This document shows positions 1 to 64,000 of a stretch of 64,000 nt of DNA, one piece after another; the stretch's first letter is position 1, and the number at the start of each line of letters is the position of its first letter. The DNA is from Psychrobacter sp. P2G3 (lineage in GTDB: Bacteria > Pseudomonadota > Gammaproteobacteria > Pseudomonadales > Moraxellaceae): the NCBI RefSeq assembly GCF_001593285.1, contig NZ_CP012529.1, positions 124,001 to 188,000 of the forward strand, written 5' to 3'. Position numbers and translations under genes: made by a program. The notes beneath the pieces were generated by a model. The model saw only the letters and a list, made by a program, of their open reading frames with translations. It was not told the DNA's origin and did no database searches.

Positions 1-300
1 TTAACTTTACAAAGCGTTCTTGAAAAAATGCTGCTTAATGTCGTTGAGATGACAACTGAAACTATTTTTATCGATATTACTGTAACATGGCAACAGCATC
101 GCGTTACTATCACTGTTACGGTCCAACTGCCCAGTAAAACCTTAATGGTTGTTCATGACTTACGTCGCCATGTGAACTTTTATATCCAAGCTGAGCGTCT
201 CAGAGCCTATTTTGATCAAAGTGCTAATATACAAAGTGATGTCACCAACGAGCGAATTGTGACCGTGATTAACTACCCTCTACATGATGTAGGATTTTAG
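1..300 (+). CDS. algZ: C-terminal end of AlgZ/FimS-like sensor histidine kinase (partial)
   Basis: The reading frame is open from base 1, so only the last ~99 residues are present. They resemble the end of a LytS/AlgZ-type GHKL ATPase domain: an N-box-like stretch (LQSVLEKMLLN), two alternating beta strands, a segment (residues ~60-75 of the fragment) like the family's NIRERL helix, and a closing V-x-V-x-x-P-L strand. The next gene is algR and then hemC-hemD, the same order as in Pseudomonas, which is the main reason for the name. The usual Asn of the N box and the glycines of the G box are not visible, so ATP binding may be weak or absent. AlgZ of Pseudomonas is itself an atypical kinase. 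The upstream part is outside the window. Confidence 0.6.
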   Translation, partial: LTLQSVLEKMLLNVVEMTTETIFIDITVTWQQHRVTITVTVQLPSKTLMVVHDLRRHVNFYIQAERLRAYFDQSANIQSDVTNERIVTVINYPLHDVGF

Positions 301-723
301 TTTTTCTTATTACACAACTTAAATCGACCATTTTTTCACCTTTCATTCGAGTATCGCTACCGTCAATTCAAACATGGCATATTTATTGCTGCTTATCTTG
401 CATAACCATATTTTGGAGACTTAATCACTCGTATGCACTTAGGTTGATTGATTGGTAGCTACAGGGTTTGAATCAAAAACTATATGAATATCATCGTCAA
501 GCTGTCTGTTTTAATAACATATAGATGACAAACGCTTTCCAAAACTCATGCAGGTTTTATAGCCTGGTTGGAGTAAGATAAATACGAATTATCGGTGTCT
601 AACTAATTAATCATAGAGTTATTAAATAATTACTTTTATGTATGCTGGGCTACTACGAATTTATACAAAATAATATCAAGAGTAGTTAAAATATATTTAT
701 TATGCTGTAAAAGAGGAATCTAC
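301..723. other. Intergenic region between algZ-like gene and algR
   Basis: About 420 bases without a credible ORF, A+T-rich. It should hold the algR promoter. An AGAGGAA ribosome-binding site sits at about 711-717, seven bases before the algR ATG. No terminator hairpin or repeat was recognised. Confidence 0.5.
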
Positions 724-1461
724 ATGCGAATCGTAGTTTGTGATGATGAGCCACTTGCTCGTGAGCGCTTGGTCAGAATCGTGCAAGAATCAGGGTACGA
801 GGTGGTCGCCCAAGCAACGACTGGTGCTGAGGCCATCACTGCAGTAAAAATACAGCAGCCTGATATAATATTGCTCGATATACGAATGCCAGAAATGGAT
901 GGGGTACGCTGTGCACAAGCACTTAATGAGCTTGAGCATCCGCCAGCTATCATTTTTGTTACAGCCTACGACCATTATGCCATTGCAGCGTTTAAAGCCA
1001 ATGCGATAGGCTATTTACTCAAGCCTGCAAATAAAGATGAATTGTTAGAAGCGTTGAGTCAAGCAAAAAACCTGAATGCCGCGCAATTGAATGAGATTCG
1101 TAAACTTGAAGACCCGACTGCTCGTCCTGTGCGTGAACATATTGCAGCACGTACACATCGTGGCGTCGAGCTGATTAAACTCAAAGATATCTACTACTTT
1201 ACTGCTGACCAAAAGTACGTCAAAGTCCGTCATAAAGAAGGCACAGTACTCATAGATGAGACTTTAAAAGAGCTTGAGCAAGAATTTGAGAGCCGACTGT
1301 TTCGGGTCCATCGTAATGCCATCATCAATCTAAGCTTTTTGGATTACTTAGAAACCATAGATTCTGGGCAATATCAAGTACGCTTTAAAGGTCTTGATGA
1401 GACTTTAGCGGTTAGTCGTCGACATCTACCAGCGCTACGAGAAAAGATTCAAAGTATGTAA
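724..1461 (+). CDS. algR: LytTR-family response regulator AlgR
   Basis: This 245-aa two-domain regulator has a CheY-like receiver (residues 1-120) with the acidic pair Asp7/Asp8, phospho-acceptor Asp52 (LLDIRMP) and a Lys in the GYLLKPA motif near residue 102. A LytTR DNA-binding domain follows (about 140-240, with VHRNAIINL and VSRRHL). In Pseudomonas AlgR controls type IV pili, alginate and virulence genes and pairs with AlgZ/FimS, whose likely homologue ends just upstream. The 420-base gap from that gene implies its own promoter. An AGAGGAA site precedes the ATG, and a hairpin with a T-run follows at 1577-1612. The target genes here cannot be told from the sequence. Confidence 0.93.
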   Translation: MRIVVCDDEPLARERLVRIVQESGYEVVAQATTGAEAITAVKIQQPDIILLDIRMPEMDGVRCAQALNELEHPPAIIFVTAYDHYAIAAFKANAIGYLLKPANKDELLEALSQAKNLNAAQLNEIRKLEDPTARPVREHIAARTHRGVELIKLKDIYYFTADQKYVKVRHKEGTVLIDETLKELEQEFESRLFRVHRNAIINLSFLDYLETIDSGQYQVRFKGLDETLAVSRRHLPALREKIQSM

Positions 1462-1576
1462 CCATGGCTTCTTATTATAGAAATGACTCAGAGATAGGTG
1501 TCTTCAACAACATATTCTAGAAGCTAACGCCTTTATGAATAGCTAGTAACAACCAAAATATCTCGACCATATCTTC

Positions 1577-1612
1577 GTACCCTTATTTATGCTTAAATAG
1601 GGGTATTTTTTT
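1577..1612 (+). terminator. Rho-independent terminator after algR
   Basis: TACCCTTATTTA pairs with TTAAATAGGGGTA around a three- to four-base loop and runs into T7. It separates algR from hemC. Confidence 0.7.
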
Positions 1613-1720
1613 GCGTCAGATAAAAATTTTTGCACCTATTAAAAGCTTGTAAATAATAAATTTTCTGACGCATCAAACATAGTATTAACAATATAGCACT
1701 TAATAATCTTGAGGCCTATC

Positions 1721-2740
1721 ATGAGTACCACGCAGCCATCTGCTTTGCATACCTTAAATATCGCCACACGTCAAAGCCCGCTTGCCTTATGGCAAGCAGA
1801 GCATATTCGTGATCGATTGCTGGAACTGTATCCAGAGATGACTATCAATTTACTAAAAATCATCACTAAAGGTGACAAGATTTTAGACACCCCACTAGCA
1901 AAAATAGGCGGTAAAGGCTTATTTGTTAAAGAGCTTGAGCAAGCACTATATGATGGGCAGGCAGATATTGCTGTGCATTCACTAAAAGATGTCCCTATGC
2001 AGTTGCCTGAAGGTTTAACACTTGGCGTTTATTGCAAACGTGCAGCGCCAACGGATGCATTTGTCTCTAACACTTATAATAGTATTGATGAATTACCACA
2101 AGGCGCGGTCGTTGGTACCGCAAGTTTACGCCGTCAATGTCAAATCAAAGCCTATCGTCCAGATCTACAAATCAAGACCTTGCGCGGTAACGTGGGTACA
2201 CGTTTAGGCAAACTTGATGCAGGCGACTACGATGCCATTATTTTGGCAACCAGTGGCCTACAGCGCATCGAGCTTGATGAGCGTATTCGTGGTGAGTTAG
2301 CGATCGATACCTGCCTACCAGCTGTTGGTCAAGGGGCATTAGCAATTGAATGCCGTGAAGATGATGCAAATGTATTGGCACTGCTTGCCCCGCTTAACGA
2401 TGATAAGGCGCGCATTCGCTTAATCGCTGAGCGCGCTTTAAATCGTCATTTAGAAGGTGGTTGCCAAGTTCCGATTGCCGCTTATGCGGTATTGCATGCT
2501 GATAACGCTAAAGAAATCACTACCGATTATGATAACGATGATAGCGGTCATAACTTATGGCTACGTGGCCGAGTCGGACAAGCAGATGGTAGTGAATTGC
2601 TAAAGGCTGAAAAGCGTATTGCATTGACTGGAACGCAAGCAGAGAAAGAAGCACAGGCCAATCAATTAGGTATCGATGTCGCCAAGATGCTACTTGCCGA
2701 TGGTGCTGGCGCTATTTTGGCTGCGATTTATCATCCGTAA
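1721..2740 (+). CDS. hemC: Porphobilinogen deaminase (hydroxymethylbilane synthase)
   Basis: HemC polymerises four porphobilinogens into hydroxymethylbilane in cytosolic haem synthesis. The 339-aa product has the substrate-binding [12 protein letters not shown] segment, [10 protein letters not shown] and [12 protein letters not shown], and the EGGCQVP motif whose Cys248 carries the dipyrromethane cofactor. It is slightly longer than the usual ~310 aa because of an Asp/Asn-rich insertion near residues 260-285 in the C-terminal domain. The ATG at 1721 is preferred over an in-frame TTG at 1709 because a GAGG ribosome-binding site lies at 1711-1714. hemD and a HemX-like gene follow on the same strand, so co-transcription is likely. 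Confidence 0.96.
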
Positions 2741-2879
2741 TTATACTTAGTCATAAGTATTTATATAAACAATAAGTAGTATGTTACGCCGCTAATACAG
2801 ATAACACTAAGTTGAATAGGTGTTCACTATCTGTAGTAGCGGTATCTAATTACACAATCTTTTGAGCAGTGGTAGGTCT

Positions 2880-3824
2880 ATGTCTTGCGCATTGTCGTCT
2901 CAGTCAATTGATAATTTATCATTACCGCCAGCAGTCGTAATCAATACTCGTCCGTTAGAGCGTGCAACACCCTTAACAGAGCATTTGCAGGCTGCAGGTC
3001 TGACCGTAATCGAGATGCCAATGCTAACGCTACAATCGCGCGCGGTAAATGATACAGATATCGAGTTGATGCGTGATTGGTTAGCAGGTAGTTATGAAGC
3101 GCTCGTTATCGTCAGCCCTACTGCGGCAGCAGCAGGATTGGCAGTATGGCAAGCTCTTGAACAAACCAATAAACCATCTGATAATGGTGCGTTGTCAGAG
3201 TCAGATATGCTTAATGTTAACAAAGCACCAAGTCATTTGATTGCAGTAGGGGAAGCGACAGCTTCTGTTTTGCAAGATCCCAAACTGCCATTTAACTATC
3301 CAATATTACAACCGACTATTGCCAATAACGAAGGTATGCTAGCCATGCCGGAGATTGAGCATCTACAAGCGGGCGATAAATTTCTGATTTGGCGTGGACT
3401 GGGTGGGCGACGATTATTGGTCGATACGTTAAAGGCGCGCGGGGTACATATTGATAGTATTGCTTGGTATGAGCGTACTTTACCTACCGATGCCAGTACA
3501 AATTATAAGCAATGGCTTAAGCAGTTTATTAGGCAAAATAAAGTACAATCGCAGCAGGTTACTCAACTACAAGCTGCTAAGCCTATCGTTATTATTAGTA
3601 GTGGTACAGCATTTGAACACTGGTCAAGCGTAGTCGAGCAAGCGCAGTCAGATGCAGATTTTGCTATAGAACGTACAGTGTTACCAACATTAGCAGATTT
3701 TAATTATGTGGTATTGGGTGAGCGCTTAGCTGATATGGTAGCAGCTGAGCAAGTAAGCTATTGGCGAGTAGAAGACTTATCTCCTGCGACTATTTTGGCA
3801 GCGATTGTGCAGAATGTTCTTTAA
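2880..3824 (+). CDS. hemD: Uroporphyrinogen-III synthase
   Basis: HemD closes and inverts ring D of hydroxymethylbilane to give uroporphyrinogen III. The 314-aa protein shows the loosely conserved two-lobe family pattern: VVINTRPLERATPLTEHL at the start, VSPTAAAAGL near residue 80, LIWRGLGGRRLLVDTL near residue 170, IAWYERTLP, and IVIISSGTAFEHW near residue 235. The family is poorly conserved, so position after hemC carries weight. The ATG at 2880 follows a GGTAGG sequence; an in-frame TTG at 2862 is a weaker option. There is a 139-base gap after hemC without an obvious terminator. Confidence 0.9.
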   Translation: MSCALSSQSIDNLSLPPAVVINTRPLERATPLTEHLQAAGLTVIEMPMLTLQSRAVNDTDIELMRDWLAGSYEALVIVSPTAAAAGLAVWQALEQTNKPSDNGALSESDMLNVNKAPSHLIAVGEATASVLQDPKLPFNYPILQPTIANNEGMLAMPEIEHLQAGDKFLIWRGLGGRRLLVDTLKARGVHIDSIAWYERTLPTDASTNYKQWLKQFIRQNKVQSQQVTQLQAAKPIVIISSGTAFEHWSSVVEQAQSDADFAIERTVLPTLADFNYVVLGERLADMVAAEQVSYWRVEDLSPATILAAIVQNVL

Positions 3825-3918
3825 GCAGAATTGTCTGTAAATAGAGAGTAAAACGACAAACCTACCTTATTTGCTCATTTTTAAGTGTCATTAAAACTAC
3901 CAATAACGGTGCTGTCTT

Positions 3919-4959
3919 ATGTCAACCGAATTTAAAACTTCTACAGCTGATACATTATCTGTAAATCAGCAGCGTCGGCAGGCGAATATCTTGTTATTAC
4001 GTTTGCAATGGTTGTTTATCTTATTATTAGTCATTGCCTTAGTTTGGCTATATGTTGCTCAGCAACGTTTTCAAAACCAAATCAATGAACGTCTGCAAAG
4101 TAATGAGCATGTAGTCAGCCGTCTAAATGAGATGGACGACCGTTTATTTTCAATCAGTCAACAGAGCCTACCAGAGCCAAATACAGCCGTCAGTAATCAA
4201 GCTCAAAATCAGCTCAATTTATTGCGTATTCAAATGCAGGTAGCAGACAGACTACTCGCTGATAATAATTATAAGGCATCAATTGAATTGCTACGTGGTT
4301 TACTATGGCAACTGTCACAAGATAATAATGAGATATCGCCAGCGTTGACAATTGTCATTAAAGAAAGCTTGACCAAAGATATTGAGCGTTTACAAGCGCA
4401 AAGCTCACAGCCTAGTCCATGGCAATTACAAAACTTGGCCATTCAAAACATTCAAGATTTTTTGCACAGTTACGATCGCAAAATTAGTCGTAATGATATT
4501 AGTTATCCTGATAGTAACCGCAATAATAATACAAAGACATCTTCTGATACTACTACTGGTTCAGCGCGTACGGCTACTAACAAAGTACATAATAATAGTG
4601 CTCCATTAAACCGTCAGCAGTTAACTATTCATGAAGTCATCATGACTCTGAATCTAGCTATTCAAGCCAGCAATATGCGTGAGCAAGATCAGCTGATTGT
4701 ATGTTTAAGCCAAGCGCGTGAGCAGTTACAAACGTTGGTTAAAAACACTTCCAGTACTCAGAAAAATAATGCTAGTAAAACAGCACAGTCCTCTGCTACA
4801 GACACCGACCAAATTAATAAAGGTCAACAAAGTCCAACGGCTACGGAAGCGCCAGAGAACATCACAGAGGTAATTGTTTGGCTTGATAAACTGATTGCTG
4901 ATGCGCCCAAGCCTAAGCCTTTATTGACTACTCAGATTTTGGATAAGCCTAAGCGTTAA
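3919..4959 (+). CDS. hemX: HemX-like single-pass membrane protein
   Basis: A 346-aa protein with a cytoplasmic N-terminus of ~25 residues, one transmembrane helix (about 30-48, WLFILLLVIALVWLYVAQ), a coiled-coil-like stretch rich in Gln/Asn/Arg (50-90) and a helical periplasmic domain. This arrangement and its place right after hemD match the HemX family (annotated as putative uroporphyrin-III C-methyltransferase, though no methyltransferase motif is visible). Two linkers rich in Ser, Thr and Asn (about 195-230 and 275-310) look disordered. Its biochemical role is unknown; a scaffold for the haem enzymes is a common guess, not shown by the sequence. Confidence 0.75.
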   Translation: MSTEFKTSTADTLSVNQQRRQANILLLRLQWLFILLLVIALVWLYVAQQRFQNQINERLQSNEHVVSRLNEMDDRLFSISQQSLPEPNTAVSNQAQNQLNLLRIQMQVADRLLADNNYKASIELLRGLLWQLSQDNNEISPALTIVIKESLTKDIERLQAQSSQPSPWQLQNLAIQNIQDFLHSYDRKISRNDISYPDSNRNNNTKTSSDTTTGSARTATNKVHNNSAPLNRQQLTIHEVIMTLNLAIQASNMREQDQLIVCLSQAREQLQTLVKNTSSTQKNNASKTAQSSATDTDQINKGQQSPTATEAPENITEVIVWLDKLIADAPKPKPLLTTQILDKPKR

Positions 4960-5030
4960 GTTATATTAGATTGATAGATGTTTGGGCATTTTAGATTCTG
5001 ATATATTAAAAATACAGATTAAGGTGGTTT

Positions 5031-5522
5031 ATGAACAACGCTAGTCATGAAATAAGATTAACAGCTGACATACCAGACGATAGCTATCCTGCTGAATTGG
5101 CAAATTATCCAGTAATACATACTCAGCCCATACATTGGGGTGAGATGGATGCCTTTAATCATTTAAATAATGTGGTGTTTTATCGTTATGCTGAGTCAGC
5201 GCGCATCGCTTATTTGCAGACCTTAGGTATGTTTGATGGCAGTATGGTCACTGTGCTGGCCCAGTCTAGCTGTCAATATTTACGTCCAGTCGTATACCCT
5301 GATACTCTATTACTGGGCGTGCGCTGTCAACGCTTGGGCGCGACCAGTATCGTCATAGAATATAGTTATTATAGCTGTGCGCAGCAAGCCGTAGTCGCTA
5401 CTGCTGAGGCAGTGATAGTACGACTAGAGAGTGATGGCAAAACTAAGTTGCCATGGACAATCGAGGAGCGTGCGCGTTTGTTAGTGCTTGAACAAAAAGT
5501 AGCTCACACCCCTAAGTTATAA
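5031..5522 (+). CDS. Hot-dog fold acyl-CoA thioesterase (4HBT/YbgC-FadM type)
   Basis: This 163-aa protein has the 4-hydroxybenzoyl-CoA thioesterase signature near residues 38-55: HWGEMDAFNHLNNVVFYRYA, with the Asp that normally acts as catalytic acid/base and the following HLNN. A central helix and the YLRPVVYPDTL strand complete the hot-dog pattern. The expected reaction is hydrolysis of an acyl-CoA; chain preference cannot be read. It follows the hem genes by 71 bases and ends at a strong bidirectional terminator, so it may be the last cistron of that unit. No signal peptide is visible. Confidence 0.85.
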   Translation: MNNASHEIRLTADIPDDSYPAELANYPVIHTQPIHWGEMDAFNHLNNVVFYRYAESARIAYLQTLGMFDGSMVTVLAQSSCQYLRPVVYPDTLLLGVRCQRLGATSIVIEYSYYSCAQQAVVATAEAVIVRLESDGKTKLPWTIEERARLLVLEQKVAHTPKL

Positions 5523-5566
5523 TATGCGTCATTGAGCTGAAGCTAAACGATAAAAGAGTTAAATAA

Positions 5567-5603
5567 TAAAAAGGCACGCTAATCAGATTAGCGTGCCTTT
5601 TTT
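5567..5603. terminator. Bidirectional terminator between thioesterase gene and ribB
   Basis: GGCACGCTAATC and GATTAGCGTGCC form a perfect stem, flanked by A5 on the left and T6 on the right. It therefore works for both converging genes. Confidence 0.9.
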
Positions 5604-5678
5604 GAATAATCTTTTTGAGCGATTTTTTAATTGTTTATCACAATGGTTTTAGCAAATTAACTTAAGCTGGTTAGTCGT

Positions 5679-6791
5679 TTAATCTTGCTTTGGTGCATGA
5701 ATAAAATCGATGACATTTAGCTCAAAGCCTGATAGCGCATAGAACTTCATTGGCGATGATAAAAGGCGCATATCGCGTACACCTAGGTGGCGTAAAATCT
5801 GCGCGCCAACACCAATACTGCGATAAGGCTGCTGGGCGATAGTTGAGAGCGACTGGTTTTCAGAGGCTTTATCTAACGCATCTCCCAAGTCGATTGGTTG
5901 ATGGCTACCAATCCAAACCAAGACACCACGTTCTGAAGCACTGATTTCTTCTAGAGCTGATTGTACGCTCCAACCACTGCGTCCTGTGGTATCGTTTTTA
6001 GCCGCAAATAAATCACGTAGCGGATGGAAGCCATGTACACGTACGGTACTAATGCCTTCGCTAACATTGCCTTTTACCAAGGCTATATGAGTCTCATCAG
6101 CACCAAACTCGCGGAAACGATGCAGAGTGAAAGTACCATATTCAGTCTCAAACGGATGCGATTCAATCTCTTCTACCGTTTGCTCATTAGCGATGCGATA
6201 GTTGATAAGGTCAGCAATGGTGCCGATTTTGATATCATGTTCTTTGGCGAATATCTCAAGGTCATCACGGCGCGCCATCGTACCATCGGCATTGATAATC
6301 TCTACAATAACGGCTGCAGGCTCAAGTCCTGCTAGGCGTGCTAAATCACAGCCAGCTTCGGTATGTCCGGCACGGTGTAATACGCCACCATTTTGTGCCA
6401 TGATTGGGAAGATATGCCCAGGTTGAACGATATCTTCTGGTTTTGCCGCTGATGAGACTGCTGCTTGGATGGTGCGTGCACGATCCGCTGCAGAAATACC
6501 AGTAGTAACGCCTTCAGCAGCTTCAATAGAAACAGTAAAGTTGGTACTGAATTTTGCTTCGTTACGATCTGACATGAGTGGCAATGCAAGCTGTTGGCAA
6601 CGCGCTTGTGACAAGGTTAAGCATACCAAGCCGCGGGCATGGGTAATCATAAAGTTAATGTCTTCAGGACGGACATGCGTGGCCGCCATGATGATATCAC
6701 CTTCGTTTTCGCGATCTTCATCATCCATCAAAATGACCATTTTACCGGCGCGAATGTCTTCAATAATTTCAGGAATCGTATTTAAACTCAT
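5679..6791 (-). CDS. ribB: 3,4-dihydroxy-2-butanone 4-phosphate synthase with degenerate GTP cyclohydrolase II domain
   Basis: The 370-aa protein starts with a complete RibB domain (1-200): DDEDRENEGD at 23-32 for metal and substrate binding, and HRAGHTEAGCDLA. It makes the four-carbon unit of riboflavin from ribulose 5-phosphate. The second half aligns with GTP cyclohydrolase II but has lost the zinc site: the three Cys of the RibA motif VHSEC...RCDC are replaced by His, Asp and Thr (VHGFHPLRDLF...NDTTG). The cyclohydrolase activity should be gone, as in other proteobacterial RibB-X proteins, so a separate RibA is expected elsewhere. The ATG at 6791 is chosen over a TTG at 6803. No FMN riboswitch was recognised upstream. 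Confidence 0.92.
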   Translation of the reverse strand: MSLNTIPEIIEDIRAGKMVILMDDEDRENEGDIIMAATHVRPEDINFMITHARGLVCLTLSQARCQQLALPLMSDRNEAKFSTNFTVSIEAAEGVTTGISAADRARTIQAAVSSAAKPEDIVQPGHIFPIMAQNGGVLHRAGHTEAGCDLARLAGLEPAAVIVEIINADGTMARRDDLEIFAKEHDIKIGTIADLINYRIANEQTVEEIESHPFETEYGTFTLHRFREFGADETHIALVKGNVSEGISTVRVHGFHPLRDLFAAKNDTTGRSGWSVQSALEEISASERGVLVWIGSHQPIDLGDALDKASENQSLSTIAQQPYRSIGVGAQILRHLGVRDMRLLSSPMKFYALSGFELNVIDFIHAPKQD

Positions 6792-7119
6792 AAGAAGTCT
6801 CAATGATTTATTATTTATAGATATGTAGGGGTATAAAATTTTATCAGCCCATTGTAGCAGATAGGCTAAAGGGCTGTAATTGTCGTAAGTTGCTAACAGT
6901 CATTGGTTAAGATTTAATGATCATCTAAACTTTGTTGCTTTTGGCGCATTGTTGCTGTTGGTATATTGTCACTTTCAGCATATTTTAAAGGTTTTTTTGC
7001 CATGGCGTACGGTTTCATCGTTAGACCAGAGTGTTTAATTAGTTAATTCCTGCTATTTAGCGCTAGCCATTTAAAAAAAATAATCTGAAGCATAACAAGG
7101 GATGTAACGAAAGCTTTCT
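6792..7119. other. Gene-free stretch upstream of ribB
   Basis: About 330 bases between the rarA stop and the ribB start, both on the minus strand. It should hold the ribB promoter. I looked for the conserved FMN-riboswitch (RFN) blocks on the minus strand and saw none. No other feature was recognised. Confidence 0.4.
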
Positions 7120-8409
7120 TTAGTTATTGCTAGCGGCTTGGCTTTTGAGCCAGTCCATAAACTGCTTACTATGTTGTTCGCGTTGGTTATCTGCAAACTC
7201 ATAAAAACGTGTACCCACCAGATTATCAGGCAAATAAGTCTGCGGATAATAATGATTGGGATAGTTGTGCGGATAAGCGTAGCCTTTGCCATAACCTTGT
7301 TCACGCATAAGCTTGGTCACCCCATTACGGAGATGGAGCGGTACAGGTGAAGCATCTTTTTCTGCCAGCGCCATCGCAGCATTAATAGCATTGTAGGTGC
7401 TATTGCTCTTAGCACTGGTCGCCAGATAAACCACTACTTGCCCTAGGATGATTCGCGCTTCCGGCATACCGATTGATTGCACACTGCGTAAAGCAGCATC
7501 AGCAAGTAATAAGGCATTAGGATTGGCATTGCCGATATCTTCGCTGGCCAAAATGACTAAGCGCCGAGCAATAAAGTCAGCAGGCTCACCGCCAACTAGC
7601 ATTCGCGCCATCCAGTATAAAGCGGCATCAGGATCAGAGCCGCGTACGGACTTTATCAGCGCTGAGACAATATCGTAATGCTGCTCGCCATCTTTATCGT
7701 AGCGCACTAATGCTGTTTGAGCGACTCGGCCAACCAGCTCATCATTAATAATAATCGGCGACTGCTTTGGGTCAGCGGTTTGTACTGCAAGCTCTAACAG
7801 GTTTAATGCTTTACGTGCATCGCCATGCGCTAACTGGCTAATAAAATCCTGTGCTTGCAAGTCAATAGATAGCGATTTTAATACCGTGTCTGCCGTAATA
7901 GCACGCGTTAGTACGGTCGCGATTTGCTCTGCGATGAGTGGTTCTAAGCGATATACTTGGCAGCGTGAGAGTAGGGCATTATTGACACTAAATGAAGGGT
8001 TTTCTGTAGTGGCCCCAATCAAGGTAATATCACCGGATTCGACAGCGCCCAATAATGCATCTTGTTGTGCTTTATTAAAGCGATGAATCTCATCGATAAA
8101 AACCACTGGTGATTCAAAGCTTAAAGAGTCCTTGCTGTCTAACACCTCACGTAACTGCTTTACGCCAGTATTAAGTGCTGAGAGTGCATGAAAAGGTCGC
8201 CCAACTGCATCAGCTAATAGCATGGCAATAGTAGTTTTACCAATACCTGCCTCCCCATGCAAGATAATCGAAGGCAGATGATTCTGTTCGACCAAGCGCC
8301 GTAGAGGTGCACCCTCCGCTAATAAGTGCGCTTGACCGATGATATCGTCAAGGGAATTGGGGCGCATGCGCTGGGCAAGTGGCGTATCAGCATGAAAGTT
8401 AGGGGCCAT
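7120..8409 (-). CDS. rarA: Replication-associated recombination protein A (RarA/MgsA AAA+ ATPase)
   Basis: A 429-aa clamp-loader-like AAA+ ATPase that acts at stalled replication forks. Visible motifs: PLAQRMRPNSLDDIIGQ at the N-terminus, Walker A GEAGIGKTT near residue 53, Walker B VVFIDEIHRFNKAQQD near 103, sensor 1 (IGATTENPSF), and the MgsA C-terminal tetramerisation domain (DIVSALIKSVRGSDPDAALYW, RRLVILASEDIGNANP). Length is near normal. It stands alone between ribB and an unrelated plus-strand gene. The ATG at 8409 begins MAPNFHADTPL. Confidence 0.96.
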   Translation of the reverse strand: MAPNFHADTPLAQRMRPNSLDDIIGQAHLLAEGAPLRRLVEQNHLPSIILHGEAGIGKTTIAMLLADAVGRPFHALSALNTGVKQLREVLDSKDSLSFESPVVFIDEIHRFNKAQQDALLGAVESGDITLIGATTENPSFSVNNALLSRCQVYRLEPLIAEQIATVLTRAITADTVLKSLSIDLQAQDFISQLAHGDARKALNLLELAVQTADPKQSPIIINDELVGRVAQTALVRYDKDGEQHYDIVSALIKSVRGSDPDAALYWMARMLVGGEPADFIARRLVILASEDIGNANPNALLLADAALRSVQSIGMPEARIILGQVVVYLATSAKSNSTYNAINAAMALAEKDASPVPLHLRNGVTKLMREQGYGKGYAYPHNYPNHYYPQTYLPDNLVGTRFYEFADNQREQHSKQFMDWLKSQAASNN

Positions 8410-8801
8410 AAGACTCTCTATGTTTTTGTATTGAACCTCATATAAATCCGCTACAGTAGCAACTGTGCTTACTGTACGATATGAGTTATCTATGCACAGC
8501 TCTTCTTTACATCATAAGATAGTAACCATGATAGTAATATCGAAATTATATGAAATCAGACAAATGATAATTTAAGTAAATTTTTTAGTAGTTATTATCA
8601 GTAATTTTTTAATAAATATTATTAAAAAGTCACTGATAATTAAAGCAAAGGTTAGGGCACTTTTGGTTCAAAAAAGCCATACAAGTGTACAACTTATGTC
8701 CTTTGCACTTTTATTTTATGGTCATAGGCTTTATTTATAGCCTATTAATCCATCTATTAGCTGTCAGTGCTAAACATTAACCATGGAGATATTCATCGCC
8801 T
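8410..8801. other. Divergent intergenic region rarA / HExxH protein gene
   Basis: About 390 bases, very A+T-rich, with promoters expected in both directions. It has a near-palindrome at about 8605-8629 (TTTTTAATAA...ATTATTAAAAA) and a 7-bp inverted repeat ATAGGCT/AGCCTAT at 8724-8745 with an 8-base loop. Neither is followed by a T-run. Confidence 0.45.
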
Positions 8802-9335
8802 ATGACACATTCCGTAAAGCAGTTATTGAGTCAAAGCCTGCGTTTATCAAGTCGTTTTGCCAAGCAATCACGTAAGCTTAGTGCAGGTGAGATCATGTTA
8901 GCGCGTTCAGTCTTTGGCGGTGGTATCGATCTTGAGGCAGTGCGGTTAAAAACGGCTTGGTGGGTACTCAAAAATTACGCAGTCAGCCCTAATGGAAATA
9001 TATATTTTCATCCGGAGGACTGGATAGCAGACTTTAGCAATGCCACTCTTAGTAAGCAAAGCTGGCTAATTCATGAGCTTACTCACGTTTGGCAATTGCA
9101 GCAAGGTTTAAAAGTGATTCGCGGCGCCCTTGTTGATCGTCGCTATGATTATGACTTAGAGCTGGGTAAGCCATTTTTTAAATACGGTATTGAGCAGCAA
9201 GCACGCATGGTGCAGGATTATTTCGTCCGCCATCAGCTTGGTCAAGACTGTCAAGATCTAGAAGCCTGTATTCCTTTTTTGACGGTAGGCTCTAACGCGG
9301 AGACTAAGCGTACTAATAAACCATTCACAGTTTAA
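8802..9335 (+). CDS. Hypothetical protein with zinc-protease-like HELTH motif
   Basis: This 177-aa protein is not a gene I can name. Its clearest mark is HELTHVWQLQQG near residues 91-102, an HExxH metallopeptidase-type zinc motif. The flanking AGEIMLARSVFGGGIDLEAV and YDYDLELGKPFFKYGIEQQA recall small zincin-like proteins often annotated as Rhs- or VgrG-related, and the Glu of the second segment could be a further ligand. There is no signal peptide or membrane segment. It has its own region, 116 bases before a lipoprotein gene. A GGAGAT site precedes the ATG by about 11 bases. Catalytic activity is unproven. Confidence 0.7.
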   Translation: MTHSVKQLLSQSLRLSSRFAKQSRKLSAGEIMLARSVFGGGIDLEAVRLKTAWWVLKNYAVSPNGNIYFHPEDWIADFSNATLSKQSWLIHELTHVWQLQQGLKVIRGALVDRRYDYDLELGKPFFKYGIEQQARMVQDYFVRHQLGQDCQDLEACIPFLTVGSNAETKRTNKPFTV

Positions 9336-9450
9336 CCTTCAACTAAGGTCTCATAACCGCTATTATAAAATATAATTAAATTAATATTAACCATAAGAAT
9401 TAACAACAAATTCTATCTGCTATATTAGCTTTTAACAAAGGAATTGTGCC

Positions 9451-10407
9451 GTGATTTTTACTTTTTGGAACTCAAAGCTTGATACCGTTCGACCAAAAAA
9501 CCCTAGTCATCAGGGTGCTACTGTTCATTTATGGCGAACACCTAATTTAATAGTAGCGATACTTGCAGGAACATTGATGCTGGCAGGTTGTCAGCAACAG
9601 TCAGAAACTACGGAATCTGACAATGACAGTCAAACAAGCACACAAATTGATGCTGAAAATGCTAAGCCTGCGCCATTGAGTGATTCAGCTGAAGCGCGTA
9701 TCGAGCAGTTTCAGCCTTTGTACGTCGTCCAGATGCAAGGTCTACAACGACGTTTGCAAGCAGAGTTTGAGGCACTACAAGCAGCTGATGCTTCTGATAG
9801 CGATAATGCCTTGTTGCTTGATAGTGCATCTGAGCCAGTCGATGATACGACTAATACTAATAGCCCCGATTCTACAGTTAGCGCCACTGCTGACCCTATA
9901 ACCAATGATGCAGATATTGAAGCTACTAACGAGGTAGCTACGAATGATGCCGAAGTTGAGATAAATACTAGTACTGAAGTGGGGGAGCGTGATCTAGAGG
10001 TACTAAAGCGTATTAGCCTTGAGCCGCGCAGACCTGAAGTATTAACTGAAGAAGAAATTATCGAACGTTATCAACAAGCGATGCAAGCGCTTTATGAGCC
10101 AGCGACTACCGCGCTTAGTGCTCAAGATACAGACACTTTACTAAATATCGCTACTCTAGTGCCGCAGTTATTTGAACATGCAGAGATTGCTGAGAGAGTA
10201 AGTGTAAAGAGCCCCGCACTAGCACGCTTAATCATCCAGCATCAAGTATGGCAGCAGATAGAAGCTCAACAAGCGCTCGATATGCAGCAAATGAAATTAA
10301 AGCAACAGCAAGAATTTGAAGTTCTAATGACGAAGTTTAATGACACTATCAAAGACTATGATGAGCAAATCGCTAAATACGAGCAGACTTTACAAGAGTT
10401 TCAGTAA
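9451..10407 (+). CDS. Putative lipoprotein of unknown function
   Basis: A 318-aa protein starting at GTG with an AAAGGAA site upstream. A hydrophobic stretch (about 33-46) ends in the lipobox LAGC with Cys47, preceded by an unusually long N-region, so export and lipidation by Lgt/Lsp are expected. After the Cys comes a Ser/Thr/Asp/Asn-rich, acidic, probably disordered region (50-165), then a helical Gln/Glu-rich domain (185-318) with coiled-coil character at the end (QQAL, KLKQQQEFEVL, DEQIAKYEQTL). No enzyme motif is visible. It is a single gene closed by the terminator at 10505. Confidence 0.75.
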   Translation: MIFTFWNSKLDTVRPKNPSHQGATVHLWRTPNLIVAILAGTLMLAGCQQQSETTESDNDSQTSTQIDAENAKPAPLSDSAEARIEQFQPLYVVQMQGLQRRLQAEFEALQAADASDSDNALLLDSASEPVDDTTNTNSPDSTVSATADPITNDADIEATNEVATNDAEVEINTSTEVGERDLEVLKRISLEPRRPEVLTEEEIIERYQQAMQALYEPATTALSAQDTDTLLNIATLVPQLFEHAEIAERVSVKSPALARLIIQHQVWQQIEAQQALDMQQMKLKQQQEFEVLMTKFNDTIKDYDEQIAKYEQTLQEFQ

Positions 10408-10504
10408 CCGCTTCTGTAATCCTCTTGAATGGCTTCTTTTTTCAATACGTACTTTTCTGATAATTGCTTATAAGCGCTCAAACTATTCATTTAAACGACA
10501 ATAA

Positions 10505-10536
10505 AAAATCCCGCACAATGGCGGGATTTTTTATTG
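10505..10536. terminator. Bidirectional terminator between lipoprotein gene and gltA
   Basis: CCCGC and GCGGG pair around ACAATG, with A-rich and T-rich flanks (AAAAAAT / ATTTTTT) extending the stem. It serves both converging genes. Confidence 0.88.
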
Positions 10537-10555
10537 TTTTAATATCTAATTAAAC

Positions 10556-11836
10556 TTACTTACGGTCTTCAACTTTAACGAAATCGCGATGCGTTTCACC
10601 AGTATATAGCTGACGTGGACGACCGATTTTGAACGGTGCGCTATGCATCTCTAACCAATGGCTGATCCAACCAGAGGTACGAGCTAGCGAGAAAATAACG
10701 GTAAACATTGACGTTGGGATACCAATGGCTTTTAAGATAATGCCAGAGTAAAAGTCAACGTTTGGATATAGGTTACGCTCAACGAAGAACGGGTCTTCTA
10801 GAGCAATCTTTTCAAGTGCCATTGCAAGCTCAAGCTTAGGATCATTGATACCTAGGGCACCTAATACTTCGTCACAAGTCTCTTTCATGACTTGGGCACG
10901 TGGATCAAAGTTTTTATAGACACGGTGACCAAAGCCCATTAGCTTCACTTCACGGCTCTTCACTTTTTCCATAAATGCAGGTACGTTTTCAACTGAACCG
11001 ATTTCATCAAGCATCTCAAGGACAGCTTCGTTAGCGCCACCATGTGATGGCCCCCATAGCGCAGCGATACCAGCAGCGATACAAGCATAAGGGTTAGCGC
11101 CAGTAGAACCAGCCAAACGTACCGTAGACGTTGAAGCGTTCTGCTCATGATCAGCATGTAAAGTAAAGATCTTGTCCATTGCTTTGGCAATCACAGGGTT
11201 TACTTTATAGTCAACGTCAGCAGGGGTTGCAAACATCATATATAAGAAGTTTTCTGCATAATTAAAGTCGTTACGTGGATACATGAACGGTTCGCCTTGT
11301 GAGTATTTATAACTCATCGCAGCAAGCGTTGGCATTTTAGCAATCAGACGGATAGCAGTGATTTCACGATGATTCTCATCACTGATATCTAATTTATCAT
11401 GGTAAAACGCTGATAAAGCACCAACGACACCAACCATAATTGCCATTGGATGCGCATCACGGCGGAAGCCTTCAAAGAACTTACGCAGTTGATCATGAAC
11501 ACCTGAATGCTTACGGATTTTTTCAAAAAAGTCTGCTTTTTGCTCAGCAGTAGGTAGATCACCATGAACAAGAGCATAAGCAACTTCTAAATACTCAGCA
11601 TTGTTCGCTAACTGATCGATAGGATAGCCGCGATGTAATAACTCGCCTTTACCACCATCGATAAAAGTAATCTTTGACTCGACAGGAGCAGTAACTTTAA
11701 AACCGGGATCATAAGACCAATAACCAGATTCTTGTAAAGCGGCAACGTCGATAACCGGGCGCCCTAAAGTGCCTTTAATAATTGGAAGTTGGTATTCCTT
11801 ACCATCTACTGTTAGGGTGGCGTTGTTATCAGCCAT
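10556..11836 (-). CDS. gltA: Citrate synthase (type II)
   Basis: GltA condenses oxaloacetate and acetyl-CoA to citrate. The 426-aa length and the N-terminal ~60-residue beta domain ([19 protein letters not shown]) are those of the hexameric, NADH-regulated gammaproteobacterial enzyme. Active-site motifs are intact: [36 protein letters not shown] and the closing segment RTSGWISHW...KIGRPRQLY. The gene faces the sdh operon across a 1-kb spacer, as is usual in this group. Confidence 0.98.
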
Positions 11837-12877
11837 AATTTCATCTCCATTGGTTTTAGCTTGTTAGAGTAAAAGTACTAACGACACATAACTTCGTGTC
11901 GTCACATGAACAAATACGGATTCAACTAATTTCAGATTCTGGCTATGTTACCAGTAATTCGGCACAATTAGAAAAGACTTTTGACAGCCATTCCCCCAAT
12001 TTACGTGGTTTCAGGGTATTTCTATCGGGTAATTTTTGTATCAAAATATGTCTGCTTGCTTATTTATAGTAAATTAAGTGTTTTTAGCAGAGTAACATGA
12101 TGACTATTATCATGATATAAAATGACTCTTTTTAATTGTTTAGTTATACTAAATTTTATATTAATACGGTTGAAAACAGACAGTGCATACCTAGTAGAGT
12201 AAAACCATAAAAGCTACTATCAATAAAAGAGTAGTAGGTTTACGACAATTCTATTACAGATAATTGACTTTATGTTAAGACAGCCACGATATTCACTATT
12301 TAAGGGATAAATTTGTAATTGTTGGCTAGCCATTTTATAATGGCGTGATTTGACTGATGCTAACTTTGTTTTAGTAAATGCTCGCTAGCGTATGTTGGTT
12401 CATTAAATGCTTAACCGAATGCTTTTTGTTAAAGTTAATATGTTAATTTGCAAGCATAACAATAGTTTATGACTTGAATGCTGTCGTTGTTTGTTCTATT
12501 TTTAGATTGACTATGATTCAGTTCATTTTAGAAAAGATGACCGAGTAGCGTTATCTTTTTTGCCTTAAAGAACTAATTAAAAATAGACCAGTTAACTGTA
12601 CAGCCAACTATTATATTAATGGTAGATAAACAAAACAACAGATCGCTTCAATGACAGCATAGCCTTGTTATTCATTTATGTTTTATCGTCAGTGAATAAC
12701 TAATAAGTGCTCACGATAATGAGTAGGTGCAGCATAAACAGTTAATTGTTAACTTCTTAATTAGCACAGTCAGCTAGCTCTTCCTTACTTTATTCGTCTC
12801 ATGTGTTGCTGGATGTTTAGTAGGATCAATTCCTACTTAGCGTTGTTAGTAGACACAGGAGTATAACCGCAAAAAGG
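11837..12877. other. Long divergent spacer gltA / sdhC
   Basis: About 1,040 bases without a convincing ORF on either strand; strongly A+T-rich with many short T- and A-runs. It must contain the promoters of gltA (minus) and sdhCDAB (plus). I recognise no operator, riboswitch or tRNA. The length is unusual for two promoters and could hide a small RNA. Confidence 0.5.
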
Positions 12878-13264
12878 ATGCCCGCTGTGAAAAGCAACCG
12901 ACCTATTGATCTGCCTTTGAGCCAAGTGATTAGCGTTAATCGCTCACCGATTGCGATAGCTTCAATTTTACATCGTATATCTGGCATTATTCTATTTCTA
13001 TTAATTCCTGTCATGCTTTGGTTATTACAGACCTCTTTGGCCTCGCCTGAGAGCTTTGAAACCGTGTTTGATAACGTCTTTATTCGCTTCTTAGCATGGA
13101 TATTTGTTGCCGCAATTGCTTATCATTTTGTGATGGGTATGAAGCACTTATTTGCTGATATGGGCATGAATGAGGAGCTGAAATCTGGCCGTATTGCCTC
13201 TATGGTCAGTTTTGTGATTGCAGCGATTCTAATTGTCGCGTCATTTGTATGGGTGATGTTCTAA
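12878..13264 (+). CDS. sdhC: Succinate dehydrogenase cytochrome b556 subunit
   Basis: A 128-aa integral membrane subunit that, with SdhD, anchors the enzyme, binds haem b and reduces ubiquinone. Three hydrophobic helices are clear (about 31-48, 65-83, 103-127). The family signature RPIDLPLSQVI at the start and SPIAIASILHRISGIILF (His and Arg near the quinone/haem site) are present. Two starts are possible: ATG at 12878, or GTG at 12887, which is better spaced from the AGGA that overlaps the ATG. The stop overlaps the sdhD start by one base. Confidence 0.93.
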   Translation: MPAVKSNRPIDLPLSQVISVNRSPIAIASILHRISGIILFLLIPVMLWLLQTSLASPESFETVFDNVFIRFLAWIFVAAIAYHFVMGMKHLFADMGMNEELKSGRIASMVSFVIAAILIVASFVWVMF

Positions 13265-13671
13265 TGATAAAAAATGATTCAGGAATCAAAAGCGCCACCG
13301 GTCTGACAGGTTCAGGCTCACGTGACTGGATTGTCCAGCGTATTAGTGCTGTCGTATTGGCAGTCTATAGTGTTGTATTACTGGGCTTCTTTTTGACACA
13401 TGGTAATGTGACCTTTATTGAGTGGTCAGACTTTATGACCAGCTTACCAATGCGTCTATTCAGTTTAGTCGCTGTACTGGCGCTTGCTGGCCATGCTTGG
13501 GTCGGTATGTGGACAGTATTTACCGATTACATTACGTCTGGCAAGATGGGTGAAAGCGCTCCAAGACTACGTATGGTATTACAAACCTTAATGATTATCG
13601 CCATTTTAGTTTATCTATTCTGGGGTATTATGATTTTTTGGGGTAATGGCTTCGGTGTCGTTGCTGTTTAA
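13264..13671 (+). CDS. sdhD: Succinate dehydrogenase hydrophobic membrane anchor subunit
   Basis: A 135-aa membrane protein with three helices (about 28-46, 58-80, 100-125). It carries the SdhD signature SGSRDWIVQRISAVVLAVY and the haem-ligand region LAGHAWVGMWTVFTDY. The ATG at 13264 shares its A with the sdhC stop codon, implying translational coupling; an in-frame ATG at 13249 inside sdhC is less likely. A 402-base gap follows before sdhA. Confidence 0.94.
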   Translation: MIKNDSGIKSATGLTGSGSRDWIVQRISAVVLAVYSVVLLGFFLTHGNVTFIEWSDFMTSLPMRLFSLVAVLALAGHAWVGMWTVFTDYITSGKMGESAPRLRMVLQTLMIIAILVYLFWGIMIFWGNGFGVVAV

Positions 13672-14073
13672 CTATTGAAGACATCTCGTTTTCAGACCCT
13701 ACAATGACGGACTGCTCAGTCAGTTTTAATGGCCTCTAAAGTCTTTAAGAGCAGTCAGTCAGTAGCCATATTAGATTCATCATGTTGGATAGTGTGCACA
13801 AACATTGTCAGCTTAGCGCATTCATAATGGTAGGATGCACTATATAATGTATCAAGCGCCGATACGAAGGAAGCTTATTAAAAGCTACGTAGAGTCTCAA
13901 GCTTAATATAATGATGAATATGCAAATTTTAGTAAGTGGTTGAAGGTTGTCTCAAAGATATTAGCGCTTCTGTTGAGCTTATTCTATTGAACATATAAGG
14001 ATACTCAAATAATTGAACGTGATGTCTGATAGACACTCCTTGTATTTACTTCACAAGCATTAGGAAAACCGTA
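13672..14073. other. Spacer between sdhD and sdhA
   Basis: A 402-base gap inside what is normally a tight operon. It holds a weak inverted repeat GACTGCTC (13710-13717) / GAGCAGTC (13749-13756) embedded in repeated CAGTCAGT, and no credible ORF. A secondary promoter for sdhA is possible. Confidence 0.45.
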
Positions 14074-15924
14074 ATGGCAACAAGACAAGACAATACTATT
14101 AGCAACATTAAGACCCTGAACTACGACGCAGTCATCGTTGGCGGTGGCGGTTCAGGCATGCGTGCTTCACTACATTTGGCTGAAGCGGGCATGAAGGTTG
14201 CAGTGCTTACCAAAGTATTCCCAACGCGTTCGCATACTGTTGCGGCACAGGGCGGTATCGGTGCAAGCTTAGGTAATATGAGCAATGATAACTGGCACTT
14301 TCACTTTTATGACACCGTTAAAGGGTCAGATTGGTTAGGTGATCAAGACGCTATTGAATATATGTGCCGTGAAGCGCCAAAAGTTGTTTATGAGCTTGAG
14401 CACATGGGCATGCCGTTCGATCGTAACGAAGATGGTACGATTTATCAGCGTCCATTTGGCGGTCATACGTCAAACTATGGCGAAAAAGCCGTTCAACGTG
14501 CTTGCGCTGCAGCTGACCGTACAGGTCATGCATTACTACATACGCTATATCAGAAAAACCTAGAGCAAGGCACTGAGTTTTTTATTGAGTGGATTGCCCT
14601 TGATTTGATCAAAGACGAAGCTGGCAACATCAACGGTGTTGTAGCGCTTGAGCAAGAAACAGGTACGGTTGCGGTATTCCAGTCACCAATCACTGTCCTA
14701 GCGACAGGTGGTGCTGGTCGTATCTTTGCTGCCTCTACCAACGCTTATATCAATACTGGTGACGGTATTGGTATGGCAGTCCGGGCAGGTATTCCATTGC
14801 AAGATATGGAATTCTGGCAGTTCCACCCGACGGGCGTTCATGGTGCAGGCGTACTGTTGACCGAAGGTTGCCGCGGTGAAGGGGCTATCTTACGTAATAA
14901 AGACGGTGAAGCCTTTATGGAGCGTTATGCGCCAACCGTGAAAGACTTAGCACCTCGTGATCTAGTATCGCGCTCTATGGACCAAGAGATTAAAGAAGGT
15001 CGTGGTTGTGGTCCTAATGCGGATCATATCGTAATGGATATGACCCATTTGGGTGTTGAAACCATCATGAAGCGCTTACCATCAGTATTTGAGATTGGTA
15101 AAAACTTTGCGAACGTTGATATCACTAAAGAGCCAATTCCAGTTATCCCAACCATTCACTATATGATGGGCGGTATTCCGACTACTATTCATGGTCAAGT
15201 CATTGTACCGGATTTAGAAGCGGGTACTGACGAAGACGGCCTATATGCAAAAGGCAACGTGGTTAAAGGTCTATATGCTATCGGTGAATGTGCTTGCGTT
15301 AGTGTTCACGGTGCCAACCGTTTAGGTACTAACTCACTGCTTGATTTATTGGTTTTTGGTCGCGCAGCAGGTAAACATATCGTTGATGAATATCATCATG
15401 CTGATCATAACTACAAGCCGCTTGACCCTCATGTATTAGATTTCACGGTACGTCGTTTGGATAAATTGCAGCAGTCTACAGAAGGCTACAATGCGCAAGA
15501 CGTGGCGGATGAGATTCGTGCGACTATGCAAACGCATGCGAGCGTCTTCCGTACGCAAGCGATGATGGATGAAGGCGTTGAAAAGATTTTAGCGCTAGGT
15601 GAAAAGATTGATCAAATTCATTTGGGTGATAAATCACAAGTGTTTAATACTGCCCGTATTGAAGCATTCGAAGTTGCCAATCTATATGAAGTAGCGAAAG
15701 CGACGATGATATCAGCAGCTAAGCGTCACGAAAGCCGCGGTGCTCATAGTGTGTCTGATTATGATCGTCCAGAAGACGATGACTATGCACCAAATGGCCG
15801 TAATGATCACGATTGGATGAAACATACCTTATGGTATTCTGAAGATAACCGTATCATTTATAAGCCAGTTCGCAAAGTTCCATTGACTGTCGATTATGTC
15901 GAGCCAAAAGTTCGCGTTTATTAA
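14074..15924 (+). CDS. sdhA: Succinate dehydrogenase flavoprotein subunit
   Basis: The 616-aa catalytic subunit of complex II, oxidising succinate to fumarate. Motifs: FAD-binding AVIVGGGGSGMRASLHLAEAG near residue 22, RSHTVAAQGGIGASLG with the His that carries covalent FAD, the substrate region FWQFHPTGVHGAGVL, CRGEGAILRN, MGGIPTT with the active-site Arg region before it, and the second FAD segment ANRLGTNSLLDLLVFGRAAG. The C-terminal helical domain ends in the typical KPVRKVPLTVDYVEPKVRVY. Length is normal. Confidence 0.98.
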   Translation: MATRQDNTISNIKTLNYDAVIVGGGGSGMRASLHLAEAGMKVAVLTKVFPTRSHTVAAQGGIGASLGNMSNDNWHFHFYDTVKGSDWLGDQDAIEYMCREAPKVVYELEHMGMPFDRNEDGTIYQRPFGGHTSNYGEKAVQRACAAADRTGHALLHTLYQKNLEQGTEFFIEWIALDLIKDEAGNINGVVALEQETGTVAVFQSPITVLATGGAGRIFAASTNAYINTGDGIGMAVRAGIPLQDMEFWQFHPTGVHGAGVLLTEGCRGEGAILRNKDGEAFMERYAPTVKDLAPRDLVSRSMDQEIKEGRGCGPNADHIVMDMTHLGVETIMKRLPSVFEIGKNFANVDITKEPIPVIPTIHYMMGGIPTTIHGQVIVPDLEAGTDEDGLYAKGNVVKGLYAIGECACVSVHGANRLGTNSLLDLLVFGRAAGKHIVDEYHHADHNYKPLDPHVLDFTVRRLDKLQQSTEGYNAQDVADEIRATMQTHASVFRTQAMMDEGVEKILALGEKIDQIHLGDKSQVFNTARIEAFEVANLYEVAKATMISAAKRHESRGAHSVSDYDRPEDDDYAPNGRNDHDWMKHTLWYSEDNRIIYKPVRKVPLTVDYVEPKVRVY

Positions 15925-16013
15925 TTCTGTATTACACGCTGTTTGTGTATGAATAGGATTAACGTTTTATCCCTTATTAATTTATTAAAAAGGTGACCGC
16001 CAGCTACAAGCTT

Positions 16014-16054
16014 ATGCCAGTGCTATGATTGAGATTAAACATTAGCACTGGCAT
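16014..16054. repeat. Perfect 12-bp inverted repeat between sdhA and sdhB
   Basis: ATGCCAGTGCTA at 16014-16025 and its exact complement TAGCACTGGCAT at 16043-16054, with a 17-base loop. No T-run follows, so it is not a classical terminator. It could be an mRNA-stabilising or processing hairpin in the sdh transcript, or an operator. Confidence 0.75.
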
Positions 16055-16103
16055 GTTGCAACCTTTGTATGCCCGCCATCACCTACGTGTGGAGTTTAGC
16101 ATT

Positions 16104-16814
16104 ATGAGCCGAGGTACTCGCACCATCGAAATCTATCGCTACGATCCTGATCAGGACGCAGCGCCACGCATGCAAACTTATACGATTGAGCTACTAGACT
16201 CAGATCGTATGTTGCTTGACGTATTATTACGCCTAAAAAAGGAAGATGAGACCATTACCTTCCGTCGCTCATGCCGTGAAGGCATCTGTGGCTCTGACGG
16301 CGTAAATATCAATGGTAAAAACGGCCTAGCATGTTTGATCAACATGAATACGTTGCCTGAAAAAGTGACCGTTCGCCCATTACCAGGTTTGCCAGTGGTT
16401 CGTGATTTGGTTGTTGATATGAACCAATTTTACGAGCAGTATGAAAAAGTACATCCGTACTTAATCAATGAGCAGCCAGCGCCACCAACTGAGCGTTTAC
16501 AGTCACCTGAACAGCGTGAAAAGATGAATGGTCTTTATGAATGCATCTTATGTGCTTGTTGTTCAACCAGCTGCCCATCATTTTGGTGGAACCCTGATAA
16601 GTTCTTAGGTCCAGCAGCACTACTTAATGCTAACCGTTTTGTAGTTGATAGCCGTGATACAGATACGCAAGCGCGTTTGGCTCGTTTGGATGATCCGTTC
16701 AGCCTATTCCGCTGCCGTGGAATCATGAACTGTGTATCAGTTTGTCCAAAAGGTCTGAATCCCACTAAAGCAATCGGTAATCTACGTAATATGTTGCTTG
16801 ATCAAGCCGGTTAA
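16104..16814 (+). CDS. sdhB: Succinate dehydrogenase iron-sulfur subunit
   Basis: The 236-aa subunit that carries electrons from FAD to quinone. All three cluster sites are visible: [2Fe-2S] (CREGICGSDGVNINGKNGLAC region, about 60-80), [4Fe-4S] CILCACCSTSCPSFWWN and [3Fe-4S] CRGIMNCVSVCPKGLNP. The start at 16104 (MSRGTRTIEIYRY) is chosen because a GGAG site lies 9 bases upstream; a longer in-frame reading from 16029 would run through the inverted repeat. A terminator follows. Confidence 0.97.
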   Translation: MSRGTRTIEIYRYDPDQDAAPRMQTYTIELLDSDRMLLDVLLRLKKEDETITFRRSCREGICGSDGVNINGKNGLACLINMNTLPEKVTVRPLPGLPVVRDLVVDMNQFYEQYEKVHPYLINEQPAPPTERLQSPEQREKMNGLYECILCACCSTSCPSFWWNPDKFLGPAALLNANRFVVDSRDTDTQARLARLDDPFSLFRCRGIMNCVSVCPKGLNPTKAIGNLRNMLLDQAG

Positions 16815-16856
16815 ATAAGTCGATTAACAACAAGTTTGTTTAAATATCCAATACTA

Positions 16857-16888
16857 AAACACCGTCTGAATATCAGGCGGTGTTTTTA
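16857..16888 (+). terminator. Terminator after sdhB
   Basis: AACACCGTCTGA and TCAGGCGGTGTT pair around ATA and are followed by a T-run. It ends the sdh operon. Confidence 0.88.
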
Positions 16889-17869
16889 ATTGCTTGTTAT
16901 TTTTTAGAGTAGATAATAAAAGTGATGAGTCGGATTTTGGCAGTCATGCAACTTATCTGTAACCAATATCTTGTTCAATGTAAGTCTATGCGTACAGTGC
17001 GTTGGTAGCGTGTAAGAGTTCGGAGCTTAGCATCTGTTTACCTGTACAATTTACCTCTATAAGCAAAGCATTTGTAAACTAGTCTGGTGTTAACTTCGCT
17101 TGCTGTAGAATGGTACTGTTTTTCAACGATACTATTTTTAAAATAAAGCCAGTATATGACAACTTGTGATAAATATTCGGCTCTAAAAATGCTATCATAG
17201 TCACTGTAAGTGTTATTCAAAATCAGACCTATCGCAATGCGTTCATTATGGGCGAAGATTATTATTTCACTCTGAACAAGTGGATAATTTTTGCTGAATG
17301 ATAATTAATATTTATTACGTAAATACATAGTATTGAACAAACAAACTATGTCAGGTAATTGATGCATGTTACCCTATATAGCAGTGTATGCTTGGCGTAA
17401 AAGCAGGTGATAATGTTTAGTAGTGAGTATTTTCGGCAGTAGTTAACTGAGATAAACCAATAAATACTCAGATTATTATCAATAAAATTAGATTAATAAT
17501 GCGCAGTAAAATTTCGTTTGATTAATCTAATGGTTATAGATGAAACCATTATATATAAATTAAATTTGTGAAACGAGGCAAGAAACAAGACCGAACGTTC
17601 ACAAATATTTGTAATAGTGGTATCACGGTAATAATGAGGGTTAAAGTTACTTGTTGCTATCTATTCCAGACAGTTATAAAAAGTAAATTTTGGGCTTGAT
17701 ATTGTAGTTGGTCATACATATCTACCCCATCAAGTAATAGCATGTAAAAGCGCTCCTTGATAAACAGTACTTAACGATATATGTCAGTTTTTCTAAAAGC
17801 CTAGCATATGACAGATTACACAACAATAAGCACAATTCCATTCATTTATCTATCAAATAGACGATTATT
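16889..17869. other. Long spacer between sdhB and sucA
   Basis: About 980 bases, A+T-rich, no credible ORF (a 60-codon minus-strand frame at 17038-17220 has no support). It should contain the sucA promoter and a long leader. No ribosome-binding site of note precedes the sucA ATG. No repeat or RNA gene was recognised. Confidence 0.45.
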
Positions 17870-20755
17870 ATGAATAGTATAACTAAAGAAGCAGCCGGTG
17901 TAGAACATACTGAACTTGCCGCTGACAATGCCCATTATATCGAATCTCTTTATGAGCAGTTTTTAAGCGATCCGAGTAGTGTCGATAACGATTGGCAAGA
18001 TTATTTTAAACAATACCAGTCTCCTAACGATGCCAAGCACAACGAGATTAAAGATCAGTTCTTACTGCTTGCACGAAATCAAACCGCTAATAAAGGTGGC
18101 GCTGCCCCTGATAGCTCACCTACGAGCACATCAGCAGACTGTGCTGATCCTAAACAGATGGGTGTTCAGCAGCTGATTTCAGCGTATCGCCGCCGTGGTC
18201 ATCGCCGTGCGCAGCTTGATCCTTTAGGTTTGCACCCGCGTGCTGAAGTAGAGGATTTAACCCTTGCTTATCATGGCTTATCAGAAGCTGATCTTGATAC
18301 TATATATCCTACCAGCGATATTAGTATTAGCAAATCAGAAGCGCCATTGCGTGAGATCATTGAAATCATGGAACGCGTCTACTGCCGTTATATTGGCGTA
18401 GAGTACATGCATGTTACCACCAGTACTGAAAAACGCTGGATGGAAAAATATCTTGAGACAAACTTAGGTTACATCAAATTCGATAAAGAAAAGCGCTTAT
18501 CTATTCTTGAGCGTTTGACTGCGGCTGAAGGTTTAGAGAAATATTTAGCGCGTAAATATACGGGTGTAAAGCGTTTCGGCTTAGAAGGTGGCGAGAGCTT
18601 TATTCCTGCTGTTAATGAAATCATTCAACGTGCTGGCAGTTATGGTACTAAAGAGATGGTTATCGGCATGGCACACCGTGGACGTCTTAACTTATTAGTG
18701 AACGTTCTAGGCAAAAACCCAGCTGATCTATTTGATGAGTTTGATGGTAAAGTGCAGCCAGAAAAAGGTTCAGGCGACGTAAAATATCATAATGGTTATT
18801 CATCCAACGTGATGACACCAGGTGGTGAGGCGCATTTAGCGTTGGCCTTTAACCCATCGCATCTTGAAATCGTAGCCCCAGTATTGCAAGGTTCTGTCCG
18901 CGCGCGTCAAGTACGTCGTAATGATCAAGCCCGTCATAACAACAAAGATGGCAACTCAGTATTGCCAATCGTTGTTCATGGTGATGCCGCATTCGCAGGT
19001 CAGGGCGTCGTGCAAGAGACTTTCCAGATGTCACAAACGCGTGCTTATACCACGGGTGGCACACTACATATCGTTATCAATAACCAAGTTGGTTTCACTA
19101 CCAGTCGCCAAGAAGATTTGCGCTCGACAGAGTATTGTACCGATGTGGCAAAAATGGTGCACGCACCTATCTTACACGTGAATGGTGATGATCCTGAGTC
19201 AGTAATCTTTGCCGCTCAGCTAGCACTTGATTACCGTCATGAGTTTGACAAAGATATCATTATTGATCTCTTCTGCTATCGCCGTAACGGTCATAATGAA
19301 GCCGATGAGCCGTCAGCGACTCAGCCACTGATGTATGCGGTTATCAAGAAGCTACCAACGACTCGTGCTATTTATGCGCAGCAGCTTATTAAAGATGGTG
19401 TCATTAGCGACGAAGAAGCTACAAACTATGAAGATGCGTACCGTGAGTCACTAGATCGTGGCGATTATGTGGTGAACTCTTTAGTTAGTGATCCTGATGA
19501 AGCGCTATTTGTAGATTGGAAACCTTATCTAGGTCATGATTTGGTTGATGACTGGGATACCAGTGTCGATATAGAAAAGCTAAAACAATATGGTCGCCGT
19601 ATGGCTGAGATGCCAGAAGGCTACAAACTGCAACGCCAAGTTCAAAAAGTCGTTGACCAACGTTTAGCTATGCAAACTGGTGAAGAGCCTCTTAACTGGG
19701 GTGCGGCAGAAACGCTTGCTTATGCCTCACTTGTCGATAATGATGAAGTGTTAGTACGTATCACCGGTGAAGACGTGGGTCGCGGTACTTTCTCACATCG
19801 TCATAGTGAAATATATAACGTCAATGACGGTAGTATGTATGTGCCACTAGCCCATATTAGTGAAAAACAAGCTCGCTTTGCGACTTATAACTCATTGCTA
19901 TCAGAGGAAGCAGTATTGGCCTTTGAATATGGCTATGCGACGACTGTTCCAGATGCATTGGTCGTTTGGGAAGCACAGTTTGGTGATTTCGTTAACGGTG
20001 CGCAGGTAGTCATTGACCAGTTTATCTCTAGTGGTGAGACTAAGTGGCAGCGTGTTTGTGGTTTAACGATGCTATTACCGCATGGCTTTGAAGGTCAAGG
20101 TCCTGAGCATTCTTCAGCGCGTCTTGAACGCTTTTTACAGTTATGTGCTGAAGACAATATGCAGGTCATTACGCCAACTACGCCAGCGCAAATATATCAC
20201 GCGCTCCGTCGTCAAGCGGTACGTCCAATTCGTAAGCCGCTAATCGTCATGTCACCAAAGAGCTTACTACGTCATAAGCTTGCGACTTCACAGCTTGAAG
20301 AGCTTGCCAATGGTAAGTTTGAAACGGTATTACCAGAGATCGATCAGCAAAATGCCGATCAGGTCACACGTCTAGTATTGTGTGGTGGTAAGGTTTATTA
20401 CGATTTACTTGAGCAGCGTCGTGCTTTAGGGTTAGATCATGTGGCCATTGTGCGTATTGAGCAGCTCTATCCACTTCCAGAAGAACGCTTGATTGCTGAA
20501 ATAGAAAAATATAGCAATTTAAAAGAAATTGTTTGGACGCAAGAAGAGCCGTTGAACCAAGGCGCTTGGTATTATTTGGCACCGCATATGTTCCGTATCG
20601 TCGTACCACATCCGACTAAAGCGAAAGTTATGGAGCCGGTAGCGCGTCCTGCTAGTGCAGCACCAGCAACAGGCTCACCAAAATTGCATGCTCAGCAGCA
20701 GCAAGCATTAATCGCTGGTGGTCTTGGCATTAGTGTCGATGAGTTGGCTGAATAA
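17870..20755 (+). CDS. sucA: 2-oxoglutarate dehydrogenase E1 component
   Basis: The 961-aa thiamine-diphosphate enzyme that decarboxylates 2-oxoglutarate and passes the succinyl group to SucB. The N-terminal E2-binding segment (HYIESLYEQFLSDPSSVDNDWQDYF) is present, followed by RRRGHRRAQLDPLGL, the catalytic MAHRGRLNLLVNVLGK near residue 265, VHGDAAFAGQGVVQETF and NNQVGFTTSRQEDLRSTEYC for ThDP/Mg, and the transketolase-like C-terminal half with GEDVGRGTFSHRH and PHGFEGQGPEHSSARLERFLQ. Length is slightly above the usual ~940. It is the first gene of sucAB-lpd-sucCD. Confidence 0.98.
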   Translation: MNSITKEAAGVEHTELAADNAHYIESLYEQFLSDPSSVDNDWQDYFKQYQSPNDAKHNEIKDQFLLLARNQTANKGGAAPDSSPTSTSADCADPKQMGVQQLISAYRRRGHRRAQLDPLGLHPRAEVEDLTLAYHGLSEADLDTIYPTSDISISKSEAPLREIIEIMERVYCRYIGVEYMHVTTSTEKRWMEKYLETNLGYIKFDKEKRLSILERLTAAEGLEKYLARKYTGVKRFGLEGGESFIPAVNEIIQRAGSYGTKEMVIGMAHRGRLNLLVNVLGKNPADLFDEFDGKVQPEKGSGDVKYHNGYSSNVMTPGGEAHLALAFNPSHLEIVAPVLQGSVRARQVRRNDQARHNNKDGNSVLPIVVHGDAAFAGQGVVQETFQMSQTRAYTTGGTLHIVINNQVGFTTSRQEDLRSTEYCTDVAKMVHAPILHVNGDDPESVIFAAQLALDYRHEFDKDIIIDLFCYRRNGHNEADEPSATQPLMYAVIKKLPTTRAIYAQQLIKDGVISDEEATNYEDAYRESLDRGDYVVNSLVSDPDEALFVDWKPYLGHDLVDDWDTSVDIEKLKQYGRRMAEMPEGYKLQRQVQKVVDQRLAMQTGEEPLNWGAAETLAYASLVDNDEVLVRITGEDVGRGTFSHRHSEIYNVNDGSMYVPLAHISEKQARFATYNSLLSEEAVLAFEYGYATTVPDALVVWEAQFGDFVNGAQVVIDQFISSGETKWQRVCGLTMLLPHGFEGQGPEHSSARLERFLQLCAEDNMQVITPTTPAQIYHALRRQAVRPIRKPLIVMSPKSLLRHKLATSQLEELANGKFETVLPEIDQQNADQVTRLVLCGGKVYYDLLEQRRALGLDHVAIVRIEQLYPLPEERLIAEIEKYSNLKEIVWTQEEPLNQGAWYYLAPHMFRIVVPHPTKAKVMEPVARPASAAPATGSPKLHAQQQQALIAGGLGISVDELAE

Positions 20756-20840
20756 AAGCTATCAGTATAAGATAAATCAATCAGGCGATAGCAGTTAGGA
20801 CTCATTACGTTATTAGATCATCAATAAGTAAGTTGTTTAT

Positions 20841-20871
20841 AAGGGTGTATCATTATCCATGACACGCCCTT
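20841..20871. repeat. Hairpin in the sucA-sucB spacer
   Basis: AAGGGTGTATCAT (20841-20853) pairs with ATGACACGCCCTT (20859-20871), 11 of 13 Watson-Crick plus G-U. It lacks a T-run. Probably an intercistronic RNA hairpin rather than a terminator. Confidence 0.65.
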
Positions 20872-20939
20872 AAATGAGCACTAACTGTCTATCACGACTT
20901 AATAATAAATAGTAATATCCAAATCTAAGGAGTATATCG

Positions 20940-22181
20940 ATGGCTGAAATTAAAGCCCCCGTTTTTCCAGAATCGGTTGCCGATGGCACAATCGTTGAAT
21001 GGCACGTCACTGAAGGCCAACAAGTTAACCGTGATGACCTTTTAGCAGAAATCGAAACTGATAAAGTAGTACTAGAAGTCGTCGCGCCTGATAATGGCGT
21101 TGTGACCAAAATCGTTAAGCAAGTTGACGATACTGTACTATCTGACGAGCTTATCGGTGAGTTCGAAGCCGGTGCTAGCGCTGGTACAGCCCCAGCCGTA
21201 GATCCAGACCAACCTGCTGCGCCTGTGCAAGAAAAACAAGCAACTGATGGCGGCGAGCCAGTACAAGCGACTGATAAAAAAGGTGGCGCTGAAGCCGATC
21301 ATAAAGATCAAAGCCCAGCAGTACGCAAAGCGGCCAAAGAGAGTGGCGTAGATCCTAAAAACGTCGAAGGCAGTGGTCGCGGAGGTCGTGTTACTAAGAC
21401 TGATATGGCAAGCCCAACGCTAAAAGCTGACAGCTCTATCAAATCTGATAGCGGTCGTCCTGTAGCTGAGTCAACAGGTGAGCGTACTGAAAAACGTGTG
21501 CCAATGACTCGTCTACGTAAGCGTGTCGCTGAGCGTCTATTATCAGCGTCGCAAGATACTGCGATGCTAACCACGTTTAATGAAGTCAACATGAAGCCGT
21601 TGATGGACTTGCGTACTAAGTATAAAGATAAGTTTGAAAAGCGTCATGGTGTACGTCTAGGCTTTATGTCTTTATTCGTACGTGCAGCTACCGAAGCGCT
21701 AAAACGTTTCCCAGCAGTGAACGCCTCATTAGATGGCGATGATATCGTTTATCATGGTTTTTACGATATCGGTGTTGCTGTCTCATCAGATCGTGGCCTA
21801 GTTGTTCCTGTATTGCGTGATACTGATCGCATGAGCATGGCGGATGTTGAGAGCAAAATCCGTGAGCTTGGCGGTAAAGCACAAGAAGGCAAATTAGGTT
21901 TAGATGAGATGACTGGTGGTACATTCACTATCTCAAACGGTGGTGTATTTGGCTCACTTATGTCAACGCCTATCTTGAACCCACCGCAAACTGCTATCTT
22001 AGGTATGCATGCTATTAACGATCGCCCAATGGCAGTCAATGGTAAAGTTGAAATCCTACCGATGATGTATCTTGCGTTATCTTATGATCACCGTATGATC
22101 GATGGTAAAGAAGCGGTACAGTTCTTAGTCACTATCAAAGAATTGGTCGAAGATCCATCATTGCTCCTACTAGACTTATAA
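20940..22181 (+). CDS. sucB: Dihydrolipoamide succinyltransferase (2-oxoglutarate dehydrogenase E2)
   Basis: The 413-aa core of the complex. Domains in order: lipoyl domain (1-76, lipoylated Lys in [10 protein letters not shown] at about residue 43), a Pro/Ala/Lys-rich hinge (80-120), peripheral subunit-binding domain (about 122-158, [15 protein letters not shown]...[13 protein letters not shown]), a second linker, and the catalytic domain (180-413) ending in [15 protein letters not shown] with the catalytic His and Asp. An AGGAGTATATCG sequence gives the ribosome-binding site. A 184-base spacer separates it from sucA. Confidence 0.98.
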
Positions 22182-22187
22182 GCTTCT

Positions 22188-22223
22188 AAGCTTGTATCGG
22201 CAATCGCTGATACAAGCTTTTTG
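22188..22223 (+). terminator. Terminator-like hairpin after sucB
   Basis: AAGCTTGTATC (22188-22198) and GATACAAGCTT (22209-22219) form a perfect 11-bp stem with a 10-base loop and a short T-run. Inside a cluster that is usually co-transcribed it may give partial termination. Confidence 0.75.
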
Positions 22224-22445
22224 CTTTGGTGCGAAAGATTATAGATGCATTTTTATAAATGCTTTGCAGTCTTTAATATCCGGTTTTTAGTAATATGGAT
22301 AAGCGCTATATGACACACGATGCTGAATTAGTGTATTAACTATCTATTTATCGCGTGATGTATGGCTCTTTTTTATTAAATCGTATAATGATTGCACCTA
22401 TAAACAGAACTAAAATCAAAACCAAAATTAGAAAAGGAACGGACT

Positions 22446-23897
22446 ATGAAAGACAATTATGATTTAGTCGTCATTGGCGGCGGTCCTGGTGGTTACGAAG
22501 CAGCTATCCGTGCAGGACAGCTGGGTATGAGCGTTGCTTGTATCGAAAAACGCGTTTATAAAGGCGAGCCTGCTCTTGGCGGTACTTGCTTAAACGTCGG
22601 TTGTATCCCATCAAAAGCGCTACTTGACAGCTCGCATCGCTATGAAGCTACTAAGCATGATCTTGATGAGCATGGTATCAGCACAGGCGACGTATCTATC
22701 AATATCGAACAAATGATAGAACGTAAAGAAGGCATCGTTAAGCAATTGACTGGCGGTGTTGCAGCATTATTAAAAGGTAACGGCGTTGACTGGCTACAAG
22801 GCTGGGGCACGTTAGTTGATGGCAAAGGCAGCGATAAAAAAGTTAAGTTTGTCGCTCTTGAAGACGAAGCGGAAAGCACTATTACTGCTAAGAATGTGAT
22901 TCTAGCGGCAGGTTCTGTGCCTATTGATATCCCAGTTGCCAAAACTGACGGTGATCGTATCGTTGATTCTACTGGCGCGCTTGATTTCACTGAAGTGCCT
23001 AAGCGTTTAGGCGTTATTGGTGCAGGTGTAATCGGTCTTGAGCTTGGTTCTGTCTGGCGTCGTTTGGGTTCAGAAGTTGTGGTATACGAAGCACTACCTG
23101 AATTTTTAGCAGCTGCTGATAAAGACATCGCTAAAGAATCGCGTAAGATGTTGAAGAAGCAAGGCCTTGATATCCGTGTTGATACCAAAGTAACCAATGC
23201 TGAAGTACAAGGTGACGAAGTTGTAGTTACCAGTGAAAACAAAGGCGAATCAAGCGAGGAGCGCTTTGATAAGCTAATCGTCTGTGTTGGTCGCCGTGCT
23301 TATTCTGAAAAACTACTTGGTGAAGACAGCGGTATTACCTTGACTGAACGTGGTCTTATTGACGTGAATGATCAATGTAAAACCAATCTCGATGGCGTAT
23401 ACGCAATCGGTGATTTAGTCCGTGGTCCTATGCTTGCGCATAAAGCAATGGAAGAGGGCATGATGGCTGTTGAGCGTATCCATGGCGAAAAAGCTCAAGT
23501 TAACTATGATACCATTATCAATGTTATCTACACGCATCCAGAAATCGCGTGGGTTGGTTTGACTGAACAAGAAGCGACTGAAGCGGGTTATGAAGTCAAA
23601 ACTGGATCATTTAACCTAGCTGCTAACGGCCGTGCGCTTGCACAAAGTGAAGCGCAAGGCTCTATCAAAGTCGTTGCTGATGCAAAAACAGATCGTCTAT
23701 TAGGTATGCATGCTATCTCAGCTGGTGCTGGTGATATCGTCCATCAGGGTATGATTGCGATGGAATTTGTCTCTAGTATTGAAGACTTGCAGCTAATGAC
23801 GTTCGCGCATCCAACGATTTCAGAAGCAGTGCATGAAGCTGCTCTATCTGCAGATGGCCGTGCCATTCACGCGATTCAGCGTAAAAAGCGTAAGTAG
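22446..23897 (+). CDS. lpdA: Dihydrolipoyl dehydrogenase (E3)
   Basis: The 483-aa FAD disulfide oxidoreductase that re-oxidises dihydrolipoamide with NAD+. Seen: FAD-binding [20 protein letters not shown], the redox disulfide [16 protein letters not shown]-binding [20 protein letters not shown], the second FAD segment [16 protein letters not shown], and the C-terminal catalytic His-Glu pair in [15 protein letters not shown]. Its position between sucB and sucC suggests this copy serves the 2-oxoglutarate complex; other complexes may share it. GGAAC lies just before the ATG. Confidence 0.98.
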
Positions 23898-23902
23898 CTT
23901 TT

Positions 23903-23947
23903 GAAATTAAGATATTCAAAATTAAGATAATCAAAGTTAAGACAATT
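23903..23947. repeat. Three tandem 15-bp repeats after lpdA
   Basis: Three consecutive degenerate copies of a 15-base unit, GAAATTAAGATATTC / AAAATTAAGATAATC / AAAGTTAAGACAATT, begin five bases after the lpdA stop codon. They look like slippage products in a non-coding spacer; a protein-binding array is less likely. Confidence 0.7.
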
Positions 23948-23977
23948 TAAGTAAATAACAAGTTTAACCGGATGGCG

Positions 23978-24049
23978 CGACCGCATTCATTATTGAGATA
24001 GCGGTCGTGACCATCATAAGTGCTCAGATATATTTTTCTAAGCACTTAT
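23978..24049. repeat. Two successive hairpins in the lpdA-sucC spacer
   Basis: CGACCGC (23978-23984) / GCGGTCG (24001-24007) and ATAAGTGCT (24016-24024) / AGCACTTAT (24041-24049). The second is followed by TTTCACTTTTT, so it may act as a weak terminator ahead of sucCD. Confidence 0.6.
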
Positions 24050-24090
24050 TTTCACTTTTTATTAATTGTAAAAAATAAAGGATACAATCA

Positions 24091-25257
24091 ATGAATTTAC
24101 ATGAGTATCAAGCAAAAGAGCTACTAAAAAGCTATGGTTTGCCAATTCAAGAAGGCATCATTGCCTATAGTGGCGAAGAAGCTGCTGCCGCTTTTGACAA
24201 GACGCCAACTGATATCGCTGTTATCAAAGCACAAGTACATGCTGGTGGCCGTGGTAAAGCTGGTGGTGTTAAGCTAGTTAAGACTCGTGAAGAAGCTAAG
24301 CAAGTCACTGATGAGCTTATCGGTACCAATCTAGTGACGTTCCAAACTGACGCTGATGGTCAACCAGTCAACTTTGTATTGGTTGCAGAAGATATGTATC
24401 CAGTACAAACTGAGCTATATCTTGGTGCTGTCGTCGACCGTTCTACTCGTCGCGTAACCTTCATGGCATCAACCGAAGGTGGTGTTGATATCGAAGAAGT
24501 GGCTAACGAGACGCCAGAAAAAATCTTTAAAGTAAGCGTAGATCCATTAGTAGGTCTCATGCCTTACCAAGCACGTGATGTCGCATTCAAGTTAGGTCTT
24601 GAAGGCAAGCAGATCAATCAGTTTGTAAAAATCATGACTGGTGCTTATCAAGCATTTATCGAAAACGACTTTGCTTTACTTGAAGTTAACCCGCTAGCTG
24701 TTCGTGAAAACGGCGAGATCGTTTGTGTTGATGGCAAAATCGGTATTGATTCAAACGCTTTATATCGTTTACCAAAAATTGCAGCTCTACAAGATAAGAC
24801 TCAAGAAAATGAGCGTGAGCTAAAAGCCGCTGAGTTTGACCTAAACTATGTTGCCCTAGAAGGCAATATCGGTTGTATGGTAAACGGTGCCGGTCTTGCA
24901 ATGGCTACGATGGACATCATCAAATTGTATGGCGGCAAGCCTGCTAACTTCTTAGACGTTGGCGGCGGGGCAACTAAAGATCGCGTTGTTGAAGCGTTCA
25001 AAATCATTCTAGAAGACAGCAGTGTTGAAGGCGTTTTAATCAACATCTTTGGCGGTATCGTACGTTGTGACATGATTGCAGAAGCTATTATCGCTGCGGT
25101 CAAAGAAGTTGACGTAAAAGTACCTGTTGTTGTACGCCTAGAAGGTAATAACGCTGAATTAGGCTTACAGATCCTAGAAGAGTCTGGTCTAAAACTGACT
25201 TCAGCCCAAGGCCTAGCAGACGCTGCTCAAAAAATTGTCGACGCTGTTCAAGCATAA
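24091..25257 (+). CDS. sucC: Succinyl-CoA ligase (ADP-forming) beta subunit
   Basis: The 388-aa ATP-grasp subunit, which with SucD makes succinate and ATP from succinyl-CoA. It opens with the family signature [18 protein letters not shown] and has the nucleotide loop [20 protein letters not shown], the metal-binding [25 protein letters not shown], and the [16 protein letters not shown] power-helix region near residue 320. Length is exactly typical. AAAGGA precedes the ATG. Confidence 0.98.
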
Positions 25258-25315
25258 TGTATTTAAAGCACAGTTCTTTAAATATAGGTGCTTAAACATA
25301 GTAGTCAAAGCGTAG

Positions 25316-25377
25316 TAGCAGTTTTAGTTGATGACAAGTCGTTAACATTTAACGATATGTAAGCTAGCAAACTGCTA
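25316..25377. repeat. Nested inverted repeats in the sucC-sucD spacer
   Basis: An outer pair TAGCAGTTT (25316-25324) / AAACTGCTA (25369-25377) encloses a perfect inner hairpin TCGTTAA-CAT-TTAACGA (25339-25355). The two-tier structure covers much of the 151-base spacer and has no T-run. Confidence 0.65.
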
Positions 25378-25408
25378 TTACAAGACAACCGAATACAAGG
25401 AATAAACA

Positions 25409-26284
25409 ATGAGTGTATTAATTGATAAAGATACCAAAGTATTGGTACAAGGCTTCACTGGTAAAAATGGTACGTTCCACTCTGAACAAGCCATCGAATA
25501 CGGTACTAAAGTCGTCGGCGGCGTAACGCCAGGTAAAGGCGGTCAAACGCACCTAGGCCTACCAGTATTTAACACTATGCGTGAAGCTATGGAAGCTACT
25601 CAAGCTGATGCTTCAGTTATCTACGTACCAGCACCATTCGTACTAGATTCTATCGTTGAAGCAGTAGATGCAGGCGTGAAGCTGATCGTTGTGATTACTG
25701 AAGGCGTACCAACGATCGATATGCTAAAAGCTAAGCGTTATATCGAAGAAGCAGACGGCGTCCGTATGGTTGGTCCTAACTGCCCAGGCGTTATCACTCC
25801 AGGTCAGTGCAAAATCGGTATCATGCCAGGTCATATCCATCTGCCAGGTAAAGTAGGTATCATTTCACGCTCTGGTACGCTAACTTATGAAGCGGTTGCG
25901 CAGACGACTAAGCTCGGCTTTGGTCAATCAACCTGTATCGGTATCGGTGGTGATCCTATCCCTGGTATGAACCAGATTGACGCACTAAAACTGTTCCAAG
26001 ATGATCCACAAACCGAAGCCATCGTATTAATCGGTGAAATCGGTGGTACTGCTGAAGAAGAAGCAGCCGCTTATATCAAAGAGCACGTGACTAAGCCAGT
26101 CGTTGGTTACATCGCTGGTGTAACGGCTCCAGAAGGCAAGCGTATGGGTCATGCTGGCGCGATCATCTCTGGTGGTCAAGGTACTGCTGAAGAGAAATTC
26201 AAAGCCTTTGAAGATGCAGGCATCGCGTATACTCGTGATCCAGCTAAAATCGGTGATAAGCTAAAAGAAGTTACTGGTTGGTAA
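25409..26284 (+). CDS. sucD: Succinyl-CoA ligase (ADP-forming) alpha subunit
   Basis: The 291-aa CoA-binding subunit, phosphorylated on the active-site His in [18 protein letters not shown] (near residue 246). The Rossmann CoA site [59 protein letters not shown] and [13 protein letters not shown] are intact. It closes the sdh-suc block and is followed by a terminator and a sharp change to accessory DNA. Confidence 0.98.
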
Positions 26285-26328
26285 TATAGCTTTAGCTCTA
26301 ATATATAAGCTTAAAGTAACATTAAAAG

Positions 26329-26357
26329 AAACACTCCTACATTGGGGTGTTTTTTTT
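26329..26357 (+). terminator. Terminator after sucD (copy 1 of a related trio)
   Basis: AAACACTCC and GGGGTGTTT pair around TACATT, with an eight-base T-run. The core CTACA(A)T...GTGTTTTT recurs at about 26660-26692 and 27063-27092. Confidence 0.85.
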
Positions 26358-26704
26358 GGTTGGAGAAAGTGTGTTTAGTACATCTTAAACCAAATTTAGA
26401 AAAACCTCACTCAGTATCATCATACATATATTGCTACGATAACTTGGATGGAATAGCTATTAATGGCGATAATCGGTACTTTATCCTATGTATAAGATAT
26501 TTTTTACATTAAATTTTAGTATTAAATATACTTATATTCACAAATATGAATATTTCGTAGAGCTTACTAGTCAAAGCTTAAACTCGCAAAAGCAAATAAA
26601 CCCACAAATAGCGTGTATCTGAGCCATTACATTAACTAGATTAACACCTTGAAAAAACTTTGCTACAACCCTACAATGAGGTGTTTTTATTGTAGCGAAT
26701 TGTC
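26358..26704. other. A+T-rich junction upstream of the galE remnant
   Basis: About 350 bases with no credible ORF. Near the right end AACACCT (about 26644) and AGGTGTT (about 26680) can pair across a segment similar to the sucD terminator, followed by TTTATT; this is copy 2 of the related trio. The A+T content rises visibly here relative to sucD. Confidence 0.45.
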
Positions 26705-27040
26705 ATGAATAACAAGATCTTAGTAACTGGTGGCGCTGGTTATATTGGCTCACATACCTGTATAGAGCTGCATAGGTAGGATAGTATGATCTTTTAAAAA
26801 TTATTCATAAAGAACTGTATAGGAACAGCTCTTGGAATATTGTTTTGATAGATACTTACAATATCCGAAACAAGCAAATAAATCATGCTGTTACTGTTAT
26901 ATCCCCAATTAAAGCGTAGTTAAAGAAGCATTGTTAGAAAACAATCATATCTCATATAATGTTAACCTATATAACATTCTCAAGACGTGAAAAGAATTAC
27001 TAGATAAAAATGTCGAAATAAGTATATTAAGCGACTATTA
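26705..27040 (+). pseudogene. galE: Decayed 5' fragment of galE
   Basis: The ATG at 26705 begins MNNKILVTGGAGYIGSHTCI, almost identical to the start of the intact galE at 42261 (MKNKILVTGGAGYIGSHTCI), but a TAG stops it after 24 codons (26777-26779). Further on, shifted frames still recall GalE: IVLIDTYN near 26836 (GalE IVVYDNLSN) and SYNVNLYNILKT...NVEISIL near 26950-27030 (GalE YYNNNVSGSITLLD...NVKNLIF). The NAD-binding third remains with frameshifts and stops; the rest is gone. It cannot make an epimerase. The first part is clear, the extension to 27040 is inference. Confidence 0.7.
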
Positions 27041-27062
27041 AAATTATCTTGAAAAAGTATAG

Positions 27063-27092
27063 TGACACTTCTACAATTGAGTGTTTTTATTT
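27063..27092 (+). terminator. Terminator-like element before pseB (copy 3 of a related trio)
   Basis: GACACTTCTACAATTGAGTGTTTTTATTT: ACACT and AGTGT pair, followed by T5. It resembles the sucD terminator and the element at 26660-26692. It lies 30 bases before the pseB ATG, so it is either a relic or an attenuator in the pse leader. Confidence 0.5.
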
Positions 27093-27122
27093 AAATATTA
27101 CGTGAATTAAGGTTAAGAATAA

Positions 27123-28120
<998 letters not shown>

Positions 28121-28121
<1 letters not shown>

Positions 28122-29293
28122 TGAATTTCATACCGTATGGTCGCCAAAATATCACTAAAGAAGACATTAATGCCGTTGTAGAGGTATTAGAATCGGATTT
28201 TCTTACTCAGGGGCCAAAGGTTCCTGAGTTTGAAAACTCTATCAAAGAGCAGTGCAATGTTGAATATGCTTTGGCAATGAATAGTGCAACATCTGCTTTG
28301 CATGTAGCATGTTTGGCTTTAGATGTTGGCAAAGACGACATTGTTTGGACGACACCTATTACATTCGTAGCGTCAGCAAACTGTGCCTTGTACTGTGGCG
28401 CTATTGTAGATTTTGTAGATATTAACCCTAAGACTTACAACTTATGTGCTCAAGCTTTAAGGGAAAAGCTGCAAATTGCTAAAGCAGAAGGGGAACTACC
28501 CAAAGTAGTTATTCCTGTACACTTATGTGGTCAGCCTTGTGATATGGAAGGGATTTATGAGCTTTCTAAAGAGTATGGCTTTTCGATTATCGAAGACGCA
28601 TCACACGCAATAGGTGGTAAGTACAAAGATGAGCCAATAGGTAATTGTCAGTATTCTGATATTACCATATTTAGCTTTCATCCAGTCAAAATTATTACGA
28701 CTGCTGAAGGTGGTGTTGCTACGACTAATAGTAAATATTTAGCACAAAAGATGGACTTGCTACGCAGTCATGGTATTACACGTGATTCTGAGTTGATGAC
28801 TAACGAACCAGATGGTTCTTGGTATTATCAACAAGTCATGCTTGGATTTAATTATCGCATGACTGAAATGCAGGCTGCATTAGGTGTATCACAAATAAAG
28901 CGTCTCAGCACTATCACTGATAAACGTCATCAGCTTGCCAAAAATTATGACAGCTTATTAGCTGAGCTACCCATAATAACGCCTTATCAGCATTCAGATG
29001 GATATTCGGGATTACATCTCTATGTAATACGTCTCAAAACCAACCAGATTCAAAAATCTCATAAAGAGGTTTTCGATGAGTTGCGGGCTGCTAATATTGG
29101 TGTAAATCTGCATTATATTCCAGTGCATTTACAGCCCTACTATCAGCAGAAACTAGGGTTTAAGATGGGCGACTTTCCTGAAGCGGAGTTATATTATTCT
29201 CAGGCGATTAGTTTGCCAATGTATCCCGATTTGACAGAAGAGCAGCAAGCTTATATCGCTCAAACTCTGAGGAGTATATTGAACCATGGCTAA
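28121..29293 (+). CDS. pseC: UDP-4-amino-4,6-dideoxy-N-acetyl-beta-L-altrosamine transaminase
   Basis: The 390-aa PLP aminotransferase of the DegT/DnrJ/EryC1 family adds the C4 amino group to the PseB product. Seen: FIPYGRQNITKEDINAVVEVL, the phosphate-binding NSATSALHVACLAL, EDASHAIGGKYKDEPIGNC, the PLP-Lys segment FSFHPVKIITTAEGGVATT (Lys near residue 189) and LGFNYRMTEMQAALG. Length and motifs fit PseC. It overlaps pseB by one base and pseF by eight. Confidence 0.96.
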
Positions 29294-29990
29294 TATTGCA
29301 GTCATTCCTGCACGAGGTGGAAGTAAAAGAATTCCAAGAAAAAATATAAAAGAGTTTTGTGATAAGCCTATCATTGCTTATGCTATAGAATCCGCTATCA
29401 ATAGTGGATGTTTTAGTGAAGTTGTAGTGTCTACTGATGATCACGAAATTGCACATATCGCAAAGAAATATGGAGCAAGCGTTCCATTTATTCGACCACA
29501 AGAAATTTCGGATGACTTCGTCGGAACTAATGCTGTAGTTTCGCACTGTTTAGATTGGTTTGAGGAAAAAGATATCGTCTTTGATTATGTATGTTGTATA
29601 TATGCTACAGCTGCATTTATTAACAAAAATATCATTCAATCGGGGTATCAGGCTATATGTTGTGAAGAGTATGACTATGCAGCTACCGTGACTAACTATT
29701 CAGCGCCTATTCAAAAGGCTATGTATATAGATGATGAAACTAGTACTCTGGTAATGCGCGAAAAAGCAGCTTCAGAGGCACGAAGTCAAGACTTACAACC
29801 TTTTTATCATGATGCTGGACAAATATATTGGTCTACACCTGAGTTCTTTAGAAAAGATGCTAGAGTTTTTTTAAATAGAGTCTATCCAATAGTAATACCA
29901 GAGTATTTAGCTCAAGATATTGATACTCCAAGTGATTGGATAATAGCTGAGGCATTATTTCAAACTTTAATAAAAGATAGTAACCTTTAA
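29286..29990 (+). CDS. pseF: Pseudaminic acid cytidylyltransferase
   Basis: The 234-aa enzyme activates Pse to CMP-Pse. It has the CMP-sialic acid synthetase N-terminus AVIPARGGSKRIPRKNIKEF (the RGGSKR loop binds CTP), STDDHEIAHIAKKYGASVPFIRP, CCIYATAAFI, and the metal/sugar region DAGQIYWSTPEFF. The closing DIDTPSDWIIAEAL is typical of PseF. The ATG at 29286 lies within pseC, and the stop overlaps the pseG start by one base (TAATG), so translation is probably coupled. Confidence 0.95.
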   Translation: MANIAVIPARGGSKRIPRKNIKEFCDKPIIAYAIESAINSGCFSEVVVSTDDHEIAHIAKKYGASVPFIRPQEISDDFVGTNAVVSHCLDWFEEKDIVFDYVCCIYATAAFINKNIIQSGYQAICCEEYDYAATVTNYSAPIQKAMYIDDETSTLVMREKAASEARSQDLQPFYHDAGQIYWSTPEFFRKDARVFLNRVYPIVIPEYLAQDIDTPSDWIIAEALFQTLIKDSNL

Positions 29991-31120
29991 TGAGTACATA
30001 TATTGCTTTTCGAGTAGATGCTTCTTCTGAAATTGGAACTGGGCATTTAGTGAGGTGTTTAACATTAGCTAAGAGGTATCTTGACAAAACCGATTATAAA
30101 ATTGTATTTATAACTAATGAATTGCCATCTACTTTGCTGAGCTTATTTGCTAATAAAAAGGTTAACTTGTTACAAATTGATGTCAAGCATATTAGAGAGA
30201 GACCAGTTTGTGAGAATTTAGTCAATAATTGGGAAGAGGATTTATTAGAGACAGTAAATATACTTAGCAGTAATAATATAAGAAAGGTAGACCTATTTGT
30301 TGTAGATCATTACGGTCTGGACTATAAATGGGAAGAAGGGATCAAAAGTATTTACGATACAAAAACTCTGATTATTGATGATTTAGCTAACCGGAAGCAC
30401 TCGGCAAACATCCTTCTTGATACAAACTTACATAATAATTCATCTGTAAGATATAAAGGATTAATAGGAATAGATGTATTGTGTTTGTTTGGCCCGTCTT
30501 TCGCATTATTGCGAGAAGAGTTTTTAGAGTATCACTCTCAGGTTAAAGTCTCTAATAAAAGCGTTATAGCAATGTTTGGTGGAAGTGACCCTACAGGAGA
30601 GTCATTTAAACTATTAGATGCAATTGTTGATTTCAATAATAAAGATTCAGATTTATTATCAGGGTTAAAAATATATGTTGTAGCAGGTAAGGCAAATAAG
30701 CATATAGAAAAGATTAAGCACTTCAAAACTTTGAACTTGCAAAGTGTAGAGATATTTGACTATATCGATAATGTGGCTGAGCGTATGGCAGAGTGTTCAT
30801 ACGCGATAGGTGCAGGTGGTACTTCAGTATGGGAGAGAATGTGTTTAGGTGTACAATCCTTTATAGTCTCTGTTGCTGAAAATCAACTCGAAGCCTCAAA
30901 GTACCTAGATAGTCTGGGATATGTATCATTTATAGGTGAATCAAATGAAATAGCTTCAAAGGATTATTTAGAAATATTATATACAATCGCAAAGTCTAAA
31001 AGTGATTCATTCCTGATTTCTGATCCAGAGCTACTAAAGCAGATAGTTCCAGGAAATGGGTGTGAGTTAGTAGTTAATAAGACTATAGAGTATTTGAATA
31101 GAAGTTATATACTTAATTGA
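29990..31120 (+). CDS. pseG: UDP-2,4-diacetamido-2,4,6-trideoxy-beta-L-altropyranose hydrolase
   Basis: PseG removes UDP from the diacetamido sugar before condensation. The 376-aa GT-B-like protein opens with FRVDASSEIGTGHLVRCLTLA, which contains the PseG GxGHxxR motif, then DHYGLDYKWE, LIIDDLANRKHSANILLDTN, MFGGSDPTGESFKLL, and YAIGAGGTSVWERMCLGVQS. At 376 aa it is longer than the ~280 aa Campylobacter form because of extra segments at about 60-100. It overlaps pseF and reaches the beginning of pseH. Confidence 0.95.
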   Translation: MSTYIAFRVDASSEIGTGHLVRCLTLAKRYLDKTDYKIVFITNELPSTLLSLFANKKVNLLQIDVKHIRERPVCENLVNNWEEDLLETVNILSSNNIRKVDLFVVDHYGLDYKWEEGIKSIYDTKTLIIDDLANRKHSANILLDTNLHNNSSVRYKGLIGIDVLCLFGPSFALLREEFLEYHSQVKVSNKSVIAMFGGSDPTGESFKLLDAIVDFNNKDSDLLSGLKIYVVAGKANKHIEKIKHFKTLNLQSVEIFDYIDNVAERMAECSYAIGAGGTSVWERMCLGVQSFIVSVAENQLEASKYLDSLGYVSFIGESNEIASKDYLEILYTIAKSKSDSFLISDPELLKQIVPGNGCELVVNKTIEYLNRSYILN

Positions 31121-31128
31121 GCAATGCT

Positions 31129-31719
31129 ATGAAATATCCAAAGAATGAGTTTAAACCTTTTACCTATGAGTTGCTTGAGCTAGTTCGTGGTTGGAGGAAT
31201 GAACCACGAATAAGAAATAATATGTATTCCACTGATATAATTGGTCGAGATCAACAGGTGGAGTGGTTTGAGAAAATGGTTGAGGACCCAAGTAGGGAGT
31301 ATTTTGTATATTTCCAAAACGATAAACCGATTGGCTGCTTAAGTTTTACATCTATAAATAATGAGGATTGTCAATGGGGATGCTATCTTGGAGAAGAGAG
31401 AGTTTGGCCTGGTTCAGGTATTATTTTAGCAGTAGCAGCTCTTGATTATGCTTTTAAAGGTATTGGTGTTGAGCTTCTAGAGGCCGAGGTTCTAGAGTTT
31501 AATAAGTCACCTCAACAAATGCATCAAACATTTGAGTATCCAGAATCTTATATTAAGGAAACTAATGCTATAAGAGATGGTAAACAAGTAAATGCTATAG
31601 TGTATAAATACTCGAGGGAAGCTTGGGAAAAAAATAGAGACAACGTACTTGATAAGTTCCCAATAAAGTTTAGACACGCGGCAAATCACATTTTCTTTAA
31701 GGGTAAGCTTTTATCTTAA
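31129..31719 (+). CDS. pseH: PseH-type GNAT N-acyltransferase
   Basis: A 196-aa GNAT-fold protein in the PseH position of the pathway, acylating the C4 amine of UDP-4-amino-sugar. Features: LLELVRGWRNEPRIRNNMYS (the family's W-R-N segment), FVYFQNDKPIGCLSF, WGCYLGEE, a degenerate acetyl-CoA loop region (WPGSGIILAVAALDYAF), and EAEVLEFNKSPQQMHQTFEY. The ATG at 31129 is preferred to a TTG at 31117 inside the pseG stop region. With an acyl carrier protein gene only 64 bases downstream, the donor could be an acyl-ACP instead of acetyl-CoA; that is inference. Confidence 0.88.
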   Translation: MKYPKNEFKPFTYELLELVRGWRNEPRIRNNMYSTDIIGRDQQVEWFEKMVEDPSREYFVYFQNDKPIGCLSFTSINNEDCQWGCYLGEERVWPGSGIILAVAALDYAFKGIGVELLEAEVLEFNKSPQQMHQTFEYPESYIKETNAIRDGKQVNAIVYKYSREAWEKNRDNVLDKFPIKFRHAANHIFFKGKLLS

Positions 31720-31783
31720 AGCGGGATAGGGCTATAGTATTATTAAATAACTGAATCAAAATCGTATAGATAGGAGCATGTAA

Positions 31784-32029
31784 ATGAACGACTTAAAGCA
31801 GCTTATTATTGATAAAATCAACGAGGTAGCTGAGCAAACGGATAGTGAACTTGTAGATAATCTGAATGATGAAACTGTCTTACTTGAGAGTGGTCTCTCG
31901 TCACTCGGTTTTGCAATTTTAGTGGCTACACTAGAAGAAGAGTTGGATTTTGACCCGTTTAGTGAAATGGATGATGCCGTTTACCCTCGTACATTAGCAG
32001 AATTTGTAAAGATATATGAAAGAAATTAA
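31784..32029 (+). CDS. Acyl carrier protein within the pse locus
   Basis: An 81-aa acidic, helical protein with the 4'-phosphopantetheine attachment motif in the form ESGLSSLGFAIL; Ser40 is the expected attachment site, and the usual preceding Asp is Ser39. This is a dedicated carrier, not the fatty-acid AcpP (whose motif is DSLDTVE). The 14-base overlap with the acyl ligase gene argues that the ligase loads this carrier. AGGAG stands 8 bases upstream of the ATG. Confidence 0.92.
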   Translation: MNDLKQLIIDKINEVAEQTDSELVDNLNDETVLLESGLSSLGFAILVATLEEELDFDPFSEMDDAVYPRTLAEFVKIYERN

Positions 32030-33374
32030 TCAATCAACAAAAAGCAATCTAGCCTTTCTTATAAGTAGGATAGAGTCTGATAGACCGTTAGTATCGTTCA
32101 ATGATAAGCTTATTGACGTTGGTGAGTTAATTGATTGTGCTCACGAATTGAGAGCTGGAACTCTCAAGGATCTATTTAATCAGGATGTAGCAGTCTGTAT
32201 TAGTGATTCGCTAACATATATTCAATCATTAATAGCTTTAGATGGCTTCGCTAAAAGTATTTTGATATTACCACCTTCCTTAAATAGTGATATAGCTGCA
32301 GCTTTAATAAAAGAAAGTAGTTGTGCTTATTTATTTGACGGAAAATCACTAAGTAATTTGAATGAGTCTGGTATACCTGAAACTAAGGTACAAACTGCAG
32401 CTTCAAACAAGCTTAAAACAAATTGGATTCTGGCTACGTCAGGTACTACTGGAACACCAAAGTTAATTTATCACACTTTAGGAAGTTTAATATCAACAAC
32501 AAAACAAGATATATCTAGAGGTAAAGATTACTGTTGGGGCTTAGTTTATGAACCGACAAGATTTGCAGGCCTACAAGTCCTATTACAATCTTTAATATCT
32601 GGTTCTAAGCTTGTTATTCCATCGTCTAACAATTTCAACGAGCAAATCTCTACCTATATTGAGGGAAAGGTAAACGCTCTCTCGGCAACCCCTTCATGGT
32701 GGCGTAAATTACTAATGCTACCCAATAGTAATTTAAGGTTAAAAGTCATTAGCATAGGTGGTGAAATTGTTGATCAGACTCTATTGAATCAGTTACTACA
32801 AACCTTTCAAAGCGCTAAAATCACTCATATTTATGCATCAACTGAAGCTGGAGTTGGTTTTTCAGTTAAAGATGGTAAAGCAGGCTTTCCTATCGAATGG
32901 TTAGAAGAAAGTACTGACTCAAAAGTAAAGCTTAAAGTTTCTAATGAGGGACATTTACTGATTAAACCTCGAGCAAGTGCGTCTGGTAAAGCAATGAATG
33001 AAAGAGTTAACGCTGACGGGTTTATTGATACGCAGGATCTAGTTCAAATAATAGACGACAGAGTTCTATTTAAAGGTAGAAGTAATGGAGCTATAAATAT
33101 TGGGGGTAGCAAAGTACAACCCGAAGAAGTCGAAGAAGTTATACGACACCATCCACAAGTTAAGGATGTTTTAGTTTTACCTAAAAAGAGTGCACTGATA
33201 GGCGAATTAGTACAAGCAAAAGTTGTCATAAAAGATGAATCTGTAGATAAAAAACTTCTAAAAAAGGAAATAATTGAGCTTTGTAAATCTTCTTTAGAAG
33301 GCTACAAAGTACCAGCATTGATATCTTATGTCGGTGCATTAGAGTATAACTCTACAGGCAAACTAATACGTTAA
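32016..33374 (+). CDS. AMP-dependent acyl ligase (ANL superfamily), probable ACP-loading
   Basis: The 452-aa adenylating enzyme has the P-loop LATSGTTGTPKL (about 139-150), the core motif IYASTEAGVGF near residue 272, the DTQDLVQIIDDRVLFKGRSNGAINIGG hinge region and a C-terminal catalytic Lys in STGKLIR, three residues from the end. It is shorter than usual ligases (500-550 aa), mostly at the N-terminus. It probably activates a small carboxylic acid as acyl-AMP and loads it on the neighbouring ACP. The acid cannot be identified from the sequence. Confidence 0.88.
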   Translation: MKEINQSTKSNLAFLISRIESDRPLVSFNDKLIDVGELIDCAHELRAGTLKDLFNQDVAVCISDSLTYIQSLIALDGFAKSILILPPSLNSDIAAALIKESSCAYLFDGKSLSNLNESGIPETKVQTAASNKLKTNWILATSGTTGTPKLIYHTLGSLISTTKQDISRGKDYCWGLVYEPTRFAGLQVLLQSLISGSKLVIPSSNNFNEQISTYIEGKVNALSATPSWWRKLLMLPNSNLRLKVISIGGEIVDQTLLNQLLQTFQSAKITHIYASTEAGVGFSVKDGKAGFPIEWLEESTDSKVKLKVSNEGHLLIKPRASASGKAMNERVNADGFIDTQDLVQIIDDRVLFKGRSNGAINIGGSKVQPEEVEEVIRHHPQVKDVLVLPKKSALIGELVQAKVVIKDESVDKKLLKKEIIELCKSSLEGYKVPALISYVGALEYNSTGKLIR

Positions 33375-33393
33375 TGAAGTAGAGGATATTGTT

Positions 33394-34119
33394 GTGAATG
33401 ATAAGACGGTAGTAGTTACTGGTGGTACTAAAGGTTTAGGGTTAGCAATTGTTGATCGGCTTTCTGAAGAAGGTTACACAGTTGTTGCGATAGGTCGTAC
33501 CCTCTCAGAAGATTTGGAGAAACTAATTCAGGTTTCTTCTAATATAAAGTTTATAAGTTATGATTTTTGTAACACTGATAATATTAAAAGTTTAGCTAAA
33601 GATATAAATAAAAAATATGGCCGAATTTACGGTCTTGTTAATAATGCTGCATTAGGAAATGATGGGATTCTTGCTACTATGCATGAGACAGATATTGAAG
33701 AAATGTTAAAAGTCAATATTCAAGCTCCTATTCTACTCACCAAGTATTTAGTAAGGTCTATGTTGTTAAACCAAGAAGGAAGAATTGTAAATATATCTTC
33801 TATAATTGCTTCAACAGGATTTAATGGATTGTCTGTATATGCAGCTTCCAAGGCTGCTTTAGCTGGGTTTACTAAATCATTGTCAAGAGAAGTTGGTAAG
33901 GCCAATATTACTGTGAATACAGTATCACCTGGTTATATGAAGACTAAGATGACTGAGGGTCTTGAAGGGGATAAGCTGAAAAGTATAGTTCGACGTAGTC
34001 CTCTCGGTAGGCTCGCGAGTGTAGAAGATGTTTCAGATGTCGTTTCTTTTTTATTGAAAGATAGCTCTAAAAGTATTACAGGGTCAAATATTACTGTAGA
34101 TGCAGGTAGTACTGCATAA
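33394..34119 (+). CDS. SDR-family oxidoreductase (FabG-like)
   Basis: A 241-aa classical short-chain dehydrogenase starting at GTG with AGAGGAT upstream. It has VVVTGGTKGLGLAIVDRL (TGxxxGxG), VNNAALGNDG, INISSIIASTGFNGLSVYAASKAAL with the Ser-Tyr-Lys catalytic set, and GYMKTKMTEG. It looks like a 3-oxoacyl-ACP reductase and ends 25 bases before pseI. With the ACP and ligase it forms a small acyl-processing cassette, where it might reduce a keto-acyl group on the carrier. A sugar-modifying role is the alternative. Confidence 0.88.
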   Translation: MNDKTVVVTGGTKGLGLAIVDRLSEEGYTVVAIGRTLSEDLEKLIQVSSNIKFISYDFCNTDNIKSLAKDINKKYGRIYGLVNNAALGNDGILATMHETDIEEMLKVNIQAPILLTKYLVRSMLLNQEGRIVNISSIIASTGFNGLSVYAASKAALAGFTKSLSREVGKANITVNTVSPGYMKTKMTEGLEGDKLKSIVRRSPLGRLASVEDVSDVVSFLLKDSSKSITGSNITVDAGSTA

Positions 34120-34144
34120 CATATTAGAAATTAGGATAAAAATA

Positions 34145-35182
34145 ATGAATATTTTAGGAAGAAAGATTGATGAAAATCATCCTCCATATATCATAGCAGA
34201 GATGTCGGCGAACCATAATGGCTCAATAGACAATGCAAAAAAAATAATATCAGAAGCTAAAAATTGTGGTGCAGACGCTGTTAAGTTACAAACTTATTCT
34301 GCTGAAACAATAACAATTAAGTCAGATAGGCCTGAGTTTTTAATCAAAGAAGGTCTTTGGGAGGGTCAAACATTATTTGATCTTTATAAAAGTGCTGAGA
34401 TGCCATGGGATTGGCATAAACCCTTATTTGAACATGCTAAAGAAGAAGGTATTACAATCTTTAGTAGTCCATTTGATTTTACGGCAGTTGATCTTCTTGA
34501 GGATTTAAATACGCCTGCTTATAAAATTGCTTCTTTTGAAGCGATTGATATACCACTTATAAAATACGTAGCCTCTACTAAAAAACCAATGATTATCTCA
34601 ACTGGTATGGCCAACCTAGAAGAAGTTGAGGAGGCTATAGAAGCAGCTAAAACGTTTGGTTGTCAAGATTTGGTGATTTTACATTGTGTGAGTGGTTACC
34701 CAGCTGACCCCCGAGATTACAATCTAAAAACGATACTCGATATGCAAAAAAGGTTTGGTGTAATGATTGGACTTTCTGATCATACGATTAGTAATACTAC
34801 AGCTATAGCTAGTGTGGCACTGGGGGTTAAAGTAATTGAAAAACACTTCACTATGGATAGGAATGGTGGGGGAGCTGATGACAGTTTTTCTTTAGAACCA
34901 CAGGATTTAAGACAGTTATGTAGTGAAAGTAAGATTGCTTGGGAGGCGTTAGGAAAGGTTAGTTACGGGAATAAAGGTGAAGAAAGTAAGAATTTACAAT
35001 TCCGTCGATCCCTGTATGTTGTGAAAGATATTGAAAAAGGTGAAAGGTTTACTTCTGAAAATGTTAGGTCTATTAGACCCGGGTTAGGTTTAAAACCAAA
35101 GTTTTATGACAAGATTATAGGTAGTAAAAGTAAAACCAACATTGAAAAAGGTACTCCGCTCTCTAAAGATCTCATATGTTGA
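34145..35182 (+). CDS. pseI: Pseudaminic acid synthase
   Basis: PseI condenses the 6-deoxy-diacetamido-altrose with phosphoenolpyruvate to give the nine-carbon Pse. The 345-aa protein has the NeuB TIM barrel (PPYIIAEMSANHNGSIDNAK, ADAVKLQTYSAETIT, YKIASFEAIDIPLIKYVAS, STGMANLEEVEEA, LHCVSGYPA, GLSDHTISNTTAIASVALG, VIEKHFTMDR) and the C-terminal SAF/antifreeze-like domain (RRSLYVVKDIEKGERFT). The YSAETIT segment is characteristic of PseI over NeuB. The start at 34145 gives the standard N-terminus MNILGRKID; an earlier ATG at 34100 lies inside the SDR gene. Confidence 0.95.
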   Translation: MNILGRKIDENHPPYIIAEMSANHNGSIDNAKKIISEAKNCGADAVKLQTYSAETITIKSDRPEFLIKEGLWEGQTLFDLYKSAEMPWDWHKPLFEHAKEEGITIFSSPFDFTAVDLLEDLNTPAYKIASFEAIDIPLIKYVASTKKPMIISTGMANLEEVEEAIEAAKTFGCQDLVILHCVSGYPADPRDYNLKTILDMQKRFGVMIGLSDHTISNTTAIASVALGVKVIEKHFTMDRNGGGADDSFSLEPQDLRQLCSESKIAWEALGKVSYGNKGEESKNLQFRRSLYVVKDIEKGERFTSENVRSIRPGLGLKPKFYDKIIGSKSKTNIEKGTPLSKDLIC

Positions 35183-35211
35183 GACTGACAACTACGTAGG
35201 TATATAACTCT

Positions 35212-38061
35212 GTGAAAAGAAAATTAAAGAAACTCTTCCAAAATCCTAGAAAATCTTTGGTAGATACTTATAAAAAAAGAAGCTTTCAGATGATTGATAC
35301 ATCTGAAAGCTTCTTGAAAATAAATTTTAGCTCAATTGATTTTAAATTAACTGAACTAATTCCAGACCTCAAGAAAAATGATAAAGAGTTATTAGCAGAT
35401 GTCTCAAACTCTATCATTAAACTAAATGAACATCAGTTCCAAAAATCATTTGAGATTTTACATTTTGAGCTGTTAAGTAGGGTACAGGATTTTGATAGCA
35501 ATGACTTTACTATTACGAGGTTTGACGGGTGGTGCTCGGCAGTTTGTAACCTGACAGGCATGTACTGTTACGCTAATCAGCGTTTTCTTGATCAAAAGGG
35601 ATTAATATTTCCTGATGAATACTATGATGATTTAGAGCAAACTCTGAAACTTGGTATTGAGAGTTTAATTCAAAAGCAAGGTCCGGTTAAAAACTTAGCG
35701 GAATGGCAGAAAATAGATGAATCCTATTACAAGAGTTCAAGAAAATCACTTGCAAACGCATTAAATTATTTAGCAAGAGAAGCCTATGTCTATTCTCGCT
35801 CATCATTTAAGGACGGTTACAGTCTTTTTCTAAATCGATATGACATATTAGCACATAGCTATACTTTTGCTAGTATAAATATTGTTGATGAAGATGACGA
35901 GCATTTAAAAAATCTCTATAAAATTCATGATGATATTAAAGTATATTTATCGAATAAGAGTAACCAGACGGTTGGGAAAGGATTATTCATTCAAAATCAA
36001 GACATATTTTTTAAAAAAATATTTTATGTTTTTGTGAACTTATCAGTAAAACTTTTTAAAACCGATGATGTTGTTAGATTTAAAGATTGGTTTTATATTC
36101 CAACTGCCAACGCTCCTTTTAAGGTTGATATAACACCTTTCTTACCCGTAATATTTAATCATATTCAAGAGTTTCCTTATTTTCATGAGCGCTTCTCTAC
36201 AGTAGTCGAAATAGAGTCTGTCTCTATGCGTCTATCAAAGATCAAATATAAAATTGATACAGGGCAGCTTGGATATATTAATATAGAACAGCCTTTTTTA
36301 GACAAAATTAATAACATGCATTTAGGCGATATATATAATTTACTTAATGTTTTGACGTTTGTTTCTTTTAAAGAAAAAATAAAAATATTGCCATCGATTA
36401 AAAAAAGACTGAGAAATTTAAAGTATAGTGATGGTCATAATATTAATTATTTAGCTAGAGTTATTCAAAGTCAAAACACTGAAAATGACATTGAAAATCA
36501 AAAGGCATTAAATGAAGCCTATGCTATATCTGTATCAGGGTTTGATAGTGAAGTGAGTAATTGCGATGACAGTGTATGTATAGAAAATAATAATGTTGTT
36601 TTATTTGCATTAAATCAATGCCGTATTACTGCTCCTATGATGTCTGGCATTTCCAAAATTCTTTATGACTCTAATTATAAGTTTTTTAATTTAGAAGAGC
36701 ATTATCAAATTAGTCATACAGTTCCTAAATGGCCATTTTCAGTAACATTATCTTCAGATTTTATGAGCTGTGTAGGAGTTCCTTCAGAACCAAAGGAGCT
36801 TTTAAACAAGGGTTGGTTAGTTGATCTAGAAAATTCAATTTTGAAGTTGGATGGTATCAATTATTACCAAGGGATGTATGAACGAGTTAGTAGAGTTCTT
36901 AAGGTGTTTAATGTGCCTTGGCACCTTCCAGTAGCTAAAACATATCTTAATATGTGGTTAATACAGATAGATAGAGTTATATATGCTCTAAAAGAAGTAC
37001 GTAAAGTTGCAATTGAGAAAAAATTAAAAATAATTTTAGTTAGCACTCAGGCGCATTTTGTGCCTTGGTTTGCGCTCAAAACATTTGCAGTCAATCATAG
37101 CAATGAATTTTCACATGTTACTTTAAGTTCAAGTTATGAGAATTGGAAGTCAAATGTTGGTGGTAGACCTTTATCAACTTTAACATTTATGAATAACTCC
37201 CAGCAAGCTTATCCTAGTATTCCTGCATTTGGAAGTTATAGTAGTTTTGAAACTTGGTATAAAGACTATTATATCGCCTTCAAAGATTATTGGGATTCTG
37301 AAAGACTTGTATTAACTTCGATGAAAAGATCTGGAACGGTAGAGCCAAGCTTGAAGACTGATGAATTATATTCAAGGCTGAAACTTGCAAAGGCGAGTGG
37401 TAAAAAAATATTTTGTGCTATAGGTAAAATACCTTATGATTTAGCCGTACCTTATCAAGGAGGACCTGCACATAATGATATGGGAGACTGGTTAAATCAT
37501 TCAGTTGAAACTATTGAAAATAGTGATAATTTATTGCTAATTAAACCTCATCCGCATGAATTAAAAACTGAAATTTCTGGTAAGCCAATTGAAGGCTTCT
37601 TGGATATGATTAAGAGTAAAGACTCTCTTAGAAATACAGTGCTTTTACCTCATCTGGGTGTGAATTTACAAGATCTCTTCGAATACGTAGATGTATTTAT
37701 ATGTTGGAATGGTTCATCAATAGCAGAGTTAGGTGCACAAGGCAGGAAGGTCATAGCTTGCGATGACTGGGCTAAATACAACTATCCTATAGATGTTTAT
37801 CTACCAAAGAATAGACCTCATTATTGCAATATACTAGAAGGAAAGGTTGAAGTAGAAATGAGTTCCGAGTTCTTTGAAAAAAGTGAGGCTTATACAGTTT
37901 ATCTTACTCAAGCACCATTTGCATTAAAATATAAATTCGCTACACGCTCTTCAACAAATATTAGGTTTAATGAGGCTAAAATTCAATTAAAAGCTTTTAA
38001 TGAAATTGGTTTTAAAAAATTAGCAGTTAGAAGTGATGAAATACTACAGTGTTTTTCGTAG
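35212..38061 (+). CDS. Large capsule-type glycosyltransferase candidate with unknown N-terminal half
   Basis: A 949-aa protein starting at GTG, last gene of the pse strand. The C-terminal half looks like a GT-B capsule synthesis enzyme of the KpsS/KpsC class: an N-lobe at about 465-690 (NNNVVLFALNQCR...) and a C-lobe at 730-900 with LLLIKPHPHELK (near residue 776) and CWNGSSIAELGAQGRKVIA (near 833). Such enzymes use CMP-activated ulosonic acids, so transfer of Pse is plausible. Residues 1-440 are Lys/Ile/Asn-rich and helical and match nothing I recognise. There is no signal peptide or membrane segment, nor the Maf (DUF115) motifs of flagellin Pse transferases. Codon use is markedly A+T-rich. 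Confidence 0.65.
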   Translation: MKRKLKKLFQNPRKSLVDTYKKRSFQMIDTSESFLKINFSSIDFKLTELIPDLKKNDKELLADVSNSIIKLNEHQFQKSFEILHFELLSRVQDFDSNDFTITRFDGWCSAVCNLTGMYCYANQRFLDQKGLIFPDEYYDDLEQTLKLGIESLIQKQGPVKNLAEWQKIDESYYKSSRKSLANALNYLAREAYVYSRSSFKDGYSLFLNRYDILAHSYTFASINIVDEDDEHLKNLYKIHDDIKVYLSNKSNQTVGKGLFIQNQDIFFKKIFYVFVNLSVKLFKTDDVVRFKDWFYIPTANAPFKVDITPFLPVIFNHIQEFPYFHERFSTVVEIESVSMRLSKIKYKIDTGQLGYINIEQPFLDKINNMHLGDIYNLLNVLTFVSFKEKIKILPSIKKRLRNLKYSDGHNINYLARVIQSQNTENDIENQKALNEAYAISVSGFDSEVSNCDDSVCIENNNVVLFALNQCRITAPMMSGISKILYDSNYKFFNLEEHYQISHTVPKWPFSVTLSSDFMSCVGVPSEPKELLNKGWLVDLENSILKLDGINYYQGMYERVSRVLKVFNVPWHLPVAKTYLNMWLIQIDRVIYALKEVRKVAIEKKLKIILVSTQAHFVPWFALKTFAVNHSNEFSHVTLSSSYENWKSNVGGRPLSTLTFMNNSQQAYPSIPAFGSYSSFETWYKDYYIAFKDYWDSERLVLTSMKRSGTVEPSLKTDELYSRLKLAKASGKKIFCAIGKIPYDLAVPYQGGPAHNDMGDWLNHSVETIENSDNLLLIKPHPHELKTEISGKPIEGFLDMIKSKDSLRNTVLLPHLGVNLQDLFEYVDVFICWNGSSIAELGAQGRKVIACDDWAKYNYPIDVYLPKNRPHYCNILEGKVEVEMSSEFFEKSEAYTVYLTQAPFALKYKFATRSSTNIRFNEAKIQLKAFNEIGFKKLAVRSDEILQCFS

Positions 38062-38081
38062 TCATATGTACTCTTATGGTC

Positions 38082-38221
38082 GCTATAGTAGATTCGCCCT
38101 AAAAAGAACATAGCGCTACTAGAATGAGTTTTGCGCAGCCTCTGGGGACGCAGCATGCAAGTAAAATTTATATCAGTAGCGCTTTTAAAGATATAACAGT
38201 TTTACTTTCAGCTGACTATAT
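38082..38221. repeat. MITE-like palindromic repeat, copy A (divergent)
   Basis: It shares the ends (CTATAGT... / ...GACTATA), the inner arms ATAGCGCTACT and AGTAGCGCTTTT, and the core TTTTGCGCAGCCTCTG with the copies at 53385 and 58061, but is the most diverged. It lies exactly between the converging 949-aa gene and the TPR gene, where its hairpin could help terminate both. Confidence 0.7.
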
Positions 38222-38285
38222 GTGAATAGTAAATGAAATATAGTAAGATAATTAATTATACTTTGATTTAAGATTCGAAAAGTCA

Positions 38286-40022
38286 TTACTGCAAAGTATT
38301 TCTTATTTTCAATACTAGGCTTTCTTTATTTCCTAGGGGAGTTGCGGTAACATGGCTGATTGTAGAGTGCCAAATATCGTTTCCAGCTGCATCAATTCTC
38401 CAATTAACATCACTAGTATTACTAAACATAAGCCCTTGTACCTCTAGCGCACCAGCCAGTTCAATAATGAAGTTACATGGTGATACTATTATATCTAAAC
38501 AAGAGAGTAGGGCAGCCACATTTTCAAAATCATTCATTAAATCCAACTCTGGAAAGTTGATAATATCTATAGAGTAGTTGTTTTTTACATACTCTATATC
38601 ATTTTCGTATGAGCCATATTGTAAATTGATGAATAATACATCCTCGGTCTTAAATATAGGCTCCATTTGGGTCACATCTAAATAATGAATGTCTCTTGTG
38701 AAGCTCCTCAAGCTACTCTTCCACGATATTCCAACTAGCTTTTTATTCGAGTAAAGTGATAGTCTTTTTTTCCAGTGCTCTATTAAATCAGGATTTGCTT
38801 TTAATGTAGCACTATTACTAAAGTCAGAAATATTAGACCTTAGATTTTTCAATATATCTAAGTTTGTGATCAGTTGTGTTTCTTTCTTTATTTCGTTATA
38901 GGTATTGTTGTCTAACGCGGTACTTAGAAACTTGGTAGGAAGATTGCAATATTTATTTATATTTTCTGAGCTAATACTACCTCTTACTGATCTATAGCAA
39001 GGTACAAACTTAATATTAGGGAAGGATCTCTGAAAAAGAGATAGCAGTCTAGGTTCACAAGTTATTTTAAAGTTTCTTATTTTTGAGTTAACCTCGTTAT
39101 AAACGGTTGACCATCGAATCTCATCACCAGGACCCCATATTGCAAGAACCAGTGTCTCTTGTTGAGGGTTAAGCTTTTCTAATTCATTGTTATAGTTTAA
39201 TTCTTTACTGTTTTTTAAAGTCTTAGACGTTTTGTTATCAGCAGCGTACATCCATCCTTTTTTGAAATTACCAATTCCAAAGTACATATTACGTAAGACT
39301 AAACTGTTAACATTTATGTTACTCTCATCCTTTAAAAATACATCGTATGCCTTGTTATAATCCCCTACTTCACAGTAAGTTCTTAATAACCCATTAAAAG
39401 AATCGGAGTCGTTAGGAAATTTTTCAAGTAAGGTGTTGTATTTTTCTATGGCTTGCTCAAAATTCTGACTCCATAAATTAAAGTACGCAAGCCATAGTAG
39501 TCCTTTTTTTGTCTCTGGATCGACTATGTAAGCATTGTAAAACTCAGAACTCGCTTTATTTGAGTTTAGCTCTAGATGTATCCGAGCTTTACATATTTTG
39601 AATCTTTGAATATGTTTATTCGTTAGTCTAATATATTTATTAGTTTTTTCGTATTCTAACGTAGATAGTGCTGTAGACACAGTATGATATAGAAATAGAT
39701 TAGTGTTTAACCAAGTATATGAACACTGAAACAATTTTTTGTATGTTATTAAATTGTAGTAGGGGGTGTAGTAGTCAGGTCGTATTGTTAATGCGGCGAT
39801 GTATGAGCAGTTAGCTTTTTTGCTTTTACCAAGTAACCTGTAGATATCGCCAATGAGTAGAAAGCATTTTGAACTTAAATTTCTTTTTTCGCCTAGTGAA
39901 AGTCTTTCGTCAACTATGACAGTCTTGATTAGATAAAAATAACTGGTTAAACTTTCAGAATTGAAAAGTTTTTCTGATTGAGTTTTAATAATCTCTATTT
40001 GGGTTTTGTAATATTCTTCCAT
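38286..40022 (-). CDS. TPR-repeat protein with glycosyltransferase-like C-terminal domain
   Basis: This 578-aa protein has an N-terminal helical array (about 40-290) with several TPR-like units (GDIYRLLGKSKKANCSYIAALTIRPDY, YNTLLEKFPNDSDSFNGLLRTYCEVGDYNKAYDVF). A C-terminal part (300-578) looks like a GT-B domain related to heptosyltransferase/GT9 or OGT-like proteins: ETLVLAIWGPGDEIRWS, KKLVGISWKSSLRSF, FINLQYGSYENDI, and NVAALLSCLDIIVSPCNFIIELAGAL. The catalytic residues cannot be assigned by eye. It converges on the pse series and is likely part of the same glycan locus. Upstream AAGAG serves as the ribosome-binding site. Confidence 0.65.
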   Translation of the reverse strand: MEEYYKTQIEIIKTQSEKLFNSESLTSYFYLIKTVIVDERLSLGEKRNLSSKCFLLIGDIYRLLGKSKKANCSYIAALTIRPDYYTPYYNLITYKKLFQCSYTWLNTNLFLYHTVSTALSTLEYEKTNKYIRLTNKHIQRFKICKARIHLELNSNKASSEFYNAYIVDPETKKGLLWLAYFNLWSQNFEQAIEKYNTLLEKFPNDSDSFNGLLRTYCEVGDYNKAYDVFLKDESNINVNSLVLRNMYFGIGNFKKGWMYAADNKTSKTLKNSKELNYNNELEKLNPQQETLVLAIWGPGDEIRWSTVYNEVNSKIRNFKITCEPRLLSLFQRSFPNIKFVPCYRSVRGSISSENINKYCNLPTKFLSTALDNNTYNEIKKETQLITNLDILKNLRSNISDFSNSATLKANPDLIEHWKKRLSLYSNKKLVGISWKSSLRSFTRDIHYLDVTQMEPIFKTEDVLFINLQYGSYENDIEYVKNNYSIDIINFPELDLMNDFENVAALLSCLDIIVSPCNFIIELAGALEVQGLMFSNTSDVNWRIDAAGNDIWHSTISHVTATPLGNKESLVLKIRNTLQ

Positions 40023-40066
40023 TCTAAGTCTCTTGTTTTTGGAATGGTTTTAGTGTTAATAAAACT

Positions 40067-40915
40067 TTAAGAATCTTTCTTATTAATCAAGATGCCTAGG
40101 TTTATTGGATTTTGATAATCTGTTATTGACGATTGAGTGGATGGTGTTGAAATCTTTCTGAACTCATGATGTAAGTCTATAGCTGAATCTTCTAATGATG
40201 CAATTACTCCTTTAACCTTCAATTCTTCTAACTGAGAGACAAAGATTTCCGGATTTAAGAAGTCTAAGCCTTTAAAGTCTGTATATTTATATTTCCACCA
40301 TTCCGACGATAGAAGATTTTCAATCAAGTCATCACTAAACCTATATTTTTTAATTACTGCGGGTGAACCTGCTACTACTGCATAAGGTGGAACATCTTTA
40401 GTAACAACAGACCTAGCTGCTATTACCGCGCCATTGCCTATAGTAACACCTCTTTTTAAAAGAACACCCTCACCAATCCACACATCATTACCAATGGTGG
40501 CAAAGGCGAAGTTTATTTTTAGTCCAGGAGGCTTTTTTGGAAAATCTATGCTGATATCTTTTTCAAATATTCCAAATGGTGCAGCTCTCGAGTAACAGAA
40601 ACCACTCATACTTAAGCGATCGACGGGGTGGCTTGACCCCATAATCTTTACATTTTCTGCGATAGCACAATAACGTCCTATTTTCAAATCTTGAGGTGGG
40701 AAATAGCTTTTTGTATAAGAGAATGAGCCAACCGAACCTAATCTTGGTCCAACGAAAATACCAGAATAAGGTTCAATTAGGGCTTTTCCTGTAGTATTGT
40801 AAGGTTTGCCAATCTTAAGCCAAGAACTAGAATAGTTTCCTTTAGAATTTAAATAAACTTTATGCTTTATTAACAAGTCCATATGAGTTTGCTCAAGAGT
40901 AATTATACTGCTCAT
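40067..40915 (-). CDS. CatB-type hexapeptide-repeat O-acetyltransferase
   Basis: A 282-aa left-handed beta-helix acyltransferase. Hexapeptide-type turns run from about residue 70 to 190: [21 protein letters not shown] with the catalytic His, [56 protein letters not shown]. This is the xenobiotic/CatB subgroup, which in polysaccharide loci usually O- or N-acetylates sugars. An ~75-residue N-terminal part and an ~80-residue C-terminal tail are additions to the core. It is followed on the same strand by the TPR protein gene (44-base gap). The substrate is unknown. Confidence 0.85.
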
Positions 40916-41128
40916 TTTTTATCCTTACAAAAATTAATAGATAATGAAAGACTAGGTTATAAGATTTATATGATGTATTCTTGATACAGTTAGTCACCTA
41001 CTAAACGAATCTGAGCTACGTAAAATGAACACTTTAAAATATAGAGACTATAGTTATATTTGTAGTATTGCCATTGTATTTTGGTTCAAGTTAAAGCTCT
41101 GATATTGACATAGTAATATTTTTTATTG

Positions 41129-42118
41129 TTAACTTATTAATAGCACATAATAAATAGTTAGATTGAACAAGACATGCCGAAGGTGCTTTATTCTTATCTC
41201 ATTCTCATCCTCTGTTAACCCCCAACCATAATAAAACGGTCGCCCTAATACGGTGACCTTTTTTCCTCTGAGTAATGCCTCAAACCCACCTAATGAAGTA
41301 ATCGTATAGACATGATCAATTGTCTCTAAAGCATCCACTAAATGAATAGATTGGATGAGTATAAGACAATCTAACTCAGTGAGCGTGTTGATAAGAGATG
41401 GGTCATTAAGGGTCATTGGATGCGGTTTGATTATGATCTGCGCCTCAGGATTTTCTTCAATGGCTTTATTGACTACATTAAGCAGCGTAATGCCAATGCC
41501 GCCACCGTATTTCAATGAATCATCATGTGGTACCTGTCCTAATACCAACACTCGCTTCTTATTCTTAACCCCATATATTGGTGCGACATCCACATAGGGC
41601 TGATGATTGTATTTGCTCACACGTTTTGATACGTAATAATCGAGCATCTCCTGTGCTAATGCCTCATCATAACCGTCCTGCTCAAAGTCAAAATTGGCAA
41701 TTAAATCTGTTAAATCGTTTGGTCGAGTGGTATCAAAGTAGGGCGCTTGACTGTCCATGACGATAGATAATGGCGGAGCACCGCTCTCATCGTCAGGGCC
41801 TGAGCGAATAAAGCCATCTTCCAAAAAAAACACATCTAAATCTTGTTCACGTATATAGTCAATGAAATAATCAGGTGCTTTATAACCCCAGATGTAAATA
41901 ACGGGATTGACGCGCTTGATAAAGGGCTTTAACCATAGCTCAAAGTAACGTTTATTAAAATGTCGCTGGATTTGAATATGCGCTTGCTCCAATACCCAGT
42001 CCCCAACGATATCTTGCCAAGGTAGCATACCGACTACTAACGCTAGACGCTGCTTTGGCTGGCGATAGTGCTTATAATAGCCTAATAACAGTGGCTGGAT
42101 ATAAGAATTGAATTTCAT
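41129..42118 (-). CDS. KpsC-like capsule polysaccharide synthesis/export protein (single module)
   Basis: A 329-aa protein of the Capsule_synth class (KpsC/KpsS, Kdo-type transferases). It has FFLEDGFIRSGPDDESGAPPLS, the nucleotide-binding VLVLGQVPHDDSLKYGGG, IIIKPHPMTL and the C-terminal signature FEALLRGKKVTVLGRPFYYGWGLTEDE. Full KpsC has two such modules (about 670 aa); this is one. It ends about 28 residues after GWGLTEDE, where relatives usually continue with a Pro/Tyr-rich tail, so C-terminal loss is possible. It is divergent from galE. A role in adding an ulosonic-acid linker or residue to a glycan is inferred. Confidence 0.75.
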   Translation of the reverse strand: MKFNSYIQPLLLGYYKHYRQPKQRLALVVGMLPWQDIVGDWVLEQAHIQIQRHFNKRYFELWLKPFIKRVNPVIYIWGYKAPDYFIDYIREQDLDVFFLEDGFIRSGPDDESGAPPLSIVMDSQAPYFDTTRPNDLTDLIANFDFEQDGYDEALAQEMLDYYVSKRVSKYNHQPYVDVAPIYGVKNKKRVLVLGQVPHDDSLKYGGGIGITLLNVVNKAIEENPEAQIIIKPHPMTLNDPSLINTLTELDCLILIQSIHLVDALETIDHVYTITSLGGFEALLRGKKVTVLGRPFYYGWGLTEDENEIRIKHLRHVLFNLTIYYVLLIS

Positions 42119-42260
42119 AGTATGGTTAGCGCCCTAGTGGATGAAATATCTTATCTTTAAGAGACTGGATGAATTGTGTTGGCAATATAGTGCGATTCTC
42201 AGTATAGTTGCCTTTATAATTATAATAAATGTATGTTTTAAAAACGTCTCGGCTGATTTT

Positions 42261-43319
42261 ATGAAAAACAAGATATTAGTAACTGGCGGTGCGGGCTATA
42301 TTGGCTCTCACACTTGTATTGCGCTGCATGAAGCAGGCTATGATATTGTAGTATATGACAATCTATCTAACAGTAGTCGTGAAGCTATCAACCGTGTCTC
42401 TACTCTTATTGGTCAGTCGATTGAGTTTATCAAAGGCGATACGCGAGATGCCGAGATGCTCAAACAAATCTTTGTAGCGCATCAGTTCTTTGCTGTGATC
42501 CATTTTGCAGGGCTAAAAGCAGTAGGTGAGTCTGTTGCCAAACCTTTACTATATTATAATAATAACGTCAGTGGTAGCATCACCTTACTTGATGTCATGG
42601 CACAGTATAATGTCAAGAATCTAATTTTTTCGTCCTCTGCGACTGTCTATGGCGATCCTGAAACCGTACCTATCGATGAGAACTCAAAGCGCTCTTGTAC
42701 CAATCCTTACGGACAAAGCAAACTTGCCGTCGAGCACATCTTAGAAGACTTATCAGTATCAGACAAGAGCTGGAATCTGATTTCTTTAAGATACTTTAAC
42801 CCAGTAGGATCTCACCCATCAGGACAGATCGGTGAAGACCCTAACGATATTCCGAATAACTTAATGCCATATATCTCGCAAGTAGCGGTAGGCAAGCTTG
42901 AAAAGCTCAGTATTTTTGGTAATGACTATCCTACTGTAGATGGTACTGGTGTACGTGACTTTATCCATGTCACTGATTTGGCGCAAGGTCATGTCGCAGC
43001 GCTGAATTATTTACAGCAACAAGCCGGCTCTAAAAGCGGTTCGGATACAACTGGCTCAGTTGGCTTCTTGCCTATTAACTTAGGGACTGGTAAAGGCACC
43101 TCTGTCTTAGATCTAGTTGCAGCGTTTACCAAAGTCTCTAAACAGCCTATTCCTTATAAATTTTCTGCCCGCCGTGCCGGTGATATAGCCAGTTGCTATG
43201 CTAGTGCAGATAAAGCCAAAGATTTATTAGGCTGGGAAGCCAAACTGTCAATTAATGAGATGTGTCAGGATACTTGGCGTTGGCAAAGCACGAATCCGAA
43301 TGGTTATAATGAAGCCTAA
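42261..43319 (+). CDS. galE: UDP-glucose 4-epimerase
   Basis: The 352-aa epimerase interconverts UDP-glucose and UDP-galactose (some relatives also the N-acetyl forms). Seen: ILVTGGAGYIGSHTCIALHEAG for NAD, VVYDNLSNSS, IHFAGLKAVGESV, SSSATVYGDPETVPI with the catalytic Ser and NPYGQSK with Tyr and Lys, then RYFNPVGSHPSGQIGEDP and VRDFIHVTDLAQGH. The ATG at 42261 corresponds to the start of the remnant at 26705; an in-frame upstream ATG at 42141 would add a 40-residue hydrophobic extension not expected of the family. It opens the conserved module galE-galU-pgi. Confidence 0.96.
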   Translation: MKNKILVTGGAGYIGSHTCIALHEAGYDIVVYDNLSNSSREAINRVSTLIGQSIEFIKGDTRDAEMLKQIFVAHQFFAVIHFAGLKAVGESVAKPLLYYNNNVSGSITLLDVMAQYNVKNLIFSSSATVYGDPETVPIDENSKRSCTNPYGQSKLAVEHILEDLSVSDKSWNLISLRYFNPVGSHPSGQIGEDPNDIPNNLMPYISQVAVGKLEKLSIFGNDYPTVDGTGVRDFIHVTDLAQGHVAALNYLQQQAGSKSGSDTTGSVGFLPINLGTGKGTSVLDLVAAFTKVSKQPIPYKFSARRAGDIASCYASADKAKDLLGWEAKLSINEMCQDTWRWQSTNPNGYNEA

Positions 43320-43418
43320 GCTTTATTGAGCTATCGTCATCTACGGATGATTGCTTGCTGTTTTAACTTATCGATTTAACTTTAAACTCACTTTTCTTAT
43401 GAATATAGCCAAACATAT

Positions 43419-44303
43419 ATGAAAAATATCACCCACGCCGTTATTCCCGTCGCAGGCTTTGGCACTCGTATGCTGCCACTATCTAAATCAGTGCCGAAAG
43501 AGCTATTGCCTTTAGGTAATCGCCCCGCCATTCATTATGTCGTTGAAGAAGCGATCGCTGCCGGTATCAAGCACATTGTACTGGTTGGCCATGCGCAAAA
43601 AAGTGCGATTGAAAACTACTTCGATATCAATGCCGAGCTGGATAACCAATTGCGTCATAAAGGTAAGGACGAGCTGGCCGATAGTCTCAACTGGTTACCA
43701 GACGATGTGACGGTATCGATGATACGTCAGGGCAAGCCACTAGGGTTGGGTCATGCGGTATTGGCAGCACGTCCCATTATAGGCGCGCATGATTTTGCTG
43801 TCTTGCTACCAGATGTCGTCCTTGACCCGTTTACCACTGATATGTCTGCTGATAATTTGGCCTTTATGATTGATGCCTTTGCTAAAGATAGTCATTCGCA
43901 AATATTGGTAGATAAGGTCGCCGATGAAGATGTGCATAAATACGGTATTGCCCAATTAAATGAAGCGTTTAGTGCTGCGAGCGATATCGATGATAAAACA
44001 GATGTGAATGCTAGCTTTAAAGTCGCAGGCTTTGTAGAAAAGCCGAGCTTAGCAGATGCGCCATCTAACTTAGCGGTGGTCGGTCGTTATGTATTTAGCA
44101 ATCAAATCTTTGACTATTTGGCTAATACCAAAGCCTCTGTCGGCGGTGAGATTCAGCTGACCGATGCCATTGATGCGCTGATTAGCGAATACGGGGTTAA
44201 TGTGACGACGATGCGCGGCGATAGCTATGATGCTGGCGATATGCGTTCATATATGCAGGCTTTTATCTATTTCGCCCAGCAACAATTAGCAGAAGATGAA
44301 TAG
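43419..44303 (+). CDS. galU: UTP-glucose-1-phosphate uridylyltransferase
   Basis: GalU makes UDP-glucose from glucose 1-phosphate and UTP. The 294-aa protein shows the nucleotidyltransferase start AVIPVAGFGTRMLPLSKSVPKELLPLGNRP, HYVVEEAIAAGIKHIVLVGH, VSMIRQGKPLGLGHAVLAA, FAVLLPDVVLDPF with the metal-binding Asp, and FVEKPSLADAPSNLAVVGRYV with the catalytic Lys. Length is normal. It supplies the precursor for galE and for a UDP-glucose dehydrogenase, which is degenerate here (46038). pgi follows after 19 bases. Confidence 0.96.
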   Translation: MKNITHAVIPVAGFGTRMLPLSKSVPKELLPLGNRPAIHYVVEEAIAAGIKHIVLVGHAQKSAIENYFDINAELDNQLRHKGKDELADSLNWLPDDVTVSMIRQGKPLGLGHAVLAARPIIGAHDFAVLLPDVVLDPFTTDMSADNLAFMIDAFAKDSHSQILVDKVADEDVHKYGIAQLNEAFSAASDIDDKTDVNASFKVAGFVEKPSLADAPSNLAVVGRYVFSNQIFDYLANTKASVGGEIQLTDAIDALISEYGVNVTTMRGDSYDAGDMRSYMQAFIYFAQQQLAEDE

Positions 44304-44322
44304 CTGATGGGTAATAACACTA

Positions 44323-45990
44323 ATGAATAGTATCAAGGAAGATAGCGCATATAACAACGCTCGCAGCTCTAAGTATTGGCAACAGTTGCAAACGCTAGCG
44401 GCGCAGCCGTGGTCACTTGCGACATTGTTCGCACAAGATGATGGGCGTGCGACGCGCTTTAGTACGCAAGAGGGTGCGCTATATATGGACTACAGCAAGC
44501 AATGTATCGATGAGACGGTGTTATCTAATCTGTTGAGTCTGGCTGATAGCTGTGATTTATCTGCCCGTATTAAAGCGCTCTTACAAGGGGCGATGGTCAA
44601 TACCAGCGAAGAGCGTGCGGCTTTGCATACGGCGCTACGACTGCCAGAGACCGCAGCGCTACAAGTTGGTGAGCAAAATGTGGTCGCCGATGTGCATCGT
44701 AGTCTGGCGCAGGTAGCCAGATTATCCGAGCGTGTCCGTAGTGGCATATGGCGCGGATTTTCAGGCAAGGCTATCACCGATGTGGTCAATATCGGGGTTG
44801 GTGGTTCTGATCTGGGGCCACTGATGGCGACCACTGCGCTTGATGAGTGGGCAGATACTGATATTGAAGTGCACTTCGTCTCGAACATGGATGGTACCCA
44901 GCTTGATAATTTGCTCAAGCACTTAAATCCTGAAACCACCTTATTTATTATCTCCTCCAAATCCTTTGGTACCATTGATACCTTGTCTAATGCTAAGACA
45001 GCACTGTCATGGCTGCTTGCTACCGCCAAGCTGCGCGCTGGTACGGAAGACAGTGTGTTACGCCGCCACTTTATTGGCATATCGGCTAATGGTGACAAGA
45101 TGAGCGCTTGGGGTATCCACCCTGAGCATCAGCTACAGCTTTGGGAGTGGGTTGGCGGTCGTTTTTCTTTATGGTCAGCGATTGGACTCGCTATTGCTAT
45201 TCGTATTGGTATGGCGGGGTTTAAAGCGCTATTGGCTGGCGCTCATAGTATGGACGAGCACTTTGCGCAGGCTGATTTTGCCGAAAACTTACCAGTATTG
45301 TTAGGCTTACTTGCCGTTTGGAACAGTACTTTTTTACAAGTGAACGCCCATACCGTACTGCCTTATGATGGACGTTTAAGCTATTTGCCCAGCTACTTGA
45401 CCCAGCTTGAGATGGAGAGTAATGGTAAGTCGGTTACTCAGCACGGTGATCATATTGACTATGATACCTGTCCGATTCTGTGGGGCGAGATAGGATCTAA
45501 CGCGCAACATGCTTTTTATCAGTTGCTACACCAAGGGACGCAGCAGGTCTCTTGCGACTTTATCGCTTGCGTGCGTCGTTATAGTGATAAGGTACACAAT
45601 GCTTCTTTGCAACAGCAACATGAGCTGTCGTTAGCGAATTGTCTGGCGCAAAGCCGGGTGCTGGCCTTTGGTAATGCTGCGATTGCAGATACTGATGCCA
45701 ATGCTGTTACTGAGGCGGATAAATATAAATACTATCGTGGTAATCAGCCATCAACGACACTACTTATCGATGAGCTTACACCGCATAGCTTAGGGGCTTT
45801 GGTTGCGCTCTATGAGCACAAGGTCTATGTCATGGCCAGTATTTGGGATATTAACCCGTTTGACCAGTGGGGCGTAGAGATGGGTAAGCAAATGGCTGAG
45901 TCGGTGCATTATGCTATGCAGCAAGAAGATAGTGGTCAATTTGATACTTCTACTGATCAGCTTTTGCAGCATATCAAGCGTTGGTCTTAA
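44323..45990 (+). CDS. pgi: Glucose-6-phosphate isomerase
   Basis: Pgi interconverts glucose 6-phosphate and fructose 6-phosphate. The 555-aa length and motifs are those of the bacterial large form: VNIGVGGSDLGPLMATTAL (phosphate loop), FIISSKSFGTIDTLSNAKTA, the signature WEWVGGRFSLWSAIGLAI, LPSYLTQLEMESNGKS with the catalytic Glu, GEIGSNAQHAFYQLLHQG (relatives have GExGTxxQHSFyQLxHQG), and NPFDQWGVEMGKQM with the C-terminal Lys. It lies between galU and the ugd-like gene, as gpi does in Acinetobacter K loci. Confidence 0.97.
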   Translation: MNSIKEDSAYNNARSSKYWQQLQTLAAQPWSLATLFAQDDGRATRFSTQEGALYMDYSKQCIDETVLSNLLSLADSCDLSARIKALLQGAMVNTSEERAALHTALRLPETAALQVGEQNVVADVHRSLAQVARLSERVRSGIWRGFSGKAITDVVNIGVGGSDLGPLMATTALDEWADTDIEVHFVSNMDGTQLDNLLKHLNPETTLFIISSKSFGTIDTLSNAKTALSWLLATAKLRAGTEDSVLRRHFIGISANGDKMSAWGIHPEHQLQLWEWVGGRFSLWSAIGLAIAIRIGMAGFKALLAGAHSMDEHFAQADFAENLPVLLGLLAVWNSTFLQVNAHTVLPYDGRLSYLPSYLTQLEMESNGKSVTQHGDHIDYDTCPILWGEIGSNAQHAFYQLLHQGTQQVSCDFIACVRRYSDKVHNASLQQQHELSLANCLAQSRVLAFGNAAIADTDANAVTEADKYKYYRGNQPSTTLLIDELTPHSLGALVALYEHKVYVMASIWDINPFDQWGVEMGKQMAESVHYAMQQEDSGQFDTSTDQLLQHIKRWS

Positions 45991-46037
45991 TGTTCATCAG
46001 ATAATGTTATTAGTATAAAAATATTGAAGGTCACTCT

Positions 46038-47411
46038 ATGTCAGTTCAACTGCTTCATCAATCCAAAAATCCTGCAGTTTGTGTGATTGTTGGTCATGGT
46101 ATCGAAGCTATTACCAGTGCCGTGGTGCTAGCAAGCTTAGGTCAGACTGTACACTTATATGCAGACGTCGAGATGCTAGAGCAGCAGTTGCAGCAATATA
46201 GCTTTGAGCGTCATTTGCAGGCGCTATGGCAGATGTATGACCAGCAAGAGCAGATTATCAGTCGAGCGTTGCCAAGCAGTGCTGATAATCTGTTGCAGAT
46301 CTATGAAATAACAGGTGAAGCATCTCATCTTAATGATGATGATAGCGCCCGCGAACAAAGCTCAGAAGTGGCGCTTTATTGGTTATTTTTAGACAGTATA
46401 AAGTCAGTATGGTTGGAGGAGAGCTGGATTACCGCTTTCAATCACAGTCATCAGCAGACGTTGCCTGTGATTATAAGTGGCATTGAACAATTAGGGCATA
46501 TCTCAGCACTCGCCCAACGCTTGCAACGTGCGTGGGTATACTACATACCGTTTGTCTTCTTACAAGACGGTGATGCTTATAGCTCGATGTTGAATCCTTC
46601 ATTGTGGCTACTTGGTGAAAAGACTGCGAATAGCAGCAGTCAGCATTTAAGTGCGCTGCAACCTTTGATGAAACAAGCTCGTGCTCGTCATTGTGCCGAT
46701 ATCGCTACGATAGAGTTTGCCCGTAGCAGTATCATGAGTATGCTGGCGACGCGGGTTAGCTTTATGAATGAGATGTCGCGTCTTGCCGATAGCCATGAAA
46801 TTGATATTCAACAAGTCAGTCACATCATGGGTCTGGATGAGCGAGTTGGTAGCAGTTACTTGCAGGCGGGCTGGGGCTTTGGTGGTAATACCCTGCCTAC
46901 TGAACTCTTACAATTACAGCAGTCGGGGCAGGCGAGCCGCGTGGATATGCCACTGCTACAGTCAGTTATACATATTAATGAAGATCAGAAAGAGCTGATA
47001 TTCCGTAAATTCTGGCAATATTTTGATGGCTTTATCGATAACAAGACCGTGATGATTTGGGGTGGTAGTTATAAGTCGGGATCAGGGCGTACTGTAGGGT
47101 CTGCAATCCATCCCCTGTTAGCGCTGCTATGGTCTTATAATATTCAGACGCTGGTCTATAGTGACAAAGCGCGTACTGAACTACAGGCACTATATGGTCA
47201 GCAGCCTTTATTAGAATTGGTTAACGATCCTTATGCGCCATTGGTTGATACACAAGCGTTATTTATCATGAGCTGGCCTTTAAATAGTGACTTGGATGTG
47301 AACCAAATTAATAAGACGGCGCAACCTATTTTTGATGCGCAAAACGCATTAACCTGCACGCAAGTTGAGCGTTTGGTAGGTGGCTACATGGGTATTGGTC
47401 GTGCTAAATAA
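46038..47411 (+). CDS. UDP-glucose dehydrogenase homologue lacking catalytic residues
   Basis: A 457-aa member of the UDP-glucose/GDP-mannose dehydrogenase family, recognised from LATRVSFMNEMSRLADSHEIDIQQVSHIMGLDERVGSSYLQAGWGFGGN and the C-terminal domain WGGSYKSGSGRTVGSAI. Compared with the known catalytic set of the streptococcal enzyme (Lys204, Asn208, Cys260, Asp264), this protein has Arg229, Met233, Thr285 and Glu289 at the same spacing. The GGSCFPKD motif reads GGNTLPTE, and the N-terminal NAD loop is atypical (VGHGIEAITSA). It should not oxidise UDP-glucose. The frame is intact and fully open, so it is a divergent paralogue, not a simple pseudogene. Its role is unknown. It occupies the ugd slot. 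Confidence 0.82.
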   Translation: MSVQLLHQSKNPAVCVIVGHGIEAITSAVVLASLGQTVHLYADVEMLEQQLQQYSFERHLQALWQMYDQQEQIISRALPSSADNLLQIYEITGEASHLNDDDSAREQSSEVALYWLFLDSIKSVWLEESWITAFNHSHQQTLPVIISGIEQLGHISALAQRLQRAWVYYIPFVFLQDGDAYSSMLNPSLWLLGEKTANSSSQHLSALQPLMKQARARHCADIATIEFARSSIMSMLATRVSFMNEMSRLADSHEIDIQQVSHIMGLDERVGSSYLQAGWGFGGNTLPTELLQLQQSGQASRVDMPLLQSVIHINEDQKELIFRKFWQYFDGFIDNKTVMIWGGSYKSGSGRTVGSAIHPLLALLWSYNIQTLVYSDKARTELQALYGQQPLLELVNDPYAPLVDTQALFIMSWPLNSDLDVNQINKTAQPIFDAQNALTCTQVERLVGGYMGIGRAK

Positions 47412-47444
47412 CCTGCTTTATTAAACAATTTTATTAAACAATAA

Positions 47445-47488
47445 AAAGCGCCTGTTAATATCTATGTTAACAGGCGCTTATCTTTTTT
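47445..47488. terminator. Bidirectional terminator between ugd-like gene and pgm
   Basis: AAGCGCCTGTTAA and TTAACAGGCGCTT form a perfect 13-bp stem around TATCTATG, with A-rich and T-rich flanks. Confidence 0.9.
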
Positions 47489-47515
47489 AAATTCACATTT
47501 TTCCGCAAAAAACTC

Positions 47516-48997
47516 TTAAGCTAAAACAGCACCTTGTGCTTCAAGCCACTCTTTTATTTCTCGTATCTTACCGGCTAATAACTGCTCATCACCACGAGTT
47601 TCGATATTCAGCCTGATCAGCGGCTCGGTATTCGATGCGCGCAAATTAAAACGCCACTCCCCAAAGTCGAGACTTAAGCCATCAAGCGTCGATTTGCTTG
47701 GGTTCTCAGCGCTAAACTTATCCTCGATAGCGCTGATGATGGTTGGCGCGTCATTTGTGGTGAGACGAAAATTTAGCTCACCTGAGCTGGGATAAGCTTT
47801 GATATAGCCAGTGACCAACTCAGATAGCGTCTTACCAGTATTGGATAATAGCTCAATAGTTAATAGCCATGGAATCATGCCGCTGTCGCAATAGAAAAAG
47901 TCACGGAAGTAGTGATGAGCAGACATCTCGCCGCCATAGACTGCACCTGACTCGCGCATGACTTGCTTGATAAATGAGTGCCCAGACTTACTGATGACTG
48001 CCTTGCCATTATGTTGTTTGATGACTGCTTCGGTATTGTATATTACCCGGGGATCATAGACGATGGATTCGCTTGGATACTTGTTTAAAAACGCTTGTGC
48101 CAACATCCCGACCACGTAGCTACCATCAATAAATTCGCCGCTTTCATCGAATAAAAAACAGCGGTCAAAATCTCCGTCAAAGGCAATGCCCAAATCGGCT
48201 TTGTTTGCCAGTACTGCTTGCTGGGTAGCCACTCTATTAGCTTCAATCATAGGATTGGGAATGCCATTGGGGAAGCTGCCGTCTGGCGTATGATGCAGTT
48301 TAATCACTTCAATGGGTGCGCCAGCTTGTGCCAGCTTGTCAATTAATAAATCAACGACGGGGCCTGCACTGCCATTACCTGAGTTAATCACTAACTTCAG
48401 AGGTTTGAGCTTGTCAGTATCTATAAAGCTGATGACATGATTAACATAAGCGCTTTTATCGTCTAATAACTGTAATTTTCCTGACTTGTTACCAGTGTTA
48501 AACTGCCCTGATTCTGCCAATGCTTGAATCTCTGCTAAGCCATCATCAGCGCTAATTGGTTTTGAATGCTCTTTCACCAATTTTAAGCCATTATAGTTAA
48601 TAGGATTATGACTGGCAGTGACTTCAATACCACCTAAGGCCTGATAATCACTGGTGGCAAAATACACTTCTTCTGTACCGCTCATGCCTAAATCAATGAC
48701 ATCAACACCCGCATCTATAATCCCAGCAATCGTCGCTTGTTTTAACTGCTCGCTTGCATGGCGAATATCGCTACCGATAACGATGGCAGGTTTTAAGTTT
48801 TTTAGTTCAGTTGAGCTATCAGCGGCGCTATAACGCTGATATAAAATCTGCGCAAAGGCACGCCCGATACGGTAAGCGATATTTTCATCAAGACTTACTC
48901 CAAGCTCACCGCGAATATCATAAGCTTTAAATGAGCTAATCGTAATAGGATGAAATTCAGTTGCTGGCTGGTAGCTAGTGGTCGCAGAAGTAGACAT
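47516..48997 (-). CDS. pgm: Phosphomannomutase/phosphoglucomutase (AlgC/ManB type)
   Basis: The 493-aa alpha-D-phosphohexomutase interconverts sugar 1- and 6-phosphates, linking Pgi to GalU. The four domain marks are present: SFKAYDIRGELG at the start, the phosphoserine loop EVTASHNPINYNGLKLV, the metal-binding GIAFDGDFDRCF, GGEMSAHHYF for sugar specificity, and RASNTEPLIRLNIET for phosphate binding. The ATG at 48997 (MSTSATTSYQ) is preferred to an upstream TTG-type reading. It converges on the ugd-like gene and marks the distal end of the sugar-nucleotide module, as pgm does in Acinetobacter K loci. Confidence 0.95.
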   Translation of the reverse strand: MSTSATTSYQPATEFHPITISSFKAYDIRGELGVSLDENIAYRIGRAFAQILYQRYSAADSSTELKNLKPAIVIGSDIRHASEQLKQATIAGIIDAGVDVIDLGMSGTEEVYFATSDYQALGGIEVTASHNPINYNGLKLVKEHSKPISADDGLAEIQALAESGQFNTGNKSGKLQLLDDKSAYVNHVISFIDTDKLKPLKLVINSGNGSAGPVVDLLIDKLAQAGAPIEVIKLHHTPDGSFPNGIPNPMIEANRVATQQAVLANKADLGIAFDGDFDRCFLFDESGEFIDGSYVVGMLAQAFLNKYPSESIVYDPRVIYNTEAVIKQHNGKAVISKSGHSFIKQVMRESGAVYGGEMSAHHYFRDFFYCDSGMIPWLLTIELLSNTGKTLSELVTGYIKAYPSSGELNFRLTTNDAPTIISAIEDKFSAENPSKSTLDGLSLDFGEWRFNLRASNTEPLIRLNIETRGDEQLLAGKIREIKEWLEAQGAVLA

Positions 48998-49153
48998 AAT
49001 GACAAGATTCCTTGCGCTAAAGCAGTGGTAAAATAACGAAGTAGATAGCACAATTATAGGCTATTAAGCGTTCAATGCTACACTAATGACAAAATCGTTA
49101 TTAAGTTAAGGCGATTATATTCAATAACAACTAAAAGTATAAGAGTATCCTTT

Positions 49154-50035
49154 ATGAGTACTGTAGAAAATAAAATTTCAGCACCCGAACCTGTGCAAGG
49201 CACTCCAGAAGCGAGTGGGCAACTTGATGACCTGTTGGCACTGATGGCAAGATTGCGTACTGGCTGTCCGTGGGATAAAAAACAAAGCAATCATAGCCTC
49301 ATTCCATATGCGATTGAAGAAGCTTATGAGCTGGGTGAAGCGGTACAAAGCGATGATGACGAAGATATCAAAGGTGAGCTTGGTGATGTGCTACTGCAAG
49401 TCATCTTTCATTGTCAGATGTACGCTGAACAAGGACGTTTTGACATGGGCGATGTCATTACCACTTTGCAAGAGAAGCTGATTCGCCGTCATCCGCACGT
49501 ATTTGAGGCTGAAACCCTGAAGGATGAAGGGGCGGTTAAGGAGCGTTGGGATGAAATCAAAGCGGAGGAGCAGCAAGCGCGCGAGGCACGTGGTAAACCA
49601 AAGCGGCGTTTAGATAAGACCAAAGCGGGCAGTGCTTTGATGCAAGCGCAGGATGTACAAAAGCAGGCGTCAAAATTAGGCTTTGATTGGGAAGGCATAG
49701 CAGGAGCGTTTGAAAAACTTGAGGAAGAAATTAGTGAGTTAAAGGCTGAGCTGACAGAGAAGTCCAACACTGCTGCTAAATATGACATAAGCAAAGCCAA
49801 TATTAGAGAGATTGAAAAAGAGCTGGGCGATTGTATGTTTGCGCTGGTCAACGTCGCGCGCAAATTGAACCTTGACGCTGAGACAGCGACCCTTACTTGT
49901 GTGCATAAATTTAAGTCACGTTTTGGTTATATTGAAGAACAATTAGCTGCTGCTGGCAAGCGTGTCGAGGACAGCGATATAACAGAGATGGATGCACTAT
50001 GGGAAGCGGCGAAACGACATGAAAGATCGTCATGA
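49154..50035 (+). CDS. mazG: Nucleoside triphosphate pyrophosphohydrolase MazG
   Basis: A 293-aa house-cleaning enzyme hydrolysing (d)NTPs to monophosphates. It has two MazG domains. The first shows LMARLRTGCPWDKKQSNHSLIPYAIEEAYELGEAV and DIKGELGDVLLQVIFHCQM with the metal-binding EExxE...ExxD set; the second has FEKLEEEISELKAEL and EIEKELGDCMFALVNVARKL. The linker (about 135-165) is rich in charged residues. Its stop overlaps the next gene by four bases (ATGA). Confidence 0.95.
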   Translation: MSTVENKISAPEPVQGTPEASGQLDDLLALMARLRTGCPWDKKQSNHSLIPYAIEEAYELGEAVQSDDDEDIKGELGDVLLQVIFHCQMYAEQGRFDMGDVITTLQEKLIRRHPHVFEAETLKDEGAVKERWDEIKAEEQQAREARGKPKRRLDKTKAGSALMQAQDVQKQASKLGFDWEGIAGAFEKLEEEISELKAELTEKSNTAAKYDISKANIREIEKELGDCMFALVNVARKLNLDAETATLTCVHKFKSRFGYIEEQLAAAGKRVEDSDITEMDALWEAAKRHERSS

Positions 50036-50406
50036 GCGCTCATTATAAAGCCTCGTTCATCAACTTAATAACGAACGCTGCGTTCGGCTTCGCTTTGCTT
50101 ATTATGATGCCAAGTAGTGGGAATGCGGCGCCTTGTTTTGATAATCCGCAAAGTGCGTATGAGTACCTCTTGGCACAAGAGAATGCCAAAACCGAAGCGC
50201 GCGATCAATCTACCATCAATATCAATCGCGCCAGCGAAGGTGAGCTGGTTTCACTAAACGGTATTGGTAGTAGTAAAGCCCAAGCGATAATTTTATATCG
50301 TGACATGTTTGGCGATTTTAAAACGGTTGATGAGTTAGCAAAGGTCAAAGGTATCGGCGCAAAAACCGTTGAGAAAAATCGAAGTCGTTTAAGGGTGCAA
50401 CATTAA
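50032..50406 (+). CDS. Helix-hairpin-helix protein, ComEA-like
   Basis: A 124-aa protein with a hydrophobic signal-like segment (about 12-32, ending GNAAP) and a C-terminal ComEA-type double HhH domain: INRASEGELVSLNGIGSSKAQAII and FKTVDELAKVKGIGAKTVEKNR. In naturally competent bacteria ComEA binds incoming DNA in the periplasm, and this small form without a membrane anchor is common in gammaproteobacteria. The four-base overlap with mazG suggests coupled translation. DNA binding is likely; a competence role is inference. Confidence 0.82.
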   Translation: MSAHYKASFINLITNAAFGFALLIMMPSSGNAAPCFDNPQSAYEYLLAQENAKTEARDQSTININRASEGELVSLNGIGSSKAQAIILYRDMFGDFKTVDELAKVKGIGAKTVEKNRSRLRVQH

Positions 50407-50572
50407 TGGCATTATTTTGCTTTAATTAATCCTAATATTGACAAAATTGCACGTAACTAAATGTCATAACGCACCTACTGCGCGCAAAATTTGTTAAACT
50501 AGTGAATACATCCGCCTGATAAACGCTGTGTTGGTCAGGGGTGGTTAAAGAATACCGGCGAGGAGTAGATGC

Positions 50573-52846
50573 ATGGCCGAGCGTGCCGCCAAGCAGTTAG
50601 AACTGAATAAATCTGAATTACCCAATTCCATTACTGAAGTGATTGCCACATTAACCCGAGCTGGGTTTGATGCCTATATCGTTGGTGGTGGTGTGCGCGA
50701 TACCTTATTGGGTCTGCGCCCAAAAGACTTTGACGCTGTGACTGATGCCAAGCCGCATGAAATCAAAGACGTCTTTGGCAAGCGCTGCCGCATTATCGGT
50801 CGCCGCTTTCAATTGGCACATGTGTATTCAGGACGAGAGCTAATTGAAGTCGCTACTTTTCGTGGCCCGCCAACGAGTGATGCTAATACCAATCAAGACG
50901 GTATGATCTTGCGTGATAATGTTTGGGGCGATATTAAACAAGACTTTTCACGTCGGGATTTCTCTATCAATGCGCTTTATTATCAGCCACTTAAAGGTGT
51001 GGTTCATGATTTTTGCGGTGCGCTTGAAGATATTGATAATAAGATCATCCGCCTATTAGGTCATGCACCCGTACGTATCGAAGAAGATCCGGTAAGATTA
51101 TTGCGGGCGTTACGTTTCAAAGCCAAATTAGGTTTTGAGTTTGATGAAGAGTTGTCTCAGCAGTTCCACGATGATAATTGGGCATTGCTTGAGCAAATAT
51201 CACCGCATCGTCTTTATGATGAAACGCAAAAGATGTTTACTGGCGGCTATCTAGTGCCACTGTTGCCATTATTGTTTGAGTCGGGTGCGATTGATAGCTT
51301 AATCATTTATCCACCTTCTGAGCCAAGTGCCTTAGTGAAACAGGTGGCTATCAATACCGATAAACGTATTGCCGCAGGTAAAAGCATCAACCCAGCGTTT
51401 TTCTATGCAGCCCTGTTATGGGAAAACTATCTACATCAGTTAGAAAAAGCTAAAAAGCGCAATATGCCTTTTGCTGAAGCGCAAATGCATGCGGCTGGCA
51501 AGGTCATCGACCGTCAACGCATCAAGACTGCTATCCCTAAATTTGCTGAGCAATTTATCCGTGATATCTGGATATTGCAGCCAAAACTTGCAGCCCCGCG
51601 TAGCAAGCAAATCGTTCAGCTCTCTGAGCACCCACGCTTTCGTGCAGGCTTTGACTTCTTATTATTACGTGAGCAGTGCGGTGATGCTGAGCACCCGTTA
51701 TCAGAGTCAACCAACGGTATGGGTGATTGGTGGCAGACTTATCAGACTTTGTCTGAACAAGGGCAGCAGCAAGCGATCGATGAGTTCGATGAAAATATTC
51801 GTCGCGGTGCTTATAAAAAAGGGCAGCGCGGACGCAATCGTCAAAAGCCAGATTCAAATACAGCGGATGAGTCGATGTCTAATCAGAACAATACTAAGCG
51901 TAGCAAAGCCAATGGCAGTAATGAAAAGCATGTTACCGAAAAGCATAGTACTGAGCAGGCAGTGGTGAACGATTCATCAAACATTCCATCACGCCGTCGC
52001 CGCGCCGCAAGTCAGTCAACAGCTGCCAAGCAATCTGATAGCAGTAAAAACAAGGGTTACAACACGCAACAGGTAAAGCAGGACAGTAATGAGCTTGCTC
52101 AGTTACAGCAGTTGTCTCTTGCTAGTAGTAGCAATAAAGCATCTAACAAAGGCCATAATGCTAAGCCTGCGCCATTGTTTATAATCGAGCATGAAAAAGT
52201 TGTGCCGCCATTACAAAAGCAGCTATCAGGTGCTGATAAGCCTAAGCATAGCCAAAAGCCTGTGCAGAACAAGGCAGCTACTAAGCATGCAACGGCTGAG
52301 AAAGAGCGAAATAATCAAGATACAAAATCTGATACTAAAGTTGATCGTTCAAGTGGTGCTCAACAATCTAAGGCAAAGCAGTCAGATTTCAAGCAGTCAG
52401 AAGATAAACCTTCTTCTGCTAATACATATCCTGCTCGTTCGGTGGCAAGATCACCGGCGCTAGTCAGTATGAATAACGAGCCGATACCGCATAAGCGTCG
52501 CCGCCGTGAGCCTACTGTAGAAAAACAGCCAGCTGATAATAACGACCAAACTGCTGCGAAGTATGCGAAAAAAGCGCCTAAACCAGCAACTCAGTCTAAT
52601 GGGAAAGCTAATGCTAAAGCTGAGAAAACGGTAGAGCATGTAGAAGCTACGCCAAAAAACAAGGCAAGTACTAATAAAGCGACTACACCTGCGAAAGCGA
52701 GAAAATCAGCTAAAACGACAGAAGCAAAGTCTGCTAAAGCCAGCCAAGCTGCTAATAGCAAAGTTGGATCTAGTAATGTGACTGACAATAAAGGACCTGT
52801 ACCATCGAAACGCCGTCGTCGTCAGCCTAGTACCGATAATGTCTAA
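50573..52846 (+). CDS. pcnB: Poly(A) polymerase I with long basic C-terminal extension
   Basis: PcnB adds poly(A) tails that speed RNA decay. Residues 1-430 carry the class II nucleotidyltransferase head: YIVGGGVRDTLLGLRPKDFDAVTDA with the metal-binding DxD, RRFQLAHVY, RRDFSINALYYQP, and EEDPVRLLRALRFKAKLGF. Length should be about 430-480 aa; this protein has 757. The extra ~320 residues are low-complexity, rich in Lys, Ser, Ala, Gln, and include three RRRR clusters near residues 472, 638 and 743 (SRRRRAAS, HKRRRREP, SKRRRRQP). GAGGAG precedes the ATG. folK overlaps by eight bases. Confidence 0.92.
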   Translation: MAERAAKQLELNKSELPNSITEVIATLTRAGFDAYIVGGGVRDTLLGLRPKDFDAVTDAKPHEIKDVFGKRCRIIGRRFQLAHVYSGRELIEVATFRGPPTSDANTNQDGMILRDNVWGDIKQDFSRRDFSINALYYQPLKGVVHDFCGALEDIDNKIIRLLGHAPVRIEEDPVRLLRALRFKAKLGFEFDEELSQQFHDDNWALLEQISPHRLYDETQKMFTGGYLVPLLPLLFESGAIDSLIIYPPSEPSALVKQVAINTDKRIAAGKSINPAFFYAALLWENYLHQLEKAKKRNMPFAEAQMHAAGKVIDRQRIKTAIPKFAEQFIRDIWILQPKLAAPRSKQIVQLSEHPRFRAGFDFLLLREQCGDAEHPLSESTNGMGDWWQTYQTLSEQGQQQAIDEFDENIRRGAYKKGQRGRNRQKPDSNTADESMSNQNNTKRSKANGSNEKHVTEKHSTEQAVVNDSSNIPSRRRRAASQSTAAKQSDSSKNKGYNTQQVKQDSNELAQLQQLSLASSSNKASNKGHNAKPAPLFIIEHEKVVPPLQKQLSGADKPKHSQKPVQNKAATKHATAEKERNNQDTKSDTKVDRSSGAQQSKAKQSDFKQSEDKPSSANTYPARSVARSPALVSMNNEPIPHKRRRREPTVEKQPADNNDQTAAKYAKKAPKPATQSNGKANAKAEKTVEHVEATPKNKASTNKATTPAKARKSAKTTEAKSAKASQAANSKVGSSNVTDNKGPVPSKRRRRQPSTDNV

Positions 52847-53360
52847 TATGGATAACCATACGGGTAACGCTCATTGGGTTACTTGCTATATAGGCTTGGG
52901 CAGCAACCTAGCTAATGAATTAGGTTCACCTGCAGAGCATTTGCAGCAAGCACTTGCAGTGATGCAAGAGCATGAGAAGATACGTGACGTTCGTGTTTCT
53001 TCATTTTATGCCTCAGTGCCTATGGGGCCGCAAGATCAGCCAGACTTTATCAATGCGGTCGCTGGTTTTGAGACGACGTTGTCACCTTTTGAGTTGCTCA
53101 CATTTTGCCAGCAGCTAGAAGAGCAAGCTAAGCGTGCACGTATACGACGTTGGGGTGAACGCAGCTTGGATGTCGATATTTTGTTGTATGGTGAAACACA
53201 AATTGCAGAGCCGCAATTAACCATACCGCATCTTGGACTGCCTGAACGTAATTTTGTCTTAATACCGCTACAAGAGCTAGCACCAGAGCTAGTAATTGCT
53301 GGCAAATCGATAGATGATTATCCACAAAGTAAAGATTGGACAGGCTTAAAGCTACTATAG
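52839..53360 (+). CDS. folK: 2-amino-4-hydroxy-6-hydroxymethyldihydropteridine pyrophosphokinase
   Basis: HPPK transfers pyrophosphate from ATP to the pterin in folate synthesis. The 173-aa product has IGLGSNLANELGSPAEHLQQAL, ASVPMGPQDQPDFINAVAGFET, and the signature RWGERSLDVDILLYG with the metal-binding Asp pair, then IPHLGLPERNFVLIPLQELAP. The ATG at 52839 overlaps pcnB by eight bases; a second ATG at 52848 is possible. The pcnB-folK-panB-panC order is common in gammaproteobacteria. Confidence 0.95.
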   Translation: MSNMDNHTGNAHWVTCYIGLGSNLANELGSPAEHLQQALAVMQEHEKIRDVRVSSFYASVPMGPQDQPDFINAVAGFETTLSPFELLTFCQQLEEQAKRARIRRWGERSLDVDILLYGETQIAEPQLTIPHLGLPERNFVLIPLQELAPELVIAGKSIDDYPQSKDWTGLKLL

Positions 53361-53384
53361 TTAATTTATTATTGAATTGAATCA

Positions 53385-53516
53385 ACTATAAAGTAAATAT
53401 AGCGCTATTGGGATAAATTTTGCGCAGCCTCTGTCTGCGTAGGCACAGCAAGCAAGGAAAAATTATCCCAATAGCGCATCACAATTTTTGTGCTTCTTTT
53501 GTTTAGAATGACTATA
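53385..53516. repeat. MITE-like palindromic repeat, copy B
   Basis: About 132 bases between folK and panB. Inner arms AGCGCTATTGGGATAA and TTATCCCAATAGCGC are exact complements and flank a core (TTTTGCGCAGCC...AGCAAGCAAGGAAAA); short TATAG-like ends close it. It is nearly identical to copy C (58061) over the central ~80 bases. Confidence 0.85.
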
Positions 53517-53602
53517 TATCAAGCAATTGCTAAGTTTTTTGATCACAAACAGAATAACAGTTACTAATAAGTTAAAAGCATTGCAGATTAATTGAGGGTC
53601 AT

Positions 53603-54403
53603 ATGACGACGTTATCTACTTTAAATAATTTTAAAAAAGACGGCACCAAGTTTACTTGCTTGACGTGCTATGACTCGATGTTTGCACGAATGATGGACAA
53701 GGCGCAGATTGATACTATTTTGATCGGTGATAGTTTGGGCATGGTGGTACAAGGTCATGACTCAACTTTGCCTGTAACCGTTGACGATATGGCTTATCAT
53801 ACGGCTAATATTGCCCGTAGTAATAAGCATGCACTAATTTTAGCTGACCTGCCGTTTATGAGTTATGTGACTCTGCCAGAGGCTGTGGCCAATAGTCGTC
53901 AATTGATGCAAGCCGGCGCGCATGTCATAAAGATTGAAGGTGGCAGTGAGCTTTGTGATTTAGTCACGACCTTAGCACAAGCGGGTACACCAACTTGTGT
54001 CCATCTTGGCTTGACTCCGCAATCTGTCAATGTTTTCGGCGGCTATAAAATCCAAGGTCGCGGTGATGAAGCGGCTGATAAGCTGCTTGCTGATGCTAAA
54101 GCAGTCGTTGCTGCAGGGGCTGCATTACTTGTATTAGAATGTGTGCCAGCTGAGCTCGCTAAAGCAGTCACAGAAGCTGTTACAGCGCCAGTGATTGGTA
54201 TTGGCGCTGGCGCAGATACTGATGGTCAAGTATTAGTGATGCATGACATGCTAGGTATGGTACATGGCCGCGTGCCGCGCTTTGTTCATGACTTTTTGAC
54301 CGATGAACGCAATAGCGCCCATAGTATTGAAGGCGCCTTTGCGCTTTATCAGCAGTCAGTGCGCGAAGGTAGCTTTCCAACTGAGCAGCACCAATTTAGC
54401 TAA
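53603..54403 (+). CDS. panB: 3-methyl-2-oxobutanoate hydroxymethyltransferase
   Basis: PanB makes ketopantoate from 2-oxoisovalerate in pantothenate synthesis. The 266-aa barrel shows TCYDSMFARMMDKAQIDTILIGDSLGMVVQGHDSTLPV with the Mg-binding Asp, DLPFMSYVTLPEAVANSRQLM, AHVIKIEGGSELCD, HLGLTPQSVNVFGGYKIQG and IGIGAGADTDGQVLVMHDMLG. Length is typical. GAGGG lies eight bases before the ATG. panC follows after 51 bases. Confidence 0.97.
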   Translation: MTTLSTLNNFKKDGTKFTCLTCYDSMFARMMDKAQIDTILIGDSLGMVVQGHDSTLPVTVDDMAYHTANIARSNKHALILADLPFMSYVTLPEAVANSRQLMQAGAHVIKIEGGSELCDLVTTLAQAGTPTCVHLGLTPQSVNVFGGYKIQGRGDEAADKLLADAKAVVAAGAALLVLECVPAELAKAVTEAVTAPVIGIGAGADTDGQVLVMHDMLGMVHGRVPRFVHDFLTDERNSAHSIEGAFALYQQSVREGSFPTEQHQFS

Positions 54404-54454
54404 TCTTATTGAATTTTTGGGTTTTTACGATTATCAGTAGAAGAATATTTAACG

Positions 54455-55354
54455 ATGCCAATTATTTATCAGCAGATTTCAGCACTGCGTACCGCCTTGC
54501 AGCCTTATCGTGGTCAAAGAAATGACAATCAAAATAGCCCACAACGTATTGCGCTAGTACCAACGATGGGCAATCTACATGATGGTCATCTTGAGCTAGT
54601 AAGCATTGCTAAGCAGCATGCCGATATCGTAGTCGTTAGTATCTTTGTCAATCCGACTCAATTTGGAGTGGGAGAGGACTTCGATAGCTACCCTCGTACT
54701 TTAGATGAGGATGTCGCTAAGCTAGCAACGGTTGGTGCAGACTATGTTTTTGCGCCCAGTATTGACGAGATGTACCCAGTATTGCCGCCACCGACTGCCG
54801 TCCTCGCTGGTGCAATCACCACTCAATTATGTGGTCAATCTCGTCCTGGGCACTTTGATGGCGTTGGTATTGTGGTCTCGAAATTGTTTAACATTGTACA
54901 ACCTGATGTGGCCGTATTTGGACAAAAAGATTACCAGCAACTAGCGATTATTAAACAGTTAGTACGCGATCTGAGTTATCCGATTGAAATAATAGGGGCG
55001 CCTATTGTCCGTGCTGCTGATGGCTTGGCGCTATCCTCGCGCAATCAATATTTAAATGAGGCTGAGCGACAAATAGCACCTGCACTACATCAAGAGCTGC
55101 AATATTTGGCAAAGCAGTTGTTAAATATTGAACACAGTCAGCAAGAGTTTGCAGCGTTATTAGCAGAAACACGTGCACGCATTACTGATGCTGGTTTTAC
55201 TATTGATTATTTAGAAGTAAAAACTGACCAACTAGACTCTGTCCCTAATAATGCTGCAATCTTCAATGCAGAAAATCAAGACTTGGTTATTTTAGTCGCG
55301 GCTTGGTTGGGACGTGCGCGTTTATTGGATAATCAACTTGTTACCTTCAAATAG
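54455..55354 (+). CDS. panC: Pantoate-beta-alanine ligase
   Basis: PanC joins pantoate and beta-alanine via pantoyl-adenylate. The 299-aa protein has the HIGH-like VPTMGNLHDGHLELVSIAKQ, VVSIFVNPTQFGVGEDFDSYPRTL, LCGQSRPGHFDGVGIVVSKLFNIVQPD, FGQKDYQQLAIIKQLV and the KMSKS-like LALSSRNQYLN. Length is a little above the usual 280 because of an inserted Gln/Asn-rich segment near residue 25. Probably co-transcribed with panB. Confidence 0.97.
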   Translation: MPIIYQQISALRTALQPYRGQRNDNQNSPQRIALVPTMGNLHDGHLELVSIAKQHADIVVVSIFVNPTQFGVGEDFDSYPRTLDEDVAKLATVGADYVFAPSIDEMYPVLPPPTAVLAGAITTQLCGQSRPGHFDGVGIVVSKLFNIVQPDVAVFGQKDYQQLAIIKQLVRDLSYPIEIIGAPIVRAADGLALSSRNQYLNEAERQIAPALHQELQYLAKQLLNIEHSQQEFAALLAETRARITDAGFTIDYLEVKTDQLDSVPNNAAIFNAENQDLVILVAAWLGRARLLDNQLVTFK

Positions 55355-55483
55355 CAATTTTAATAATTGATTAATAAAGAGTCGTTATAATAAAAACATA
55401 AATTCTTTAGCATGCTCGTAGATAAGTTAAGTAGTAAGATAGATATTATGCATCAGTGATTTAATAAACTAGGATGGTGGATC

Positions 55484-56452
55484 ATGGAAGCAGCAGACCC
55501 GAATCAAGGAAATAAAGTAGCGACAGAGCAGTCACTAACGAAGGAAGCTAAAGGCAGTAGTGTCAGTATCCTAGTGATTTCTGGGCGTTCGGGGTCGGGT
55601 AAGACCTCAGTATTAAATATTTTAGAGGACTTGGGTTATTATTCTATTGATAATTTACCACTCTCCTTGATACCGAACGCAGTTGATAAATTAGTCGGTG
55701 AAAGTGGTATTCGCCGTATTGCCCTTGGCGTTGATATTCGTACCCCACGCGCAGATTTGAGCAATTTTGCCTCTATTTATAAGACGCTCAGACAGACCTA
55801 TGGTAAGCAGACAATTAAAGTTATCTATGTGACGGCGCAAGATACTATCTTGGTTGCACGCTTTAACGCCACTCGCCGCGTCCATCCGTTAATGGCTCAA
55901 GAAACTGAAAGCTCTACTTATCCTACGTACAATTTGCCAGCTGCTATTAAAAAAGAAGAAGAGTTACTAGAACCTATTGCCAGTTATGCTGATATAAAAA
56001 TTGATACTAGCAAGTTGAATATTCACCAGTTAAAAGATCGTTTACGCGATCATATTGGTGTGGACAATAAGATTGTGATTAATCTACTGTCTTTCGGTTT
56101 TAAATATGGCAGTCCTATCGATGCCGACTTTGTATTCGATGTTAGGATTCTACCAAACCCACATTGGAACCCTGAGTTACGTACCGCGACGGGTCTTGAT
56201 GCAAAGGTTGGTGAATTCTTTGCTGACTATCCAGAAGTGGCTGAGATGACCAACGATATCGCTAAATTTTTGGATCGTTGGTTGCCAGACTTTTTGCACA
56301 ATAATCGTCATACAGTGACGGTGGCAATTGGTTGTACTGGTGGTAAACATCGCTCAGTTTTTATTACTGACAAGTTGCAAAGTTATCTTGCTAAGAGCTT
56401 GCCTAAAGGCCTAACAGTGGCGGCCAAGCACCGTGAAAAAAGCCGTTGGTAG
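55484..56452 (+). CDS. rapZ: RNase adapter protein RapZ
   Basis: A 322-aa P-loop protein; in E. coli RapZ senses glucosamine 6-phosphate and directs RNase E to the sRNA GlmZ. Seen: Walker A ISGRSGSGKTSVLNILEDLGYYSIDNLP, ALGVDIRTPR, the DTSKLNIHQLKDRL linker, NLLSFGFKYGSPIDADFVFDVR, and the C-terminal sugar-binding VAIGCTGGKHRSVFI. A hydrophilic N-terminal extension of about 25 residues precedes the P-loop. It stands 129 bases after panC; no glmZ-like gene was recognised in the window. Confidence 0.94.
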   Translation: MEAADPNQGNKVATEQSLTKEAKGSSVSILVISGRSGSGKTSVLNILEDLGYYSIDNLPLSLIPNAVDKLVGESGIRRIALGVDIRTPRADLSNFASIYKTLRQTYGKQTIKVIYVTAQDTILVARFNATRRVHPLMAQETESSTYPTYNLPAAIKKEEELLEPIASYADIKIDTSKLNIHQLKDRLRDHIGVDNKIVINLLSFGFKYGSPIDADFVFDVRILPNPHWNPELRTATGLDAKVGEFFADYPEVAEMTNDIAKFLDRWLPDFLHNNRHTVTVAIGCTGGKHRSVFITDKLQSYLAKSLPKGLTVAAKHREKSRW

Positions 56453-56566
56453 CGCTGTTAGTAGTTAGTAGATAAGCAATATTGATAACGTATTACTGAA
56501 GATCTATGCTGATGCAAATGGTTGTCAGCACCCCCTAATTTTTACTTATTATTTTGGAAAGCTTGT

Positions 56567-57079
56567 ATGATTGACTGGTCAGAACATGACATGCGCGTAT
56601 CGCGCACTGAACTTAAAAAATCTCATGAGCGCTTACAAGAGTTATCGATACCGCTTGCCGGTTTATCGAAAAAGCAGCTCAAAAATCTACCTGCCAGTGA
56701 CTATTTTATGGCAGAACTGATGGCGCTTGCTGATATCACCAGCGCTAATGCTCGCAATCGCCAAACTAAGCGGGTTGGTAAACTAATCAGTGAAGAAAAC
56801 CGCCATGAGTTGGTAAAAGCATTGTTCGATGCTTTTTTTCCAAAAGAGCAAGTTGCTAAAATTGAAAGCTGGCGGGGCAGGCTTAATATCAATGACGAGG
56901 GTACGCTAAAGCAATTTGTAAAGCAGTACAAAGCCTCAGAACGCAACAGCTTATATCAGCTATTACTTTGGATTGAGTATGCTAAGCATACAAACGATGA
57001 TGAGCTGATGATGGAGTCTGAAGAAGACTTGGCCAGTTATATTCGAGAAGTCGCAATTTTGACTCAGATAAAGTATTAA
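56567..57079 (+). CDS. darP: Ribosome-associated protein DarP/YjgA (DUF615)
   Basis: A 170-aa charged helical protein of the YjgA family, which assists late 50S ribosomal subunit assembly in E. coli. Features: VSRTELKKSHERLQELSIPLAGLSKKQLKNLP, ITSANARNRQTKRVGKLI, and KASERNSLYQLLLWIEYAK. The start at 56567 (MIDWSEHDMRVSRTE) is chosen because GGAAAG lies nine bases upstream; the longer frame from 56522 lacks a ribosome-binding site. It is followed by a terminator shared with dsbA. Confidence 0.9.
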   Translation: MIDWSEHDMRVSRTELKKSHERLQELSIPLAGLSKKQLKNLPASDYFMAELMALADITSANARNRQTKRVGKLISEENRHELVKALFDAFFPKEQVAKIESWRGRLNINDEGTLKQFVKQYKASERNSLYQLLLWIEYAKHTNDDELMMESEEDLASYIREVAILTQIKY

Positions 57080-57149
57080 AGATATTTTATACCTATGCTA
57101 TGAACAGCTGTTTTATAAAATGGCTGTCAAATGTCAAAATGAGTACAAT

Positions 57150-57182
57150 AAAAAAGCCAATCATTGACGATTGGCTTTTTTA
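57150..57182. terminator. Bidirectional terminator between darP and dsbA
   Basis: AAAAAGCCAATC and GATTGGCTTTTT form a perfect 12-bp stem around ATTGAC, with a T-run on each outgoing strand. Confidence 0.9.
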
Positions 57183-57204
57183 TTGAAAACTTATACAGTG
57201 TCAG

Positions 57205-57825
57205 TTATTTTTTCTCGGCGCGAACTTTATCGACTAAATAATCAACGACTTTAGGAACGTTAGCACCTTCACCTGTTACGACATATTTGCCTTGTACTAC
57301 CACTGCTGGTACACCAGAGAGTTGATAGCGCTTAGCACCAGCTTGTGAGCGACCAATTTTGGTACCTACGGCAAAAGAGTTATATAAGCTGTTAAACTTC
57401 TTCTGATCAACGCCCTTTGTAGCATACCATTTACTTAGTGATGCTTGGTCAAATAACTGTTTGCCATCTTTGTGAATAGCATCAAACAAGGCGTCATGGG
57501 TTTTATTTTCATAACCTAACAGCTGAGCGGCATAAAAACCGCGCGCGCTGGCTTCCCAAACTGGATTTAGCGCTGCTGGTGTTTTAAAGAAAGCCACGTC
57601 TTTATCTTTGGTCTTAGCCCATTTTTCCATATGTGGGTTAAGGACGTTACAATGCGGACAGCCGTACCAAAAGAACTCACGTACAATAATAGCATCACCG
57701 CTGATATTCTCTGGATTATCCAGCACGCGGTAGTCCTTTCCTGCAACATAATCGGCGGCTTGTGCGCCCATATTGGCAAGTCCAATGGCAACAGCCAGAC
57801 CAGTCAGTGTGATGATACGTTTCAT
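57205..57825 (-). CDS. dsbA: Thiol:disulfide interchange protein DsbA
   Basis: A 206-aa periplasmic oxidase that introduces disulfide bonds into exported proteins. It has a cleavable signal peptide (MKRIITLTGLAVAIGLANMGAQA), the thioredoxin-fold active site FFWYGCPHCN (CPHC), the inserted helical domain (about 80-150) and the cis-Pro segment SGVPAVVVQGKYVV. Length is typical. Single gene, convergent with darP. Confidence 0.95.
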   Translation of the reverse strand: MKRIITLTGLAVAIGLANMGAQAADYVAGKDYRVLDNPENISGDAIIVREFFWYGCPHCNVLNPHMEKWAKTKDKDVAFFKTPAALNPVWEASARGFYAAQLLGYENKTHDALFDAIHKDGKQLFDQASLSKWYATKGVDQKKFNSLYNSFAVGTKIGRSQAGAKRYQLSGVPAVVVQGKYVVTGEGANVPKVVDYLVDKVRAEKK

Positions 57826-58325
57826 ACTTCTTCCTTTGGGGATAAATGTTTGAAGTTTTAATGACGATATTTAATGATAATAAATAGTAAAGCGCAAGCC
57901 GCTTATAATAACGTAAAATGGCGCTGCTTGTGAACCAGATTCTTAACTAACCGTTGTAAAGCTGTTAGACATTATTTACGCCACCTTGCCCATGGCCAAG
58001 ACAATCGATTATTTGTAGCCTATCAGTTGGTAATTTAAAGGCACTTATACAATCTATCCACTATAAAATAAATACAGCGCTACTGAGATAAATTTTGCGC
58101 AGCCTTTGTCTGCGTAGGCACAGCAAGCAAGGAAAAATTATCTCAATAGCACATTATAATTCTTGGATTTCTTTTATTTAGGACTGACTATAGCTTGTTA
58201 TCAGTTAACAATACCACTCATAATCGGTCACGATGTCCTTACGACAAAGCGATGACTCTCATGCTAACATTAAGTCCATGTCAGCGCATAATAGATATAG
58301 ATAATGACAATAAAGGAAAAATGCT
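57826..58325. other. Divergent spacer dsbA / ubiG
   Basis: About 500 bases with no credible ORF. It should hold the promoters of dsbA (minus) and ubiG (plus) and contains the repeat copy C at 58061-58193. AAAGGA precedes the ubiG ATG. Confidence 0.5.
58061..58193. repeat. MITE-like palindromic repeat, copy C
   Basis: About 133 bases. Inner arms CTACTGAGATAA and TTATCTCAATAG are near-complementary; the core TTTTGCGCAGCCT...AGCAAGCAAGGAAAA is almost the same as copy B. Ends read CTATAAA... and ...GACTATAG. Paired changes in the arms between copies B and C (GGG/CCC versus GAG/CTC) keep the stem, which suggests the hairpin matters. Confidence 0.85.
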
Positions 58326-59174
58326 ATGAGCTCAGCTATACCTTCTTCATCTACTAACACTCATTCCGATACTATTGCAGATACTACTATCGTAAAAACT
58401 AACGATGCAAATATGAACACAGCCACCAACGTCGATCCAAGTGAAGTTGATAAGTTTAATAAGCTTGCCAGCGAATGGTGGGATAATACGGGTGCGTTTG
58501 CAACCTTGCACCATATCAATCCACTACGTCTTAATTGGATAGAAGAAAACGTCAAACGTGGCTATCAAGGTGGTGATGCTAACAAAACGGCTGAGATGGG
58601 TCTTACTGGTAAAAGGATATTAGATGTTGGTTGTGGTGGCGGCATATTAGCCGAATCGATGGCGCGTCGTGGTGCTGATGTCACTGGTATTGATTTGGGT
58701 ACTGAAAATTTAAAAGCGGCCAGCTTACATGCAGAGCAGAGTAATCTAAATGACTCTTTACGCTATCAGCATATACCGGTCGAAAAATTAGCAGAAACTC
58801 ATGCCGGTCAGTTCGATGTGGTGACTTGCATGGAAATGCTCGAACATGTGCCGGATCCAAGCTCTATCGTACAAGCTTGTTTCGATTTGCTTGCCCCAGG
58901 CGGAGTCTGTGTGCTCTCTACTATCAATCGTAGCCCAAAATCTTACTTGTTTGCGATTGTCGGAGCGGAGTATGTATTGCGTCTATTAGATCGTGGTACG
59001 CATGATTATGCAAAATTTATTACCCCAGCTGAGCTTGATGAAATGGCATTAAACTCAGGCTTTAGCCGCCAAGATATTATCGGCCTGCATTATAACCCGT
59101 TGACCAAACGCTACTGGCTGGCACAGAATGTCGATGTCAACTATATGCTAGCCGTCCAAAAACCACTGGTTTAA
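58326..59174 (+). CDS. ubiG: Ubiquinone biosynthesis O-methyltransferase
   Basis: UbiG performs the two O-methylations of ubiquinone synthesis. The 282-aa protein has the SAM-binding ILDVGCGGGILAESMARRGADVTGIDLG, VDKFNKLASEWWD near residue 38, FDVVTCMEMLEHVPDPSS, and NRSPKSYLFAIVGAEYVLRLLDRGTHDY. A Ser/Thr/Asp-rich N-terminal extension of about 35 residues is unusual (typical length ~240), but the AAAGGA site supports this start. It leads a tight series ubiG-mupP-yciK. Confidence 0.95.
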   Translation: MSSAIPSSSTNTHSDTIADTTIVKTNDANMNTATNVDPSEVDKFNKLASEWWDNTGAFATLHHINPLRLNWIEENVKRGYQGGDANKTAEMGLTGKRILDVGCGGGILAESMARRGADVTGIDLGTENLKAASLHAEQSNLNDSLRYQHIPVEKLAETHAGQFDVVTCMEMLEHVPDPSSIVQACFDLLAPGGVCVLSTINRSPKSYLFAIVGAEYVLRLLDRGTHDYAKFITPAELDEMALNSGFSRQDIIGLHYNPLTKRYWLAQNVDVNYMLAVQKPLV

Positions 59175-59203
59175 TACAATTTTTAATAATAAGAGCATGC
59201 AAT

Positions 59204-59914
59204 ATGACGCAATTTGTAAAAGCTGTTTTGTTTGATCTAGATGGTACGCTAATTGATACCGCCGCTGATTTTGTACGCATCATTGGCAAAATGAGTGCGC
59301 AAAATAATTGGCAAGCCCCGCCCGAAGCGCATATTCGCGAGCAGGTCTCTGCTGGTGCGTCAGCGATGGTGCAGTTAATGCTGCGTCACAACGACCAGAT
59401 CGACCTCAGTGATGAGGAGTTGTCACAGTATCGCCAGCAGTTTTTAGATGACTATGAAGCAGATATCTGTGTCGATAGCTGTGTATTTGGTGAGCTTGAA
59501 GCAGTGCTAACTGCTCTTGAAAATAAAGGCGTGCCATGGGGTATCGTAACCAATAAGCCGCGTTATTTATCTGAGCAACTGCTTAAAGTTATGCAACTAG
59601 ATGGGCGCTGTTCGGTCTTGGTTTGTCCTGATGATGTCTCACGTACTAAGCCTGATCCAGAACCGATGTATATGGCGTTAGAGAAGCTTGCAATACCGCG
59701 TGGCGCTGCAGGTTGCGTACTTTACGTGGGCGATCATGTACGTGATATAGAAGCTGGAAAGGCTGCTGGTATGCCAACGATTTTGGCCGCTTATGGTTAT
59801 ATTCCACCCGAAGATCAGCAAAATCTAAAAAGCTGGGGCGCAGACTATATTATCGATACCCCTGAACAGTTAAGTAAATTGCTATTATCTCCGGGCAAGT
59901 TTGAATACTTATAG
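59204..59914 (+). CDS. mupP: HAD phosphatase, probable MupP (N-acetylmuramic acid 6-phosphate phosphatase)
   Basis: A 236-aa HAD-superfamily phosphatase of the Gph type: nucleophile motif VLFDLDGTLIDTAADF, IVTNKPRYLSEQLL (motif II Thr), Lys in SRTKPDPEPM, and VGDHVRDIEAGKAAGMPTI for Mg. Sequence alone would suggest phosphoglycolate phosphatase. The position between ubiG and a yciK-type SDR gene is that of Pseudomonas mupP, which dephosphorylates MurNAc-6-P in cell-wall recycling, so MupP is preferred. A small inverted repeat (GTTCAAA/TTTGAAC, 59914-59936) follows. Confidence 0.82.
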   Translation: MTQFVKAVLFDLDGTLIDTAADFVRIIGKMSAQNNWQAPPEAHIREQVSAGASAMVQLMLRHNDQIDLSDEELSQYRQQFLDDYEADICVDSCVFGELEAVLTALENKGVPWGIVTNKPRYLSEQLLKVMQLDGRCSVLVCPDDVSRTKPDPEPMYMALEKLAIPRGAAGCVLYVGDHVRDIEAGKAAGMPTILAAYGYIPPEDQQNLKSWGADYIIDTPEQLSKLLLSPGKFEYL

Positions 59915-60040
59915 TTCAAATACTAATAGTTTGAACATATTTAATTTGAGTGCATCATACTTCTAGCTAGTACTAGATGACCTAAAAAATAAATTTTTAT
60001 AGTAATCTTTATCATAAATCGATGAATAGCGGGTAAACCT

Positions 60041-60889
60041 ATGAGCGACAACGTTAATCAACCTTCTAATAAAACTGCCACTCCAGAAGCTAATCAAAAA
60101 GCCAGTCAAAACTCTACGCAACCTTTAAGTCATGATGAGATTCGTCATTTTGTGCCGCAAGTTAACTGCTTAGAGGGCAAGACAATCTTAGTCACAGGTG
60201 CGGGAGACGGTATTGGGCGTATTGCTGCATTGACCTATGCTCGCTATGGTGCGACGGTATTATTATTAGGTCGTACTAGCAGCAAGCTCGAAGCTGTCTA
60301 TGATGAGATTGAAAGCTTGGGTGGTAAGCAGCCAGCGATGCTACCGATGGATTTAGAAAAAGCCACTTATGCCGAAATGCAGCAGTTAGAAGGATTGATC
60401 GTCAAAGAAATCGGTCAACTTGATGGCGTCCTACACAATGCAGGATTATTAGGTGAGCTGACACCGCTTGAGATGTACGATGTCGATATCTTTGCCAAAG
60501 TGATGCAGGTCAACTTTACAGCGACCTTTATGCTGACCCAAGCATTATTACCGTTACTTAAAGACGCTGCTAATGGCTCTATTGTCTTTACTTCTAGTAC
60601 CGTTGGAACCCATCCTCGTGCGTTTTGGGGTGCATATGCGCTCTCAAAACAAGCCGTGGAGGGCATGAGTGATATCTTCACTCAGGAGACGCAGAACACG
60701 ACTAATCTGCGCTTTAATTGTATCAATCCAGGCGGTACGCGTACCAACATGCGCGCCCATGCTTTTCCGGGTGAAAACCCGATGAGCTTAAAAACACCTG
60801 AAGATATTATGGCAGGCTATGTCTGTCTAATGAGCGATGATAGTATCGGTGTACGCGGGCAGGTCGTGGCTTTGCAACCAAAAGACTAG
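60041..60889 (+). CDS. yciK: YciK-type short-chain dehydrogenase
   Basis: A 282-aa classical SDR. The NAD(P) site ILVTGAGDGIGRIAALTYARYG starts near residue 49, after a polar N-terminal extension of about 45 residues rich in Asn/Gln/Ser. Further marks: LLLGRTSSKLEAV, LHNAGLLGELTPLEM, catalytic Ser in TSSTVGTHP and YALSKQAVEGM, and the C-terminal INPGGTRTNMRAHAFPGENP typical of YciK. The substrate is not known. It follows mupP, a conserved order in pseudomonads. Confidence 0.9.
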   Translation: MSDNVNQPSNKTATPEANQKASQNSTQPLSHDEIRHFVPQVNCLEGKTILVTGAGDGIGRIAALTYARYGATVLLLGRTSSKLEAVYDEIESLGGKQPAMLPMDLEKATYAEMQQLEGLIVKEIGQLDGVLHNAGLLGELTPLEMYDVDIFAKVMQVNFTATFMLTQALLPLLKDAANGSIVFTSSTVGTHPRAFWGAYALSKQAVEGMSDIFTQETQNTTNLRFNCINPGGTRTNMRAHAFPGENPMSLKTPEDIMAGYVCLMSDDSIGVRGQVVALQPKD

Positions 60890-61016
60890 AGCGTCTAAAG
60901 CGGCCAGCTATAGTTGTTTTTTGTACATTGAAAACAGTTTAATTTAGCCCCATCTATATGTTCTTAAAGCATTTTATATTAATAATAATGACTAAATATA
61001 TCAAAAAGGATAGATT

Positions 61017-61283
61017 ATGGCAGGTGGCTGGTCGAGAGATGGCGCAGAACATGAGCAAATGGATGCGACCGTCAATGATGCGTTAGATCGTGTACGAAGT
61101 GCTATACCTAAAGGTGATAGCGCTGAGTTTTGTGATGAGTGTGGCAATCCAATTCCAGAAGCACGGCGTAGTGCTTTACCTGGGGTACAGCACTGTGTAG
61201 GCTGCCAAACTGAGCTTGAGCAAGAAGCAAAAGCCGCTGAGCTGTTTAATCGCCGTGGTAGTAAAGACAGTCAATTGCGCTGA
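61017..61283 (+). CDS. DksA/TraR-type C4 zinc-finger protein (YbiI-like)
   Basis: An 88-aa protein with the four-Cys finger FCDECGNPIPEARRSALPGVQHCVGCQ (Cys pairs about 39-42 and 60-63), ending in a charged helix (TELEQEAKAAELFNRRG). It lacks the long coiled coil of DksA and so belongs to the short YbiI/TraR-like group, some of which bind RNA polymerase. The role is unknown. AAAAAGGA precedes the ATG, and a terminator follows the stop. Confidence 0.88.
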   Translation: MAGGWSRDGAEHEQMDATVNDALDRVRSAIPKGDSAEFCDECGNPIPEARRSALPGVQHCVGCQTELEQEAKAAELFNRRGSKDSQLR

Positions 61284-61297
61284 TAGATTACGAAAAT

Positions 61298-61335
61298 AAA
61301 AAAGCCAATGCTAAATCATAGCGTTGGCTTTTTTT
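61298..61335. terminator. Bidirectional terminator, zinc-finger gene / CobW GTPase gene
   Basis: AAAAAGCCAATGCTA and TAGCGTTGGCTTTTT pair (one G-U) around AATCA, with T-runs both ways. It reaches the stop codon of the minus-strand gene. Confidence 0.85.
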
Positions 61336-62470
61336 ATTTGGCGAGTAGTGCCATAAGCTCATGGTCGTAGACATCCCAATCTATAAGCGGTTGGCGCTCA
61401 TTTTTGGACACTTTACTATTAATGTGACTATTATCCGTATTAGCAAGTAAGATAACTTCTATTCGGCTATCGATTTGCGCGCTCGTAGTTGTGATGGTTA
61501 AGCTATCAGGCGTAAAATTCAGTTGTTGCCAGCCATCAGAGGTATGTACCACACCTTTAATGCGTTGCCAGTTAGGGAGTTGCAATAGCCATTGCTGCAG
61601 TTCGTCAGCTGCAAACATCCAATGTGAAGGTAGTCGCCAGCCAGCTAATAACATACCTTGCTGCTCGTCATGATAGCGATAGGGCGGCTCATCATCCATC
61701 GTCATTGCTGCTGAATTACCTGCATTCGGCATGTTAGTCAGTAAGTGATTAGGTAGGGTCAAGCTAATGCGTGACTGACTGGACTGTGTTGCGCGTTGCT
61801 TAGAAATACTCGCACTGGGCTGATTAAGTTGCATGCTAAGCTGAGCGACTGTCAATTCTGAGGACGCATCATTAGGGGCCGCCCAAATGATGCTTGCTTG
61901 CGCATTGAGCGTTCCAATCCACGTGAGCAGATCCTGCTGGCAAGTAGCGTCTAATTGCTCATAGCGATTGATGATCACTACGTCAGCCGCCTGAACATGC
62001 GCTTGAAAGCCTTCATGTGAGCGATACTTTTCTTGTTGCCATTGCAAGCCACTTAGTACCGTAATGACGGATTGCATACTTAGAGATGTCTGCCAATGCG
62101 GTGCGCTTAACTGTTTGACTAGCTCGTGCGGATGAGCCAGACCTGTCGGCTCAATAATAAGACGCTGTGGACGATGCTCACTTAAGAGGCGAGTAAGTGC
62201 AATTTGTAGTGGCAATTGGCTGGTGCAACAAATACAGCCACCGCTGACCTCTCGAATAGCAATAGTGTTTGGCTTTTCGACGTCGTTTTGTCTACCTTTT
62301 AAGAGGGCGCCATCAATACCAATACGTCCAAACTCATTAATCAATAATGCCCAGCGCACATCAGCTGGTTTAGTAGCGAGCAGTTGATTAATAATGGTAG
62401 TTTTACCAGCACCCAAAAACCCTGTCACCAGTGTGCAGGGTATATTTTGAATAATTGCCGAAGAAGTCAT
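61334..62470 (-). CDS. CobW/COG0523-family GTPase (putative metal chaperone)
   Basis: A 378-aa G3E-family P-loop GTPase: Walker A LVTGFLGAGKTTIINQLLA, ALLINEFGRIGIDG (switch region), the metal-binding CxCC motif GGCICCTSQLPLQIALTRLL, IIEPTGLAHP (Walker B type), and NRYEQLD for guanine (relatives have NKxD; here Arg replaces Lys). The C-terminal part (about 230-378) is the usual variable domain, with WMFAADELQQWLLQLPNWQRIKGVVH. Members insert or sense zinc, cobalt or iron. No metal-uptake gene or Zur-like box was recognised nearby, so the metal is unknown. Confidence 0.88.
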   Translation of the reverse strand: MTSSAIIQNIPCTLVTGFLGAGKTTIINQLLATKPADVRWALLINEFGRIGIDGALLKGRQNDVEKPNTIAIREVSGGCICCTSQLPLQIALTRLLSEHRPQRLIIEPTGLAHPHELVKQLSAPHWQTSLSMQSVITVLSGLQWQQEKYRSHEGFQAHVQAADVVIINRYEQLDATCQQDLLTWIGTLNAQASIIWAAPNDASSELTVAQLSMQLNQPSASISKQRATQSSQSRISLTLPNHLLTNMPNAGNSAAMTMDDEPPYRYHDEQQGMLLAGWRLPSHWMFAADELQQWLLQLPNWQRIKGVVHTSDGWQQLNFTPDSLTITTTSAQIDSRIEVILLANTDNSHINSKVSKNERQPLIDWDVYDHELMALLAK

Positions 62471-62538
62471 ATATAAGAATTTACTAAGTAGTTGTGCTTT
62501 AAAGTGAATACTCTAAAGCACAAAACGATGGGTTAAAA

Positions 62539-63303
62539 CTAATCTGTCGTGGCAGTCGTTTGTTCTGGTTCTGCTTCGTCAGGAACGAAAACATAACCTA
62601 CGCCCCAGACCGTTTGAATATAGCGAGCTTGTGAAGGGTTATCCTCAATCAGACGACGTAGGCGTGACACCTGTACATCGATTGAGCGCTCCATAGCACC
62701 CCACTCACGGCCACGCGCAAGATTCATAAGCTTATCACGAGTTAAAGGTTCGCGTGGATGCTGTACAAGTGCTTTTAGTACAGAAAATTCACCGGTAGTC
62801 AAAGTAACTACATTGCCATCGCGTTTAAGCGTACGCGTAGACAAATCAAGCGTCCATGGCCCAAATTCAACCACTTCTAACTGATAGCTTGGCGCACCAG
62901 GTAACTCACGGTTTTGACGACGTAGTACCGCTTTGATACGTGCTAGTAGCTCTTTTGGATTAAAGGGCTTGGGCAAATAATCATCTGCACCAGCTTCAAG
63001 TCCAGCAATGCGATCGGCATCACCACCTTTGGCCGTAAGCATGATGATCGGAATATCTCCATTGTCTTCACGCAGACGTCTACAAATACTGATACCGTCT
63101 TCTCCTGGTAGCATTAAGTCTAGCACTACTAAAGAAAACAGTTCACGCTGCATCAATTTGTCCATCTGACTGGCATCATGAGCAGTACGTACTACGAAGC
63201 CGTCATCTTCCAGAAAACGCTGCAACAAAGAACGTAAGCGAGCATCGTCATCAACGACCAAAATTCGCTGAGTCATAGTATCGGTGCTTTTATTATCAGT
63301 CAT
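62539..63303 (-). CDS. ompR: OmpR-family response regulator
   Basis: A 254-aa regulator: receiver domain (about 12-125) with VVDDDARLRSLLQRFL, phospho-acceptor Asp in LVVLDLMLPGEDG, Thr in IIMLTAKGG and Lys in YLPKPFNPKELLARI, then a winged-helix domain (about 148-240) with LTTGEFSVLKALVQHP and RSIDVQVSRLRRLIEDNP...IQTVWGVGYVF. The match is to OmpR itself, the osmolarity/porin regulator. AAAGGA lies eight bases before the ATG at 63303. The expected partner envZ is not downstream; a CobW-type GTPase gene is there instead. Confidence 0.92.
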   Translation of the reverse strand: MTDNKSTDTMTQRILVVDDDARLRSLLQRFLEDDGFVVRTAHDASQMDKLMQRELFSLVVLDLMLPGEDGISICRRLREDNGDIPIIMLTAKGGDADRIAGLEAGADDYLPKPFNPKELLARIKAVLRRQNRELPGAPSYQLEVVEFGPWTLDLSTRTLKRDGNVVTLTTGEFSVLKALVQHPREPLTRDKLMNLARGREWGAMERSIDVQVSRLRRLIEDNPSQARYIQTVWGVGYVFVPDEAEPEQTTATTD

Positions 63304-63882
63304 GCAGAGATCCTTTAATAAACATTATTATTGTCAAAGATTATGTAGTTATTAATAACCTACTAGTCAGGTAGCTACACTGTCAGAAGGCTATGAGTTG
63401 TAATCAGGGGTTATAAATCCACTCAACAGGTAATTTATTTTATATGCTATCCATTGCACAAAAATATATAAAGTATTTATAACATAAAACGTTAAATTTA
63501 CGGTCAGAAGTTCTAGGCCTAGCTATAATTATTTAAATCAACCCTCGGTGCAAATTAGCCAATCTATCTTAATGAAAAAAGAAATCCTAAGCCAAATATA
63601 ACCATTCATACCTCTATTGAAGGGTTTGAGGAAGATTAGCGTTTTTAAACCTATGCCTTTAGTGTATAAGATTGAACAGGTAATTGCATCACCCGTGGAC
63701 ATAAATGCTGTATGCGTTTGTTTAACGTAGTGATTAGCGCTAGATTATATGAAAATTCAAACCATAAAGACTATTATTTGAGCGATAAAGACTATGATAA
63801 GTAACGAAGATATAAAAAGGATTTTTATTCATGCAGCTTTTGCTATAATGCCAAACTACATTTCTCAACGATTGATACGGAT
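63304..63882. other. Divergent spacer upstream of ompR
   Basis: About 580 bases, A+T-rich, with promoters expected in both directions. A TATAAT box at 63844-63849 lies 34 bases before the ATG at 63883 and is a candidate -10 element; no clear -35 box was found. A 70-codon minus-strand frame (63740-63952) has no support. Confidence 0.45.
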
Positions 63883-64000
63883 ATGAGTAGCACTGATACC
63901 TTAACGGCGTCTCAACCCTCGACAAATACACAGGGCCTGGATGCAACCACACACGCGAATATTCACGACAAACTTGCTCGCGCGCTTGGCATTAAGACTG
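63883..64000 (+). CDS. Start of an unidentified gene running off the window
   Basis: An open frame from an ATG at 63883 to the window end, 39 complete codons. The start is Ser/Thr/Asn-rich (MSSTDTLTASQPSTN), then becomes more ordered (IHDKLARALGIKT). A TATAAT box lies upstream. Too short to name; the polar N-terminal tail resembles those of ubiG and yciK in this window. Confidence 0.5.
   Translation, partial: MSSTDTLTASQPSTNTQGLDATTHANIHDKLARALGIKT

Follow-up and report, generated by a model that had tools for sequence, protein, structure and literature searches.

Why does a locus that encodes a full route to CMP-pseudaminic acid (CMP-Pse) also encode an acyl carrier protein (ACP), an ANL adenylate-forming ligase and an SDR reductase? 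The question is raised by a 64,000-nucleotide stretch of the Psychrobacter sp. P2G3 genome (the window; contig NZ_CP012529.1, positions 124,001 to 188,000), in which the complete pse set B, C, F, G, H and I lies at 27123-35182, with these three genes, here called the trio, between pseH and pseI. Our analysis suggests that the trio probably supplies a non-acetyl acyl group to the sugar.

The pse locus and its additional genes

All six pse products score above the NCBIfam equivalog cut-offs (Table 1), which places the locus, by gene content, in the CMP-Pse pathway and confirms the six CMP-Pse genes of the original prediction; its placement of the trio between pseH and pseI and the 14-base overlap of the ACP and ANL genes also agree with the ORF coordinates. 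For pseI, in our judgement, the ATG at 34145 is a more plausible start than that of the longest ORF, at 34100. A sequence scan of the gaps between pseH and pseI found no plus-strand terminator-like site. The G+C content of the trio (0.35-0.37) is like that of its pse neighbours (0.33-0.39 in the pse genes, versus 0.41-0.49 in sucC, galE and pgi).

Table 1. Genes of the pse locus, with coordinates in the window and profile matches
Gene or product	Coordinates	Strand	Profile evidence
pseB, UDP-GlcNAc 4,6-dehydratase (inverting)	27123..28121	+	TIGR03589 542 bits, cut-off 408
pseC, UDP-4-amino-sugar transaminase	28121..29293	+	TIGR03588 565 bits, cut-off 424
pseF, CMP-Pse synthetase	29286..29990	+	TIGR03584 289 bits, cut-off 206
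pseG, UDP-sugar hydrolase	29990..31120	+	TIGR03590 238 bits, cut-off 154
pseH, GNAT N-acyltransferase of the trio-linked clade; candidate acyl-ACP user	31117..31719	+	TIGR03585 129 bits, cut-off 93
Acyl carrier protein (ACP), phosphopantetheine Ser within LSSL	31784..32029	+	Pfam PP-binding 20.4 bits, just short of the cut-off of 20.8
ANL adenylate-forming ligase; candidate ACP loader	32016..33374	+	PF00501, PF13193
SDR reductase, trio subfamily	33394..34119	+	PF13561, PF00106; catalytic S-Y-K, TGxxxGxG
pseI, pseudaminic acid synthase	34145..35182	+	TIGR03586 512 bits, cut-off 340
949-aa protein 3' of pseI; candidate glycosyltransferase	35212..38061	+	without Pfam or NCBIfam match

Recurrence of the trio beside sugar N-acyltransferases

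The ACP, ANL and SDR genes were read together in 18 loci, 13 of them gammaproteobacterial (the window included) and five from Campylobacterota. Pse- or Neu/Leg-type genes accompany the trio in 14 of these, a borderline PseH in two, and the remaining two are dTDP-3-amino-sugar loci (L125 and L126, with FdtA matches of 167 and 175 bits). The synthases of L016 and L018 are NeuB-type and not PseI. The genome searches overlap, so that G000, G420, G1415 and G1558 were counted in several of them.

The trio recurs beside N-acyltransferases of two unrelated folds. A PseH-type GNAT stands immediately 5' of the ACP gene in 10 of the 18 loci (the window, L042, L045, L127-L131, L002 and L017), and seven of these ten score above the cut-off of 93.1, those below it being L042 (72.3), L002 (91.0) and L017 (92.8). 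In L129, from another family, the order PseG-PseH-ACP-ANL-SDR-PseI is identical to that of the window. In L016, L013, L125 and L126 the trio adjoins a beta-helix acyltransferase; for L125 and L126 the top scores of this neighbour are to LpxA/LpxD-type acyl-ACP transferases, far under their cut-offs.

The neighbourhood search that had been recommended thus found the trio beside pse genes, in the same relative order, in distant genomes, and because the same three genes recur in this way we regard their association as exceeding chance. The idea that the enzyme set is unusual was not borne out; it is weakened both by this recurrence and by a published precedent among the pse genes of Aeromonas (PMC7874193). 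Trios were also found in 13 genomes of another class; all ten that were read (that is, all but those of G1557, G1513 and G1249) are without such sugar genes nearby. Genome G1320 gave an ACP match, with no ANL or SDR gene on its 9.5 kb contig.

A trio-linked subfamily of PseH

The window PseH, with WPGSG in its cofactor loop as against K/R-G-x-G, forms a clade with seven other trio-linked PseHs (support 95/98) that share the altered loop: all eight clade members have Pro immediately ahead of the loop's first glycine, whereas all 13 outside PseHs that keep GxG have Lys or Arg there. The window PseH scores 131-159 bits against the PseHs of L045 and L127-L131, and 30-61 bits against eight PseHs of its own genus, while for PseB, PseC, PseF and PseI the scores against genus loci equal or exceed those against trio loci. 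Eight other genomes of the genus encode a PseH above the cut-off without a trio ANL, and in two genus loci (L093 and L094) pseH overlaps pseI.

A structural model of the window PseH (pLDDT 93) shows a GNAT whose chain ends in two helices beyond residue 166; its best Foldseek match is Helicobacter pylori PseH (4ri1), with SpeG, PseH and others tying by Z score, and the model does not discriminate between CoA and ACP as cofactor. The protein, of 200 aa, carries no MaoC domain (Pfam, NCBIfam). PseH-MaoC fusions, which stand for a 3-hydroxybutanoyl route, occur in trio locus L044 and in 70 of the 76 database matches to the L044 protein.

Relationship to antibiotic starter-unit cassettes

The closest characterised relatives of the trio are the cassette that makes the mupirocin starter unit and its thiomarinol counterpart. 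On pTML1 the annotated ligase, SDR and ACP of the thiomarinol cassette are, we take it, those named TmlQ, TmlS and TacpD. A trio-ANL profile scored TmlQ at 194 bits, against 116 for the best ANL in the PDB (MenE), and a trio-SDR profile gave 268 bits for TmlS, 241 for MupS and 207 for the best FabG; both profiles thus favour the cassette enzymes over other solved families. Among PDB entries, the window SDR by itself also matches MupS best (170 bits, versus 148 for the next). In mupirocin biosynthesis in Pseudomonas fluorescens, MupQ, MupS and MacpD make 3-hydroxypropionyl-ACP, the starter deriving from malonyl-CoA, and the thiomarinol side chain is primed by 4-hydroxybutanoyl, as described in PMC10098928.

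The SDR had been called FabG-like, and the likeness holds, though not as far as equivalog membership: it scores 205 bits to TIGR01830 (cut-off 298) and 181 to PRK05653.1-1 (cut-off 332). In an SDR tree, 20 trio SDRs form one clade (99/99), apart from that of FabG 4m8s and the own-genome SDR L097. This tree omits eight of the 15 own-genome SDR loci (the window copy apart), its rows L102 and L103 represent a single ORF, and the other-class trio loci in our trees are L046, L047, L049, L050, L051, L053 and L055. MupS, TmlS, L113 and L114 form a clade of their own (96/96), with L020 outside both, so that a position of the window SDR inside the MupS/TmlS clade was not borne out.

The window therefore shares with these cassettes a contiguous ANL, ACP and SDR gene set, and differs from them in several respects. 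The mupirocin set, compared here by the sequence of MupS, feeds a polyketide synthase module, MmpF, and not an amino-sugar acyltransferase. The thiomarinol genes run ANL-SDR-ACP, whereas the trio runs ACP-ANL-SDR; the TacpD gene, of 336 bases, encodes a longer ACP than the 81 aa of the window protein; and the next gene encodes a polyketide synthase where the window has pseI. The long ACP and adjoining KS/PKS of such systems are both lacking in the window.

The window ACP is 47-65% identical to eight of the nine other trio ACPs aligned, and 27% to that of L020, which was excluded from ACP profile A4. It retains the serine, but reads SSL where the nine others read DSL. We considered that the missing Asp might signify an inactive carrier; this reading is weakened because the cassette ACPs of pTML1 (TSL) and of two other plasmids also lack it. 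The ANL Arg182 is conserved in 34 of 35 aligned rows (26 from trio loci and nine database relatives of unknown context). The A4 motif is R-F-A-G in the trio versus DHIGG in the thiomarinol cassette. TQD in place of TGD was rejected as a sign of a defect, as it is also present in L043, P0015, P0072, L113 and L114.

Comparison with other sugar-acylation systems

Several bacteria acylate such sugars with groups other than acetyl. In Acinetobacter baumannii Pse5Ac7Hb the non-acetyl acyl on N7 is set by the psaG/H genes (PMC6586298), a product of the type that we consider here. We infer that PsaH is the A. baumannii PseH-like protein P0179, which, unlike the window PseH, is fused to a MaoC domain. 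FdhC, a sugar GNAT that PDB 5ktc shows together with CoA and 3-hydroxybutanoyl-Fuc3N as product, holds CoA and is 16% identical. Campylobacter jejuni Cj1307 and Cj1308 form a ligase-ACP pair, of which our literature search found no account. The aminopeptidase-like domain of C. jejuni Cj1295 is presumably DUF4910, and neither this nor another deacylase was found by Pfam among the ten products of 27123-38061. Cj1295 is required for the 5-(2,3-di-O-methylglyceroyl) form of Pse, for which its authors propose N5 deacylation (PMC3068675); this route resembles ours in its non-acetyl acyl group, and differs in placing it on N5 and in depending on Cj1295. An ACP gene beside pse genes is also described in Campylobacter (PMC11878206).

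In the group II flagellin glycosylation islands of Aeromonas, the pse genes are interspersed with genes for an AMP-dependent synthetase, an ACP and a 3-oxoacyl-ACP reductase, a likeness to the trio at the level of annotation; the islands differ in also containing luxE, luxC and many glycosyltransferases and in being tied to flagella (PMC7874193). Neither LuxE nor LuxC is among the Pfam matches of the ten window products.

Proposed mechanism and its alternatives

We propose, as the likely though not certain reading, that the trio serves amino-sugar N-acylation as a dedicated acyl-donor cassette, yielding, via PseH, Pse with a non-acetyl acyl group on N7. The ANL enzyme would adenylate a short carboxylic acid and load it onto the phosphopantetheine arm of the cassette ACP, where the SDR would reduce it, most likely to a short (C3-C4) hydroxyacyl-ACP. 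The trio-type PseH would then draw on this acyl-ACP instead of acetyl-CoA and acylate UDP-4-amino-4,6-dideoxy-L-AltNAc at its 4-amino group, and PseG, PseI and PseF would carry the product to CMP-Pse5Ac7-acyl and so to a surface glycan. That each step is catalysed in this way, that acyl groups flow in this direction and that PseH accepts them is our interpretation of the genes; the ligase-reductase-PseH scheme of the original prediction stands at the level of association, through the position of PseH 5' of the trio, the trio-linked PseH clade and the hydroxyacyl-starter relatives of ANL and SDR, and the 3-keto to 3-hydroxy reduction that it offered is one of several possible steps. Candidate acids to favour first are (R)-3-hydroxybutanoyl, 4-hydroxybutanoyl, 3-hydroxypropanoyl and lactoyl. 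That Psychrobacter marincola has a capsular Pse with an (R)-lactoyl group (PMC7281560) counts in favour of the scheme, although we do not take that structure as the answer for the window.

Alternatively, PseH might stay on acetyl-CoA and another enzyme might use the acyl-ACP, either to re-acylate N5 after deacetylation or to O-acylate Pse or another residue. Deacetylases are indeed frequent at trio loci, with PIG-L in six (L042, L043, L002, L003, L016 and L018; the Pfam check covered three of these) and DUF4910 in L044; N5 deacylation has been proposed for the Cj1295-dependent glyceroyl-type Pse (PMC3068675); in the Pse of P. marincola it is N5 that bears the lactoyl, N7 being acetylated (PMC7281560); and window positions 40067-40915 encode a hexapeptide transferase. 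However, Pfam identified no deacetylase among the ten products encoded at 27123-38061 (the remaining window ORFs were read by eye), and the membership of the window PseH in the trio-linked clade would go unexplained if PseH were uninvolved, so that we think this alternative unlikely. The trio might otherwise be a hitchhiker, or partly decayed, with no action on the sugar, the strain making Pse5Ac7Ac. It is present in just one of 105 genomes of the genus, its ACP is without the usual Asp, and the trios of another class adjoin other genes; against this, three open frames with catalytic motifs are kept, five further ANL protein clusters (P0001-P0005) show 88-94% identity along the full length, and a PseH of the trio type adjoins the trio, and we give this reading little probability.

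Scarcely probable, in our view, is that the trio feeds a fatty-acid-like or lipid-linked glycan decoration, although the authors of the Aeromonas work suggest a liposugar component from the trio-like genes with luxE and luxC (PMC7874193), and the divergent trio of Azospirillum (L020) has a gene for ketoacyl-ACP synthase III next after it. No chain-elongation or KS gene was found among the ten products, the top-scoring characterised relatives serve C3-C4 starters (PMC10098928), and the Aeromonas likeness is, as noted, one of annotation.

A possible portable donor module

Bacterial nonulosonic acids and amino sugars may bear hydroxybutanoyl, lactoyl or glyceroyl groups, which alter recognition by antibodies, lectins and phages, and, since the trio recurs beside several sugar pathways, the origin of such decorations becomes testable. 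Returning to the acyl-donor reading, we extend it with more doubt than confidence: a single ACP-ANL-SDR cassette could be a portable acyl-ACP donor module, serving at least three sugar routes (Pse, Neu/Leg-type and dTDP-3-amino-6-deoxyhexose) beside the N-acyltransferase of each, with the PseH branch having switched from acetyl-CoA to acyl-ACP, and could be a common genetic source of surface-sugar hydroxyacyl groups. If the acyl-donor reading is true, the cassette and its matching PseH subfamily would allow glycan N-acylation to be predicted from sequence, would offer enzymes for installing non-acetyl acyl groups on such sugars, and would connect antibiotic starter-unit chemistry to that of surface sugars.

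The gene 3' of pseI may belong to the last step of this route. Its 949-aa product scores 170 bits against a 1152-aa protein near the L044 trio, which itself matches Capsule_synth marginally (20.2, against a cut-off of 20); from this we infer a candidate glycosyltransferase, possibly the Pse transferase.

The pseudaminic acid island and its cassette

A low-G+C island occupies the interval between sucCD and galE in the window, which comes from a 3.37 Mb genome of four contigs. The bacterium is Psychrobacter-like: for one window protein, the organisms named among the 120 homologues listed belong to Psychrobacter, with the closest named match 66% identical. The original prediction of a complete pseudaminic acid (Pse) gene set, with an acyl carrier protein (ACP), an ANL ligase and an SDR reductase encoded between pseH and pseI, is confirmed by the open reading frames and by the pseB, C, F, G, H and I products, 6/6 of which score above their NCBIfam equivalog cut-offs. 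The ACP and ANL reading frames share 14 bases. Spacing is 64 bases between pseH and the ACP gene, 19 between ANL and SDR, and 25 between SDR and the pseI ATG at 34145; these three gaps contain no plus-strand terminator-like site. The 949-aa product downstream of pseI had no Pfam or NCBIfam match. Adjoining galE, a Capsule_synth gene (PF05159, 123.5 bits; just 329 aa, partial model match) could represent a KpsC/KpsS-type gene that is short or incomplete. A second polysaccharide locus of the same genome, L095, has by eye Wzx/Wzy-, UDP-sugar- and glycosyltransferase-like genes, and a PseH-like GNAT at 56 bits, under the cut-off.

Coordinates of features in the window and in other loci carrying the ACP-ANL-SDR trio or polysaccharide genes
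Feature	Location	Strand	Remarks
Island gene order			pseB, C, F, G, H, ACP, ANL, SDR, pseI, 949-aa protein
Capsule_synth gene	window 41129-42118	-	
Second polysaccharide locus, same genome	L095 (G000:C1:855000-874900)		
PseH with C-terminal MaoC/HadB-like hot-dog domain	L044:6685-7599	+	locus also has trio, Antibiotic_NAT and DUF4910 proteins
Trio in dTDP-3-amino-sugar loci	L125:5945-10513; L126:5952-10521		between FdtA and beta-helix acyltransferase
Divergent ACP-ANL-SDR, then ketoacyl-ACP synthase III	L020:9501-12832		Azospirillum brasilense p3; near pseI and flagellin

Recurrence and sugar-pathway context

The enzyme set, earlier thought unusual, is rare yet recurrent, being found in 18 gammaproteobacterial and Campylobacterota loci and in others; a precedent exists in Aeromonas group II islands, where one study reports, amid the pse genes, an ACP, a 3-oxoacyl-ACP reductase and an AMP-dependent synthetase, and suggests a liposugar (PMC7874193). 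Within the genus the trio ANL was found in 1/105 genomes, and among relatives the trio ACP in 1/57, each time the window's own. The ANL was found in 2/369 genomes of a class sample at E<=1e-30 and, at 1e-40, in 1/82 genomes of the genus of G420 and 4/298 of the phylum of G425 (a genome whose locus, L003, is from Sulfuricurvum), while profile A4, built from nine trio ACPs, matched 4/390 genomes of the order, 18/398 of the phylum and 9/187 of the order of G1558; these sets overlap, and the window's or the centre genome is among their members. Neighbourhoods were read for 13 gammaproteobacterial trios (window, L013, L042-L045, L125-L131), five from Campylobacterota (L002, L003, L016-L018), ten of 13 matches in another class of the phylum (L046-L055) and three on plasmids (L019-L021), and the relative order ACP-ANL-SDR is constant throughout. 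Four genus genomes lacking the trio (L087-L090) have a different Pse-type locus, with formyltransferase-like and PIG-L-like genes around pseI.

Pse- or Neu/Leg-type genes accompany the trio in 14 of the 18 gammaproteobacterial and Campylobacterota loci, ten of them (window, L013, L042-L045, L128-L131) with PseI, either together with PseG or by itself. The L013 pseI is about 4 kb distant, on the opposite strand. In L129 the genes run as in the window, PseG-PseH-ACP-ANL-SDR-PseI, and its 16 kb contig also encodes a flagellin. On the 3.8 kb contig L127, PseH (110.8 bits) adjoins a full trio. L003 has NeuC (389 bits against a cut-off of 236), and the synthases of L016 and L018 (518 and 529 bits) pass the NeuB/NnaB cut-off of 400 and not that of PseI. 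L002 and L017 have PseH-like GNATs slightly under the cut-off (91.0 and 92.8 against 93.1), and the 20 kb of L017 show no NeuB match. L125 and L126 are dTDP-3-amino-sugar loci, with FdtA (167 and 175 bits), RmlA-like and RmlB-like genes and a DegT aminotransferase.

The cassette has other uses, because the fetched stretches around the ten other-class trios hold no Pse or Neu/Leg gene, bar matches in L047 and L048 (54-58 bits to a nucleotidyltransferase reference). Their neighbours include, by eye, further ligases, acyl-CoA dehydrogenase-like genes and CDP-glucose-type sugar genes. Plasmid loci L019 and L021 have no annotated Pse gene; the Azospirillum plasmid locus resembles the mupirocin layout in having a ketosynthase after the cassette.

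Acyltransferases beside the trio

A PseH-type GNAT directly precedes the ACP gene in 10/18 gammaproteobacterial and Campylobacterota loci; seven pass the PseH cut-off, those of L042 (72.3), L002 and L017 falling below. Beta-helix acyltransferases adjoin the trio in L016, L013, L125 and L126, next to the SDR in the last two, whose enzymes match best the LpxA/LpxD families, users of acyl-ACP, though their 85-91 bits are far short of cut-offs that exceed 200. In L003, L018 and L043 the gene after the SDR encodes a protein of 267 to 270 aa (GNAT match 31, 20 and 20 bits; cut-off 25), and a hexapeptide acyltransferase precedes the ACP in L019 and L021. L044 has PseH two genes upstream of its ACP, and an Antibiotic_NAT protein after its SDR. 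MaoC (PF01575) is listed for 70/76 database matches to the L044 PseH fusion, one of which, from Acinetobacter baumannii, represents 70 member sequences; this suggests a second way to supply PseH with a hydroxyacyl donor.

Likeness to antibiotic starter cassettes

MupS, MupQ and MacpD convert malonyl-CoA to the 3-hydroxypropionyl starter of mupirocin, and for the thiomarinol chain the primer is 4-hydroxybutanoyl (PMC10098928). MupS is the best PDB match of the window SDR (170 bits, next 148) and of the trio-SDR profile (241 against 207). A MupS search of plasmids found the thiomarinol plasmid pTML1, with ligase, SDR and ACP genes together (which we take to be TmlQ, TmlS and TacpD). With the trio-ANL profile, TmlQ scores 194 bits and two related plasmid ANLs 160-176, compared with 116 for MenE, the best PDB ANL, and about 30 for two unrelated ANLs; window ANL and TmlQ share 32% identity over 308 residues, and TacpD scores just 19.7 bits with the ACP profile. 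Gammaproteobacterial and Campylobacterota trio SDRs, MupS and TmlS have in common two consecutive Arg residues, with (S/T)-P-L after them in most cases; this pair is missing from the two FabG-type rows, and other-class trio SDRs mostly lack its first Arg. The window ANL has the usual adenylation motifs, and Arg182 is present in 34/35 rows; at this position TmlQ and the two plasmid ANLs related to it carry His. Together, these scores and residue patterns indicate a cassette that probably works like a starter-unit cassette, yet lies outside the mupirocin/thiomarinol clade, and its acid cannot be inferred from TmlQ.

Candidate product and acylation site

We consider likely in outline, each step being a proposal, that the ANL would load a short acid on the ACP, the SDR would reduce it and PseH would transfer the acyl group, giving Pse with a non-acetyl 7-N-acyl group. 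No ACP-ANL-SDR cassette tied to PseH N-acylation was found among the literature matches listed, which is weak evidence that none exists, with subscription papers mostly outside reach. N7 is the simplest site in the window because no deacetylase was found among the ten island products scanned with Pfam. In A. baumannii, loci that have psaG/H are predicted or known to give Pse with 3-hydroxybutanoyl at N7 (PMC6586298). Exchange at N5 is a possible alternative: other trio loci do have deacetylase-type genes (PIG-L in six, DUF4910 in one). Pse that bears a non-acetyl group at N5 is described from Psychrobacter marincola, where the group is (R)-lactoyl (PMC7281560), and from C. jejuni, where it is 2,3-di-O-methylglyceroyl (PMC3068675). 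Since FdtA accompanies the trio in L125 and L126, the Fuc3N with 4-hydroxybutanoyl described for Pseudoalteromonas (PMC3210612) is also worth noting.
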